A stretch of 64,000 bases of DNA from NCBI RefSeq assembly GCF_037975245.1, contig NC_092578.1, forward strand, positions 19,195,321-19,259,320. Reading direction: 5' to 3'. The position numbers and the translations under genes are program-made. This DNA is from Apostichopus japonicus. Lineage: Eukaryota; Echinodermata; Holothuroidea; Aspidochirotida; Stichopodidae. Below the pieces are notes generated by a model that did no database searches, was not told the DNA's origin, and worked only from the letters and a program-made list of their open reading frames with translations. Shown piece by piece: positions 1 through 64,000 of this stretch (position 1 is the stretch's first letter; each line of letters begins with the position of its first letter).

Positions 1-175
1 TGCTAGTCTGAAGTTACATAAAAGATGAAAGAGGTAGCAATTTACACAAAGAGTATGTCGAAATAAAGACTATAATTAAAATGTCTGCCACAACACTGAT
101 GGGCTCTTAACTTTTCTGCTTATTTTATGTTAATTTTATCCTATTTATCCTAACTCTTTTAAAGGAATTTTTCAG

Positions 176-253
176 TATCATGGGTCAAGAATTACTTTCA
201 CAGCAGATTATGTGGTAGAAGATGATATTGATATCAAGTCGCAATTAATATGA
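176..253 (+). CDS. Probable terminal coding exon of an unrecognised gene (partial)
   Basis: A good 3' splice site (pyrimidine-rich tract, then TTTTTCAG) ends at 175. After it, 25 codons stay open to a TGA at 251-253. The peptide reads YHGSRITFTADYVV and then an acidic stretch, EDDIDIKSQLI. Phase 0 is assumed because that frame is open and has a balanced, soluble-protein composition. The rest of the gene would lie left of the window. No paralogue or domain is recognised, so no function is given. An AATAAA at 1415-1420 could be its polyadenylation signal, which would imply a 3' UTR of roughly 1.2 kb. The alternative is a chance splice-like site. This call rests only on the acceptor, the open frame and the composition. 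Confidence 0.4.
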   Translation, partial: YHGSRITFTADYVVEDDIDIKSQLI

Positions 254-2782
254 TATAGAACATCCATTTGTAGATTGGATTAGTTTTAAACTACTCAGAG
301 GCTTAATATAATGGCTTTTTCTAGAGGCTTTGTAGTTTCTTTCTTCTTACATTTATACTTTTTGTTTTATCCATTTATCCAAGTTTTATTATTTTACATA
401 TTTTGAAGAATTAATTTGATTTTTTTTGGGGGGGGGGGTTGGGGGTTTTCATGACATATACCATCACACTATGTATCAACTCTCTATGACTAAGACTTAA
501 GCTTAATTCAACAATATGACAAATGTCAGACCACTTGTCAGTCAAAGATTTCTGCTAGTATAAGAGTATATATGACAATTGATTAAACATGTTGTTAGAC
601 AACATGGCTTTGATGACAGTTTCAAAGTTCCCCATCACTGGATTGTCCTGATCGGGTGTAAATTGTTAAAACACAGTTTCAGAGTGAAGTTCACAGCATG
701 TGATAGCTATTTTAAGATCGTCAGTAATCAAGATGATATGCTAGACTGTCAAATAATGGTCACCCTTAGTCCAATTTTGAAAATATACATTTAGCTGTCA
801 CCCCAACTCTTAGAGGTATGTGTCCTCTCTGAACATTGAACTATCTGTTCAACGCTTTAGGAGGAGGGAGGGGGGAGTAGGCGGGGCAGGATATTTTTGA
901 GGCAAGTCCCAGGAAAACCTTGTATTATGGATGCTGGGATATTTTTTTTATAATATTGGGGATTATGTGGGATTTTTTGACGTAACTTTTGTAAAGAGAA
1001 TGGATTTATTTCAGAGCCAGAGAGGCTTGAACAAAATATATGCACAATATTCTGACTGCAACAAGCTTGTTATACTTTGTAACCTGGTATCTCTCCTGTG
1101 AGAAACATATACAAGTACATTGTTACTATTGGGTTTATATAACCAAATGTGTTATAACAAACATTCAATACTATGAGGAAGGCAAGGCACATTTTCTGAA
1201 AGAGGGAAATGTTTGGTGTTAACTCTGAAGACTTAGCACAGACCTAGACTGTTACTGATACTGAAATTAGGCCTTGCTTTATTTGCATATATGATAATGC
1301 AGATATGAATATGCATATCATATATGATTATGCATATATGATTATGCTACTAATATTGTATTGGTTGACGATTGATGATGAAAAAGTACCCAGTAATTGC
1401 ACAGTATTTAAAGAAATAAAGTCAGAGGATTTGTTGGAAACAAAGCTGTAATTGTTTTATTGATCATAGTAGCAGATTTGGCAGGGAGGAATCTGAAGCA
1501 GTCTTTAAGTTAGCCATGAAATGAAGGTTGGCCTTTTTTATAAGGTCATTTTGATATGAAGAATCATGACTTTGTTTACTATTATCAAATCTCTTAACAA
1601 TGAAACTCATCAGTTGTAGCTGACAGCACACTGCAAAATGTATCAAAACTCATAGCTGTAGATATTAAACCATGTCATCTAACTATTTAAAACAGAAAAC
1701 ATTGTTAGATATTAAATTCCGATGTGGGGTTCTAATAACAGGGGGGGGGGGGATGGGGGAGATAGGGTTTGTAAAACAACATGAATACAACTTATTGATC
1801 AATTGGGAAATTTTATATCAGTTTTATTTAAATAAAATTCAACTGCTGAGGATTAAACAATAGATTGCTTTATATAGCCTCTCACCTCTCTGTCTCTTTC
1901 ATAGAGCTTAAAGAATTTACCTATTTACCAAATGGTTCAGTCCAATTTTTGTAGCCAGATTGGATGCTTACGCAAGCATCTACTCCTGTAACATACTGTC
2001 TTTACATTTGTGTACTGTTGACCCTTTAAAGTAGTCCTACCCCATCACCTCTGAACCAACCAATTCAATGCACACCATTTGTGTGGTTTTCCCGTAACAA
2101 TGTCCCATTTGCAAGATTTTTTTCCAACATTGCTCAAATTTTGTAGCCATCAAATTCTAAGATTGCTGCCTATCAATATCTAGTCAAACAACTGCTGCTT
2201 ATTTGCCTCCCCCCTATTCCCCACCCCCCTTAGACCCTTACCCCTTATAGGAAGGTTGGTAAGGTTAATACTTTTGCACCAAGTGTTCCTTAAAGTTTCA
2301 ATATTCTTTCAGCATTAACTGGTAGACAAGAGTTTCCAATGATAGATGGAAACCCTTTTTTGCCTTATTTGAACATTTTGCGGCCATTTTAGTATATTGA
2401 GGGAATTACTCTTTTACCATAATCTCATATTTTTCTTTTCCATTCATGCATGATTGTTATTATTCCAATTGAAAACAGGGTTTTGATTTTGTCCCATATT
2501 TTAATCATAGATTTCTTTGTTGTTACTTTATGTCAGCATACATTTTCTAAGTTTCTAAGTATGAGTGGATTTATAACCGATATTTGCAGAAAAAGTCACT
2601 GGACGAATTCCTTCAGGTATTTTTTATGAGTAACAATTAGCATAATTAATTAGGAGTAGAATATTCATGGCGCATATCTTGAAATTGTTTTTGTACTGTT
2701 TTGCTTTCTTTATAATCAAACTTTAATACTCTTTAAAAATGGTGATCACTGCATGCAAACTAGAAAATAGAGAATCATTCAA
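254..2782. other. Non-coding stretch, probably 3' UTR then intergenic
   Basis: AT-rich DNA with no convincing coding frame. It has poly(G) tracts near 428-438 and 1741-1752 and short ATATGATTATGCATAT-like repeats near 1286-1345. The first part may be the 3' UTR of the exon ending at 253. Confidence 0.4.
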
Positions 2783-3140
2783 CAATGTGGAGTATTAAGT
2801 GCTGCAAGGCGGTGATTATTGATACGGTAAAAAGATTTGTGCCACAGTGGCCCCATTAGTGTTTTAGTGACAATATGGGTTATTAAGTGCTGCAAGGCAG
2901 TGATCATCGCTAAGATAAAAAGATTTGTGCCACAGTGGCCCCATTAGTGTTTTAGTGCCAATGTGGTGTACTAAGTGCTGCAATGCAGTGAGTTTTGCTA
3001 AGGTAAAAATATTACTGCCACAGTGGTCCCATTAGTGTTTTAGTGAAAATGTGGGGTATTAAGTGCTGCAAGGCAGTGATTATTGCTAAGGTAAAAAGAT
3101 TACTGTCACAATGGCCCCACTAGTGTGTTTTAGTGACCTC
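2783..3140. repeat. 88-bp tandem repeat, four copies
   Basis: The anchor TATTAAGTGCTGCAAGG (or a close variant) starts at 2793, 2881, 2969 and 3057, exactly 88 bp apart. Each unit also has a conserved GCCACAGTGGCCCCATTAGTG block followed by TTTTAGTG. Two short hairpins occur in the units: CTGC-AAG-GCAG and GCCAC-A-GTGGC. No coding frame is kept through the array, so it is a minisatellite and not a gene. Copies differ by several substitutions but not in length. Confidence 0.9.
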
Positions 3141-4021
3141 TTCTCTTTTCTAAGGCAGGAAGTTAGAGGGTGACCGCAGGGAGTTTCCCATAATTACTCC
3201 CTGATGACTATATAATAGGCAGAATGTTAGTGTTGTAATACCATAGCCCAAGAATAAGAAGGGGAACAAAATTGAGGGCGGTATTGTTTCTAAGCTATTC
3301 AGGTTTTCAAGACATTGAGATTAAACATTGTCCAAGATCCCTGGAATGCTCGTGTAAGGCTTAACTAATGATGACATCAACTCCAATTAGTGCAGAAATA
3401 ATGTTAATGTTAAACCATTGTTTGGCCCTTCCACGAGAACTGAGGTCACGACCGAAGGATTTATACTATTAACAGACCTCCCAGCAAAACCTTTATTCAA
3501 AAACAGCTCTTTATTTTTCAAAAATACTCTTTAAAACCTTTAAAAACCTTTCTGTTTATTTTAAGTTTAAAAAAAATTATTTTAAAGATTTAGTTTAGAG
3601 TAGAAATGTTGTATTCAGTCTTGCTAACCATTGGCCATTAAGTTTTTGTGGACAGCCAGGCATGATTCATGCAGTGATACAAAACAGACAGACACAAGTC
3701 AGGTATTTTAAATAAGGGCCACAGATGTAAAACTCTGCATAGATGGTGAGTATGTTACAAATTAACTTCATTTTGGACCTTTAGAAACCTTTAGTTTCAT
3801 GTTTGAAGCCGCCTTTATCAACCTTACTTCTTCATTTACAACCTTTAAAAAAAACCTTTATTTTGTTGAAGAGCTGCTGGGAGCTTGAGGTCTTTATTAA
3901 TGAAATTTGTCTGCTGGGTGGCAAAAATGTCTTAAATGAATGTGAACTGCTGCTCAGACATGTTCTTGTCATGTTGAGTGACATATTTACAATAGTATAA
4001 CCCTCCCCGCCGCTCCCCCCC
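3141..4021. other. Intergenic, no gene seen
   Basis: AT-rich sequence. Short ACCTTTAAAAACCTTT-type repeats occur near 3530-3550 and 3840-3860. The only frame of note (3803-4000) shows no family motif and no splice support. Confidence 0.4.
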
Positions 4022-4029
4022 CCCTCCCT

Positions 4030-4421
4030 CAGTGGCGGAGCTAGGGGTATTGGTCAGGGGGGCGAGAATGGTCTGTAGGGGCGCTTTCGACACTATCTAA
4101 GCGGAGCGCCACCACAGGTTGGCGCAGAGCGTACAGAAATGTTTTGAGTAAAGATACTCCCTAGATCTCCGGAAATGACCCTTTCCGGGCCTTGCTAATT
4201 TGCAGATAAACGAAGAATAAATAGGTGTCATCGCCATTTTGTCAGAAAGTTACACCAACAAAATGTGACAAATGTCAATAGGTATTTGAGTGCGCAATAA
4301 AAAAGTCAATAGTCGCGAATAAGTTGAAAGTGGTAAAAAGCTGAAAAGGGCGCCAGCAGTCCTTTTGAGTCCGTCAGGAGGGGCTTCTGCCCCCTCTGAC
4401 TGTATGGACGCTCCGCCACTG
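4030..4421. mobile_element. Non-autonomous hAT-type element, copy A (392 bp)
   Basis: It begins CAGTGGCGGAGC and ends CTCCGCCACTG, so the termini are inverted repeats. It is flanked by a perfect 8-bp duplication, CCCTCCCT, at 4022-4029 and 4422-4429. An 8-bp target duplication and CAGTG ends are hallmarks of the hAT superfamily. No transposase frame is present. A diverged sister copy in the opposite orientation lies at 40220-40621. It carries the shared internal module (TATCTAAGCGGAGCGCCACC...GGTTGGCGC) at about 4093-4134. Confidence 0.9.
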
Positions 4422-4429
4422 CCCTCCCT

Positions 4430-7400
4430 CCTGCCCCTCCCAAACACACACATCACTGATATTTAAATCAAAATTTGTCTAAACCAGATGTGAGATGCCA
4501 TTAATGGCAATTGCCACAATATTTTTAGAAGTATTGTTTTTCAGCACCTTCATTTGCAATTTCAAAAAAAAAAAAATAGTTGATAATTTTAGAATGGTTG
4601 TATGTATAGTAGAATCGATATATATCTGAAGTATATGAATTAATCCCTATATTTAGTTTATTTTCTTTTTTCTTTTCTTTTTTTTTGTACTAAATTCCAT
4701 CGTTATGTAATATTAAAGAATGGTAAATTAAAGTACTTTTTCAACTCGAAATACATTTTTTTGTGGGGGGGGGGGGGGGTATTAGCCTGAAAGGCTATCA
4801 ATTGATACAATGAAATCACATTTAACAGATTTTCTGCTCGTCGTTTGTTGTTTATGATATATAACTATTTTCCTTGCATAATTTAAGGAAATAATGATAA
4901 TTTAAGGATATATGGAGAACCAGAAATCTAGTTGGCACTATGTGTCCAAGTTTTGTTCAGACCTATACTGATGTTATAAACTTGCAACAGAAAACAACCC
5001 TTAACCAAAATTAAAAGAAAATACTGGTGTTGTGTTTTTACTTCATCAATTTATCTAATAAATTGCAGCTGGGAAACCACACATTCAGTTCATGCTATGT
5101 GAGACATTCTTGCATTCTATAATTAGCTCGAGGTAGGAACAACATATTGCAATGTGTTCTTTTTTTTTTGTTTCGTCTACGTATTTCATATCGATGAAAC
5201 AATACACAGACTTGACATAGATTTGCTTTCATTGTGCATTCCTTTCGGTGCCCCATCAGTTGCCGGGCAGGACCCTGGGCAGGACCCTGGATCTGCCAAA
5301 CGATAGATGTTTAAATATATAGCCTGTCTCCCTGCCTTACGTCATCTCTGGTCTTAAATTACCTTGACGTATCAGCAGTCTATATGTAAACGTTACCGCT
5401 TGAAGGAGATACCCCTTACAAAATCATTAACGGATGTTTGGACGTACAAAACGTTCCACGACATCGATGCCGTCTTGCCAAGTTATTTGCCAGTTTAATA
5501 GGATCTGTATGTCAGTGTGAAATTGATGTTATTGTTGGAACATGAATGTAATGCCTGGATGTGAATGTTCATCAGCATGATGCTTCATGTATTTGTTGTG
5601 TGACATACCTAAGTCGTCTTTAATCAAAGTTGGTGTTTATATGCGAATATAAACAAACCTTAATGGTTACCTCACCGGCTATCAATACTACCAGTTATTT
5701 ATATCAAATCCTATTAGCATTGGAAGTTTTGTATTTATGAGCCATCAGTATACTGGCCATTTAATATGCTAGACAGTCCCATAATGGTCTCAAGTCTTGC
5801 TCATGCATATTTATATCCATCATACAATATTTTTCTCTCTTTGCTCTTCTTCTCTAGACATTTCATCATTTTATCAAAGTCTATAAAGCATTTGCCAGTA
5901 GTGTCAATTCCTTCAGAAAATTTCAGTTGGAGACTTTCTGTTCTGGTAATTTTAGAATATGAAGCTATGGCACTGATGTTGATTTACACCACCAAAGTGA
6001 AATTTCGGAAAAGGTTCATGGCAAAGTTTACCTCCAATTTGTATGATTGAAATCTTGGATAAAATCCAGAATAGAAAGAAACTCCTTCAACTGCCCGTCA
6101 CCCGCCCTGTACCCTCACTCTCCTCCCCCCCCCCCTGCCCAAATACCGATGTCCCTCTCTTCACACCAATCCCATCTAAGAGCATAAGAAATTATCATGT
6201 ATAGTGGAGATGCACGTCATATAGGATATATCCTTACAATTAAGTTTAAACTGTGGTAATTGGTATAACAGACGATACATATTCAACTATCGTGCCCCAA
6301 GCAATTCGATCATAAACAACATTCCTACTTGAATAAATCCGAGACCTCCCTTCCAGGTGGTACCCTGCTCACTTGATTGTAGATATAAGCATAATTCATG
6401 ATTATATTTTGCACTACTGTCAGCAACAACCTTGGTTGTCAGCAGTACAAATTGTCAAGTATTGTGCCAAGGAATATTTTATCTGTTGAGAAATTGAGGG
6501 CTGTGATGAATAGCGCCCTCGCTAAAAATTCGACCGCTGCAGTGGTGTTCTGTTTCAGGGAAGTTAAGCCTGCCAAAAAATGGAGACTGCCGGGTTAGCA
6601 AAAATGGGATTTGATTTTTGTGGCTTGGATGTTGAAAAGCATGAACGGAACAACCATGCACTTCCACTTGGACCACCTTACTCCGACGGTATAGTGTTGT
6701 AAGTCAAAAAGGATAATGTCAAGATATATGCAACCCCATCTACTCTTGCTGAATTAGGTATCAACCTAGTAATCTGATTGGTTGAGAGGGGTATGTGATA
6801 AAAGCTATACGTTAAGCCTGGAATATTTTGAGCAACATTTGCATCCTCGTTCTATGTAGCTGATTGTACGTCAACAGATATATTCATATGTCGTACAACC
6901 GAAGCCCTTAAAGTTTCCTATAGTACTTAGTAGGTTCATTACTAGTTCATCATTACTAGTTCATTAGTATAGTTCATTACTACTAACCCAAATCTCAGTC
7001 AAATAATTCTTTGACCCAATCAATTATGTGCTTCTTTGTTGTCCCGGTTTTCAGATTACATTTTAGATGTGATTCTTCAAGGCTCCTCGATTCGAAGTCC
7101 AAGGTAATTTTATGAATTCAAATAACAAAAATCTTCTAACTTCCCGTACAGCAGAAAATAAAATTTCCATCACCATTTTTCCAATTGAGGAATCGAGTAT
7201 TAATACGTTGTAAACATGTTATTCAAGAGATATGAGGTTCTTGTTTTCGTTTTGGCCTCTGTGCCTGTATGCGAGCTGACAACCTTTGGAGTGGTTTATA
7301 AACGGTGTTGGTGAGCTGTTGTACTATAAGGTAATGATTCTATAAATGTTAAAAGTGGATTTATACACATGCAATGGTTTTCAGTAATGGTGTATTCAAT

Positions 7401-8400
7401 TATCAGAATTAATGTTGTGCTGATAGCTATAATCCTACTTAATCATCCACTCATTATCCCGGAATGTGACGTCTGATGGCTCACCGACACGTGCTGCACG
7501 TGACATGAACATCAAATGTCATCCGTAGCCGCGTGTGGGCCCTAGTGGGCTATACACATACTGGATAAATCGTATGCATGAATATAATACATGTAATCAA
7601 GTACACACTATCTAATCTTACCATCCAACAGTTTACTGCATGCATTTACGTTCAATCACCCTGCTTCAATCTCGGACCGGACCGGGCTTTAACGTTAATA
7701 TAGGTTCGAACAGAGATACAACCAAGCTAGATATGAAAGCGGTATGCGTATACAGATTCTAAGTAGCACTGCAACCCAGCTTATGTTGTCTATTTTGGAG
7801 AGCCTTGATTTATCAAAATTAAAAAAAAAAATATTCGAGGTGAACCGTCCAACAGCTGGGTTTTTTTACCGATCGGAAAGTGTATATAACCGAACCTGGC
7901 CATAGACTACGTAGGCTATATCAACAATACAGTATTTTAAGAATGTTGCATGCATAGATTAATCATATGTATATTTTTATAAATCATTATGTTTTACCTA
8001 AGCTTGCACGTCAGTTCGCCAGGGCTGCTCATTGTGTTAACTTCAGAAAGCATTAAAACCAACTCTCAAAGCGCGGCTGACATATTATTGTCTAATTTAT
8101 CACATGTCAGGTGAATATTTTACAGGATGTGACCCTACACAAACCGGGAATGTTTTTAGCAAATGCTGTTGACCCTCAACCCCATCTTCCTGGTTAACAT
8201 AATCTTGTTGTTATATAAAACATTGTACGTGGTCAATTTGCAGCCTTCCTTTTCGCGCGCTTGCGACACAGTACAATCGCTATGAACATTCAAGCGTATC
8301 GGGTTGATGTATTTTAAGATGTCTATTAAAATGTTGTACAAAATGCCTCTTCTTCTTTTCCTTATGTACGTCATAGCTGTTGTGTCTTCATGAGTTAAAT
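4430..8400. other. Intergenic, no supported gene
   Basis: AT-rich with a poly(G) run near 4766-4779 and small direct repeats such as GTTCATTACTA near 6935-6985. A pyrimidine-rich acceptor near 5856 is followed by about 30 open codons, too little to call an exon. Confidence 0.4.
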
Positions 8401-8440
8401 GTGGAATCACAAATGATTTTCGAGTTGGTTAAACATCATG

Positions 8441-8709
8441 TTTGATCTCTAGAGTAGGGCAAAATATGTCACCAAAAACAGGAAAATCCAGAACAGTGAA
8501 AAAACTTCCAGCCTCCACCGGGATTCGCACCCGGGCCTCCCGCTTTGTACGCGGACACCCTACCAACTAGGCTATGGACGCTGATTGTATGTCCAGAGGT
8601 TCGAAACCGGTAAGGAAGGTCGTAATTTCACTGTAGGCGTTTGACACCTGTATCGAACAATACTAGTTCTGTTTTTGGTGACATATTTTGCCTTACTCTA
8701 GAGATCAAA
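8441..8709. mobile_element. Terminal-inverted-repeat element enclosing a tRNA-like sequence
   Basis: The 41-bp left arm at 8441-8481 begins TTTGATCTCTAGAGTAGGGC. Its reverse complement, with one mismatch, is at 8669-8709. The interior holds a tRNA-like cloverleaf and a further GGTTCGAAACC motif near 8598. There is no transposase. The arms are long and well matched, so the structure is young or maintained. The superfamily is not clear from the ends. Confidence 0.75.
8511..8581 (-). tRNA. tRNA-like cloverleaf, probably a pseudogene or SINE head (anticodon loop ACA)
   Basis: Read on the - strand, this 71-nt segment folds as a tRNA. The acceptor stem GCGTCCA/TGGAGGC has one G-G mismatch. The D arm has A14 and GG at 18-19. 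The anticodon stem TCCGC/GCGGG carries loop GTACAAA, with T33 and anticodon ACA (cognate to Cys UGU). The T stem CCGGG/CCCGG is perfect. The A box (TAGCCTAGTTGG) and B box (GGTGCGAATCC) are near consensus. Against a working tRNA: the T loop is TGCGAAT instead of TTCGAAT, eukaryotic tRNA-Cys normally has GCA, and the sequence sits inside a repeat. Confidence 0.6.
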
Positions 8710-9267
8710 CAACTCATTACGATTTCAACTCATTACGATTTCAATTATATATATTCATTTGCCTTTGTCGTTCACCTCCATTTCATTAACATAAACTCTG
8801 TTCAAAGTATCTCTTTCGAGATCCGGCTTTAGGAATCACAAATGATTTCGAGTTGGTTAGCATCAACTTAGGTCTTCTTTAGATCCTGGTATGTTGCAGT
8901 GTAGTTGTATAACACCCTGGAAAATTGAGGACATGCGAGGACACATAATGTTCACCTAGGCTGCTCAATGTTTAGAGTTGGAATTTATTAACAGGATCGT
9001 ATTGACGTCACCAGATGAGCCGGGTAATGAAAAGCACTGCAGGAGACAATCAAATGTCATTTAAGTTGTTCACCAGTACACTCGATTCATTCACATCGAA
9101 CGAAACAACACGCAACAAGATCTATTTAGATGTATACCTTGCAACACACGATGTGTTTTAGAATATGTCCCGGGACAATGAACTGCTGATGTGAGCCTGT
9201 AAACAAGCTGACCTCGACTTGTTCAGGGACGGTAGAGTTATTTCCACTATGCCGGAGTCGGTACAAT

Positions 9268-9296
9268 CATGGAGCTATTACCGAAATAGCTCCATG
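9268..9296. repeat. Perfect 12-bp hairpin
   Basis: CATGGAGCTATT, loop ACCGA, then AATAGCTCCATG. The surrounding DNA is non-coding. It could be a small foldback remnant. Confidence 0.8.
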
Positions 9297-10655
9297 GTAC
9301 AATATACCATCAAGTGCAGCAAGCTACGTTTATGAAAGAGGAATAATGTTGTGTTCCGTTTAAACCTCCTCAATATGTACGTTAAATATAGTTGTACAGT
9401 AATTAGATATCAGTGAAACAATTAAAAGCCACACCATTCAAACTAAGTATATAGCGCTGTCGACACACACACGTCAGGATGCAATTGTTCATAGAATTAA
9501 CCCCCCCCCTCCAATATCCAGGGGCCCCAAGGAATTTGCTCCAACTAAACAGTCTTTGGCGCCAACGGACCACAAAAGAGTCGTAATGTTTTTGTGTGAA
9601 TACTAATAGTGAGTGAGAATATGCCTTTGCTTGTCCCATTGCACTCATATACACTGTTTTGCCTTATATCTTACAGTAGACATTTTTTTAACTGTCGTTG
9701 GTTTTACTCAAATATTTCCATCCGACCTGCTTCAGTTTACAATCCCTCAACCGGTCTGAACAAGCTTTCCCTCAATGTCAAGAAAATATATATGCAAATA
9801 TAATTAATGGATTCGTTTTTATCTTTTTCGATATCATGTACTATGAAAAAATATTATAAAAACACTACATCTTCATTACAGTCAAATTATTGCTAACTTT
9901 GTGTCACGTTCCGTTGTTGTGAACGTGTGCAGCAGGTGCATGACGCTGTGGATGTTTGAATGGTAAAGTTATAAACTAAGTAATCAATTAACGGAGGTGG
10001 GGGAGGTAATACTCTAATACGAAAATTGAGCAGAATTCCACACATAAACGGTCACTTTCGCGCGCGGAACAGAATGATGTAGTTCAAATAATGATCGCTA
10101 TTTACTGTCCCCTAAGTATATCCTCACAAGCCCTGGTGACAGCTTTTTCGACCAAACTTCACAGATATTCGGCAAATTCCAGAAGGCGCAGTCTACGCTA
10201 AAGAGTATATGATCACTAATTTCATGCGCGGGAAACTGGGCCAAAACTTTGCTGTGGGAAATCGCAGAATCGGCAGAAAATTGCGCGCTGAACAAGGGCT
10301 TCTACAACGCGATTTCACCCGATTTGATGTATCAGTTTATATTTGTCATTATGGTATCGTGTTAAACGCAGCTTAAATGAAGTAAAGGTAAAAGGCCACA
10401 TCTCTAACACTTGAACCGAAGCCGATATGGAATCCCATCTATGGTGATGGCATGTCTATCAAACGGATAGCGCGCCTCTCCACTATGGAACGCCGAAATG
10501 GTTAACAGGCTATATTACTGACGAAACGTAAAATTGTTGCTGGTGTTTTTCTTATTTAGTTTGGGTTTTTTTTTTTTTTTGCGAGATTGTGTTGTCTTCT
10601 GCAAGAGCATCATGTTTTCCCTTTTGCGTTCCATAATCAATGACCTCATTTTGGG

Positions 10656-10697
10656 GGTTGACCCACTGACCTCTAACCCCAGGTCAGTGGGTTGACC
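10656..10697. repeat. Perfect 17-bp hairpin with TGACC half-sites
   Basis: The arms GGTTGACCCACTGACCT and AGGTCAGTGGGTTGACC are perfectly complementary around an 8-nt loop (CTAACCCC). Each arm contains AGGTCA/TGACC-type hexamers like nuclear-receptor half-sites. Any regulatory role is only a guess. Confidence 0.85.
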
Positions 10698-11539
10698 ATG
10701 CATCTGTGGGAAGCGGAAATTGTAACAATTGTAAGTTATAAATCGTACCTGGTATCGGTAAATCTGACTAGGCTGAAAGAGTCTCTGACGTAAAAGGCGT
10801 AATTAAATGTTATTAGACGACCACAAAAAAAGGAAAGTAAAATTAATATCAAAGAAAAACATTAAGCTGTTTATTTCAATTGATTTTCAGATAAAAGTCC
10901 CTCAGAAAATAAATCAAATAAGGCTTACGTTATCAAACGAAATGCTGTGGGGAGCCTAAGTATGTATAACATTATAAACCCATATTGTGATCTATACCTG
11001 AAGTGTTCATTCTAAATCACGTTTAGTTGCACGGTCCAGATTTGTAGCCTCGTCTGGTTCGTGGTGTAAGAACGGAGTAAACCTCATTTCGAACGTAGAA
11101 GCCTTATTTTAGCAGAAGAAAAATATGTATATGCGAAATTCGTCATAAATACTTTGAAAAGTAAATATATCAGCCCTAATATATTAGCCTATACTGTACG
11201 ATTTAATTTTTGTTATGTGTGACTATACCAGAATACTATTTATAAATTCTACAAGGATTTGTGTCCACTATCCTCTCATTCAATGGTGTTACCTTGAGGA
11301 GAGGGATTGCGAGGGACATGGGAGAGGGGAGGAGAAGAGAGGAGAGAGGACCTGTAACTATGACATTTGTGTGCAGGATCTATCTTTACTCCGCCATCCC
11401 AAGCATGAGGATTGATAACAGAAAAGGAGGATACGGTGTCATAACCACATATCAAGGCACACTGATCCAAAATCAAAGCATCAAAATACATCTTTAATAA
11501 AAATATGTATAATATTCCACCCATCTCACAAATCAATTA

Positions 11540-12770
11540 CGTGAGGTAACACTGAGTGCGAACTTGAGAAACAAATTTATCTTCTGCATGATCACTTTTA
11601 CTAACTTATAATGGAAGGCAAAGGGCTTATGTTATACTCTTCACCCAATTGCGGCAATTTTACGCTCAATTTTGAATAAACATAACTAAGAACTGATACG
11701 TTGCGTAATGAATAAACATAACTAATTTGCATATCAATTGTATCATGAGGTAGCACAGTGATAAGTTTGTTTACATGATAATGGATGGTCAATGGTTTGC
11801 CTGACAGATACATTCAGTACTGAATAAATACAGCCCACAACTGATACGCCGAGTGCTGAATAAACATAACTAATTTACATATTAACTACAGAACAAGGTG
11901 AAACAGTGAGAAGAAATCACGTCAGATTAATCAATATTAATCAAGATCAATGGTTCATCCCACTGATAGTTGGGTACTGCATAAACAATACCTGCTATAC
12001 GATATGTACTGATTAAACATATCTCATTTACATATCAATTACAACACTAGGTGACGCAGTGGCTAAGAGGCAAACACATCTTGCTCATGATTGCTTGATG
12101 TTATCTGATGATAGAAGATCAATGGTTGGGTACTGCATAAACAATACCTGATATACGATATGTAGTGAATTAACATATCTCATTAACATATCGACCACAA
12201 CAGTAGGTGACGCAGTAAGAGGCAAACACATTTTACACATGATTGCTTGATGTTATCTGACAATAGAAGATCAATGGTTCAACCCACTGATAGTTGGGTA
12301 CTGCATAAACATACCTGATATACGATACGTACTGAATAAACATATCTCATTTACATATCAATTACAACACTAGGTGACGCAGTGGCTAAGAGGCAAACAC
12401 ATCTTGCTCATGATTGCTTGATGTTATCTGATGATAGAAGATCAATGGTTGGGTACTGCATAAACAATACCTGATATACGATATGTAGTGAATAAACATA
12501 TCTCATTAACATATCAATCACAACAGTAGGTGACGCAGTAAGAGGCAAACACATCTTGCTCATGATTGCTTGATGTTATCTGACAATAGAAGATCAATGG
12601 TTCAACCCACTGATAGTTGGGTACTGCATAAACATACCTGATATACGATATGTACTGAATAAACATATCTCATTTACATATCAATTACAACACTAGGTGA
12701 TGCAGAAAGAGGCAAACACATTTTACACATGAATGCTTAATGTTATCTGATAATTAAGATCAAGCGGATC
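11540..12770. repeat. ~160-bp satellite array with a 323-bp higher-order period
   Basis: The motif GGTGACGCAGT and its variants recurs at 12051, 12207, 12374, 12530 and 12697, with spacings of 156, 167, 156 and 167 bp. This is a two-monomer higher-order unit of 323 bp. More diverged monomers extend left (GGTAACACTGAG near 11545, GGTAGCACAGTG near 11749, GGTGAAACAGTG near 11896). Each monomer also carries TACTGAATAAACATATCTCATT and AAGATCAATGGTT blocks. No coding frame is retained. Confidence 0.9.
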
Positions 12771-12863
12771 AGGGTTAATTATGAGTATATTAAATTTGGT
12801 TACATCAGTGATTCCAAATTGATTCCGTTTATCCCGAAATGATGGTTTCTTTCCCTTTCTTGC

Positions 12864-13270
12864 CATTAATATTCATTATATGAGCACCAAAATCAAATAG
12901 GGTTTATCTAATCATTATGGACCACCCACCCACCAAGTATGTTATTGATCAATCATTTCCTTGTCTAGTGCATACAAACTTATTACAAAAATAACGCTCA
13001 GCACGCCTCCTCGTAAATATGCATGATATCAATTACAAGACACATCAGCATGGTCTACCATTATCACCACAATACCAAGTTTCAAGAAAAGTCCCAACTT
13101 ATGGTTGCCAAGTTATTGCAATTTGAAGATTTTGACGTTTGACCTTGTGACCTCATTAATATTCATATGAGCACCAAAATTATCAACTCATTATGGACCA
13201 CCCACCCACCAAGTATGGCATTGATCAATCATTCCCTTGTTTCGTTATCGTGCATACAAACTTAAGTGTC
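12864..13270. repeat. Two direct copies of a dispersed repeat, ~285 bp apart
   Basis: CATTAATATTCAT(TAT)ATGAGCACCAAAAT appears near 12866 and 13154. Each is followed by TCATTATGGACCACCCACCC and ACCAAGTATG near 12914 and 13189. The internal text TTTGACCTTGTGACC resembles repeats widespread in invertebrate deuterostome genomes. That comparison is from memory and was not searched. Confidence 0.7.
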
Positions 13271-13277
13271 AGTTGTG

Positions 13278-13278
<1 letters not shown>

Positions 13279-13317
<39 letters not shown>
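13279..13317. repeat. (CA)n microsatellite
   Basis: About 19 uninterrupted CA units inside the second copy of the duplicated repeat. Confidence 0.98.
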
Positions 13318-13319
<2 letters not shown>

Positions 13320-16300
13320 CGACCTGTCTTCAGCAAGGAACCAAAACGGATATCACCTGTATCTTTTTAAGCAAGTTCTATAACCTTCATATCAAACGAA
13401 TGCTTTAATGTAATAAAACGTACCCCGGTACGCAATGGAAGAAAATGTAATAATAAACTCTTTAATATCTTTCAGCTTTCCTTTTTAAGTAGTATTCCTG
13501 TAAAACATTAATAGTATACAAAAATAAAAATATCTCAATAAACAGAGTTGAAGAATAATGATGATAAACAGTTGGATTTTCCTGATATCGGTGGAGTGTA
13601 TATAGACGGGGCGGTAAAATAAACATTGCATATTATAATTGCAGAGTTTCTCTAGTGTAAATTTCATGTATACGTATTAATGAATATTCATGCTACAAGA
13701 ACAATAATATACCCTATATAATAATGGTTTGAAAAAGTTTGAAATATGAACCAATCAGATTGGAAACAATATTTCTCAAAAAACAGTGGTCTTCCGGATA
13801 TCGCAAATGTCACCGTGACGAACACCTAATTACAATCGAGAATTTGTTTTTCAAACCGAAAAGAAGACTAATGTAATAAATCAATTAACATATTATTGAT
13901 TACATAAGTAACATATCCTTTTAACAAAGTACTACTACACACACATACAGACTGACAGATAATGTACTTACATAACTGTATATTGACTTTATATAATTGA
14001 GCTGCAGGCTGGTTTTTATTGGCAAACAAAAAGAAGGAAAGAAAAAGAATTGATTTACTTGCGACAAAAGTAGAATACCCCCCCCCACCCCATATTTGAG
14101 CATAACGTTAGATTTAAAACATTTTGAGTTGATTTTGGTATAAGTTTGATACAAACAATTCCATCAGAGGTAACTATGAGAGGTCACTACTGATTTTAAA
14201 TAAGTTGTAATCTGGGTTTCATTGGCACTAATAATAATTGCACTAATAATAGGACAGTTGTGTATGACTCCAATATGGAAGGATTGAACATGTTTATGTG
14301 CTACTGTTGTTAGTTACTAATATTTTTGTTGTTATTTTTGTCCGGGCCAACCATTAGTGATGAATAAATGTTGATATCATTTCTACGACTTAGCCAAATA
14401 TGTCGCAGACATTTTACAGAACACTAGGACAACACCGATTACAGGTACCCGACCATGCTTGAGTTAAACGGCAACTATATACTTATCATCTGTTGTACAA
14501 TATATATGATACATGCTTTAAGCATTTACAAAACAAACGTTGTTATACAGCTTTCTTGCAATGGCCATCCAAAATTACATGTTTCAAATATGTTTCAAAT
14601 GCGTATCAATTGTGAATAAAGTGAACTGTTAACTTTACATTAAAACATGTAGCAGTTTGTCAAACTTTATAGATACATCACAGAAGCAGTCAATTCGTAT
14701 ATCTTTGTAATCAGCGCATGCGCAGAGAATGTACACTAAACTTCCAAATCGAAACAACCACATCCTTGCTGCATGTATCGGCTATCAACGGTGAATTCCG
14801 AAAAGTTGATTTTTCAAGTCCTTATAAAGGACAGTATCTTCATCGCATCCACTTTTCTAAACTGCCTGCAAAGAAAAAATGATAGAAAACGGTATGAATT
14901 ATAATAAACAAAATAGTAATGCACACATAAAAGAAAATGTACAACCAAGAGTTGCAATGCGGTGATGTTGTAAAAAAATAAACAGGGTGGAGACCGGATG
15001 GGCTCTCGTTTGTTAAGAATTTTAATCTTGATAGACTATAGACTGAGGCGCAAAGCACAAAGCGTATATCAATTTCAAATATTGACAAATCTTAAAATAA
15101 CGTTTAAGAGTTACACCATGCAGGGCGCTGGGATCACGTTCCTCTGTTGCATACACAGCGCGCAACACGGGTGTACCCCAAAGATCTGCTTTATTGGCTC
15201 CAATTATAGCATGCTATAGCTAGGAAAGTGATTATGAAATCGACCTGCCACGGTCGTAAATCGACCTCAAGCACAACGATTAGCCTGCATAGCTTCTTAA
15301 CACTTTTAGGCTCTTGTGTAAACACTTTGTGGAAATATGTTCATGACTACAGCGAAGTTTATCATACAGCGTTCACACAAAGACCCTCATACAAGAAAAA
15401 ATATGTGGCAGGTGTTGCAGACTAATTGGTAAAAAGAGGTCATTTTACGACCAAGGCAGGTCGATTACGTAATCTCAAGAAACTTTTCCATGATAGCGTG
15501 AAATAGTTGGGGTCTACTCTATACAGAAGACCTTCAATATGTGATTTGACTAAGTCTCAAGACTCAAACCCCTTTGAGACTGTTATTTTGCTGCTAAGTC
15601 TATATGGAAATTTTGGGTAACTTCACAAGCTTTCCATGTAGATAACCCTCTCGCAATGTATTCACACGCATCCGTTACCCAGCTCGTTATTCCAGTGAAG
15701 AATATATCTGGTGTGGCCAAGAAAACTGCTATGCAAAATATACACGTTACTGCATAAATGGGAAGATGTATTGCATTTTGTACATATTTCCTGTGCCAAC
15801 AGTTTATGTACAAAAAGTCAATTGGGAAGGCTAACCGTCCGCTACATAAAACGGAAACAAACAATATTTTCCTGTATACATACACCTCCAAACATTGGCA
15901 GATCGTGACGTGAACAAAATTTACCAAGCTTTGATTTGAATTTTGATATGAAACTTGCTACAAGGGTGAGACTTCCATGTATGCTAGCAGGCTGTTCTTA
16001 TTCCATAACAACTCCCCGATGCTATATAGCCTCTGTAGGTTGCAGTAGAAAAGCTTACACCCCCTTCTTGAAGCAATTTACTAACTAATACCACCAACAT
16101 ATCCTCTGTATCTTATATATAAACAAAACACGTTACGACAAGTGACCCATTACGCTCTTTTGTTCATAAAAACCCGGCTTGATTTAACTCGATCGCTTAC
16201 GTAAGACTATGTAATGACCGGCCATTTGTGATGCAAATCTTACGAGAAGTGGGTGTAAATCCCATTCCGCGATGGTTTTCTGAAAGTATCCTGATTAGAT

Positions 16301-16544
16301 GTTCGGTAATAAATGTAAACAATTCTTATCAAACAAAAAATCTACTGTACTGTTGTTATACGATAAGCTGTTTATATTATTAAGTATCGGTATTTGCATT
16401 GAGACGATGGCTTTGTGTAAACGCAACTTTACGTAATAAAGCAACAAACCGGGGTTTGGGAGTGCCGGGTCGTTAGAAAAATAGGTAAGTTATAAACATT
16501 CTTCTTAGTTACCCATAAGCTTATATTTAGAAAATAAAATTTAC
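13318..16544. other. Intergenic / possible 3' part of the Bcl-2 gene
   Basis: This lies downstream of the - strand Bcl-2 exons, so a membrane-anchor exon and 3' UTR may be hidden here. A - strand frame at 15583-15927 contains a hydrophobic run (AVTCIFCIAVFLATPDIFF). The acceptor before it does not keep phase 0, so it was not joined. Confidence 0.3.
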
Positions 16545-16586
16545 CTGTGTTTGCAAATAACTTTTCATGCGATTGGTCAAAAATTT
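16545..16586 (-). CDS. Candidate second coding exon of the Bcl-2 family gene
   Basis: On the - strand, a strong acceptor (TTTTTCTTCATATTTTTGGC, then TTTCAG) is followed by 14 codons reading KFLTNRMKSYLQTQ, then a donor CAG|GTAAAT. The exon is 42 nt, phase 0 at both ends, matching the phase-0 donor of the exon at 17022-17630 across an intron of 435 bp. An aromatic residue just after GGW is usual in the family (GGW-x-x-F). A further exon with the C-terminal membrane anchor would still be needed, and none was found with confidence. Confidence 0.4.
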
Positions 16587-17021
16587 CTGAAAGCCAAAAA
16601 TATGAAGAAAAACGTCTCCTTACATATTAATCATGATAGCTTTGCAGGTAAGTTATACCAGATTTTGTAATCTGTGCTAATTTACATTTCTTTTAAATTA
16701 CAAAACTGAAATGAAAAAAGAAACCCGCGGATACTTCCTTTCACCAAAAGGGGCATTTATTGAAGTATACATGTAAAAGTGTTTTGCCACGGTTTGTATT
16801 GACGCCCTCAAACAAAGAATACACGAGTTGCTTCCTGTTGGCCATTTTGTCTTGCTGTTTGCCCATATTATCCTAAAGATATAACACTTATCTCTTCTTT
16901 CTTTGGGGGGGGGGGGGTAACAGTATCGTAATCTTTATTTATTTTTCGAGGGGGAAGAGGCCGGGTTGGCTGAGGTGGCCTGCAATGTTTTCTTTTTTAT
17001 GAAGCAAAATTAAAATCTTAC

Positions 17022-17630
17022 CCAACCTCCATTCTCCTCAATCCAGGATTGTACATTATCTTTCTCCATAATCATTGAAGTCCAAGATAACAAACTTTCG
17101 ACCATGTTAGGAAGTTCTCGGTCCACACACATGACAGCCATTTGAGCTGAACAATCGACTAAAGTCACTATTTTCCACCAAGATACATCATCATCTTCAA
17201 ATAGAGTATCAGCTATATAAAGAAATGTTTCCAATAAAGTATGTTTTGAGATATGTAAATTAGTTAATGTGTCAAGTAAATCCAATTCCACAAGGATCGC
17301 TCTAACCATAGCATCTTTCTCTGTACTATACAACGTCGTATGATAAGGGCAAATTTCAGAGCCAACACTACTTGCTGCATGTATATTTAATCCGAGACGA
17401 TCGGGCCTATCCACGCCAAAGTCCGCCAGTTTTAAAACCATATAGGCTTCAATGAAATTCCCGGTGATGTTTTCCGTCATGTTGTCTAGATTGGTTTCTC
17501 CTTGTAACATTGCACACAGTGGTATATTCCTTGGGAACACGTTATCACAATAAAATGGCCGCCTTCTTCTGGATTCGTATGTTGCATACTTCGGCGTGAT
17601 GAGATCGTGGCTGTTCTGTTTTATCCCCAT
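17022..17630 (-). CDS. Divergent Bcl-2 family apoptosis regulator, main coding exon
   Basis: The 203 codons from ATG at 17630 end at GGT TGG|GTAAGA. The open frame that continues VRF-stop is intron read-through. Residues 57-73 (GNFIEAYMVLKLADFGV) resemble helix 1/BH4. Residues 105-126 fill the BH3 place, followed by LHIS as in Bcl-xL (LHIT). Residues 149-165 (VSWWKIVTLVDCSAQMA) match BH1. Residues 166-190 (VMCVDRELPNMVESLLSW...) match the next helices. WIEENGGW (196-203) is a near-perfect BH2. Splicing straight after NGGW is the known intron position of vertebrate BCL2. Oddities: BH1 has WWK where NWGR is usual, GG is replaced by SA, and BH3 lacks the Gly-Asp core. Members of this family control mitochondrial outer-membrane permeability. 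Pro- or anti-death sense cannot be read here. The 5' flank carries a tandem duplication (17661-18080). Confidence 0.85.
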
Positions 17631-17660
17631 GGAAGTTAAATTCTTTAAGTTCCTATTTCG

Positions 17661-18080
17661 TCCTTTGCAATTTGTTAAAGTTGCTCTCTAGATATCTGAG
17701 ATATTTTCGAGCAATTCAATAAGCTGTAGTGTAAAGCAATGTGACTGTATGCCTACAGCGCGAAAGTGACACACTAAAATCCGTATTATGTATCTCTCCG
17801 AAAACACGGTCGTGGCTTGTGAATCACATCTGTAATTTTCCAAGATTGTTAAACCGCAGCGTCCTTTGTAATTTGTAAAAGTTGCTCTCTATAGATATCT
17901 GTGATATTTTCGAGCGATTCCATAAGCTATAACGAAATGTGACAGTAGGACTACAACGCGAAAGGAACACACTAAATCCGTAATATTTATTTTCCAGGAA
18001 GACTTAGTCTAGTAGCCGCTTGTGATGTGACATATGAATCACGTCTGTCTGTAATTTTCCAACATTGTTAAACAGCTGTA
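17661..18080. repeat. ~200-bp tandem duplication in the 5' flank of the Bcl-2 gene
   Basis: The copies at about 17661-17861 and 17862-18080 both run TCCTTTG(C/T)AATTTGT, AAAGTTGCTCTCTA, TATTTTCGAGC, CACACTAAA(A)TCCGTA, CTGTAATTTTCCAA and TTGTTAAAC. They lie immediately upstream of the start codon at 17630 on the - strand. They may therefore double promoter or 5' UTR elements. No coding frame is shared. Confidence 0.85.
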
Positions 18081-21000
18081 GCACGCGTTATGAGGGTGTC
18101 GCAACATGATAGCACCAATCAAAATAGATCTTAGAAAAGCTTTGGGGTGTCAGCCAATCGCTGCCAAGCACCCTTAATCAACATGTCTGCTCCCATGGAT
18201 GAAAACATATTCAATGAATCTGTGTACTGTGTACATTATCATATATGTGCTGCCCACGACGTTCAGTGAAAAGAGTAGTGCAGTGGAAGAGAATGGCGAC
18301 TTCCAGCCCGACTCCAAGCGTGTATAGCTGAGTTGAAGAAGCATTTTTCACACTCAGTAAACAGAGAAATGGCGAGTTTTCGTATCGGGCCCATGTCCGA
18401 ATTTCGATATAGCCTACCTAGCATAGTAGTACTAGTAGTAGGTTAGTAATGATATAGTAAAGCCTAAAGGCTTCACAATTGAAGCACCTTCGTAATTGAC
18501 GCACCTTCAAATATTATTAGCAACGATACAGCTGGCAACCTAAACTTTTTGCAACCAAGCAGAGTTACATATTGGATGAGTATTAATCCATTTCATGTAT
18601 ATGCAGATCAGATTGTTTTTTTTTTTTAAGTTTTAACACCCTCCCCCCACCCCCTACCCCCTCAGTTTTGCCCATTTTTGGGGTATTTGGAAATCTTACT
18701 CCCTAAACATAACCAATATTACCTCAGTATGATATCACCACTCTCTGGGACCAACCTGTCTGAGCTTAGGGGCTCAGAGCATAGCAAACAGCATCCAAAG
18801 GCAATGAATGTATTTCTTAGGCCTATATAAGTACAGTTAGCTTATCGACGAATGTGTCAATTTAGGGATATGAAAGAACTTGACACGGCAGACATTTTGT
18901 AGTCAAATTCAGCTCAAGTTTACGTTACGTAGGCACAGAACAATAAATATATTGAGAATATTATATTTATGAGGAACTGCACATATAAAAAAGGTACAGT
19001 TGAGTGAATTGGATTTTTTGTTGATAGACATCGTTAATCAAATCCTGAAGTGCGTCAATTATGAGCCCACCATGCTACTAGCATTTGTTTGTTGCCATCA
19101 TGATAAATTACAGTATGTCCATGGTGGGTGCTTAGCATGAACCAAGATATTTGGAGCAAATATGTTGTTATTCCACCATTAGCAATCTTTGACTTTCTTT
19201 GTGTATTATTTTGTACGCTGTTGTTTCATACACATTATGGTCACAATTGCAACCACAAGCTTTCCTCTGGCAAGTAAAAATGTTAATCCTCTCAGTTTGG
19301 TCACTGCATGGACCGGTGTTTGTTCAATCATCTGTTGGCAACATTTTCAGACATTATATGAGAAGTAATGGAATAATTCCCCCTATGACAGTGACCAAAA
19401 CTACATAGGATCAAGCAAATGATCACAATAACTTTGAAAAGCAACTCAATGTGTATTGCAATTCAAGTCACTTGAGAAAGCACAGTATGCAAGCAGAATA
19501 ACAATTCACACCTTGGTTGTTCAATGTTGATGAAGAAAAGGGGAGGGGGAGGGGTATGGCAGAAAAGGTTTGTAGATATTTTTGCTCATGCTGCTGTCAT
19601 TAATTATCATATTCTGCCACCTAATCATACAGTTAATCAAGAGGAAGCTTGATACTAGTGACTAATAAATTTTAAGCAACATTAAAATAAATAACCTATC
19701 TTAAAATGAAAATGCTATATATATGCCTGTTGCAAATCACAGGTGCTGTATGTTCTGTACATTTATTGATCCATTTAGTCTAAAAAGGGTTTTTTTCACT
19801 GTGAAAAGGTATTTGTTGTGGCATAAAATAGTTATCAAATATCTATCTTCTGAACATTGCAGTAAATGAACTCAACCATTGTATGTTAAACATTCTGTGG
19901 TTTCAATGAGTCTTGAATGTCAATTAACATTTTCCTTTCTGTCAAGTCAGTATACAAAGACCTGTTTTGTTTAATTAACAAGAAATATGTTGCATGGTGT
20001 CTGGATCAAAACACAACAGCAAACCTCAAATTTATGTGCATTTCGTGTATCGCATTTTGTAGTTTTTGACAGTACTTTGCCATGACAAATGTATCTTGGA
20101 AATACTATAGCTGGTTGTGTTTCAGTTTGACAAAATCCTTTGCATGTAAATTCTCATTTCCTTTTCATATGTTAATAAGTATGTGTGCTTGCTTACTTCT
20201 ACTGCAATCTAGTTGCTGGCAAAAACAGAGATGTATTTTGTTATTGTAGTGATATCACAGCCTATTAGTGGTAAATAAATGCAATACTTGAATCTGGTAA
20301 CATTGCAGCAAGAGGACTTTACTTGGTGCTTTCAATAAACTCAAGTCGCAATTTATAATGGCATTTGATTGTTTATTTCATTGACTATTTTTCACAGATG
20401 AATGGAAATCTCCTTTCATGACATGATCTTTATTAGTGAAGAGACTGAAAACTTGTCATGGTGATGCTATCACATAATTTGATGTTGTTACAACTATGTC
20501 ACAAAGCTATTGCATTCTTCGGACACGGTAACCAACAAACCATGATGCTATCACATTGAATATTCAGATAAGGTGATGAACAATTCAAACTCTCGATTGA
20601 TTGGGGGATGGGGGGGGGGGGGCATTGCAACCACCCTTTACACAGTAACTCTGTCAGCATTTTACCGCAAATACTGAGCAAAAAATTGTGGGTATGTCTC
20701 CTCCCCCCACCTACACCTTCAACAGCCTTCCTCATGCCAAACAAGGCGCAACCATGAAAGTTAAAAAAAGGAAATGCTCAGGCAAACTCTTCTATGCACC
20801 AAACATCAGTATACTACTGGGAAAGGGGGTGGGGTGAGGTCAACCTTTCAGAATTTGGTCTGGTAGGATAAAACATTTCAATAGCTAAGGCTTAGAAAAA
20901 GGCAAGGTTATGCATGTTACATTAAAGCAAGCAAAGAGGTATAAAGATTTCTCTGAAATTCTGAATGTAAATAGAGTGTAAAGAAATTCTAAATTTAAAC

Positions 21001-21150
21001 AAACAAGGTTGCCCTCTGTTAAATGTAAAATTAAATTGTGCCACATTTGCATGCCATTTGAACCAGGCAAAGACTATAAACAATAGTGAGTCCCATCTGT
21101 GGTCTTGTAGCAACAACAAAAGTTCAATGTCAACCATGATTTTGAAATTC
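18081..21150. other. Intergenic, no supported gene
   Basis: AT-rich, with possible polyadenylation-like AATAAA sites near 20275 and 20334. No frame has splice support or a recognised motif. Confidence 0.4.
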
Positions 21151-21745
21151 TTAAGACTCATTTTTCATAAACAAGGGCCAGTGCCCAGTTCTAGAAGATG
21201 CACAATCACCGTATACATTGAATTTAAGGATATTAGCATGTTGAGAGTGGGGAGAATGAGTCGGCTTGTTAGGGGGAGATGAGATCACACAAATATTGAG
21301 GTGTTTGCCAATGAAGGGTTTTCCAAGTTGGCAAAAGAATTTTGTAGTTGTTTCTTTGTTAAATTTCCTCATGTTAAGAATCACTCTAGCTGCGCTATTT
21401 TGGACAACCTGTAGCTTGTTTATTAAACGTTTGGGGAGACCAGCTAAGACAGCATGACAACATTCTAGACGAGATGTGACAAAGGCATGAGACGGTGGTT
21501 CAGCAGTTCTGGTATCAAGTGACTTCCTTATGGCATTGATGTTGTGCAAGCGATGGTAAAGTATGCTGCCCTACAGATTGATGTTTAAGATAAAGTCAAG
21601 AATGATACCGAGGTCACGTACTGATGATGAGGATTCAACAACGCCACCCCCACTTGGATTTGTGTGGGGAAGTTACAAGTAGATCAGTCTTGTCATCATT
21701 CAGTTTGAGGTGGTGAACTTTCATCCATAAATGTAAGTCTGGTGG
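21151..21745 (-). mobile_element. CR1/L2-like LINE reverse-transcriptase relic
   Basis: The - strand frame ending at 21151 contains HAFVTSRLECCHAVLAGLP, then KRLINKLQVVQNSAARVIL. This is the well-known C-terminal RT motif of CR1/L2/Jockey-group non-LTR retrotransposons (usual form: SRLDYCNSLL-GLP-LQ-VQNAAARL). Upstream, in another frame (about 21745-21660), is WMKVHHLKLNDDKTDLLVTS, the preceding RT segment with its LN-DKT motif. The two parts are separated by frameshifts and stops and no endonuclease domain is present. It is a dead 5'-truncated fragment. Confidence 0.8.
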
Positions 21746-23286
21746 AGGTCAAAGGTCATTTGGGGTTCTTTTGGAAAGTGTTTGGCTGTATGATATCTGT
21801 TGATGGAATTGAACCACCTGCTGAATGAATTCTGCATCACCAGAACAGATTATATAATTGCCTAACAATTTCCAAAAGAAAGAAATCAATTTAGTTTATG
21901 TTACTGTCACCTTGAATTTACAACTGAAGTCCTATTTTGGAGTCTAATGTCATAAAACCAAATTGTCCCTGGATACAATTGCTGCACACAGCACATAGGG
22001 AATGAAACTTTGGAGAACCATTAGCAGAGGATTGAATGTATGAATATGATGCATCAGTCATGGTTGTGGAGTAAATCTCCACTTTTTGGAATATACATTG
22101 CATCCAACACAAGCCCACAGAGTTTGAGAAGACTATCAGGAGAAGAATAATCTTGTGCAGACAATGTTATTCATGGCCAATCACAAATTTCAACGAATAT
22201 TATTTATAACATGAAGGACTAGACTATGCAATTTCAATGAGTTTACACAGGTGGGTACCAATACATTTCAACATCTCAAACAAACCCTAGGCCCTAATGT
22301 TAGTATTCAACCTACCATATTTTTTAAATATCCTGGGAAAATATAGGATGTAGGAATAATTACTATCCTCTTGTTTGAACAAACTTGAAAGAAAAAAAAT
22401 TACATAGCCTAGGCCTACCTGCATGGAAGATGATCCAGACGAATCTTCAATTGATCCTGCATCATGAGTTTCTTTTTCAGATAATTAGGCCCTATAAATG
22501 TTATAGTGGTCTGCGTAGGCACCTAACAAGCTCTCTAAACGCTTACATTCAGTGTTAGGCCTAGAGCCTACTCCAGTCTCTGTCTTGAACTTGAAGTCAC
22601 ATGGACAAGTTGTGTACTTAACGCACTAACTTAGGCCGACATTGATTATACTGTGTAAATCTTCTGCTTGTCACATCACTAAAATTGGGACGGGTCGACA
22701 TAAGTTCACATGGGCGCAGACATGTTGTGTATCCAGGAAATGCTTGTGATTGACTGAAACCCCAAGCTTTCATAAGATCTGTTTTGATTGGTGCTAACAT
22801 TATGTGACCCCATCGTGCTGGTTGTGATCACTGACCTCTCCAGTGGTTGTGATCGGTCAATGACAAAATTCCCATAGAAATTGAAAGTAGGAAGAATGAC
22901 GTGATACGACATACAATGAAGCCACTCATCTAACTAATGCCGCTTTGTTTGTTCCGCATATACATAGAGATACAAAAACAGTGCAGTAATGGTATATACA
23001 GGATACTAGAAAAAAAACATGAAATGTTTATCAAAGCTAGTAACCCTAAAGAAAAAGAAAGAAAATAACAGAACAAAGTATGAAAGAAAAACAAAATGTA
23101 CAAAACAAAATTGACAATAATATCAATCACGGTACTTGGAAGTTAGATAACTCTTTAGTTTATACCTAAATGGAGCAAATGATTTCGAAAGTCTAATACC
23201 AGTTTGGAGATTATTCCATATTTTATAATAGTAATTATATAGCAGAAACTTTCCATGTTTAGAGCGGTGTCTAGTGACAGAGAATA
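21746..23286. other. Intergenic, no supported gene
   Basis: A - strand frame at 21918-22160 (about 80 codons, including KFHSLCAVCSNCIQGQFGF) is open but has no recognised family and no clear splice sites. Nothing else is seen. Confidence 0.35.
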
Positions 23287-23730
23287 GCAGTGCTGCCAAG
23301 TCACCCGCTTTGGGCGGGTGTCACCCGCACTTTCGGGTCGTCACCCGCCCACCTGTCCGAATCTCCCGCATTTTCCAAAAAACGCCCACAGTTTTTCCTG
23401 TGAACGTGTATCATTACTAGCGTGAAATTCATTTCATCACACCAAAATGCGAATTATCTCAGAACCGCCAGGATCGGAAATTACTCAAAGCCGATCGTGC
23501 TAAATATGCCCGGCTGAAAGCAACGTTACCTATACGATTGAGACAGTATAGATTCAGCTTAGATGACCCGGGAAGTGATGTTTCCGGCCATCTGAGGGGC
23601 CGTAAGATCCCAAAATTTTCTTGTACGCTTCGCGCCAACCCATGGTGGCGCTCCGCTTAGATGGTGTACGTAAGCAACAGCACCAGACAATTTTCACCCG
23701 CCTAAAAAACATCTGACCTTGGCATCTCTG
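23287..23730. mobile_element. Non-autonomous hAT-like element (444 bp) with the shared module
   Basis: It starts CAGTGCTGCCAAGTC and ends GACCTTGGCATCTCTG, so the termini are imperfect inverted repeats. GAATAG lies directly on both sides (23281-23286 region and 23731-23736). That is shorter than the expected 8 bp, so the boundary may be off by two bases. Repeated TCACCCGC motifs follow the left end. The internal module (TACGCTTCGCGCCAACCCAT, then GGTGGCGCTCCGCTTAGATG) is at about 23565-23665. Confidence 0.6.
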
Positions 23731-24600
23731 GAATAGTACATTTGTTCTCGTGACGTTTGGGATATCTGACCCAAATCTTGGGTGTACAATATTTCGAAAG
23801 ACACGAGGCAGTGCAAGTATTTGTAAGGAAAAGTACACATTTCGTGCCCAGCTGACCCACTTCCTGTCTCCACTTCCCACCTCTCCTGCCTTTCGTTATG
23901 GAAGAAACTACTTGAGTTTCCCCGTGCCAATAAACCCATTGACGGGCCATTGCCTGCTGACCTTGGGTAGGCTATTGTTCACATGAACCTCACCAACGCC
24001 CATCCAGGGACGTAACCAGGGGGAGCAATGGGAGGGGTCGCCCCCCCCCCTTGAGTACCCCGTAGCTCTTTCCCACCTTTGTTTTCTCCACACCTTTCTG
24101 TCTTTGTCCTTCTCTAATTTATTCTCTTCCCTTAATCCTCTCTTTGTCCCTGTACAGTTAATCTCCTATTCCCCTGTTGGTTTCTTTCTTTCTTCTCTTC
24201 ATCCCTTGTCCACTAATCATCTTACATCTATCTCTTTGTGTTCACCATATTCATTAACCTGTCTGTTTTCTGTGCGTCTTTGTCCCTTCTGTTATACTCT
24301 TACTTGTCATTTAGCATCTGAAGGTCTTGCTTGGATCGAAACATCAGACCATCTTACTTTTACAAATTCCCTTACACAGGCTTTTTAGAGGATAATTAGC
24401 TAATTGTTAACAGTTTTGTTTTATTTTGGTTATCATATATCGAAAGTTTACCAAAAATATGCAAATACAAAATGCAGTTCCATACTTTCTTTTTACGGTC
24501 GAATCTTTTCATTGATATTGAAACGATAGTATCCAGACCTACTTAATATTCTGCTTGGTATGCTGTGAGGGGAGATGAATACTAATGTTGCTAAGCATAG
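23731..24600. other. Intergenic, repeat-rich
   Basis: A short fragment near 24005-24060 (GGGACGTAACCAGGGGG... CCCCCCTTGAGTACCCC) looks like hAT-element debris. No gene is supported. Confidence 0.4.
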
Positions 24601-24688
24601 TAACCATGACATTTAATAAGATACGGAAATTTTCCACCTCATTATCTCGAGATGGAAATTTCCGTTACCTATTAAAATGTCATGGTTA
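24601..24688. repeat. Near-perfect ~36-bp-arm hairpin
   Basis: TAACCATGACATTTAATAAG...GGAAATTTTCCA at 24601-24636 pairs with TGGAAATTTCCGTTACCTAT...TGTCATGGTTA at 24652-24688, around a loop of about 15 nt centred on ATCTCGAGAT. It is probably a small foldback element. Confidence 0.85.
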
Positions 24689-24845
24689 ACATCATGAATA
24701 TTAATTTCAAACTAAGGAATCGCACCTAGTTTGGACAATTTTTTTCTATACTGTAGTGTTATGTTCCGCTTCAGAGCACTCGAGTTGTCAGTACGAGCAG
24801 TATCAGGTCAAGATTATAGGGACTGTTTGTACTGACACTACCAGT

Positions 24846-25213
24846 CAGTGGCGTAGGAAGGTACTTTTGGGTGGGGGGGGGCTGAAGACTGATGGCCGGC
24901 CTGGGGGAGGGGTCTGAGGGGAGGGGGTGTCCCCCTCCCCTTTGGAATTATTTTGCATTTCCAGGTGGCCTCAGATGCAATTTGGTGCAATATAGCACAC
25001 TTCAAAACCCACTCTATTTTGTAAATAATTTTGCATTTTCACCTGGCCTTAAATGCAATTTGGTGCTCCAAATGAGATTTTTTTTCTCATTTGGAAATGA
25101 AAAAGGGGTTTTCTGACCTGCGGAGCGGGGGGGGGGCGGAATGATACTTCCGCCCCACCATATTTTTCACTGGGGGGCTGGCGCCCCCCAGCCCCCCGGT
25201 TCCTACGCCCTTG
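24846..25213. mobile_element. Non-autonomous hAT-type element (368 bp)
   Basis: It starts CAGTGGCGTAGGAAGGTAC and ends GGTTCCTACGCCCTTG. It is flanked by a perfect 8-bp duplication CTACCAGT (24838-24845, 25214-25221). The interior is dominated by poly(G)/poly(C) runs, with CCTTAAATGCAATTTGGTG-type direct repeats. There is no coding capacity. Confidence 0.9.
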
Positions 25214-25408
25214 CTACCAGTGCTTTAAGAGCATGCTATTGGAGTACAGTTTAGAGAGGCATTAGCATTAGGAAATTGTCCCAACTGGCTGGGAAACGGC
25301 AAACGTAGACTTTTGATATCATTATTTAACGAAGCGATCGATCCTATAATGGAGTTAGAAGAGAACTCCATGATCCTATAGAGCAGTGTGGTAGCAAGTA
25401 CTTTGATC

Positions 25409-26226
25409 CATGGGCGGCGATCATGGGGGGCGGGGGTGGGGGGACATGTCCCCCATTATATTAGGTGGGGAATATAGTATCTAATATCCCCCAATATTTG
25501 GTGGCATAGGTTTTTTGTGTGGCTAATAATGCGTGAGATTATTTATCCAAATCATATTTGGCGGTGGCTTAAACTTCATCCAACACATACTGCATGAGGT
25601 AAATGACTCTTCGTGGTCGTTTCTGTGACCTGTGACCAAGTTGTCATTCATGATTATTATCATAATGTCTGTACATCTCTTGTGTATGAGTGTGAGTACG
25701 TACAATCATATATATATGATCCACATCGATATGGGTTCACTGGGTTTCCATTAGGCCTGTTTCCTACAATATTATTAACCGCAGGCGCGCAGCCAAGGTA
25801 GCGGTCGCCCCCTTCACCCCCCCCCCCCCCCCTTGAGCATATTTTTGGTATTTTTTATGATATCGCTAGTAATTTCAAATAAGAAAATGCCTAGATGCAA
25901 CTTACAAGGCCTGGGAAGTGCCATTTCCAGCGATCTGGGAGGCATTTTCGACCGAAATTTTCTTTTACGCTTCGCGCCAACTTATGGTGGCGCTACGCTT
26001 AGATAGTTTGCCTAAAAGATTCGCCCCTCCCTTGGCAAATTCCTCGCTACGCGCCTGTCTTACCGTGTCACAATTGGTTACTAAATATCACCAAAAAACG
26101 TCACAGAGTTTTATACAAAATATCACGAAGTGCGCGAACAATTTTGGGGATGAAAGTTGCTACGCGCCTGCACTCAAGCAAATGTCCCCCCCCCCCCTCA
26201 ATATTTGAAACAAATCGCCGCCCCTG
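25409..26226. mobile_element. Middle hAT-type element of the nest (818 bp)
   Basis: It starts CATGGGCGGCGATCATGGGG and ends AACAAATCGCCGCCCCTG. The flanking duplication CTTTGATC (25401-25408, 26227-26234) is perfect and lies inside the outer element. Long G/C runs sit near both ends. It is itself interrupted by 25782-26057. Confidence 0.85.
25782..26057. mobile_element. Inner element of the nest (276 bp) with the shared module
   Basis: It starts CAGGCGCGCAGCCAAGG and ends CCTCGCTACGCGCCTG. The flanks ATTAACCG and TCTTACCG are only a weak duplication, so the boundaries are less certain. It carries the module TTTACGCTTCGCGCCAACTT, then ATGGTGGCGCTACGCTTAGATAG near 25965-26005. Confidence 0.65.
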
Positions 26227-27644
26227 CTTTGATCCGAGTACTTCCGAAAACTTGAGGTCCCGAGTAGTTAGTATACCATTGTCCGAGTACTGCTTTTAAT
26301 GATCCGAGTACCAGTGTACGAGTGCAACTGTTTAACACCGAGTACAGAGTACAAGAACGTTCTCATCTGAGTACTTTTGATTTAGGGAATACACAAGAAC
26401 CGTTCGCTTATTACTTCTCTTTGATGATCACGGAACAGTTGAATGTTATGTAATTGCTCGGATTTTGTTACTGTTTGGCAACTTTGTGAAAATGTCTCAA
26501 TATCATCAGAAATTTTCTGATATTGGAATGACAACAAATTGAAAGTCCTGAGCAAGCAAATTCCTGTCGTGTACACACGTTTCACACCATTTGTACGTTG
26601 ATTGAAAAAAACAAAAAACAATGATAGTGATTGAAAATATCCCAAACAAGCATTGTATTACATTGTATTAGTTCAAATTATGACTTTTTGTAATGGTTAG
26701 CCTTACGAGCGGATGTAAGGTTAACTGTAATTGTGGTATATAGTACCTCATACTACGTTAGCAACATACACCACTCACGGTGGCATACTCCTATTAGAGC
26801 CTATATATCAGCCCGGATGTTCTCCTATCTCGGGAAAAGTGCCAAAATACAGAAGGAAAACATCTTTTTTGATACGTTATCAATCATGATCTGATTTCTT
26901 GTGGATTGCATCTTTAAGAGCATTAAAGGAAGAACATGTGGTTCAAAAATTGGGTCAATTGAGGCAATTTTAGGCCTCCCAGGAGCAGCGTACGATATTG
27001 TTTAGTATTGAGTGAAGAGGGTTGTTTACAAATGACGAAAATTTCCGGCTCGGATAGCAAAAAATCTGCATGGTTATGTTACGGAAAATTGATGGTGCCA
27101 TGAAAGGCCAACTTGTCAGCTATCCGGTGGATGGGTAGCGTTCAGCTAGTGTGAACTTCTATCAAGACTTAGAGACCACATTACTTTTGTTATTTAGTGT
27201 GTAAGTCAATGGGTCTTTTAATGGGCGCATGCTACCTCACGCATTATTCATCTGCGTACAGCCTATAAGCACGTGGTGATACACAAGCCTACATGTATGA
27301 TATACTGCTGATGTAGGCTATAGACGTACTTTATGGGTATAGTAATGGGTATAGTAATATATAGCGTAATACAATAGCATGCCAAAACGACGAAAAATGA
27401 TTCGATTTCCTGTCTTGAGGTCAGTTTTACATAACATATCTATATTGTGAGTACTCGTCATGAGCGAGTACTAAGTACTTTAATTCGGGTACACGACCGA
27501 GTACTTTCAGCATCTGAGTCAATGACCAATGAATGACGAGTACCAAGTACTTTATCATCCGAGTACTTAGCAGCGAGAGCGATCATTTTCAGAAAGGTAC
27601 CCGAGTACTACTTCGGTACAGAGTACTAGAACACTGCTATAGAG

Positions 27645-28193
27645 GAACAAGTTTTGATGTTCTGCATGCTGCACAGTATAGGCCTTGTACGGTTCAGGCA
27701 TTCTGATCTAGAGTGAAATGAAGGTCAAAAAAGTTGTGCGTGTGCGTTCTTGTACGTATACAGGCTTCTATTTCATTTTACTACTAAGGAAATCTTAATG
27801 AGTGATTGTTGAATTTAATTTGAATCACAAAAGTCTTAATATTTCAAAATGTTTGGGAAAACTCATCCTTAAATTGTTCTATCACTGTAAGAACACATCG
27901 ATCCATTCACCACCCCCCCCCCACCCCGCATACCGTTCCTTTATGACAAGAACAAACAGTCACTATCACTCCTTGCCCGTTCAAAATGGGGGGGGGGGGG
28001 CTTGGGAGAGGGGGAAATGAAGAAAACCCGCTTTTGCAGATTTTAGAGAAAGAAAAGACAAACGTTGAGAATAACCGGAAATGAATAAATAATATATAGA
28101 CACGAAGACCGTGAGAGGTGATCAAATGTCCCGTTTATTACTTCATCCTTTCCAAAGAGAGAGAGATTGTCAGAGTGACATATAAGTTTATTA

Positions 28194-28233
<40 letters not shown>

Positions 28234-28384
28234 TACATTGAATTAACGAATGTTGCATAAGCCCATAAGTAATTCATACTGCACTCCCATAATAAGACTG
28301 GTCTGAAGACTGTTATCACAATAAAGTTGAAAATAGGTTGTTGTAACGGGGTCAAAGGTCACTATAACACGCTCTGTGCAGGGA
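27645..28384. other. Intergenic with (AC)n microsatellite at 28195-28228
   Basis: No supported gene. Poly(C) and poly(G) runs occur near 27911-27925 and 27988-28000. The microsatellite has about 17 AC units. Confidence 0.6.
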
Positions 28385-29063
28385 GCGTGATTTTTTTTTC
28401 CCAGGATGGTTGTGGGTAATTAACATAAAGGAGGCGTGTCTCAATCAGTGCTAATGTGCAGTAGGCCTACTTTAGGAAAGTTTGGTATGACCATATGCAC
28501 TGTACTATACTGCTATTGTTACAAATACCGTACCATCACACAACAACTTGGATATCGCGCGCATGCACTGTACTAGCCTAGCCTTTATGACGTATTATAA
28601 GGCTAGTGCGAATCACACGTACGTCGACTGGATATGGGCATCGGTTTTTGTTAGTTCCTAGTCCTAGTTCGCTCACTTACTCACCCTCGTAAAAGTTACA
28701 AACTAGTAATAGGCCAGTAGTAATACTGTAGTCTATAGGTGGTACCAAATTTCGTGACCCCTACAAGACACACGTACGGCAGACCATATCATCTACGTAT
28801 TACGGACTTGTGCACAGAATCAATACACCCACGCAGGGCCAAGGCCAGGGAGTTTGGTCCTCTCAAGCTTGTGCCATGGATATCCCTACCTGTACAAGAC
28901 ACACGTACGGCAGACCACATCATCTACGTGATACTATACTTAAATGCGATCAAACCATGCCTGCTCCAAACCCTGTCTGGTTTGTATACACTGTACAGGA
29001 ATGCATTGAACACGCCTACTTTATGTTAATTACCCACAACCATCCTGGGGAAAAAAATCACGC
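28385..29063. repeat. Foldback-like element with ~54-bp inverted arms
   Basis: The arm at 28385-28439 (GCGTGATTTTTTTTTCCCAG...GGAGGCGTGT) is the near-perfect inverse of 29010-29063 (ACACGCCTACTTTATGTTAA...AAAATCACGC). Inside, TACAAGACACACGTACGGCA plus GACCA(T/C)ATCATCTACGT occurs twice, starting at about 28762 and 28893. No transposase is seen and target duplications were not identified. Confidence 0.75.
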
Positions 29064-31122
29064 GTGCAGGGAGGGGTCGCGAAGCCTTCAACCCTCTATG
29101 AACAGGGTCACTCTGAATAAACTACAGGTGGAGCTACATTGATCACCCTTTATGCTGAAACAGACAGAAAATTGTTAGTATAAGTTTCACAGCTGTTCAA
29201 TATAGGTTGTTTTTGGGGGGGGGGGGAATTAACCGTCTAGTTCGACCATCTTCGATATCTGGGATTAGTTGGCAGGGCAAATCTTGAAGTAATACTGAAA
29301 GCCTGATGACTTTGTCTATTTTAAATATTATGTAATATTTACAGTTATAAAACAGATAATCATTAAACACGAGCATGTTCAGAGTAGTTGCATGTGTTTT
29401 ACATAACGTGTCAGGAAATGGAAACCTATGTGGCTAACCTTGATAGCTCGTATGACAATGAAATCCATACGTCAATAAAGTGTGAAGTTCGTGCAGCTTA
29501 TAGGCTATAACACGCCTGCGCAGAAATATCCGGTACATTGAATACAGTAACATGTCATGCTTAGCAGTCGTGCATCCAAAGAGACAATCTAAGGTCGCTA
29601 TGGCTGAACCAAATATTGCAACCTGGTTGGGAAGGGTATATAGTTTAGAGGATCGCATGCACTACCGTCGTATTCAAGAGAGCTATCCACACAGTAGTCT
29701 TCTGAAAGTTCTGTACCTGCCAACGTGTTTGTTTAATGTTTCTCTGAAAAACCTATGACCTTACAACTTGAAGTGTAAGTTAATCTGTTGGCCAGGTTTG
29801 GCTTCAGTGTAAGAAAGCGGTTCCTCCTCCAGACTTCTGCCTATACTTCTGGGAATAAGCATATCACGACTGACATAGTTTAATCTCAACTTGTCTCATG
29901 ATTTATTTTCTAGGTGGATGGAGGGGAATGGGAGGGGGTAGGTACTGTCTAGGGACGGTTATGGGAGGGGAAGGGGTGTATATGACAAGTTTAAGGCCTA
30001 GTCATATTTCAGCATACTTCACACACTTGCTATTTCCTGGAACTCTGCTTAGTTTTACTGCTTAGTTCACAATGCCTTAATTGAAGTCCCTAAATTTATT
30101 ATTATTTATATTTAGAAACTGAAAGATAAACCTTGCTAAATGTCAACAAAAGACGAAAGGATGTAATTTAAAGAACTAATGCAAGAAGCATTGCCTTCAG
30201 AAAACATACAACATTTCCCTATAAACCATATTACCAGTGTATGATTCCAGCACTGGGATAGAAAATGCAAAAATATGTTTTAGAGATTGTAGAAACTTGT
30301 AACCCTCGCAATCATTGTTACTTTTATTCATGCAAATTGAAATTTAATCTATTCATCCAGTAATTTCACTTTTGTCATGCACATGCTGAAATATTACGAC
30401 AGAACAATTCTGGGCTTACATGTGATAAGAACTGGTCAGATTATAGTTTCTGGACGGAAAATTTATCTATCAGTAATTACTTGAGGCTGCAGGACCCAAA
30501 CATTTGATTCGAAATCCAAGCATAATGAAATTTCTGGTGAGAAAAAAAAATACAAAAAAACTAAAATTGTTTTTTACTTTCAAATGGTATTATAGACAAT
30601 AAACTGTAGCTATGAAATGTAAAACCATAACACACAGAAGCACCAAACTTTCTTATTTTGTTTTTATTATTATTATATTCAGTTTTTAAAGGTAACATAG
30701 AGAATGAGAATTGACTCCTCCATCTTTCTTTCACGTTTTTTTCCTTTCTGGTTTTCTCTTCCGTAACTCCAAAATACATTAAATACTTATACACAGGATA
30801 AGAAATATATGCCATCAAATATTACATGTAAATCCAAATAACAATATTCACAATTCACACACGTTATTCCAGTTTTGCAAGCGCAGGTAAGGAAAATCAA
30901 CTTGATACAAGCAGCTCTGTACATCAAACAAACATATAGGATTTTTGCTAGAGCAAATTTGATCGAATAATTTCAAATCCAGTGCTTTGCTCTTCAATTC
31001 TTCTTTCTCTTTGGAAGCTTCTCAAACTGATTACTCCTCCCGTCCTTTTCGCATCAACAGATGAAAGTGGTTTACAGAGACATTTGTCAATTGTTTAATG
31101 TAAAGCCTAACGAATCAGTTCA
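29064..31122. other. Intergenic; likely holds the 3' UTR of cytochrome c (- strand)
   Basis: On the - strand, a TTTATT (AATAAA in sense) near 30663 is a plausible polyadenylation signal about 460 bp after the cytochrome c stop. A + strand frame at 29552-29758 has no family signal. Confidence 0.4.
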
Positions 31123-32086
31123 TTATTTGGACGTTTCATCCTTGAGGTATGCAATCAGATCAGCTCTCTCCTTCTTCTTTTTGAGGCCAGCAAAGACCAT
31201 CTTGGTTCCAGGGATGTAGTCTTTGGGGTTGAGGAGGTAGATCCATAAAGTTTCCTCATTCCAGGTGATGCCTGTGACATGAAAGGACCAAGACTGATTA
31301 AACTAAGTCTAGCGAAGAAAGATATTCTACTGGTACAGTATTACAGTAAAGTACAGTTCCACTTACTTTTAGTCCCTGTGAGCAAATTCTGCATTTGTAA
31401 GGCGATTTACTATATAGAGATACCATGTTTACGAAGTTTCCAGATTTTGACCTCTAATGACCTCTATACTCCCCTAAAAATTATGAGTTCTTTCCTCACT
31501 ATGGTGAGATCTACAGTACACACTGCTTGACATTTGGCATTATTGTGTTTTACAAAGTTTGTAAACCTTCACCTCTCTTGACCTTTGACCTCCACATGAA
31601 AGACTTCCTGTGATTAGAAGGGTACTTCATAAACTACCTTATGAAGCTCAACCACCACACATATTTTTGAGTTATTGTGCTTACAGGCCCTCTCTCCCCA
31701 AACCAAGATTTGACTTTAAAGGTTACTAGGCAGTAGGCAAGTAATCAATAAAGTCATTTTTTCCCTCACATTTTGTCATAATTCTACCTGACTATCTGCT
31801 ACACTGTAGGCAACTAGTGTGTGGACAGTTACAGGACCTCATGCACAAAGGAGGCATGATCAGTGAAGTCTGCATTTCAGAACATACCTTTGTTTTTGTT
31901 TGCATCTGTGTAGGAGAAACCAGGTGCCTGACCAGTCTTCCTACCCCAGAGGCCCTTCAGGTTAGGACCCTGTTTGTGCTTGCCAGAGTCGTCTATGACG
32001 TGACACTGTGTGCATTTGACCTTGAAGATCTTGGCTCCCTTTGCCGGATCCCCTACGGGTATCTTTTCGTCTTTCTTTTCGGGCAT
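31123..32086 (-). CDS. Cytochrome c, complete two-exon gene
   Basis: Exon 1 is 32086-31888 and exon 2 is 31271-31123, joined in phase 1 (G|GC) across a 616-bp intron with donor GTATGT and acceptor TTTCATGTCACAG. The product has 115 residues. It carries electrons from complex III to complex IV in the intermembrane space and triggers apoptosome assembly when released. Visible motifs: haem attachment CTQCH (25-29), [20 protein letters not shown] (48-67), ITW (68-70), YIPGTKM with the axial Met91, [18 protein letters not shown] (93-110). The intron falls in KNKG|I, the site used in vertebrate somatic cytochrome c. The N-terminus [13 protein letters not shown] is about nine residues longer than in vertebrates and highly charged. 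The family is certain; the + strand frame over exon 1 is a shadow. Confidence 0.97.
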
Positions 32087-34309
32087 CTTGCGATCAACTT
32101 ATCTGCTTTGGAGAAATTGATATAAAACTTAAGTGGTTTCATAAAAGAAAGAAAATGAATGGAATCATTAATTTCCCCAAAATTCAAAAACTGAATGTTT
32201 ATTTGGTCTAACGATCACGAGGCGAAACAATTTTGTTATCAGTGAAAGCAGTTCTTAATAACTCATTGGCTTTGATATAAATTTGTACATGGAGATGGAG
32301 AGAATGGCTCAGAAAGCCAATTTTAATTAAGCCTGCATACAGAATTGAATTTGATAATAGGTATAGCTACCTGCTCATTAAAGTTGATCAGTTTGAAGAT
32401 AGGATAAATACTGAAGACTAGCAGCATGCAACATTGTATTCAATACTGTACCAGGCTACATCATGTCTCCCTATCAGTCACTCTTAATAACAGTTAACAT
32501 GCAGGACTATCCTAATGTTATCTACATATGGATCTGAACCAAGGATGTAACAGCCTGGTTCTTTCCTCTTTAATTAACAATTCCGTGTGCTTGTAATCTG
32601 TTTCTTCCTTTACTGCATTCTATTGTAATATAGAGCAGCTATGGAGGCTGTAAATCCAGCTGCCTGTCCCTTTTCACTTCTTTGAATATCACTGTCTGAA
32701 TAAATTTCACTTATTTGCAGGAGCCCTACATTGCATTATTTTCATAGATCCCTACAATACTCTGTCTGCTCGATTTTTTTTTTTTTCCACTCAAGACAAT
32801 ATCAGAGCTAGTTTTCAGTACCACTGCATGTTTTCTACAATTTATTACTTCTACATATAGAAGTTCGAGGGCCTGACTTTTATTTACCTACACAGGTGTT
32901 ATGCAGCAGATCCTACAAAGACTCTGTGCAGTAGATTATAAGCAGTTTCTTAACAGTTTTTTCTTCTTCTTTCATTTAAAATCTTTGTACTATTGGGCAA
33001 TTTGGGCAAGTGGATTCCATGCAGGTATTGATTTTATCCCATCTGAACACATACATGAGTTTATTACCCATTAAAGAACTACAGTACACAGGTCAATTGG
33101 TAATAGAATTCTTTCATTACGACAAAAGATGCAAGTTGGAACTCTACTATGCTCACGTCGTAACTGCCCTACAGTGTCTGTTACTGCACAGTACACAAGG
33201 TACAATATTTGTATTACACCTGCTATGCAAACACTACCGTGCAATGTGTGCACAGATGAAGAGAGTCCACTGTGGTACATGCTAAAATTATTGAGAATTT
33301 ACCTAAGGAATGTCTGGAGGTCAACACTCTACAGTATAAAGTGCACGGTAAGCATGCTACTCCAATCATTCCTATCTACTGTGTTTCTTCAGTAAATTTA
33401 TCCATAAAGAAGGTATCATATATACAGTATGCTTACTGCTTTGCATTTCTACATTGGTATATGTGAGTTAAATTTAACATCAGTTGGGTGCTGGCTATCT
33501 CATCCATCTAAATGGTATCAAGTCATACAGTTTCTCTGATACTTGAATGTTGAGTGTAGGAACATTGCTGAGTACATTAGAATGTTAGGGATGTAATCAT
33601 TATGTTGACAAAATACATCAATGTAAGCAAGAGACAGATCTTTTCTGCACCTTTACGTCAAAATGATATCTTCACACAGCGTTATATTTGTGAACATTAG
33701 CATTGTTTTGGAAGATGTTGAGTAGGGTCTTCAATAAATCTTGAATACTCTTGTCCCTAAGAGAAATGTTAAATTGTCTACGAATGAAATATCCCTTGAA
33801 GAGCGAATACAATATAAACCTGATGTAGAATGTAAAGCTGAACTGTGGGCTGTTTGACATTGATCAGTTCAAGATTAATGAAAAGTTAAGCACACATTGT
33901 GCTAAACTCACAGTAAACTAATGGCCAGTTTTGTAAAAGTATATCCAAGGCTGGATCTGTTTAGATGCAAGCACTACAACCTTCAACTCATCGACAGGAG
34001 GATGACCTGCATACCGATATCTATAGGTCACCTTGCAGATTTTTCCTTAAATTCCTTATTGACAACCTACAACTTGGAGGTTCCTTTGGTGCCTAGGCCT
34101 AAGTGATTGTTATTCCAAACTGGATTGGCCTAGTGCCGAATGAATAACGACAAGGAAAACAATTAGATTTTATATTATAGTATGCTATCATTGATTAGAC
34201 TGCTAAGGGAAATGTTCCTTAATATCACTTAATTATTTTAACAAAGGCTAACGAAAATTGAGCCTAATTTACTGTAGACTTGGGAGTCTAGTCAATCTAA
34301 GTAGCATGG
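32087..34309. other. Cytochrome c 5' flank and intergenic DNA
   Basis: AT-rich. There is no TATA-type arrangement I would trust and no coding frame with splice support. Confidence 0.4.
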
Positions 34310-36330
34310 ACAATTCAAAGTTCGGACACCTAAGCCTTAAAACACCCCAAAACTATATCTTCTGGTCTAATCACCTGAAAGTATACTTGATATGGTGGGA
34401 GAATTGTGTTATATTACGATACACGGCCAAACTTTCTTTCCTGCAAACTGTTTTCACGTTGTACAGTATAGTCAGTATTGCTAAGTTCGGCATACTGCGA
34501 AGTTCGGACACCCTAAGAAATACACGATTTCACCATGAAAACCTACAGGAAGAGCCAAATTTCACCAAAAAGTACGAAGCTACAGTTATTTTCTCTCCAA
34601 AATGACCCGTGTGCAAGAAATTACTTACATATTTGTCAATAAAATGACGAAGATCTATGAAGTCTGTTATAATTACTGAAAGAGCAACTGCGCCACCAAT
34701 TTTATCACCAGCGCCACACTGTGGGTTGCGTGTCCGAACTTCGCAATACTCTAGCAAAGAAATACCAGTTCCACAATCACGAAGAATCTTCTTGGAAAAC
34801 AACATAAAAACAGTTTGCAGGAAAGAAAGTTTGGCCGTGTATCGTACTATAACACAATTCTCCCACCATATGAAGTATATTTTCAGGTGATTTATACCAG
34901 AAGATTTAGTTTTGGGGTGTTTTAAGTCTTAAAGGAATTGTCTGGTGGAAGATTTTGATACATTGTCCTTGTAGTTATTATTTTTCTCTTTCTAACCATG
35001 TAAAAATTGTCCCCATTCGACATTTTCTTCTTGTAGAAATCTGGTTTTCAAATTCACCAGTTTCTCACCAAAAGTACCGTTTGTTCGAACGCTTCAATAT
35101 GGTGTTTGACGTAGTGCTTGCAGATAGGCAAAACAGGCGACTTGAAGTTAGCACTCCCAATTCCGCAGCAAATTAACTCACGTGTAAGCCCATTGAATTG
35201 CCTCATATATATAACGTACATACTCGCGAACGTATATACTACGATACTCAGTTGGTGTACTTGTATAGCGTTACACATAGTACACTCAAACAACGAAGAG
35301 CCTGCTGTTAAAACTTTCTTGTGTTACACAAAGACCACGAAACCACCGATCTACTAAATATATTGCGGCTTGAGGAGTTTTTTAAATCATATCTAATTTA
35401 TAAGAAATTTCACCGGAAATTATTGAAGAAATTGATCGAATCGTTGTCAGAGCAGAATATAGCGCTGAAAAGCTTAGGCTTCGCAGAACTGTCCGATTGT
35501 CAACGTTTGAGTACAGCCTACATGCGAACATTTTTCGCGTTGGAGCTGGATAGCGCGATGTATAGCCTGAACAACTCAGAGTCTGCTGTTAAAATTTACC
35601 TTGTGTTACACAAAGACCACGGAACCACCGCTCAAGTACATGGTGGCTTAAGGAGTTTTTGAAAACATATCTAATTTTTAAGAAATTTCACCGGAAATTA
35701 AGGAAGGAATTTATCTGTATACACACGCTGTTTTTGTTGTGATTACCGTATAGGTACTGTGCGGAGTGTGGGTTATGACGCAATCTGCTATGGCAGAGCT
35801 GACGTCACGTATTGTACTGTTCAAATCATATTTGAAATGTCTATCCATAACGATTAAAAAATCGTTTCTCTGTCAAACGCAACATTAGCGTTCTCATACT
35901 TTGACAACATGTTTGGAAAATTATTTACTATTTTTTAAGGTAACTTCTTTGGGCCACCAGACAATCCTTTTAAGTGTCCGAACTTCGAAGTCACCATACT
36001 ATTCCAAGAAGATTCTTCGTGATTGTGGAACTGGTATTTCTTTGCTAGAGTATTGCGAAGTTTCGACACCCAACCTACAGTGTGGCGCTGGTGATAAAAT
36101 TAGAGGCGCAGTTGCTCTTTCAGTAATTATAACAGGCTTCATAGATCTCTGTCATTTTATTGACAAATATGTAATTATTTACTTGCACACAGGTCATTTT
36201 GGAGAGAAAATAACTGTAGCTTTGTAGTTTTTCGTGAAATGGGCTGTTGCTATAGGTTGTCATGGTGAAAAAGTGTATTTCTTAGGGGTGTCCGAACTTC
36301 GCAATACTGACTATACTTGTGCCAAACTGT
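34310..36330. repeat. Large compound foldback, interrupted by a TTAA element
   Basis: Arms A (about 34312-34460) and A' (about 34800-34928) are inverse copies. The internal segment C (about 34465-34800) is repeated inversely at about 35975-36325. The motif CGAAGTTCGGACAC recurs at every junction (near 34318, 34500, 34735 inverted, 35975 and 36290). Frames in C and its copy encode similar peptides (SKKILRDCGTGISLLEYCEV), but only because the DNA is repeated. The element at 34933-35969 sits inside arm A'. When it is removed, the arm again matches (GGTGTTTTAAG...GTGTCCGAACTT). Confidence 0.75.
34933..35969. mobile_element. Kolobok/T2-like non-autonomous element with TTAA duplications (1037 bp)
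   Basis: TTAA at 34929-34932 and 35970-35973 flanks inverted termini AGGAATTGTCTGGTGG and CCACCAGACAATCCTT. TTAA followed by AGGAA matches the T2/Kolobok terminal pattern (TTAAAGGRR). piggyBac also uses TTAA but with different ends. It includes a partial tandem duplication (about 35290-35440 versus 35570-35720; shared GTGTTACACAAAGACCACG and AAGAAATTTCACCGGAAATT). No transposase was found. Confidence 0.75.
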
Positions 36331-37372
36331 CCATGTGTCTTAATTTTTTAACATTAGATTGTGGGGATCTATCCATCATTCAGTGACTAAGGCTCATGAA
36401 AGAAAACATTATTTCTGAAAAAGCAGGAAATACTGCATTCTCAGACTTGGACTGATTCAATCTATTAAATTAATAGGTGGGTGACGGTCATCATGCAAGC
36501 TAGTGTACTTACTTACTAGAAATGACTAATACCGGCTATCCTAACACATTATGGTTACGTCATCACGTACTAACAATCGATTTTTAGTCAGCCTAAGCTA
36601 CCTTTCCAATCCTAAAAGAAAATGAAAAATCATCACTACCTACACAAGGAATTCTCCATTTGGATCGTTTAAATGAATGAAATAACGTTATGAATGTCCT
36701 CGTAAGTGACTTACCGTTATAATATACACGTGAAAGGGTAAAAGTAGAAGATTTTCAGCGGACCAGTTTCGCGACTTCTTCAAACATGTGTATTGCTACA
36801 GCAGGCTAGTTACGTGACTTTAATTCCTGATGAGGATGACGTTGAGATTGCGCAAAATCAGAATTCGTCACTAAACCAAATAAGGCGTACGCCGGGTTTA
36901 AACAGTTCTGATTGGTTTTTGATTTGATGACGTATTACCTCTTGCAGAGGCACAGGTCTGGGTTACCAGCTATTGTTGCAAAAGATATGAATGAAATTTT
37001 AAAAGAAACCGCAGAATATTATACACGGGTAACTTTACCAATGTGTGTCATCACTTGACATTTATATGATTACACATGTATTATGTATACTCTCCATCAA
37101 TTTGGATAGGGACGTGTCCTCTTAAACAGGTTCTACAAGTCTGTTATAAAATCAAAGTGCTCATTGTGTAACTTTCAGTCAAGGACATCTCAAAGTCACT
37201 TACTTTCATCGACCGGTATCATAGTATAGGCTTACATAGTACGGTAATTTCGCGTGTTCCCTAAATTCGTGTACTGTACGTGTAATACATATTTTTGCTG
37301 TACAGACACTTAGTTTCTATGTTCGATAGTCAAATTGTTACCAATGTTTCAATCGCAATTTTAATCGACAAA
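36331..37372. other. Intergenic, nothing recognised
   Basis: AT-rich sequence without a supported gene or clear repeat. Confidence 0.4.
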
Positions 37373-37600
37373 GCCAGATATAACTTTGATTTGTATAGTC
37401 AGTCCAGATATGCAGATAAAGTTTATCTGGCCATGTAAAGCCAGATATAAACGACATACATTTTTTTCCAGATCATAACTAGATAAACAGTCAGTGCAGA
37501 TAAAAGATTCATCTGGCCATATAAAGCCAGATATAACTGGATATGTTACCAATCCAGATGTGCAGATTAAGTTTTACCTAGCCCAGATATGGATGTCATA
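37373..37600. repeat. Degenerate CCAGATAT repeat cluster
   Basis: GCCAGATATAA occurs near 37373, 37439 and 37526. Each is paired with inverted CAGATAAA...TTATCTGGCC text, giving short foldbacks. Units are irregular (66 and 87 bp). Confidence 0.6.
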
Positions 37601-39841
37601 AAATTTAAGCAGATAACATTTTATATGGACCATATTAAACTTCACTTTATATCAAGTTATATTTGCCCAACTTTTTATCTGGTCACGGATGTTGATTAGG
37701 CCTACAGATCTGGAGCAGATTGATATTCCAGATCTGGCCTTTTAAATCAAAGTTGTCATAAAAACCAACTGCAGTCCAGCGAGTAGCTCCCAAAAGGTAG
37801 GTTTTAGTGAAAATGTTTCCCTAGCGAATAAACAAATTCAAAGGTACCTCGAAAGTACATGTCACATTATAAGACAAACCGTACTATATAAATGCAGACA
37901 ATTACAACGTCGAACTACAGTAAAGTGTGTGAAACCTTATTATCCAGAAATATAAGTCATAATCAGGCATGCTCCTGCTCCAGAGTGTAATGCATCTACT
38001 GTGTTGTTGCTTTATATACTTCCACACATTTAATGCTATTCTTATACTGGCTATATGGAGACTATATGTCCAAGAGGCCCCCTCTGTCCCGACCCCCCCC
38101 CCCCCCGCATTACAAGTAAATTCAGACTCTTACCAACTGGATTCGTAAGAATAGACTCTAAATAATTTAAGCCCCAAAGAGAATGAAAACAAAAAGACAA
38201 TGAAATTGCGCTATGTATAGTATAAGTAAGAACATAAATAAATGTATGTTACATTATGTTCTTCGTTTGCTCGGAATATCAGGGTTTTTATAAGAACGTT
38301 TTTTTCCACCACCATATCGAGGCAAGAGTCAGCGGAATTCCTCCTACAAATGCTAAAAAGACCAAAATTGTTCACCAATAACAATCTTTTACACTTTATT
38401 AATTGCTGAAGTCAGAATTCGTTTCGTTACAATATGCTGACAAAAAGTTTGGAATCTATATTTATATACTACATGTTATTTGGCAAAATCACCATTTAAC
38501 GATTTCAATAACCGCTGAGCCCATTTGACTTTATTCTTAGAGGGGTGGGGGGGGGGGGCACTAAAACTCCTCTGGAAGTTTAATTGTTTGCTCCCCTATA
38601 TGACTAAATAGTCCGATAACAATTCATTTTCTAGTTTGATCAGCCTGAATATTTGAGCAAACTGAGCATAATGACTGCTTGAACTTTCTGCATAAGTACC
38701 TTTTTGGAAACTTTGGCTACTTGATGACCGTTTGAGCAGATAGATAGGTATGGAGTCACGTGCAGCACATGTCCCCCGTTCATCACAAACTTTCAAAAGT
38801 GCGTGGGGTACAGATGCCCAATTTTTAACATAATGAAGGTACTAGAAGCTTTAACAACGCACACTTTAATAACATGTTAGTTTATCCCCCAACACCCTCC
38901 CCCACCTACCAACATGTTTAGACTATGTAAATAGATATTAAAACATGTGCCTGTTAGTAGAGGCATGGCATACAAACAGACATACAGACAGACGCACATA
39001 CCTGTAACGGTGGTCGACCCTCGCTGTCCAGTATAAATACAATATACAATATATACTTTTATTTTGAACGGAATTCAAATTTATTGGGTTGCCTATTGGG
39101 GGGGGGGTGGTAGGGGGGCTATAAGTTAGGTCTTTGATGTTGGCCTACATACAAGTTTTTGCTAATAACTAATTTACTTTTAGTCTTTTGTTGCTGTAAA
39201 ATGTGAGGGCGGACTTGCTGGTAGTACATCAACAATTGAAAAAGGGCAACCAAAAAGTGTTTCTATGTACACATGCATGATAGTGGCAAGGGAGGGCGGG
39301 GCGGCATATTTCTTCATCATTGGCTCGTTATCTATTCATTAAGTTTGGTATTGCTGGTAACCAATAAGCAGACTGAGCTGTACGTTTTACTGTTTCTCAA
39401 GTGTATCAGATTCTCCTAACTCAACACCCCTCCCCTCCCTTCCTCTTGCCCTCCCATGCCATCCCCTCCCCACCACCGGACCTCCTCCACCTCACCTCCT
39501 TCTTAATCTTAATTCGAAATCCAAACATAAGCTATAAATGAACCGTTAACACAGCATTTCCGTTAAACACACCGAGGGATTGTTAACGCGAATTTACGGA
39601 AGCCTAAAAAGGCCATCAATATAAAACATAATTGCCACCATAAGTCAACGTTTTTCAATAAATTGATTAGATAACAAGATAATATCTTATCAAAAATCAG
39701 AAAAAAAAGTTGGATGCTCAGTTGCTTTAACTGAGCAATTAAACATTTTTCCTGCAAAATGTTTAATTGCCAACTTATCAGTACGTACGAATTTGTTTGA
39801 TTACGATCAACGGTATATCATAGGCCTATTATGCCATGCAG
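37601..39841. other. Intergenic, no supported gene
   Basis: AT-rich, with poly(C) near 38093-38106 and poly(G) near 38545-38557 and 39098-39107. Confidence 0.4.
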
Positions 39842-39849
39842 TGAAGAAC

Positions 39850-40938
39850 CAGTGGCGGCGGAACCGGGGGGGGGGGGCTTTGGGGGGCACAGCCCCCCCA
39901 ATGAAAAAGTTGAGGGGGCAAATGCATGATAAGCCCCCCCAATATTTACCAAGGCTCCGATACGTGCATCTGCCCATTTTTCAATGCATACTTGTCGATC
40001 TGTCCGATGCACACGTATACTATATAGGTGTAATAATTTTAGTAATTGCTGGGGGACCCTCGGCCCGTCCCCTGGCTATAGACCCTTTGTCACCTCAACC
40101 GCGTCTTCGCGCCCTGTGAAAAGTGGAAGCAGTGAGTGTGAGTACCGGTAAGCGTAACACAACTTCGTCTTAGGCCAATGGCTTGCCTCATTTCAGCCAG
40201 TTCTCCAACATCCCTTACTTAGTGGCGGAGCGTCCATATGCAGTCAGGGGCGGATGCCCCCCCCCCCCTGACGGACTCAAATGGACTGCTGGCGCCCTTT
40301 TCAGCTTTTCACTACTTTTTACATATTCGCGATTATTGACTATTTTATTGCCCTCTCATATACCTATTGACATTTGTCATATTCTGTTGGTGTAATTTTC
40401 CGACAGAATGGCGACGACACCTATTTATTTTCCGTTTATCTGCAAATTAGCAAGGCCCGGAAAGGGTCATTTCCTGCAATCTAGGGAGTATCTTTACTCA
40501 AAAATTTTCTGTACGCTCCGCGTCAACCTGTGGTGGCGCTCCGCTTAGATAGTGTCGAAAGCGCCCCTACAGACCATTCTTGCCCCCCCCCCCCTGACCA
40601 ATACCCCTAGCTCCGCCACTGCCCTTACTAGACTCAAAAACGTCTTTGCGAGTACACTACGAGTACCGGTAATAGCTACTCTCTTAAAACACCATCGAAT
40701 ATACAAATTACAATGTTTTTACAGACTTTTACGTGCAATCTGAGAAATTACAGGCTTGAGACCATAGGGCTAGGTATTCGCAGCATAAAACACTCGGGAA
40801 GTGCCGTTTCCGGCCATCTGGGGGTTTGAAAAAAACCCAAATTTTCTTGTACGCTCCGCGCCAACCGATGGTGGCGCTCCGCTTAGATAGTCTCCACACA
40901 ATAGCCCCCCCAATAATTTTTCCGTTCCGCCGCGCCTG
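39850..40938. mobile_element. hAT-type element (1089 bp) hosting a nested copy
   Basis: It starts CAGTGGCGGCGGAACCGG and ends CCGTTCCGCCGCGCCTG. The 8-bp duplication TGAAGAAC is perfect (39842-39849, 40939-40946). Without the nested insertion it is about 680 bp. It contains the shared module at about 40784-40893 (CTTGTACGCTCCGCGCCAAC, then CGATGGTGGCGCTCCGCTTAG). There is no transposase. Its right end is only about 160 bp before the start codon of the transporter at 41106. Confidence 0.92.
40220..40621. mobile_element. Non-autonomous hAT-type element, copy B, nested (402 bp)
   Basis: It starts TAGTGGCGGAGC (first base C to T) and ends AGCTCCGCCACTG. The duplication CCCTTACT is perfect (40212-40219, 40622-40629). 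Its interior matches copy A (4030-4421) in reverse orientation along its whole length, including GACATTTGTCA, the CGCGATTATTGACT region and the shared module near 40510-40555. It lies inside the element at 39850-40938 and so inserted later. Confidence 0.92.
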
Positions 40939-41105
40939 TGAAGAACGATAGTGTTTCTGCAAAAAATGCTGGCTGGTGATCGAATCACTGAAGATATAAG
41001 TAAATGATATCCAAGGTATAGTACAGTCACATTGTTCTCTTGAAGGGATAACACGTAATAAATTCTTCTTAAGTTTAGTAATACGTAAAGAACTTGACAA
41101 CAGAA

Positions 41106-42008
41106 ATGGCGGACCGTTTTCATTGCTCCTCTCCAAAAGGAGGGTTATATTCATTCGCACTGGGCGCATTTATTGCATTAAATTTTCTCATCGCAAAAGC
41201 CATGTTAATGAAAGATTTCAACGCCTTTGAACTAATTTTTCTGAGAAGTGTGACTCATTTAGTTGTCCTTGTGACGTTTTCGTCGTGGGAATCAACAATT
41301 TCTTACACCTTGTACGATTTATTCATCTACCTATGTTGTGGGACTATGGGATTGGTATCATGGAGTGTAATGGTTCTGGCCTTTGAAACTCTCGAAGTTG
41401 GTGATGGCACCACGATCGAAATCGGTGTATATGTTATGTTTACGATGTTATTCGGACATTTTTTGCTGTCAGAAAATGTTGATAAATACGACATCGCTAT
41501 TCTGATCGGTGATGTCGTCGGTGTGGCTCTTGTTGGAAAGCCTAGCATGATATTCGGACACAATGACAGCCAAAGACAACTGCATATTGTTGGACTAGCT
41601 TATGTGATAGTGTCTGGATTTTTGTGTGCTACTATTACCATTTTTGTACGGATTGCTTCAAATAGAGGGACTTTGGACATGAAGCTATTTCAAATTTTTC
41701 ACGGGATTGCCGGAATTCCGCTAACGATCTTGGCAGCTCTTTTTTCCAGTCCTTGGAAAGTAACTTATGATCTCAACGATTACTTACTCATGCTAGCGTA
41801 CCAGTTTGCATGTTTGGGACAGACTGCGTGTCAAGCTTTGGCTTTGGAGAATGATGATGCAAAGAACGTGGCAGTTTCATCGACAATTTCGTGTGTCCTG
41901 ACCTATATTGGACAACTGGTTATTTTCAAAGCAACCGTAGACTGGGTCTCTATTTTAGGTTCCGTTTGTATAATAACAATTTTGATCATTCTTCAATTGA
42001 AAAACTAA
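41106..42008 (+). CDS. SLC35G/EamA-family transporter, intronless, copy 1
   Basis: 300 residues from ATG at 41106 (CAGAAATGG, a good Kozak context). The family (drug/metabolite transporter superfamily, EamA repeats; vertebrate SLC35G members) is a set of about ten-helix membrane proteins, many with unknown substrate. Seen here: alternating hydrophobic helices through the whole length; ELIFLRS after helix 2; LEVGDGTTIEIG ending helix 4, the place of SLADAT-type motifs in SLC35G1; DIAILIGDVVGVALVGKPSM closing the first EamA repeat; and FHGIAGIPLTILAALFSSPW and ALALENDDAKNVAVSSTISC in the second. It heads a direct-orientation array with 50139-51053 and a pseudogene at 51565-52475. A nested hAT composite ends 160 bp upstream. 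Substrate and membrane are unknown. Confidence 0.88.
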   Translation: MADRFHCSSPKGGLYSFALGAFIALNFLIAKAMLMKDFNAFELIFLRSVTHLVVLVTFSSWESTISYTLYDLFIYLCCGTMGLVSWSVMVLAFETLEVGDGTTIEIGVYVMFTMLFGHFLLSENVDKYDIAILIGDVVGVALVGKPSMIFGHNDSQRQLHIVGLAYVIVSGFLCATITIFVRIASNRGTLDMKLFQIFHGIAGIPLTILAALFSSPWKVTYDLNDYLLMLAYQFACLGQTACQALALENDDAKNVAVSSTISCVLTYIGQLVIFKATVDWVSILGSVCIITILIILQLKN

Positions 42009-42292
42009 GGTAACGCGTACAGACCGTCGCATCTTCTGTCGATTGGCCTACTATTCAGATCGTTCTGTCTGTTGTACATGTTCAGAACTATAACAACGAA
42101 ACTCTGCCATCTTTACAGTGAGAATATTGATTCAAAATAAGGGGTAACTCGTAAACAGTCAGCATGACGTAATATGACGAAGTTTAACCTAAACAGTGTC
42201 TTGGTATGTCGACATAACTTCATGGCACGGTTAAGATATGGTATTGAAAGTGTTTCTGTTTTATGATCTAAGATCGTCACGGTATAATGTCT

Positions 42293-42388
<96 letters not shown>

Positions 42389-43274
42389 ATAAATGTACTA
42401 CCTTGATTGGAAGTTGGCTCCACCCTCTTTTTCTTCTAGTAATCATGAGATGCAATTTACAAATGTTTAGTACACATATCATATATCATACTAATTGTAA
42501 AAACATTGATGAGGGCACATGATGTCTAAGCTAGTGCTAAGTGTTAGTGAGAGTTGCTCCCGTTAACTTGACCATTCACTACCATTGTATCTTTATCCAT
42601 AAACATGCTCATTATCAATATTTGTGTATCATTATGTATTGCAAATTTGACATTTTTTTCAAAAATGCTGCAGGATTTTGAAACTAAAAAAAAACAACAA
42701 CATTATGTTATTCACTGTCCTTATGTACAACATCAATGAATGAAAAACTAAACTGTGACTATATTTGTAAAAAGGTAAATTTCCAGAATTTTAACGTACA
42801 CGTTTCGGATATTATCATACCGTCTAAATGCAAAGTTGCCTTACTTTGAAGTTTTCATTCTGTGTGAGGCTGAAAAGCGGGAGGGGATAGTGGACACCGC
42901 AAAAAACCTCTTCTGAATCCACGACCGCTGTCCTGTCACTGCGATGGCAATAGAACCGCTGTTGTGGAGAACCAGGGAACTGGGACAGTATAGTGCTGCA
43001 ACGCCAGGGGAGGGTCTGTGGCGACGATTGCCTACGTCGGCCATTTTCAGTGTTTTTTTTTCCACATTTCTGCTGTAGCTGAGTATGAGTACCACAAGCA
43101 TAGTATTTATTTTCCTGTCCTAAACATCCCTTTTTGTAGGCGATAATTTCAAATTTTAATCTAGACATAAAACTCTGTTAAGGTTGGTTCCTTCATTTAC
43201 TATACCGTGTCATTTGGTTTTTGGTATTTATTCATTTTTGCAATCATATAGGCCTATATCAATATACGCATATG
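42009..43274. other. Intergenic between transporter copies, with (AT)n
   Basis: It contains an (AT)n microsatellite at 42296-42381. The rest shows no gene. Confidence 0.6.
42296..42381. repeat. (AT)n microsatellite
   Basis: About 43 AT units, nearly pure. Confidence 0.98.
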
Positions 43275-43560
43275 CGTGACCGGACAAATACCCCCAGACA
43301 AATACCCCCGGACGATTACCCCCCAGACAATAACCCCCCGGACGATTACCACCCGGACAGATACCCCCCGGACAAATACCATCCCGGACAACTACCCCCC
43401 CAGGACAACTACCACCCGCACAGATACCCCCGGACAATTACCCCCGAGGACAAAACCCCCCCGGACAACTACCCACCCGGACAACTACCCCCTCGGACGA
43501 ATACCCCCTCGGACGAATACCCCCCGGATAAATACCCCCGGACGAATATACCTCTGGGCA
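43275..43560. repeat. 15-bp C-rich minisatellite (CCCCCGGACAAATAC type)
   Basis: About 18 degenerate units of CCCCCGGACAAATAC. Because 15 is a multiple of three, the + strand frame keeps a pentapeptide pattern PPD(K/D/N)Y with no stop, but other frames are open too. No start context, splice sites or signal sequence support a gene. The inverse array is at 49440-49738. Confidence 0.85.
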
Positions 43561-45489
43561 TATGCCGTTAACTAAAGGAGACGGATGCAGCGACGGATAC
43601 GCAGGTCTTTTTTCGAGGTTAGTTTCCCGCGGGCCTCAACATATACCCTGGTCCTCGGGCAACTCCGAGAGCATGTTTACAATTGGGCCAGGGTACCGGT
43701 GAAACTGGCACCACTAGGGTCGTCGTGTGCCCTGGCCCTTATAACCTCCTCCCGACCTTTAAAAAGATTCCAGCTTTTCATATATAAGCCCCCAAAACTC
43801 CTGGATAGGGTTTGACAATGGACCGAGGCCCGGGGGTTGGGTTGGGCATTGCTCACTGCTGGTATAGTAACTATTAATTTACTATTTGTTATAGTGACAC
43901 TATTCTGTATTATTAATCTCCGAACAATTCCAGCTTATTGCGACTTACCATTTTCAAGTTTTCTTCTGAGTAATTTTACTTGATGATTTGTTATGTTATG
44001 TTATGTTAGTTTTTGTATAGCACTTTATATGGCACAGCCATCTCAAAGCACTTTGAATCCCTGGTCATCAGGCTGGCTGCTGAGAATCCAGCGCACACAC
44101 CTTAGTTACCTCATAGGTACCCATTTATACACCTGGATGGAGAGGGGCAGTCGAGATAAAAGTGCCTTGCCCAAGGACACAACATAACATGATCATATAT
44201 AAAACAAAAGCATTAGCCACTCGGCCTCCACGCTCCTCTTGTTTTGCTTATTCTAAGCTATTTTTTTTCTGTGAGTGCACGCCATTTTAGGATGGGAGGA
44301 GCAGAAGGGAGGGGCGGGGCAAGCACAACCACGGTCCACCCTCTAGTTATGTGTGCATGATCATCATCCATACCCCCCATGCATTGTTTCATGGACCGCT
44401 GGGCTATCATAGTCAAACCCGGTTACGGTGTAGCCCGTTATACCAGCAGAATTGCCTGTAAGGTTTCATAATAGTATGTACGCTTGTATGAAACATAAGA
44501 AAAGAAAGAGGCTTGAGACCACGACGTCACTACCATTTGAAAAAACCCTATTCTCTGGTCATTCTGTTTGCAAAAAGAATGATGATAATCTAAGAAATCA
44601 ATTTAATTTTCCCTAGTTATAATAATTCTACATTCCAACTCTAAACAGATTAGTGATTGCTACATTGCCTACAAATTGCCACCCATAAGCCAAAGAATAA
44701 TAGGTTTTCCTTGTAATAATTTTCTCTAAGGCCGGTAGCGTCTGGCGCTTACCCGGGATTTTTCATGGGGTGTCCCATCACCTTTAAGAGATTTTCTACT
44801 GTACGAAAGTGTACTTAGATGCCAAATGGTGTAATATGTTGCCCTTCTTAGGCAAGACTATACTAACATCAATGGCGCCGCCAGGAGTTTCGGGTAAATT
44901 TGGGGGATTTGGGGCATCCAAATTCATGGTGATGTCATATATACACAATCAGCATTGAGCTTGTGTTTTTATTTTGAGGTATAAAAAAACTACACCTCAA
45001 AGTCCCTACCCCTACAAAAATGTTTCATAAGGTCCTCGCTTCTTCCCACCTCCATTTTGTGTGTTTGTGACGCTGGCCCCACCAGGTTCAATTCCCATCT
45101 CGAGTATGGCTGTCAAAAGCTGTACTGTTAGTTTTTTTCAATTTCCGGTGCAGTCCAATTGTTGATTCCATTGTAGTGGTAGGCAATTGATTCGGGTTAA
45201 CTGTGTTCATTGGTTAGGTTCGACAAGGCTCTCCTGCAGTGGCGACGGACAGGTTGCTACCTACTCTCTCAGCATTCCGGAAAGTGGCTAAAGGCTGAAA
45301 ATTGACTCACGTGCGTCTGTCGGATTGGGACATTAAATGGCGACCTCGGGAACAGGATTAGATTGTAATAGTTACAAACCTGCCTCTCTTGTACTCTGAG
45401 CACTGTGCGAAACTAAAAAGAAGATTAAATCACACTCGAGACAAGTCGACAAGGGGCCCTGGTATATAAACACAAAATTAGTATACACA
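43561..45489. other. Intergenic with a dispersed repeat at ~43990-44240
   Basis: The segment TATAGCACTTTATATGGCAC...AAGTGCCTTGCCCAAGGACA...ACCACTCGGCCTCC-like resembles a repeat tail found in many aquatic animal genomes (SINE/LINE tails; recalled, not searched). No gene is supported. Confidence 0.45.
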
Positions 45490-46120
45490 CAAGTCTGCAG
45501 TGGCGTAGCCAGCGGGGGGGGGGGGGCAGGAGCCCCCCCAGTTGAAATGCTCGCCCCCCCCACTTGCCCCCCAAATGGAATTATTGACTGAGAAAAAAAA
45601 CTTGAATGCACACTAAATATGTTGCTGGGCCTATGTGCATATTACCATGGTTTTTATGCAATTTTTATTCTTCACCTTTTACCTAATTCTCTATCTGCGA
45701 AATTGGGTGGCCAAAATAAAAATCACATCCATGGCAACATTGCCTCGAGAAAGAATTTGACCCAAGCAGCAGCGCAAAAAACGCCACTGTCTCTGTATTG
45801 TCAAATGTGGAAACGGGTTGGCAATTCAATTAAACGGTCTCCGCGGCACTCACAAGCGGAGGCTACGTTCAGTTTATGTTCACATGGTTATCCCTGATCC
45901 CTGGATTGTGTTCCGAAATGATTCACACGTGAGTGACGTGTATGGCAGAATGAATATCACAGTATTTAGAAACAATTTGCATTTTGACTGAAACTTACAA
46001 CATGTTTTGCTACGCCTACGCGACCAATCGCGATGTGTTTCTTGGGTTAGGTACATTCAACACAGAACAGCCTAGTAGTCTATATACGTTTGTGTTTCCG
46101 TAGTGAGCTCATAGGCCCTA

Positions 46121-46737
46121 GGTGACCAGACGTCCCCGATTTTTGGGGACAGTCCCCGATTACAGTGTGCTGTCCCCGATGAACAAGTGTCCCCGAAAAT
46201 GTCCCCGATTCGTCAAAATGTTCAGGAATTTCGGAAATGTCCCACATTATTAGTAAAATAATTGTAAAAACAAACTTTAGTCAAGTGTGCAGTCGCAGAA
46301 CGGAACTTATAACCAATATTTCAGGTGGGCCAGTGTAAAGTGGAAACACTGTTAAAAATATGCTAGATCGATCTAGCCTAGCACTCTTTCGACCGTATAA
46401 ATGGCAACTACGGCGACACAACGACACTTATAGTGTGAGCATGAGCAAATCACAATCTCTCAAAGAACCACGTAAAGTAAGTGGATTTCATTTAAGAAAA
46501 AGCTACATTTTTGAAAATAAAATTGATTTAAAAAGTGCTTCAAAGTATCACCATTTTACATCTAAGCACCTTAGGCACTTGAAAATTTCCAATTTTCAAG
46601 TGGGGGATTCAATTTTCAAGTGAAAATTTCCAATTTTCAAGGAGGGGCTGTCCCCCAAAGGGGGACAGCCCCTCCCCTTAAATATATCAGTCACGCAATA
46701 AATGTCCCCCGATTTCAGTCACGAAAATATGGTCACC
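46121..46737. mobile_element. Nested element with GGTGACC inverted ends (617 bp)
   Basis: It starts (A)GGTGACCAGACGTCCCCG and ends ATTTCAGTCACGAAAATATGGTCACC(T). Near the left end, GTCCCCGA-type motifs repeat five or more times within 90 bp. Near the right end lies a perfect 16-bp-arm hairpin (46641-46675). The flanks CTA/TTA give at best a short duplication, so the superfamily is left open. Confidence 0.65.
46641..46675. repeat. Perfect 16-bp GC-rich hairpin
   Basis: GGAGGGGCTGTCCCCC, loop AAA, GGGGGACAGCCCCTCC. Confidence 0.9.
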
Positions 46738-47241
46738 TTAACTGTAATAGGGCGCGAAATTCGTCGATAAGTTCGCAGACAGTCATCAGAATAGGCGAAT
46801 TAACCTTCGCCAGACTGTTTGAGTGAGCCCTAGAAAGTGCAAAAGAAGGGCCCGAAGGGGGAATGATAACATCTTTTGTTGATTGAGGGGGGGGGGGGGT
46901 TACACTCCCAGGCAAGTCAGATATCATACTGATCATCTTTGAATACTGACAGAAAGAGCATAGTCTATTCAGATTTTTAAAGAGAATTATCGATGACTTT
47001 TTCAGTGATCTGTTTTATCGTTAATAATACCAGTATGTGGAAATAACATAAAACGTCAGCTAACTAGAGTGACCATCTGTACCCTACATTGCTGACACAA
47101 TACCCGATGTGCCACAGTTTGTCATGCAAACTGTTGGTATGTCTTTTGTACTAGCTTAGTCTGCCCCACCAATCAGACATTTCGCCCCCCCCCCCTTGCC
47201 CCCCCCAGATGGAAAAGTCTGGCTACGCCACTGCAAGTCTG

Positions 47242-48509
47242 GTATATAGGCAAATTCGGTATACACACAAAATTACAGGCGCGACGACGCTCCATGAGTA
47301 GCAGTTCCCTGGACGCACCAATAGAAAAAAAATTGAGGCATGTGCAATAAATCTTCCTATGTAATATGTTATGTTGTTAACAATGTTATATTTTTGATCT
47401 TAGTTGCTACAGAATACCGATACTGTATCAGCTTATAGGCAGGGACGTACCTAAGACTGGTAGGACTAGGATTGGGGTTGTAGAGTAAAAAAAAAATCGA
47501 TTAGGGTTAGTCTTTAAAGCCCATAAATTACGACTGCGGCACAAACTCGATTGCGCACGAAACGCAAAGTTTTCTTTTGCAGCCGTGTTATCGTGTCCGA
47601 TCTTACGGTCATAATATGACGTCATGTTGAAATACAAACAGAAGGTAGGCTAAACAAACAAAGTTAGAGATATCAGTTGTCATAAATGAAAAGAGTTGAA
47701 GTAAAAATGATTAAATAAGACTTGCAACTTGTAATACATGCATGACATCATATAGATTCTTACTTTCCTATTTCAATTTTTAACTCTCAATTAAACTGAA
47801 TATTCACAGAAGCCCGGAGTGCCACTGTTCGACAATTATTCACTGTTATTGCACCGAAAAGAGACTGGGGAGAGGAGAACTTTGTCATGTGTACTTCTTT
47901 TGATATCACTGGCATGTGACATGATTCTCAAATGAGATCTAGGTCTACATACCTTCTACATAAAATACGCGTTCTTCACATTATGTGCAAAATGCGCTTT
48001 TCCCTTATACCCCTCCCCACGACCGTCACCATTTCCCCATTTCCACTCTACTTTGTAAATCAGACACGCACGCATGATTTCGCCATGAGGGTCGAATTCA
48101 CGATACTGATCTGTATCCGGTGGGAGGAGTCTTAGGGGAAAGGTGGCCCCTTAATTTTCAATATTTGATGGTGCCAAGTGGGAAATGATGGTCGTCTGAA
48201 CCATTCCACCCCTCCCCCCCCCCCCCCAGCGTATGGGCCTGCATATATCTCATTTTTCGAAATGCCCTTGGATGCAAATCGGAGCAATCAGTTACACATC
48301 CATGTACTAAAATTATTTTTTGATCGCTCGTTCTTTTCACAATCGCTTTTGCGATCCCAACATTTCTGATGGTATTATTTCCTCTGTCCCCCGCTTGCTA
48401 CGCCAGTGGTCTGTCCACTATACCCTGATCGGTAGAGAGAGAGAGTTGATTTGTTAAGGTTTTACGGCTCAGTTTCTAACGAATTGGTTTAAGTTGCTCC
48501 GACCACGGC
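47242..48509. other. Intergenic with element debris
   Basis: A poly(C)-containing fragment near 48150-48412 ends CGCTTGCTACGCCAGTGG, like a decayed hAT terminus. No gene is supported. Confidence 0.4.
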
Positions 48510-48692
48510 TTTTTTTTTCAGTTGTGGCTCACTGGCTTGTTTTCCCTACTTCATTGCTAGAGCACCAAGCACAATAGCAGTAGGTTCCATTTTTTAAGTC
48601 TTCGGTATGACCCGGCCAGGAGTCGAACCCCTAACCTACCGGCTGCAAGTCGGATGTTCTAGCCACTTGACCATGCAGTCGGTCTGAGAGAG
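48510..48692 (-). mobile_element. tRNA-derived SINE
   Basis: On the - strand the head (48692-48609) carries an A box (TGGTCAAGTGGC), a perfect B box (GGTTCGACTCC) and an anticodon-arm-like CCGACTTGCAGCCGG. A body follows (GGAACCTACTGC...GTGCTTGGTGCTCTAGCA), then an A-rich tail at about 48518-48509. The order of head, body and A-tail is diagnostic of a SINE. Flanking duplications were not found. Confidence 0.75.
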
Positions 48693-49439
48693 AGGGGGTG
48701 TGGGGGGGGGGGGAGGGAGTAAACAGTGTAAAGAGGTTGTCGGAACAATTTGCTTTGGTTTTTACAAGCGTTTTATTCATATATGTCAACGTGGAAGAAA
48801 AACAATACCGAGTTTTGAATGACTAAATGTTTGAACGTCTATTAGCCCATGCTCTGAAACGTTTTGGATTACTGAATAATATTCTAACGATTTGTTGATT
48901 TTGAAACTGAAAACGAAATGTAGAGATCATCAGCAAGAATTATGAGCTCGAAATTATCGAAAGCGACAAAATTGTTCTTGTTAAGTTACATAGAAAATAA
49001 ATGACAACATCTAAGGTTCTTTGCCAAGACATTACAGTAAAATATTCAACTTTTGATAAGGGTGTTTAACCAAGCCTCTTACCAATATTACTGGTAACAC
49101 ATATATTTATATTTGAAGGAATTCACTCTAAGCCCCGCCTACTTATTAATATGAATGAGATTCAACAAAAGAAATAGGATTCATCAATTCACTATGTGGA
49201 ATCTACCTGCTAAGTCTGAGAATGATCCCACTTGCCAATTCTGAGTTTGCCTCATTAAAAGTTAATTTTTATTAAACCAGTGTTTAAGCCCCGCCCCTTA
49301 TGAATAGTAATGAGGCCGTAGTCATATGGACATATATATTCGTATCACGGGGTTCACCAGCTAAAGGTCCGCTTGGTTCACGGGCTCGGGGGGGGGGGGG
49401 ACTGGGGCGTATTCTGGTTTAGTTCGGGTAGTCACCTGG
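48693..49439. other. Intergenic
   Basis: TTTAAGCCCCGCC-like text occurs twice (near 49129 and 49284), a short direct repeat. There is a poly(G) run near 49389-49400. No gene. Confidence 0.4.
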
Positions 49440-49738
49440 TGAGGTATCTGTGCCGGTGTATTTGGCGGGTGGAGTTTTCCCGGAGGTAATTGCCTGGGGT
49501 GGGGGGTAATTGTCCGCGGGGGTAAATGTCAAGGGGGTATTTGTCCGTGGGGTAATTGTCTGGGGGGTACTTATCCTAGGGGGTATTTGTCCTCGGGGGT
49601 GTATGTCTGGGGATAGTTGTCCCGGGGGTAGCTATCCTCGGAGGTATTCGTCCTCGGGGGTTTTTGTCCGGGGGGGGGGTGATTGTCAGGGGGGTACTTG
49701 TCCCGGGGGTATTTGTCCGGGGGTAGTTATCCGGCAAC
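49440..49738. repeat. 15-bp G-rich minisatellite, inverse of the array at 43275
   Basis: About 18 degenerate units of GGGGGTATTTGTCCG, the reverse complement of the array 6 kb to the left. The outer flanks also match inversely (GCATATGCGTGACCGGACAA against TATCCGGCAACCACGCATATG). Confidence 0.85.
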
Positions 49739-50138
49739 CACGCATATGTCAGTATGTTTCTGTCATGTAATTTATTTGTAATGCATTCATCTCACAAATA
49801 TTTACTTTCGAACGAGCTTATATAGCTAACCCCTTTCACATTTAAAAGGATGTTTATTCAGTGAGATATAAACGTCTTAATTGATTAATAAGAGAAATCA
49901 TTTGCACAGTAAAGGAGTTGGTAATTTTCTCTGTCATACTTCTATACCCTGCATGCTCAGTGTATAAACTAATTTCAAAGCTATCGACGTTGATTGGGTT
50001 GAGCATGTTGACAATGCAGTTGCCTCTTTATTAATATAGTACAGACAGCCGTCTAATGAGGGTATACCCTTTCATTTACCAGCTACTATTTACGAGTTCT
50101 TTCTCTCATCAGCATAACTCATTCTAAAATATACAATC

Positions 50139-51053
50139 ATGTGTCCGTTTCATCTCTCTTCAATCAAGCCATTTGCATATTCGTTTATGCTTGGTTTATC
50201 TGTTGCGTTAAATTTGATCATTGGAAAAGCAATGATATTGCAGGGTTATAACCCATACGAATTGTCGTTTTTGAGAAGTATCATCCACTTAGCTATAATC
50301 GTTAAATTTTATTCATGGATATGTGCCGCCAATTATACATGGTACGACTTGTTACTATACGTTTCTGCTTCATTTACGGGCGTGGGATCGTGGATTGCGA
50401 TTTTTTCTTCTTTCCGTTACCTTGAAGTTGGCGACGGTACGACGCTGGAAATTGGTGCAACTCTTGTATTTACGGTGCTGATTGGATCTCGTTTCCTTTC
50501 GGAAGACGTCGATAAATACGACATCGCAATTCTTATCGGTGACGTAATTGGTGTGGTCCTTGTGGGTAAGCCTAGTATGGTATTTGGGAATACTGTTAAC
50601 CGCAGCCTACAAGGACACACCCTTGGTGTTATCATTGCGATAGCTTCTGGTTCCCTTTGCGCTGCTAATTTTACGTTGATCAAGGTGATTGTTAAAAGAG
50701 AAGTTTTGAACAAAGAGCTATTTCTAATTTTTCATGGAATTGTCGGGATACCGGTAACAGTCCTTGCTGGTCTATTTTCCGATCCTTGGAAAGTATCCTT
50801 CGATTTCAACGATTGCTTACAGATAATAGCTTACCTAGCTGTATGTTTGGGACAGACTACGTTTCAAGCTTTGGCTTTGGAGGCAGACGATGCCAAGAAC
50901 GTGATAGTTTCAGTCACCATTTCTTGTGTCCTGGCCTATCTTGGACAACTGACAATTTTCAAGGCTCCTGTCGACTGGGTCGGTATTTTGGGTTCCGTTT
51001 GCGTCGTAACAGTCGTCGTTCTTCTTCAATTGAGACAAAATTTGAGGGATTAG
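50139..51053 (+). CDS. SLC35G/EamA-family transporter, intronless, copy 2
   Basis: 304 residues from ATG at 50139. It is collinear with copy 1 over its whole length, with long identical blocks (YLEVGDGTT, VDKYDIAILIGDV, VLVGKPSM, FHGIVGIP, PWKV, ALALEADDAKNV, TISCVLAYLGQL, VDWVGILGSVC). It is a predicted ten-helix EamA-type membrane protein with two internal repeats. It ends with a short basic/acidic tail (RQNLRD). The start follows an upstream AT-rich leader. Copies 1 and 2 are clearly diverged yet keep the same conserved blocks, which suggests both are under constraint. The decayed third copy starts only about 510 bp downstream in the same orientation. Substrate unknown. Confidence 0.9.
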   Translation: MCPFHLSSIKPFAYSFMLGLSVALNLIIGKAMILQGYNPYELSFLRSIIHLAIIVKFYSWICAANYTWYDLLLYVSASFTGVGSWIAIFSSFRYLEVGDGTTLEIGATLVFTVLIGSRFLSEDVDKYDIAILIGDVIGVVLVGKPSMVFGNTVNRSLQGHTLGVIIAIASGSLCAANFTLIKVIVKREVLNKELFLIFHGIVGIPVTVLAGLFSDPWKVSFDFNDCLQIIAYLAVCLGQTTFQALALEADDAKNVIVSVTISCVLAYLGQLTIFKAPVDWVGILGSVCVVTVVVLLQLRQNLRD

Positions 51054-51564
51054 GTTGCTAGGGCTTGTAGGCCTGCGTAACAACACTATATACTTGTTAA
51101 TTTTCCTTTCATTAGTAATCATTTGGGCCTCTCTAAAAAAAAAAAAAAAGCTTTACAATCTATCTTTTCTCACGAAAAACAATCCTTTGTTGTAAGATAT
51201 GAAATTAAGACGTCGCAGTTCTTTACATTATTACATATTTTTACGATTAATGCCGAAAACACTGCCATCGGCCATTCAAAATTGGAAAAAAGACAAAATT
51301 ACCGGTACGCGGCTATTTCACGGTCCTTCAGAGTATCCAAGTTCATTGTATCAAGAATAATTGCAGGTATAGGCTATATAGTAAGCTACATAGCCTAACA
51401 TTCTGTCAAGCAATCAGCTCGATCTACGCTGAACTTGAAGGCAATGCAGATTATACTATTAAGAAGAATAACTGAACACTAGAGAGGGAGGTTTTCGTTA
51501 ATACGGCGAGATTGTTCCTGTACCGCCAAATGCAACATATCTCTCGCAGCTTATCAAACCAAAA

Positions 51565-52475
51565 ATGGCTGGCCGTACTCTCCTCTTTGAAGAGAGGGAC
51601 ATACTCACTTGCATATGGCGTATGTATTCCTATCAATTTTGTAATCGCAAAACAACTGACAATGAACGATTTTAGTCCATTTGAACTAATATTTATGAGA
51701 AGTTTTATCTGTGTTTTGTTCTAGCATTTTCTTCTTGGGAATATATATACTGTCAATTACAAACGCTATGATATGTTTTAATATCTTTCATGTGGATTCG
51801 TGGGATTGGTGTATTATGGATTCTTATGGTTTTCTCTGTGGGTATAATCTTGAAGTAGGCGACAGTACAACGTTAGCCTGTTGGCTCATCGCTTGTATTT
51901 ACGATGCTCTTCGGACATTTCTTCCTTACAGAAGAAATCGATAAAGTCGATATCGCCATTCTCATCGGTGACGTAGCTGGTGTGATTCTAGTTTGTAAAC
52001 CAAGTATGTTATGGACAAAATGTTCATCATCTGCAATCGCAGCTTCTTGGAGCAGTTGTAAAGATCGCTTCTGGATTACTTGACGGTGTTTATTCCATTT
52101 TTGTTAGAAAAATTGCAAAAAAAGGGGAAATTTGAACGTGAAGTTGTTTCAAGCTTTCATGGAATTGTTGGAATTCCTATGACAATCGTAGCTGCTTTAT
52201 TTTCCGATCCTTGGAAAGTCAAATTTTACAATAACTATGTTTTGTCGATAATAGCTTATCAATGTGCATGTTTAGCACAGGTTGCGTTTCAAGCTTTGGC
52301 TTTAGAGGTAGACGATGCCAAAAATGTCGCATTTTCATCGAGTATTTCTTGTGTTGTGGCCTTTATCGGACAAGTGACAATTTTCAAGGCAACAGTGGAT
52401 TGGCTCGCCGTTTTTGGCTCTATTATCATGGTGGCAGCCGTGTTTCTCCTTCAACTGAGACAGGCTTTGGAGTGA
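51565..52475 (+). pseudogene. SLC35G/EamA transporter pseudogene, copy 3
   Basis: An ATGGC(T)GGCCGT at 51565 is homologous to the start of copy 1. Homology then continues in changing frames: GTYSLAYGVCIPINFVIAK and FSPFELIFMRS; FSSWE after a frameshift near 51719; YDMF-stop-YLSCG; LEVGDSTT near 51850; a frameshift near 51890 to LVFTMLFGHF and DIAILIGDVAGVILVCKPSM; a TGA near 52081; then an intact C-terminal part (52122-52475) with SSFHGIVGIPMTIVAALFSD and LALEVDDAKNVAFSSSISC. At least three frameshifts and several stops abolish a full product. The family Gly in VGKPSM is Cys here. An expressed C-terminal fragment is conceivable but unlikely. Confidence 0.9.
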
Positions 52476-53645
52476 GGCAAGCCCCAAGTTCAGAGTCACT
52501 GAATGGGTGTGGATTATATATTATACGTCTGTAAGAGGTGATCTTACTTTATTTAGATGTCCGAGTCTTTAATGTGTTGTGACTATGAGTTCGTTGTCCA
52601 CAAATATATTCCTATATGCCCAAGTTGTGTATAACGTACTACATTATTTGAGTTGTTTAGTATATCAAGTGATTTGTCATGTGTCAGTGCACCCAGTTGA
52701 AACCATTGTTTCTACACTGTACTTTCATGTATTGCTTCAAAGCACTGTTACTGATAGTCTAAGCAGTATGAAAATCATGTTTCTCCCAGATATATAGGTT
52801 ACGAATTGAATTCATATATACCGTCAGTATTCAGTACTTAAAATGTTTTAAATATGGGATAGGACAGTATAGATCGATTGGTATTACTATAGAAAATTGT
52901 CCAAATTGCTGTAACAGGCTATTTTTAATTTAACTGGGAATTTAGAAAAGGATAGACTGGAAGATGACATAAAGATAGAGCCTGACGGGGAGTTCACTGG
53001 TGGAGGTCACTTGAGTGAAATTAGACCAATATATACACTTGAAATAAAACACCAATCAAACTGTACCACCCTCATACTTACTTGCCGACTGAGTGGTGGC
53101 AGCAGTGGGATAGACGCATTTATTACCATTATGTAACAAAACCATACAATCAGAAACCTGAACATATATAGATAAAAGCGGATTTATTTCAAATCTACAT
53201 CGACTCTCAGTTCGATATATTACTCCACGGTGACGTCATCAACATTTTGGCTCTGGTTGTCCAACGATATACGATAGTAGTTAGGCCTATCGCTAATATT
53301 GACGTATTCTTGTCTGATTCAAACAGAAGTCATTGGCAACCGTCACAATCCGTCAAAGTTTGGAGTAAATAATAGAGCATTAAAGTCACAATTTCGCTTA
53401 CATTAAAATTGTTATTTCAAAATAAAGGATAGTAACAGTAATGGAAATTTTCGGATAAATATCGATAAAACTATCCCTGTTCTATGGAAGATCTCAAAAC
53501 AAAACAAAAACGTTGTCTTTACTTTGATAACAAATCTATTATCCCCCGTAGGACCTCTTGCTAGGTCGATCAGGGGTTAAACTTCTTTACTACTTTAGGT
53601 AAGAACTCAAAGCCCAGCTAGTTTTCTTCCGCCCCCCCCCCCCGC
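52476..53645. other. Intergenic between the pseudogene and nested elements
   Basis: AT-rich with no supported gene. Confidence 0.4.
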
Positions 53646-55281
53646 CAGGCTCGTAGCCAGGAATTTGCCAAGGGAGGGGCGAAAATGTAGGCAAACTATC
53701 AGAGCGGTAGATACGGCATTGCAAACTATCTAAGCGTAACGCCACTATGAGTTGGCGCCAGTGGCGTCACCAGACTTTTCAGTCTCGGGGGGCACAGGGG
53801 GGGCACCAGCATTTGATGGGGGGCACTTAGGTGGATACGGATCGCTGTCCTGGGGGAGGGGGCTAAATTCGATCTGAAGATATCTCCGGAAATTGCTATT
53901 TTTGAGGTAATGATTTTAACAACGCGCAGAATTTTGCAGAGGATATGAACCACATGCTGTCGATATTATGCCTAACCCTATCAATAGAACCTACATTTGT
54001 TGAAGTAATGTGTGCATGACCCCCGACTCCTTTCTTGTCCTTCTCGTTTTCTCCCATTATCTATTAAGATGTAACAGGTTCCAGCATCGTTATTGGCTCC
54101 TATCAGGGATCTCACCATGCAATCCAAAGTTGGATCACACATCGAGTATGGCTCAGTATGCAGGTGTGAACATTTGCCATTTGTTCCTACAAGCATCTGA
54201 CCTCAAATGACCTCTGCACCCCTACAAAACAGGGTTAATATATGGGTCCACAAATATAGGCAAGTATGGTGCCTGCGGACCCTCACATTCTCACATTTCG
54301 TCAGCTCCTAACCTGTCAACCTCAGACCAAGGCAACATACTGCAGTACCCTCCCTTCTCACAGCAGGTCCGGATTTTCGGCATTTCACAGGCATCCAATT
54401 CACGAGAGGTAAAAGACACACACAGACAGCAGACAAACACTCTCACCCATATGACAAATGCACACAAAGGCCCACACAAAGGCCCTCAAGGTTAGGGTTC
54501 ACAGCAACGATATTACTCATCGGTCCAGAAAAAATAAAGCGCGTTCTTTCATATTCTGAGGTCAGAATCATGAGAAAGGTCCAGAAATAGTGCTCTCTGG
54601 AGAGTAGGGGTGGCCTACTTTTCAGGAATTTGATTGGAATGCACCTAGTGATTTTCTGAATATTCGTCCTACTTCCTAGGAAATAAAAACACGGCTGCAG
54701 CACAGCCAGAACAGGGAAATTCATTGTTTTGAACGATGAGTCATGTAGCTCGCGAAGCGGACGTGTATAGCCGCTGGTATGGCGTGAGCACTGACACATT
54801 CAATGTAAATATCGACACCTGTTGTGATGGCGCGGGTTACGACTTCGATACCCGACGGTCAAGGATAAACTTTTTCATTTTTTCGCAGCTCATTTGAAGA
54901 AAATACGAATTACTGTGCTTCTTTGTCCTTATGAAAAACCAACTCAGATGATGGGAGTTGAATATAACAAACTATATATATTTTTTTTACTAACCCAAAT
55001 CTCAGATGGGGGGTCACTCGGGGGGGACTAGGTTTTCCAGGGGGCACGTGCCCCCCTGCCCCCCCTTGGCGACGCCACTGGTTGGCGCGAAGCGTACAAG
55101 AAAATTTTGGCTGAAAATGCCTCCCAGATCGCTGGAAATGGCACTTCCCAGGCCTTGTAAGTTGCATCTTAGCATTTTCTCTTTTGAAATTACTAGCGAT
55201 ATCATAAAAATATTAAAACAAAAATTTAAAAAATATGCTCAAGGGGGGCTGCCCCCTTCGCCCCCCTTGGCTACGCGCCTG
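53646..55281. mobile_element. hAT-like element split by a nested insertion (1636 bp overall)
   Basis: It starts CAGGCTCGTAGCCAGG and ends CCTTGGCTACGCGCCTG. The flanks CCCCCCGC and CCCCCCAC match 7 of 8. Its two halves (53646-53758, 55089-55281) join to rebuild the shared module: ACTATCTAAGCGTAACGCCA then GTTGGCGCGAAGCGTACAAG. The right end lies about 170 bp before the CCDC89 start codon. Confidence 0.8.
53759..55080. mobile_element. Nested hAT-type element (1322 bp)
   Basis: It starts CAGTGGCGTCACCAGAC and ends TTGGCGACGCCACTG. The duplication GTTGGCGC (53751-53758, 55081-55088) is perfect and lies within the shared module of the host element. The interior has no transposase. It includes a dispersed CATCTGACCTCAAATGACCT motif near 54193. 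Confidence 0.92.
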
Positions 55282-55461
55282 CCCCCCACCATCGACACAT
55301 GGTCATAATGTCCGACGCGATGAACCAAACATGTGTGAGGAATTTGCCGATCGTTCCGAATTCGGCTATGAATATGTGAATGAATCTGACGGTGACTGTT
55401 AGGATAGCTTCAAGTTGGTCTATAGCCTAATCTCCATGGTTGATGTAAACAGAATCCCGAG

Positions 55462-57597
55462 ATGTCGTCTCATACTAGGAATCCGAAAGACTTAAAAATT
55501 ATGGTTTCAGAGAGTAAAAAGGTAATTAATGTCTTCTGTAGATATCATTTTTGCATTCAAGTCAAAGAATAACGTGTAAGCTTTGACATGCAATTCCGCA
55601 GAAAGCCATGTTCCTTTGATGAATATGAATTTTCGTAGAACAGGTAGGCCTAACCTAGGTTGCTACAGATTTAACTTAGGTTTAACTTATTTTTATAGGC
55701 CTAGGCGTGCAGTCTAGGCCGTAAAATTTGATTCACGTGCCATATTTTCAATTTTTTCAAGATAAACATCACCTTTTGTAAATAAGAAACTAAGCGTAGA
55801 AAATCTGCTAAAGAGTACAAACAAAGTATGACCAAAAAGAGCAGTAACCTTTAAAAGACCAGGTCACTCAAACAGTAGGAGACTTAAGAATATTCCAACC
55901 ACTTTCTGGCCAGAAAAAAACAACAAAACAAACAATTTAATATTAATTACAACAAAACAAACGATTTGATAATAATTACTCAGATGGTAAGGAGCATTAT
56001 GGCTCCCATGACTTTTCAAACTACAGTACCATTCCCCGAGACTAGATTCTGTATGTATTCCCAATTATTTAGCTAACTTTGAACTGATCATGACAATCAT
56101 TGCTGCTTGTAATATTTCACAATCATTTCATGCTAAGAAGTATCTAACTAGTGACAAATGTTACAGCTGTTTCTCCACAGTCCTATCTACAGTTTTTTTA
56201 TCCTCTTCTTACAAAAGGATGTTGACATTATGCAAGAAAACCTTGAAAAGCTCAAAAGTTTCAGTAAAGATGACAAAACAGAAGCCGCGGTGCTGCGTTC
56301 GAGAATTGACGAACAATCGCAGCTCATCTGCATATTAAAAAGACGAGCTGATGATGCTGTTCTGAGAGCCGGCACTTTGGAGAGGGTCAACAGGGAGTTA
56401 GAAAAATTCAGAGAGAATGCTCAGGAAATGTTAGACGTGGAAATGAAGAGAAGCAAAATGTTAGAGAGGCGGTTTGAGGAACTGGCGGAGAATCACGAAG
56501 AACTCATCCGATTTAAAGATGAATACAAGAGGCAGAATGAGCAACTCAGAAAAGAAAATAAACAGTTGCAAGAGGATAATAGTAACCTCTTTTGTAAAGC
56601 ACTTGAGGAGAAAACAGCTCAGATTATTTCGTTAGAGAAACAGATACAAAGTTTGAAAGAACAATGCAGAGAATATGAACAACTTTGCAGGTATTGTTCT
56701 ATTTGTTTTGCTTTTTAATGATTGGAATTGGGATGCATAGAAAGTAGGATAGAAAGTTAGAAGGACACTGAGGTTATGTTTCAGGTTTGCTTGCACCTTC
56801 TTTTCATACTGGCCGTGGAAGCAATATTATATATTCACATGATTGATACCCATGGGTCTTACTTAGAAATCTCTAAGTTAGATCTATATCCAATGAAATA
56901 ACTTAGAGATTTCTAAGTTAGATGGATACCTGTCTATCTAACTTAGTATCTTCGTATCTAACTCTCTCTCTAAGTTAGATCAATACCCATGGATCTAAAT
57001 TAGAGATCTCTTCTGTCTACAACCATTTGGCCTCTCCTATGATGAGAAACTTCACAAATCATTCACTCCAATAAATGCAGTTTTAGTCTTCAAATTATTA
57101 TTCTTCAATAAACACTTGCTTTGAACTGATATTTACAGTCAGTTGAACAACAACCACCGTAGTTTGAGATACCGTACAATTCATTTAGTCCATTAGTGAA
57201 AATTTGATTCCTTCTTTTATAATTTCTGGTATGATATTGTGATTGTTTCTAAGAGACTAGTTTGTTGTTTGGTTGTTCTTATCTCCACAGCCAGTTAAAA
57301 AATGAGATACATGAAAATGAAAGGAATTATCAGTCATCCTTGACGATTCTTCGAGAAAGATTGCAACAACAAGAAGATAAACTACAAGGTAACTTGTGTG
57401 TGGGTTATCATTGATAGAATTTGGTTTTATATGATGAAAGGAGAGAGCGAGTATGGAATGGTTTCACATGAACAGTTAATGAGTGAGTTCATGTGAAACC
57501 AATTAAACTTAATTCAGTTATAGTTAAGGGTCTGCAATCCAGTGCTTTTTGTGAGATGTGTATAATTTAAAAACATATTCTCACTTTATCTCTCTGC

Positions 57598-57694
<97 letters not shown>

Positions 57695-60544
57695 TTTACA
57701 TAAGTACAGTATTCATTTCTTACACAGGTACGTTTCTTATGCAAATTGTTCAACACACAGAATAAGTAAAACTGCATGAGCATATTAGGTAATGCAACAT
57801 ATGATACATGTCATGTTGGAATAACTGTATGTGGGATCCATTGATGGAACTCCAAGCTTTTTGCTGCTTTTTCTGTCAAAAAGTAATAATAATCTTTGTG
57901 ATTTTCTCAGTCATACACCAAAGGTTAACACTCTGTATTTAAGCCAGTTGCATTCTACTCGTGTACTGCTTGCGAACATATGCGCCTTAGTTTGCTCACA
58001 TCTTTGACTTATATCTGGCGCACTGTTCTCCCATCATTGGCACACTCAAAATTTTGACGGAGGAAATTCCCAACACTGTGAATGAGTCCGTTAATGATAA
58101 AAGAAATATTTTAATGAGATGATAGAAACCCGTAAGTAGTGAAACTCACGACTGTCTTTCTTTCCTATTTCCGCTGCACCAATCGAAAGCAACCGAGAAT
58201 GAGTTCAAGAATTACAAAGCATCCGTCCACATGCAGGAGACGAACCAAACCATTCAGACTGAAAAGCTGAAAAACGAGAGACAAGAATTCCTTGACCTGG
58301 CTATGCAGAGAGGCAAACTTCTTCAGGTATAGACTTGTATTCAGTCTATATTTAAATGTTTTACAGGATAAACAAATCCCAGCCATCTTTGTTTTGTTTT
58401 TTTCTTTCTTTCTTTTTCTTTCTTGTGTTATAGAGATGTTTGTGATGACCTTAGTAAGTTCCTATTGTTTATTTTGCCAGGCCTAAAGAGGAACTGCCAT
58501 TTGATTACAGAGGTGGATTGTCATAATTAATCTTAGCTTTTCATACTTTTTTAAAATTTCCACTTTTCCAGATTTTCTATTTTAAGGAACACGATACAAG
58601 CAGTAGATAATATTAAATTTGACAGCTTCATCATGTTGGCAACAGCATCAAAAATATTTACATATTTAAACATAGTGAATAATGCTTTATACATTCGAAT
58701 AAAGCTTTATACATTCGAAATAAAAGCTTTATACATTACATGTTGCTTTATACATTACATACATTACATTACATTACATTCAGCTTTATACATTACATAC
58801 ATTACATTACATTCGAAATAAAAGCTTTATACATCACATGAATAAAAGCTTTATACATTCGAAAACAAGGGACTCAGTGATATCTTTTCATCTTCTGTGT
58901 AGTGTTTGTGATAACATTTAAAGTATGATTTCTGTGTCATGAAACCCTTTTCTAAGCTATTTGGTGGTGTTTTACATAATATCCATGTGCTCCAAAAATT
59001 GATTAAATGAAGAAAATGATAAAAACATTGTTATAATTTTTTTTTGGCTTTCAGGATCGGCAGAGAGAAATCAGAGAACTGGAAGAGAAAGTCAAGGAGG
59101 CAGACACCAAAACTGAAATAATGAAACAAAAATTTGAGTAAGTTTTCGACAGTTTATAAACAAACCTTGTCACGATTCCATTTTGTCCCAGTTCTAAGTA
59201 GATAAAAAGCTGATGTGGCAGGCTTTTGATGCCACTGCCCCTTTGCATCTTTCCAAATTGATCTCGTTTAAACTGCACCTGATCTAAACACAATTGACCG
59301 CAAGATGGAAAGGCTGTGAGGTTTTGTGGTTACTTGGGGCCAAGATGCATAATTTCATACAGTGTAAACCTATATAACAAGTCGGCTGCGTTGTATCATT
59401 TGATCCGTCGTTCGCATGATTTTCATTACCTATGGATATCCAACCTGCAGGGGCACAAAAACTATTTATCCTAACACACTGTAGCATATGCAAACTGAAG
59501 CCTATACCGCATTTTTGGCAAAGTTCTGTGATTTTTTTTTTACACCAGGCTCATCTTTGGTTTCAGAATAGCACTAGTTAGTCCTCAGTTTTTTAGTACA
59601 TGAAATCGCTACATTTGTATGAATAGTACCAGCTACTAGCAGTCATGGTTCACTCAGTAGGGAACTGGAAAGCTGGTATTAGTCAAGCAAGGTAGCAACA
59701 ATGGGACTACCATTCCATAGTTTCAATAGTATTGCTTTATCAATAGTGCTACCATAACCATACAAATATTTACAGATGAGTGGAGCTACGTTTTAGTTTT
59801 TCTATCTAACATATACGAGAGATGCATAAGTGACATCAACACATAAAGGCCTTTCCTAATAGCATTTGTCATTTTGTTTGACAGGAGAGAAGCAGAGGCC
59901 GTATCAGCTAATCTGAGGGTCATCAGCCTCAAAGGAGAGAAAGAAACTGCTGAAAAAACTCTGAAAGAATTACAACTGGTCAGTAACATCATAAGTTTCT
60001 ATAGAGGGAAATTTCCAGTGGAGGGAATTTCCTATAAACAAATGTGTTCTAAATGTTGTGCTGTGTTACGTCAAAATCACATCTTTATAACATTTGGTGT
60101 GACAAATTATGATTTGAATTTGTCATATTTGGTAATATTTTGTTAATGGATCTGGCATCACCCATAATTTGGCAACACGTTGAAACTGCTACTAAATGTG
60201 ACATTTCTGCACTTTTTTTTCTTTCATGGATTGATATTGACCCTATGTAGGGTTCGCTTCTGAAAGTCTCAATATTAAACATTGGTAGTTTATATTCATT
60301 CAATTTAAAAGATGAGAAGTGTTGTATTAAAGATATGTCAAAGCAAAGAAATATTCACAAAGCAATATCTACTGTCATTATGAAACTTGTATCTTTAAAC
60401 ACACCTTTTTTATGTTCTTCTCCAAAGAATTGCTACATTTTGTCTTTCATTTTTCAGGAATATGAGGCATTTAAGAAACATTCAAACAACCTTTTGGCAA
60501 AGGAAAAGAACTTAAATTCTCAACTCAGGAATCTAGTTTCCTAG
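55462..60544 (+). CDS. CCDC89: CCDC89-like coiled-coil protein, seven coding exons
   Basis: Exons: 55462-55521, 56218-56690, 57291-57388, 58190-58326, 59055-59137, 59885-59978, 60458-60544. All introns are GT-AG and the phases agree throughout, giving 343 residues. An in-frame TGA at 55441-55443 supports the start. The protein is almost wholly coiled coil. LRSRIDEQSQLICILKRR (about 46-63), RFKDEYKRQN and a C-terminal YEAFKKHSNNLLAKEKNLN match vertebrate CCDC89 (about 370 residues), which I recall as a HEY1-interacting protein also called BOIP. Its molecular role is poorly known. Exon 1 (20 codons, ends AAG|GTAATT) is inferred from phase and the donor alone. A nested transposon ends about 170 bp upstream. 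Introns hold a (TA)n tract and ACATT repeats. The alternative name would be another coiled-coil family, but the motif matches make that unlikely. Confidence 0.85.
56865..57010. repeat. Inverted TCTAAGTTAGAT cluster in a CCDC89 intron
   Basis: CTTAGAAATCTCTAAG (near 56860-56876) and its inverse CTTAGAGATTTCTAAG (near 56902-56918) alternate with TCTAAGTTAGAT copies, bracketed by ACCCATGG near 56849 and 56987. It may be a small foldback remnant. Confidence 0.6.
57596..57694. repeat. (TA)n microsatellite in a CCDC89 intron
   Basis: About 100 bp of TA with occasional GTATATAC interruptions. Confidence 0.97.
58664..58865. repeat. GCTTTATACATT / ACATTACATT tandem repeat in a CCDC89 intron
   Basis: AAAGCTTTATACATT with TCGAAATAA or ACATTACATT spacers occurs about seven times. 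Confidence 0.85.
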
Positions 60545-61001
60545 GAGATCAAGCAATGGTGACTGCATATCATCTTCCAATCTCACTGCTACCACCCTCT
60601 GAAGAAAAACCTCTGGTTTGGTTACACCTTAGTCTCCATCAAGTGTGATGTCACGGTCAAAGGTCATCAGTAAAATATGCTAGAAAAGTCATAAAATGGT
60701 CATGCATGCTCAAATTTGCTCAAGCAGATTTAATTCAATTCTCAAAGCACTCATTTACCCGTTTATACTGGGACATCTCTTGTCTAATTTTACCTAGCAA
60801 ATTTTTGAAGTTAATGAATGGTCACTCCATGAAAGTACTTTGGAGAACCTATAGCAAGTTTTAAGCAGTTTGAGTCAATTTTGATGACCATAAAATAATA
60901 CGTTTATAGTTTTATATCAATTTTATTATTTAAATTTTATTTGGATTTAATTACCATGTGGAGGAATATTTCAGTTTGGAAAAACTGGATTTCTTCTGAG
61001 T
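60545..61001. other. CCDC89 3' UTR, proximal part
   Basis: AT-rich non-coding sequence right after the stop codon. A plausible polyadenylation signal AATAAA is near 62037. The 147-bp array would then lie inside the 3' UTR. Confidence 0.4.
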
Positions 61002-61860
61002 GGGGCATTCTATTTTACATATGTCATATGTGTGCTTTGAGAACTATGTAATGCATGGTGTATATTTAAATGTTTGTATCATGTTGTATGTCATGGTACA
61101 TGGCTGATATTATGTCATGGTACACTTAGAGATGTAACATGTGCAAGTTATTTCATGTATGGTGCAACATATAGGGCATTCTATTTTACATATGTAATAT
61201 GTGTGCTTTGAGAAGTATGTTATGTATGGGTGCATATTTAAATGCTTGTATCATGTTTATGTCATGGTACACTTAGAGATGTAACATGTGCAAGTTATTT
61301 CATGTATGGTGCAACATATAGGGCATTCTATTTTACATATGTAACATGTGTGCTTTGAGAAGTATGTTATGTATGGGTGCATATTTAAATGCTTGTATCA
61401 TGTTTATGTCATGGTACACTTAGAGATGTAACATGTGCAAGTTATTTCATGTATGGTGCAACATATAGGGCATTCTATTTTACATATGTAACATGTGTGC
61501 TTTGAGAAGTATGTTATGTATGGGTGCATATTTAAATGCTTGTATCATGTTTATGTCATGGTACACTTAGAGATGTAACATGTGCAAGTTATTTCATGTA
61601 TGGTGCAACATATAGGGCATTCTATTTTACATATGTAATATGTGTGCTTTGAAAACTGTGTTATATGGGTGCATATTTAAATGTTTGTATGTCATGGTAC
61701 ATGGCTGATATAGCATGTGCAAGTTATTTCATGTATGGTGCAACATATGTGTTATTCTATAGTACATATTAATATGTGTGCTTTGAGAACTATGTTATGT
61801 ATGGTGTATATTTAAATGTGTCTACCATGTTGTATGTAATGGTACATGGCTGATGCAACA
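61002..61860. repeat. 147-bp tandem repeat, about five to six copies
   Basis: GGGCATTCTATTTTACATATG starts at 61002, 61174, 61321, 61468 and 61615. The last four are exactly 147 bp apart, with weaker units at each edge. Units share TGTGTGCTTTGAGAA(G/C), GCATATTTAAATG, TCATGGTACACTTAGAGATG and GCAAGTTATTTCATGTATGG. The central copies are nearly identical, so expansion was recent. Confidence 0.92.
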
Positions 61861-64000
61861 TGTGTAAGTACAATTTATAGTGTGATGTGTGATTGTGTGT
61901 TTCATGTTACCAACACCCATTATATGCACTGTTTAAAGATACACAGGCTATTGATATACATACACACCACAATCAGGCCTAGAATTTGTAACCACTTGCT
62001 TCAAACTGCCAGTTTATTGGAATTCAACTTGGTAAACAATAAAATGTCCACAGGCTTTTACCATGGACTAATACACAATCTACATGTGTATTACACTGGC
62101 AGAAAACTTCCAGTGCTTTTATTTCCACTAGCAAATGACGAAATCTTCTGGCATATAATCAGTAAATTATGCCTGAATTTCGAGGTTTGGTAACCAAAGC
62201 TTCCAGCCTGCCAGTAAAAAGTTTTAACATTTATTTGATTGAGCTTTCTGTGTTCACAATATAATATTAATCTGCATGAAATGGAATTGTTTTTGAAGCT
62301 TGGATGATTCCTACTTTTATGCTGGTATGTGTCGGTTGCAGCTCTTATCTCTTTCATAGATATTTAGTTAAGCCAAGAATGTGATAAACACTGTCTCTTT
62401 CGCTGCTTGACTGATTTATATCAAAATAGCGTTCGTCATCTCTGCCATTGTAAACAAGATTTTACGAAAAATGCTGGTTGTCCCCTCAGTTAAGCTGGAA
62501 TTTTCTGACAGCAAACAAGGTCGTGCTACAACGTTCATGTAAAATACATAACTGATCGTTTTTCTGTCTGTGATAAAGCTGGTTGGTTGTCAGAAAAATA
62601 ACCCTCAAATGTGATTTTGGTTGTCAGACAGAAAACTTCAGTCACTTTCAGACAGTGGGATGAAACCATTAGAAATTAATCTTTTCAAATTTGACAATTT
62701 GTTGGAAGATAAGTGCACAGTGAAAGAGAGATAAAAATGGGTGTTGCAACGAGGTGGGGGGGGGGTAAAGGGTGGGAAGGGGTGGGAGACAGATTTAGAT
62801 GTGTATGTTGGTTGTCACAGGAAAAATTCTACGTAGTGGTGCTGGATTTTCTGTTGGCTTGGGGGAGGGGGTGGGGTGGTAGATTGTTCAGAATTTGTCA
62901 ACACTCATTTATTTACAATGTGGTAATGTGAAACACCTAGTACAGAAATCATCTTTTTTATGTCATTTTGAAATTAAATTACAGAGTCACAAAATGCTTC
63001 TTTTATACACTCAATTGCTAAATTTTCCAAATATTTCATACACATCCGTCCAAATCTTCCCTGAATGTTTAATACAATTTTGTTCAATATCTCAAAAAAT
63101 TTCATAGAGAATTTTACCAATAAATAATTAAACTTATAGAAAATTTCTTTGTTGTTTCATTTTTAATGAAAATTCATCTTGATTAGAGTCTAAAATATTC
63201 ATCTCAATATTTTTTTGGAGTTCATAGAACTAGGTTCTCCATAGTTTAATTTTAATGTTTTAATATGAAAAACTTACATTCATGTTGATAACAAAGACTG
63301 TTGGTAGAGTTATCAGATTGTTCCCCATCCACACTTACCCACTAGACAGTGGCAGTACCAGAATTTCCATAGTTGGGAGAGGGGACAAGTGGATGGCAAG
63401 CAAACCTTTTTGTTGGTGGTGGTGGTGGTGGGAGGGAGTTTAAAAATGGAAACCTGGTCTCATAAGGTACACAACACAGGTAAAATTTAGGAGGCAGAGG
63501 GCTTGGAGACCCAGGGATGGGAAAAGTTCCACCTCCCCACGTCCGTGATCTTTAGTTGAGAACAATTTTCTTCCCCTTATTGTAAATTTCCTTGCTGATG
63601 AGGAATTCTGACTATTTCTCTGTGTGTACGGAAGACTTAAATCTTTGCGTTTTATTTTACTGGTGATGGCAGCATTCTTGAACAACACTTGTTCCCTTTT
63701 GCGTTGGACACATAACCATCTAACTATTGTTGGTTTCAAGATCCGTTTCAACAGACTCTCAGAATGGTTGTCCTCTGTTCAATAAGTCAGATCGCATCCA
63801 TGAAAGCTCAAGTCAATGGCAAACACATGAAGTACTATTACGGACACGCCCCCTAATTATAGACACGCCCCCGACGGAAAGACCGATTCAGTGTACTGTT
63901 TACTATATGATTTATTGCACAAACTGGACAATGACATTATACGCCATTAACAACACAACACATAAAATACAATCAACGATGAAATTTCAAAAGGTATCAT
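61861..64000. other. Right end of window, no supported gene
   Basis: G-rich tracts near 62755-62785 and 62860-62880 and a GGT repeat near 63414-63430. The - strand frame at 63440-63751 has no recognised motif or splice context. Confidence 0.4.

Follow-up and report, generated by a model that had tools for sequence, protein, structure and literature searches.

How does one and the same segment come to lie beneath the tips of different transposon families, and what keeps it there? DNA transposons are assigned to families by their terminal repeats, and conservation is expected to be strongest there. The window (the whole stretch of 64,000 nucleotides of Apostichopus japonicus DNA analysed here) possesses a module of about 100 bp in six copies, distributed over four hAT-like families.

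Module copies and host elements

A profile built from the six copies recovers them from the window with nhmmer E-values of 3e-41 to 3e-31, and the second part of the split copy F with 2e-10. It yields no further significant match in the window, the only other rows having E-values of 7 and 8, and a covariance model run on the window returns the same module copies and nothing else. All six places at which the initial annotation had listed a block of about 110 bp hold the module in these searches, including its hairpin with flanking direct GCTCCGC-like repeats. The copies and the elements around them are:

4090..4189, reverse strand: module copy A (profile and covariance model)
4030..4421, reverse strand: host element A (A/D family), tips CAGTGGCGGAGC, target site duplication AGGGAGGG 8/8
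23565..23665, forward strand: module copy B (profile and covariance model)
23288..23730, forward strand: host element B, tips CAGTGCTGCCAAG / CTTGGCATCTCTG, only a 6-bp repeat, GAATAG
25909..26008, forward strand: module copy C (profile and covariance model)
25782..26057, forward strand: host element C (C/F family), tips CAGGCGCGCAGCC / GCTACGCGCCTG, decayed duplication 5/8; the inner of two candidate right boundaries is used
25409..26226, forward strand: outer hAT element K, enclosing C, tips CATGGGCGGCGAT / ATCGCCGCCCCTG, duplication CTTTGATC 8/8
40455..40554, forward strand: module copy D (profile and covariance model)
40220..40621, forward strand: host element D (A/D family), nested in E, duplication CCCTTACT 8/8
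40792..40892, forward strand: module copy E (profile and covariance model)
39850..40938, forward strand: composite element E, containing D, tips CAGTGGCGGCGGAAC / GTTCCGCCGCGCCTG, duplication TGAAGAAC 8/8
55081..55160, reverse strand: module copy F, first part (profile)
53715..53758, reverse strand: module copy F, second part (profile)
53646..55281, reverse strand: host element F (C/F family), tips CAGGCGCGTAGCC, duplication 7/8
53759..55080, reverse strand: module-free hAT element G, in the centre of module F, duplication GCGCCAAC 8/8
45498-47233: hAT-like element H, 1.7 kb, tips CAGTGGCGTAGCCA 14/14, duplication CAAGTCTG 8/8

Module F, correctly described as lying in two pieces, is split because G is inserted in its centre. 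The profile search finds no module in G or H.

In all-against-all blastn, A is collinear with D, at 89% along the element, and C with F. For the other pairs the module aligns with 75-83% over 93-126 bp, or only its best 52-64 bp align, with 88-91%, and the A-B match extends about 36 bp beyond the module. The six elements are therefore not collinear copies of a single family; the hosts with distinct termini that had been proposed form four families barely aligning outside the module. One hAT layout underlies the tips of several families, which are variants of it, and some right flanks are weakly similar between families (6/15 pairs with p<0.05).

The window also contains features typical of animal DNA: of four ORFs scanned, one carries a Bcl-2 domain (17010-17687, reverse strand, E 3.9e-17) and two carry EamA transporter domains. 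The latter are the first two of three similar forward-strand ORFs (41082-42008, 50118-51053 and 52062-52475), the third of which resembles a partial copy of the EamA-type ORFs. Two 15-16-bp minisatellites (43280-43548 and 49500-49734) share the motif CCGGACAAATACCCC in opposite orientation and lie near two EamA-type genes. A tRNA-like feature at about 8509-8582 (reverse strand) is called Cys with the unusual anticodon ACA and is perhaps a pseudogene. Long-period tandem repeats are located at 11943-12763 (167/323 bp) and 61110-61846 (147 bp).

Position within the elements and abundance in the genome

Further copies were sought in the assembly to which the window belongs (671.6 Mb, 35 contigs). 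The last 19 bases at the 3' end of the module are found 12,219 times in the genome and their reversal 0 times; for the spaced pattern GATAGT-N20-50-CGCGCCTG there are 3,412 occurrences, against 2 for its control. The 40 scored matches among 1,531 first-look candidates for a C-type module are 94-100% identical to the query, those for an E-type module (40 of 1,163 candidates) 98-100% and those for the left end of E (40 of 1,581 candidates) 95-100%, and the window's own copy is present in each of the three match lists. Twenty 10-kb stretches at round coordinates on 12 contigs, 200 kb in all, contain 6 modules; extrapolated from these to the 672 Mb, the genome holds roughly 20,000 copies, with a wide error.

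Element ends were accepted under a strict definition, i.e. a perfect 8-bp duplication and a tip match of at least 10/14, which passes at 2/400 arbitrary places; counts are taken from this search, as a looser one passed at 14/150 arbitrary places. Strict ends, and with them the 8-bp target site duplication expected of hAT elements, are found for 26 of 80 module hits among the stretches read, B having 6 bp only. The 26 rows represent about 20 separate insertions, six rows being one insertion of D and two being one of N. The remaining 54 of 80 hits include captured modules and modules near the edges of stretches. Seven tip kinds occur among the strict elements: CAGGCGCG-type, CAGTGGCGGAGC, CAGTGGCGGCGG, CAGGCCCGTCGC, CATGGGCGGCGAT, CATGGGCGCAGAT and CATGGGCGTCAAC, with family shares biased because most stretches were obtained with the C-type query. 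A further right end, GGATACGCGCCTG, labelled T, is present among the spaced-pattern matches listed.

The module stops 41-79 bp short of the right tip in every one of the 26 strict elements. For the six window elements the corresponding distance, counted from its last base, is about 47-79 bp, and that on the left varies from about 114 to more than 500 bp. The module is thus subterminal and not, as initially described, a central part of its hosts.

This constant place (26/26) argues against capture of the module from elsewhere, for instance from the conserved domain of a SINE or from a host RNA gene. A precedent for capture exists in the SINE V domain of MER6 (PMC6887750), likewise a conserved domain on a derivative of a DNA transposon; MER6, however, is a Mariner-type element with a SINE domain, whereas the module here keeps a single position close to the right tip in many hAT families. 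The Rfam 15 scan of the window at the gathering threshold has a tRNA at 8510-8581 as its sole match and none to the module, and with E-values up to 10 copies B, C, D and E give matches only far below threshold. We regard capture as most improbable.

Members with a transposase

The hAT dimerisation domain gives 150 scored places out of 633 candidates in the genome. Twelve of these, mostly with long ORFs or several copies, were chosen and 1.3 kb downstream was read. A sense-strand module is located downstream of the transposase at three (L057, L059 and L066, the last two being copies of one family), and eight possess no module within the 1.3 kb read. An antisense module at L064:813-916, at most 1.3 kb from a hAT transposase, is perhaps a separate insertion.

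L057 is the end of a 5,521-bp element (C17:7007863-7013383) with the tips of E and the duplication AGGCTGTA 8/8. Downstream of the transposase and in the same orientation, the module of this element lies 47 bp from the right tip. The 796-aa ORF matches DUF4371 (E 4.6e-19) and the hAT dimerisation domain (E 1.2e-4), 752 aa having been scanned. A second copy of this 5.5-kb element, read in its right part only, has the same 3' part and a different right flank. L066 is the end of a 2,342-bp element with a 308-aa hAT ORF, the duplication GTATAAAC 8/8 and, on the sense strand downstream of the ORF, a module 58 bp from the tip; a 276-aa piece of this second family matches the dimerisation domain only. 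Full-length relatives with the hAT dimerisation domain are thus present for two families.

The 1.1-kb E element matches its 5.5-kb relative at the left end (89%) and at the right end (93.5%) and leaves the middle unmatched, as expected of a deletion derivative, and at least this element is, to judge from the alignment, very probably a deletion derivative of the transposase-bearing relative. The module itself has very probably been inherited, as a right-subterminal part common to a group of hAT transposons. Inheritance within such a group would explain its place, strand, number and shared sequence.

Nested and composite elements

Element D occupies the same site in 7/7 copies of E (five fetched, the window copy and L036), and its duplication inside E copies is 8/8 in six of them and 7/8 in one (L051). 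The duplications of E are 8/8 at six different sites in the 6/6 copies readable at both ends, and the transposase-bearing relative of E lacks D. As D has the same site in every E copy and E itself lies at different sites, D was inserted a single time, and the composite with its two modules moved afterwards. D, counted as a separate host in the initial annotation, is therefore a fixed part of the E family and no independent insertion; C lies within K.

Nine K copies have both tips paired, with duplications of 8/8 in seven, 7/8 in one and 1/8 in one (L016). In six of the nine the C-type module is accompanied by a second one, 58-61 bp inside the right tip; three, namely L019, L023 and the window copy, have no module of their own near the right tip. 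K copies contain a C-type segment without the left tip of C, and N lies within two K copies with the same duplication, AGACGGAC. Among two T copies with known right end, one holds an A/D element (CCGCCGCG 8/8) and the other a C-type piece. Nesting and the transposition of composites give modules second sets of ends.

One module under seven tip kinds, the C-type segment lacking C's left tip, and the reality of nesting and composite movement are also what would be seen if recombination had exchanged ends between families and brought an old module under new tips. However, two families own transposase-bearing members with the module in place, and the nested pieces found stay at their own place in the host and do not replace its right end. 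Such an exchange, one of two suggestions in the initial annotation, is unneeded for these two families and may apply to others; as an explanation of the module we consider it quite improbable.

Two further observations concern nesting. A larger hAT-like element may surround K at 25384-27636, with CAGTGTGGTAGC tips (10/14) and the duplication CTATAGAG 8/8, and it may be due to chance, since the same scan gave 0-2 such elements per shuffled window. L012, L017 and L072 each contain at least two diverged modules close together, which suggests older nested copies.

Conservation within and between families

Between families, change is concentrated in the inner hairpin, with 8-11 of 17-18 sites changed against 7-18 of 81 elsewhere in the module; within- versus between-family change in the hairpin gives a Fisher p of 0.11. 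Within the A/D family, A and D differ at 7/100 sites in the module, 28/230 on the left and 1/62 in the right flank. C and F differ at 7/100 sites in the module, 40/126 on the left (partly misaligned) and 7/50 on the right, and the E element differs from its transposase-bearing relative at 4/101 sites in the module and 20/230 beside it. The module is thus better kept than the tips between families and not clearly better kept than its flanks within them. The within-family figures indicate no clear constraint, which would be expected if most changes postdate insertion and lends no help to a functional reading; conservation across tip kinds, by comparison, suggests a function.

A functionless relic, the module being no more than the slowest-changing portion of an old right end once common to the families, would agree with the lack of clear excess conservation within families and with the weak similarity of right flanks noted above. 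Against it, the tips have changed more than the module although they are functional, and change between families is concentrated in one segment. We therefore think a neutral relic unlikely.

Secondary structure

For the six copies, the RNAalifold consensus energy is reached by 2/500 column shuffles on the module strand (z -4.07) and by 6/500 on the opposite strand (z -2.58). Single copies have folding z-scores of -1.1 to -2.6 on the module strand and +0.4 to -2.5 on the opposite strand, and a test of inner-hairpin stem length gives p 0.008 to 0.99 for the window copies. Twelve lineages were assembled from 11 of 12 clusters (57 modules of 67 hits), with the interrupted F dropped and a second E-type added. 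Their consensus energy has z -4.06 on the module strand (0/500 shuffles) and -3.08 on the opposite strand (5/500). The six-copy structure without its inner hairpin is paired in 94.6% of 276 cells of these lineages, a value that 1/500 shuffles attains, with three pairs changed on both sides (14/500 shuffles) and 38 G-U against 6 A-C helix cells. RNAalifold on the twelve lineages retains only the central GCGCCAACC hairpin and pairs the 5' half differently. Over 16 lineages the inner segment folds better than its shuffles (Fisher p 1.1e-4; right control 0.29, left control 0.999), the exceptions being the transposase-bearing U, with no inner hairpin (p 1.0), and the weak R and K. All these p-values are optimistic, since the lineages are related. 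The statistics favour, with exceptions, a conserved predicted fold in which the central hairpin is constant and the inner hairpin varies yet tends to stay self-complementary.

Such a fold may act as RNA, i.e. as a structured 3' element of the transposase transcript serving stability, export, processing or translation, which derivatives would merely inherit. The sense-strand position downstream of the ORF in both transposase-bearing families points in this direction, as do the rarer attainment of the consensus energy by shuffles on the module strand, the excess of G-U over A-C cells and the folding of the inner segment. On the other hand, the structure was initially chosen with G-U permitted on the module strand, the twelve-lineage RNAalifold keeps the central hairpin alone, and U, R and K depart from the pattern; relatedness inflates the significance, no Rfam family is matched at threshold, and a C-G to G-C change in lineage N also fits two half-sites of a DNA inverted repeat. 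An RNA role is, in our estimate, rather doubtful, and it is the main rival of the mobilisation role set out below.

A coding role was considered as well, as copy B reads GCCACCATGGG on the reverse strand. The ATG is missing from A, C, D and E, and families differ by one base in the length of the inner hairpin; the coding reading was rejected by eye.

Comparison with known systems

The closest precedent are the CMITEs of the coral Acropora, small elements with different terminal repeats and an internal region better kept than these repeats, for which the authors propose a role in transposition (PMC2872659). The module likewise is better kept between families than the terminal repeats. CMITEs, however, are piggyBac-type elements of about 100 bp with TTAA duplications and a 75-bp central region, to which no similarity was reported in the related autonomous element (PMC2872659). 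The elements described here are hAT, with 8-bp duplications of other sequence and no TTAA or piggyBac tips, and their module is subterminal on one side and present in transposase-bearing elements as well. The published 60-bp CMITE consensus (PMC2872659) was compared with the module by eye only.

Among hAT transposons, Hermes requires both of its ends over about 220 bp; when the left end is scrambled beyond 50 bp, little or no mobility is left even though the mapped binding motifs there are dispensable (PMC10368747). A further internal feature is needed in cells (PMC10368747). Ends needed for movement reach 100-220 bp inward in Hermes, Tol2, Tag1 and Ac (as cited in PMC10368747). Binding to hAT ends is asymmetric, and two BED domains bind a quasi-palindrome close to one tip (PMC10368747). 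For Hermes, short repeats of one element are described, whereas a long module is common to many families here; moreover, the Hermes scrambling concerned the left end, and the module lies in the end downstream of the transposase. The 796-aa ORF of the E family resembles, by domain content, the Tip group of hAT, e.g. BuT2, which combines DUF4371 with the hAT dimerisation domain, 8-bp duplications and MITE-like derivatives; a shared module is not mentioned in the available part of its description (PMC3942097).

Exact module patterns have 0 matches in bacterial, archaeal and viral contig collections. Three shorter patterns hit 10 viral contigs, with a best profile E-value of 0.0056 and little similarity beyond the pattern, and were taken as chance. 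A literature text search with the module letters returns 0 papers, and none of the titles retrieved concerns a module common to hAT families.

Proposed origin and role of the module

The explanation that we prefer, and consider on balance probable, is that the module is an inherited right-subterminal hAT segment, retained because it is required for mobilising the right end. It would be the subterminal segment downstream of the transposase in one hAT group, passed on to transposase-less derivatives, and would most likely be where the transposase or a host factor docks. Tips would change with each transposase while the module stays, and nested insertion followed by transposition of the composite would supply modules with second sets of ends. 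The published requirements of hAT ends make a mobilisation role the likeliest one. That the core is needed for mobility had been the other suggestion in the initial annotation; it fits the fixed distance to the right tip (26/26), the transposase-bearing carriers and the seven tip kinds, and a role in mobility is what we infer from these sequences. The module-free elements G and H and the 8/12 transposase 3' regions with no module in the 1.3 kb read imply that hAT mobility in general does not need the module.

A broader version, which we hold to be a possibility of rather low probability, is a family-independent mobilisation signal: folded DNA or RNA near the right end that is read by diverged transposases or by one host factor. 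If so, tips could change freely, elements would be cross-mobilised and two-module composites would spread well, and the module would be a candidate for the internal end feature of the kind found in Hermes.

The module, then, is a subterminal segment better kept than the tips across seven tip kinds and thousands of copies, transposase-bearing elements included. It may help to link small families with their transposases, and as a defined stretch of 100 bp it lets one ask what hAT ends require besides the terminal repeat, a question that, on the published account, is open for Hermes (PMC10368747).
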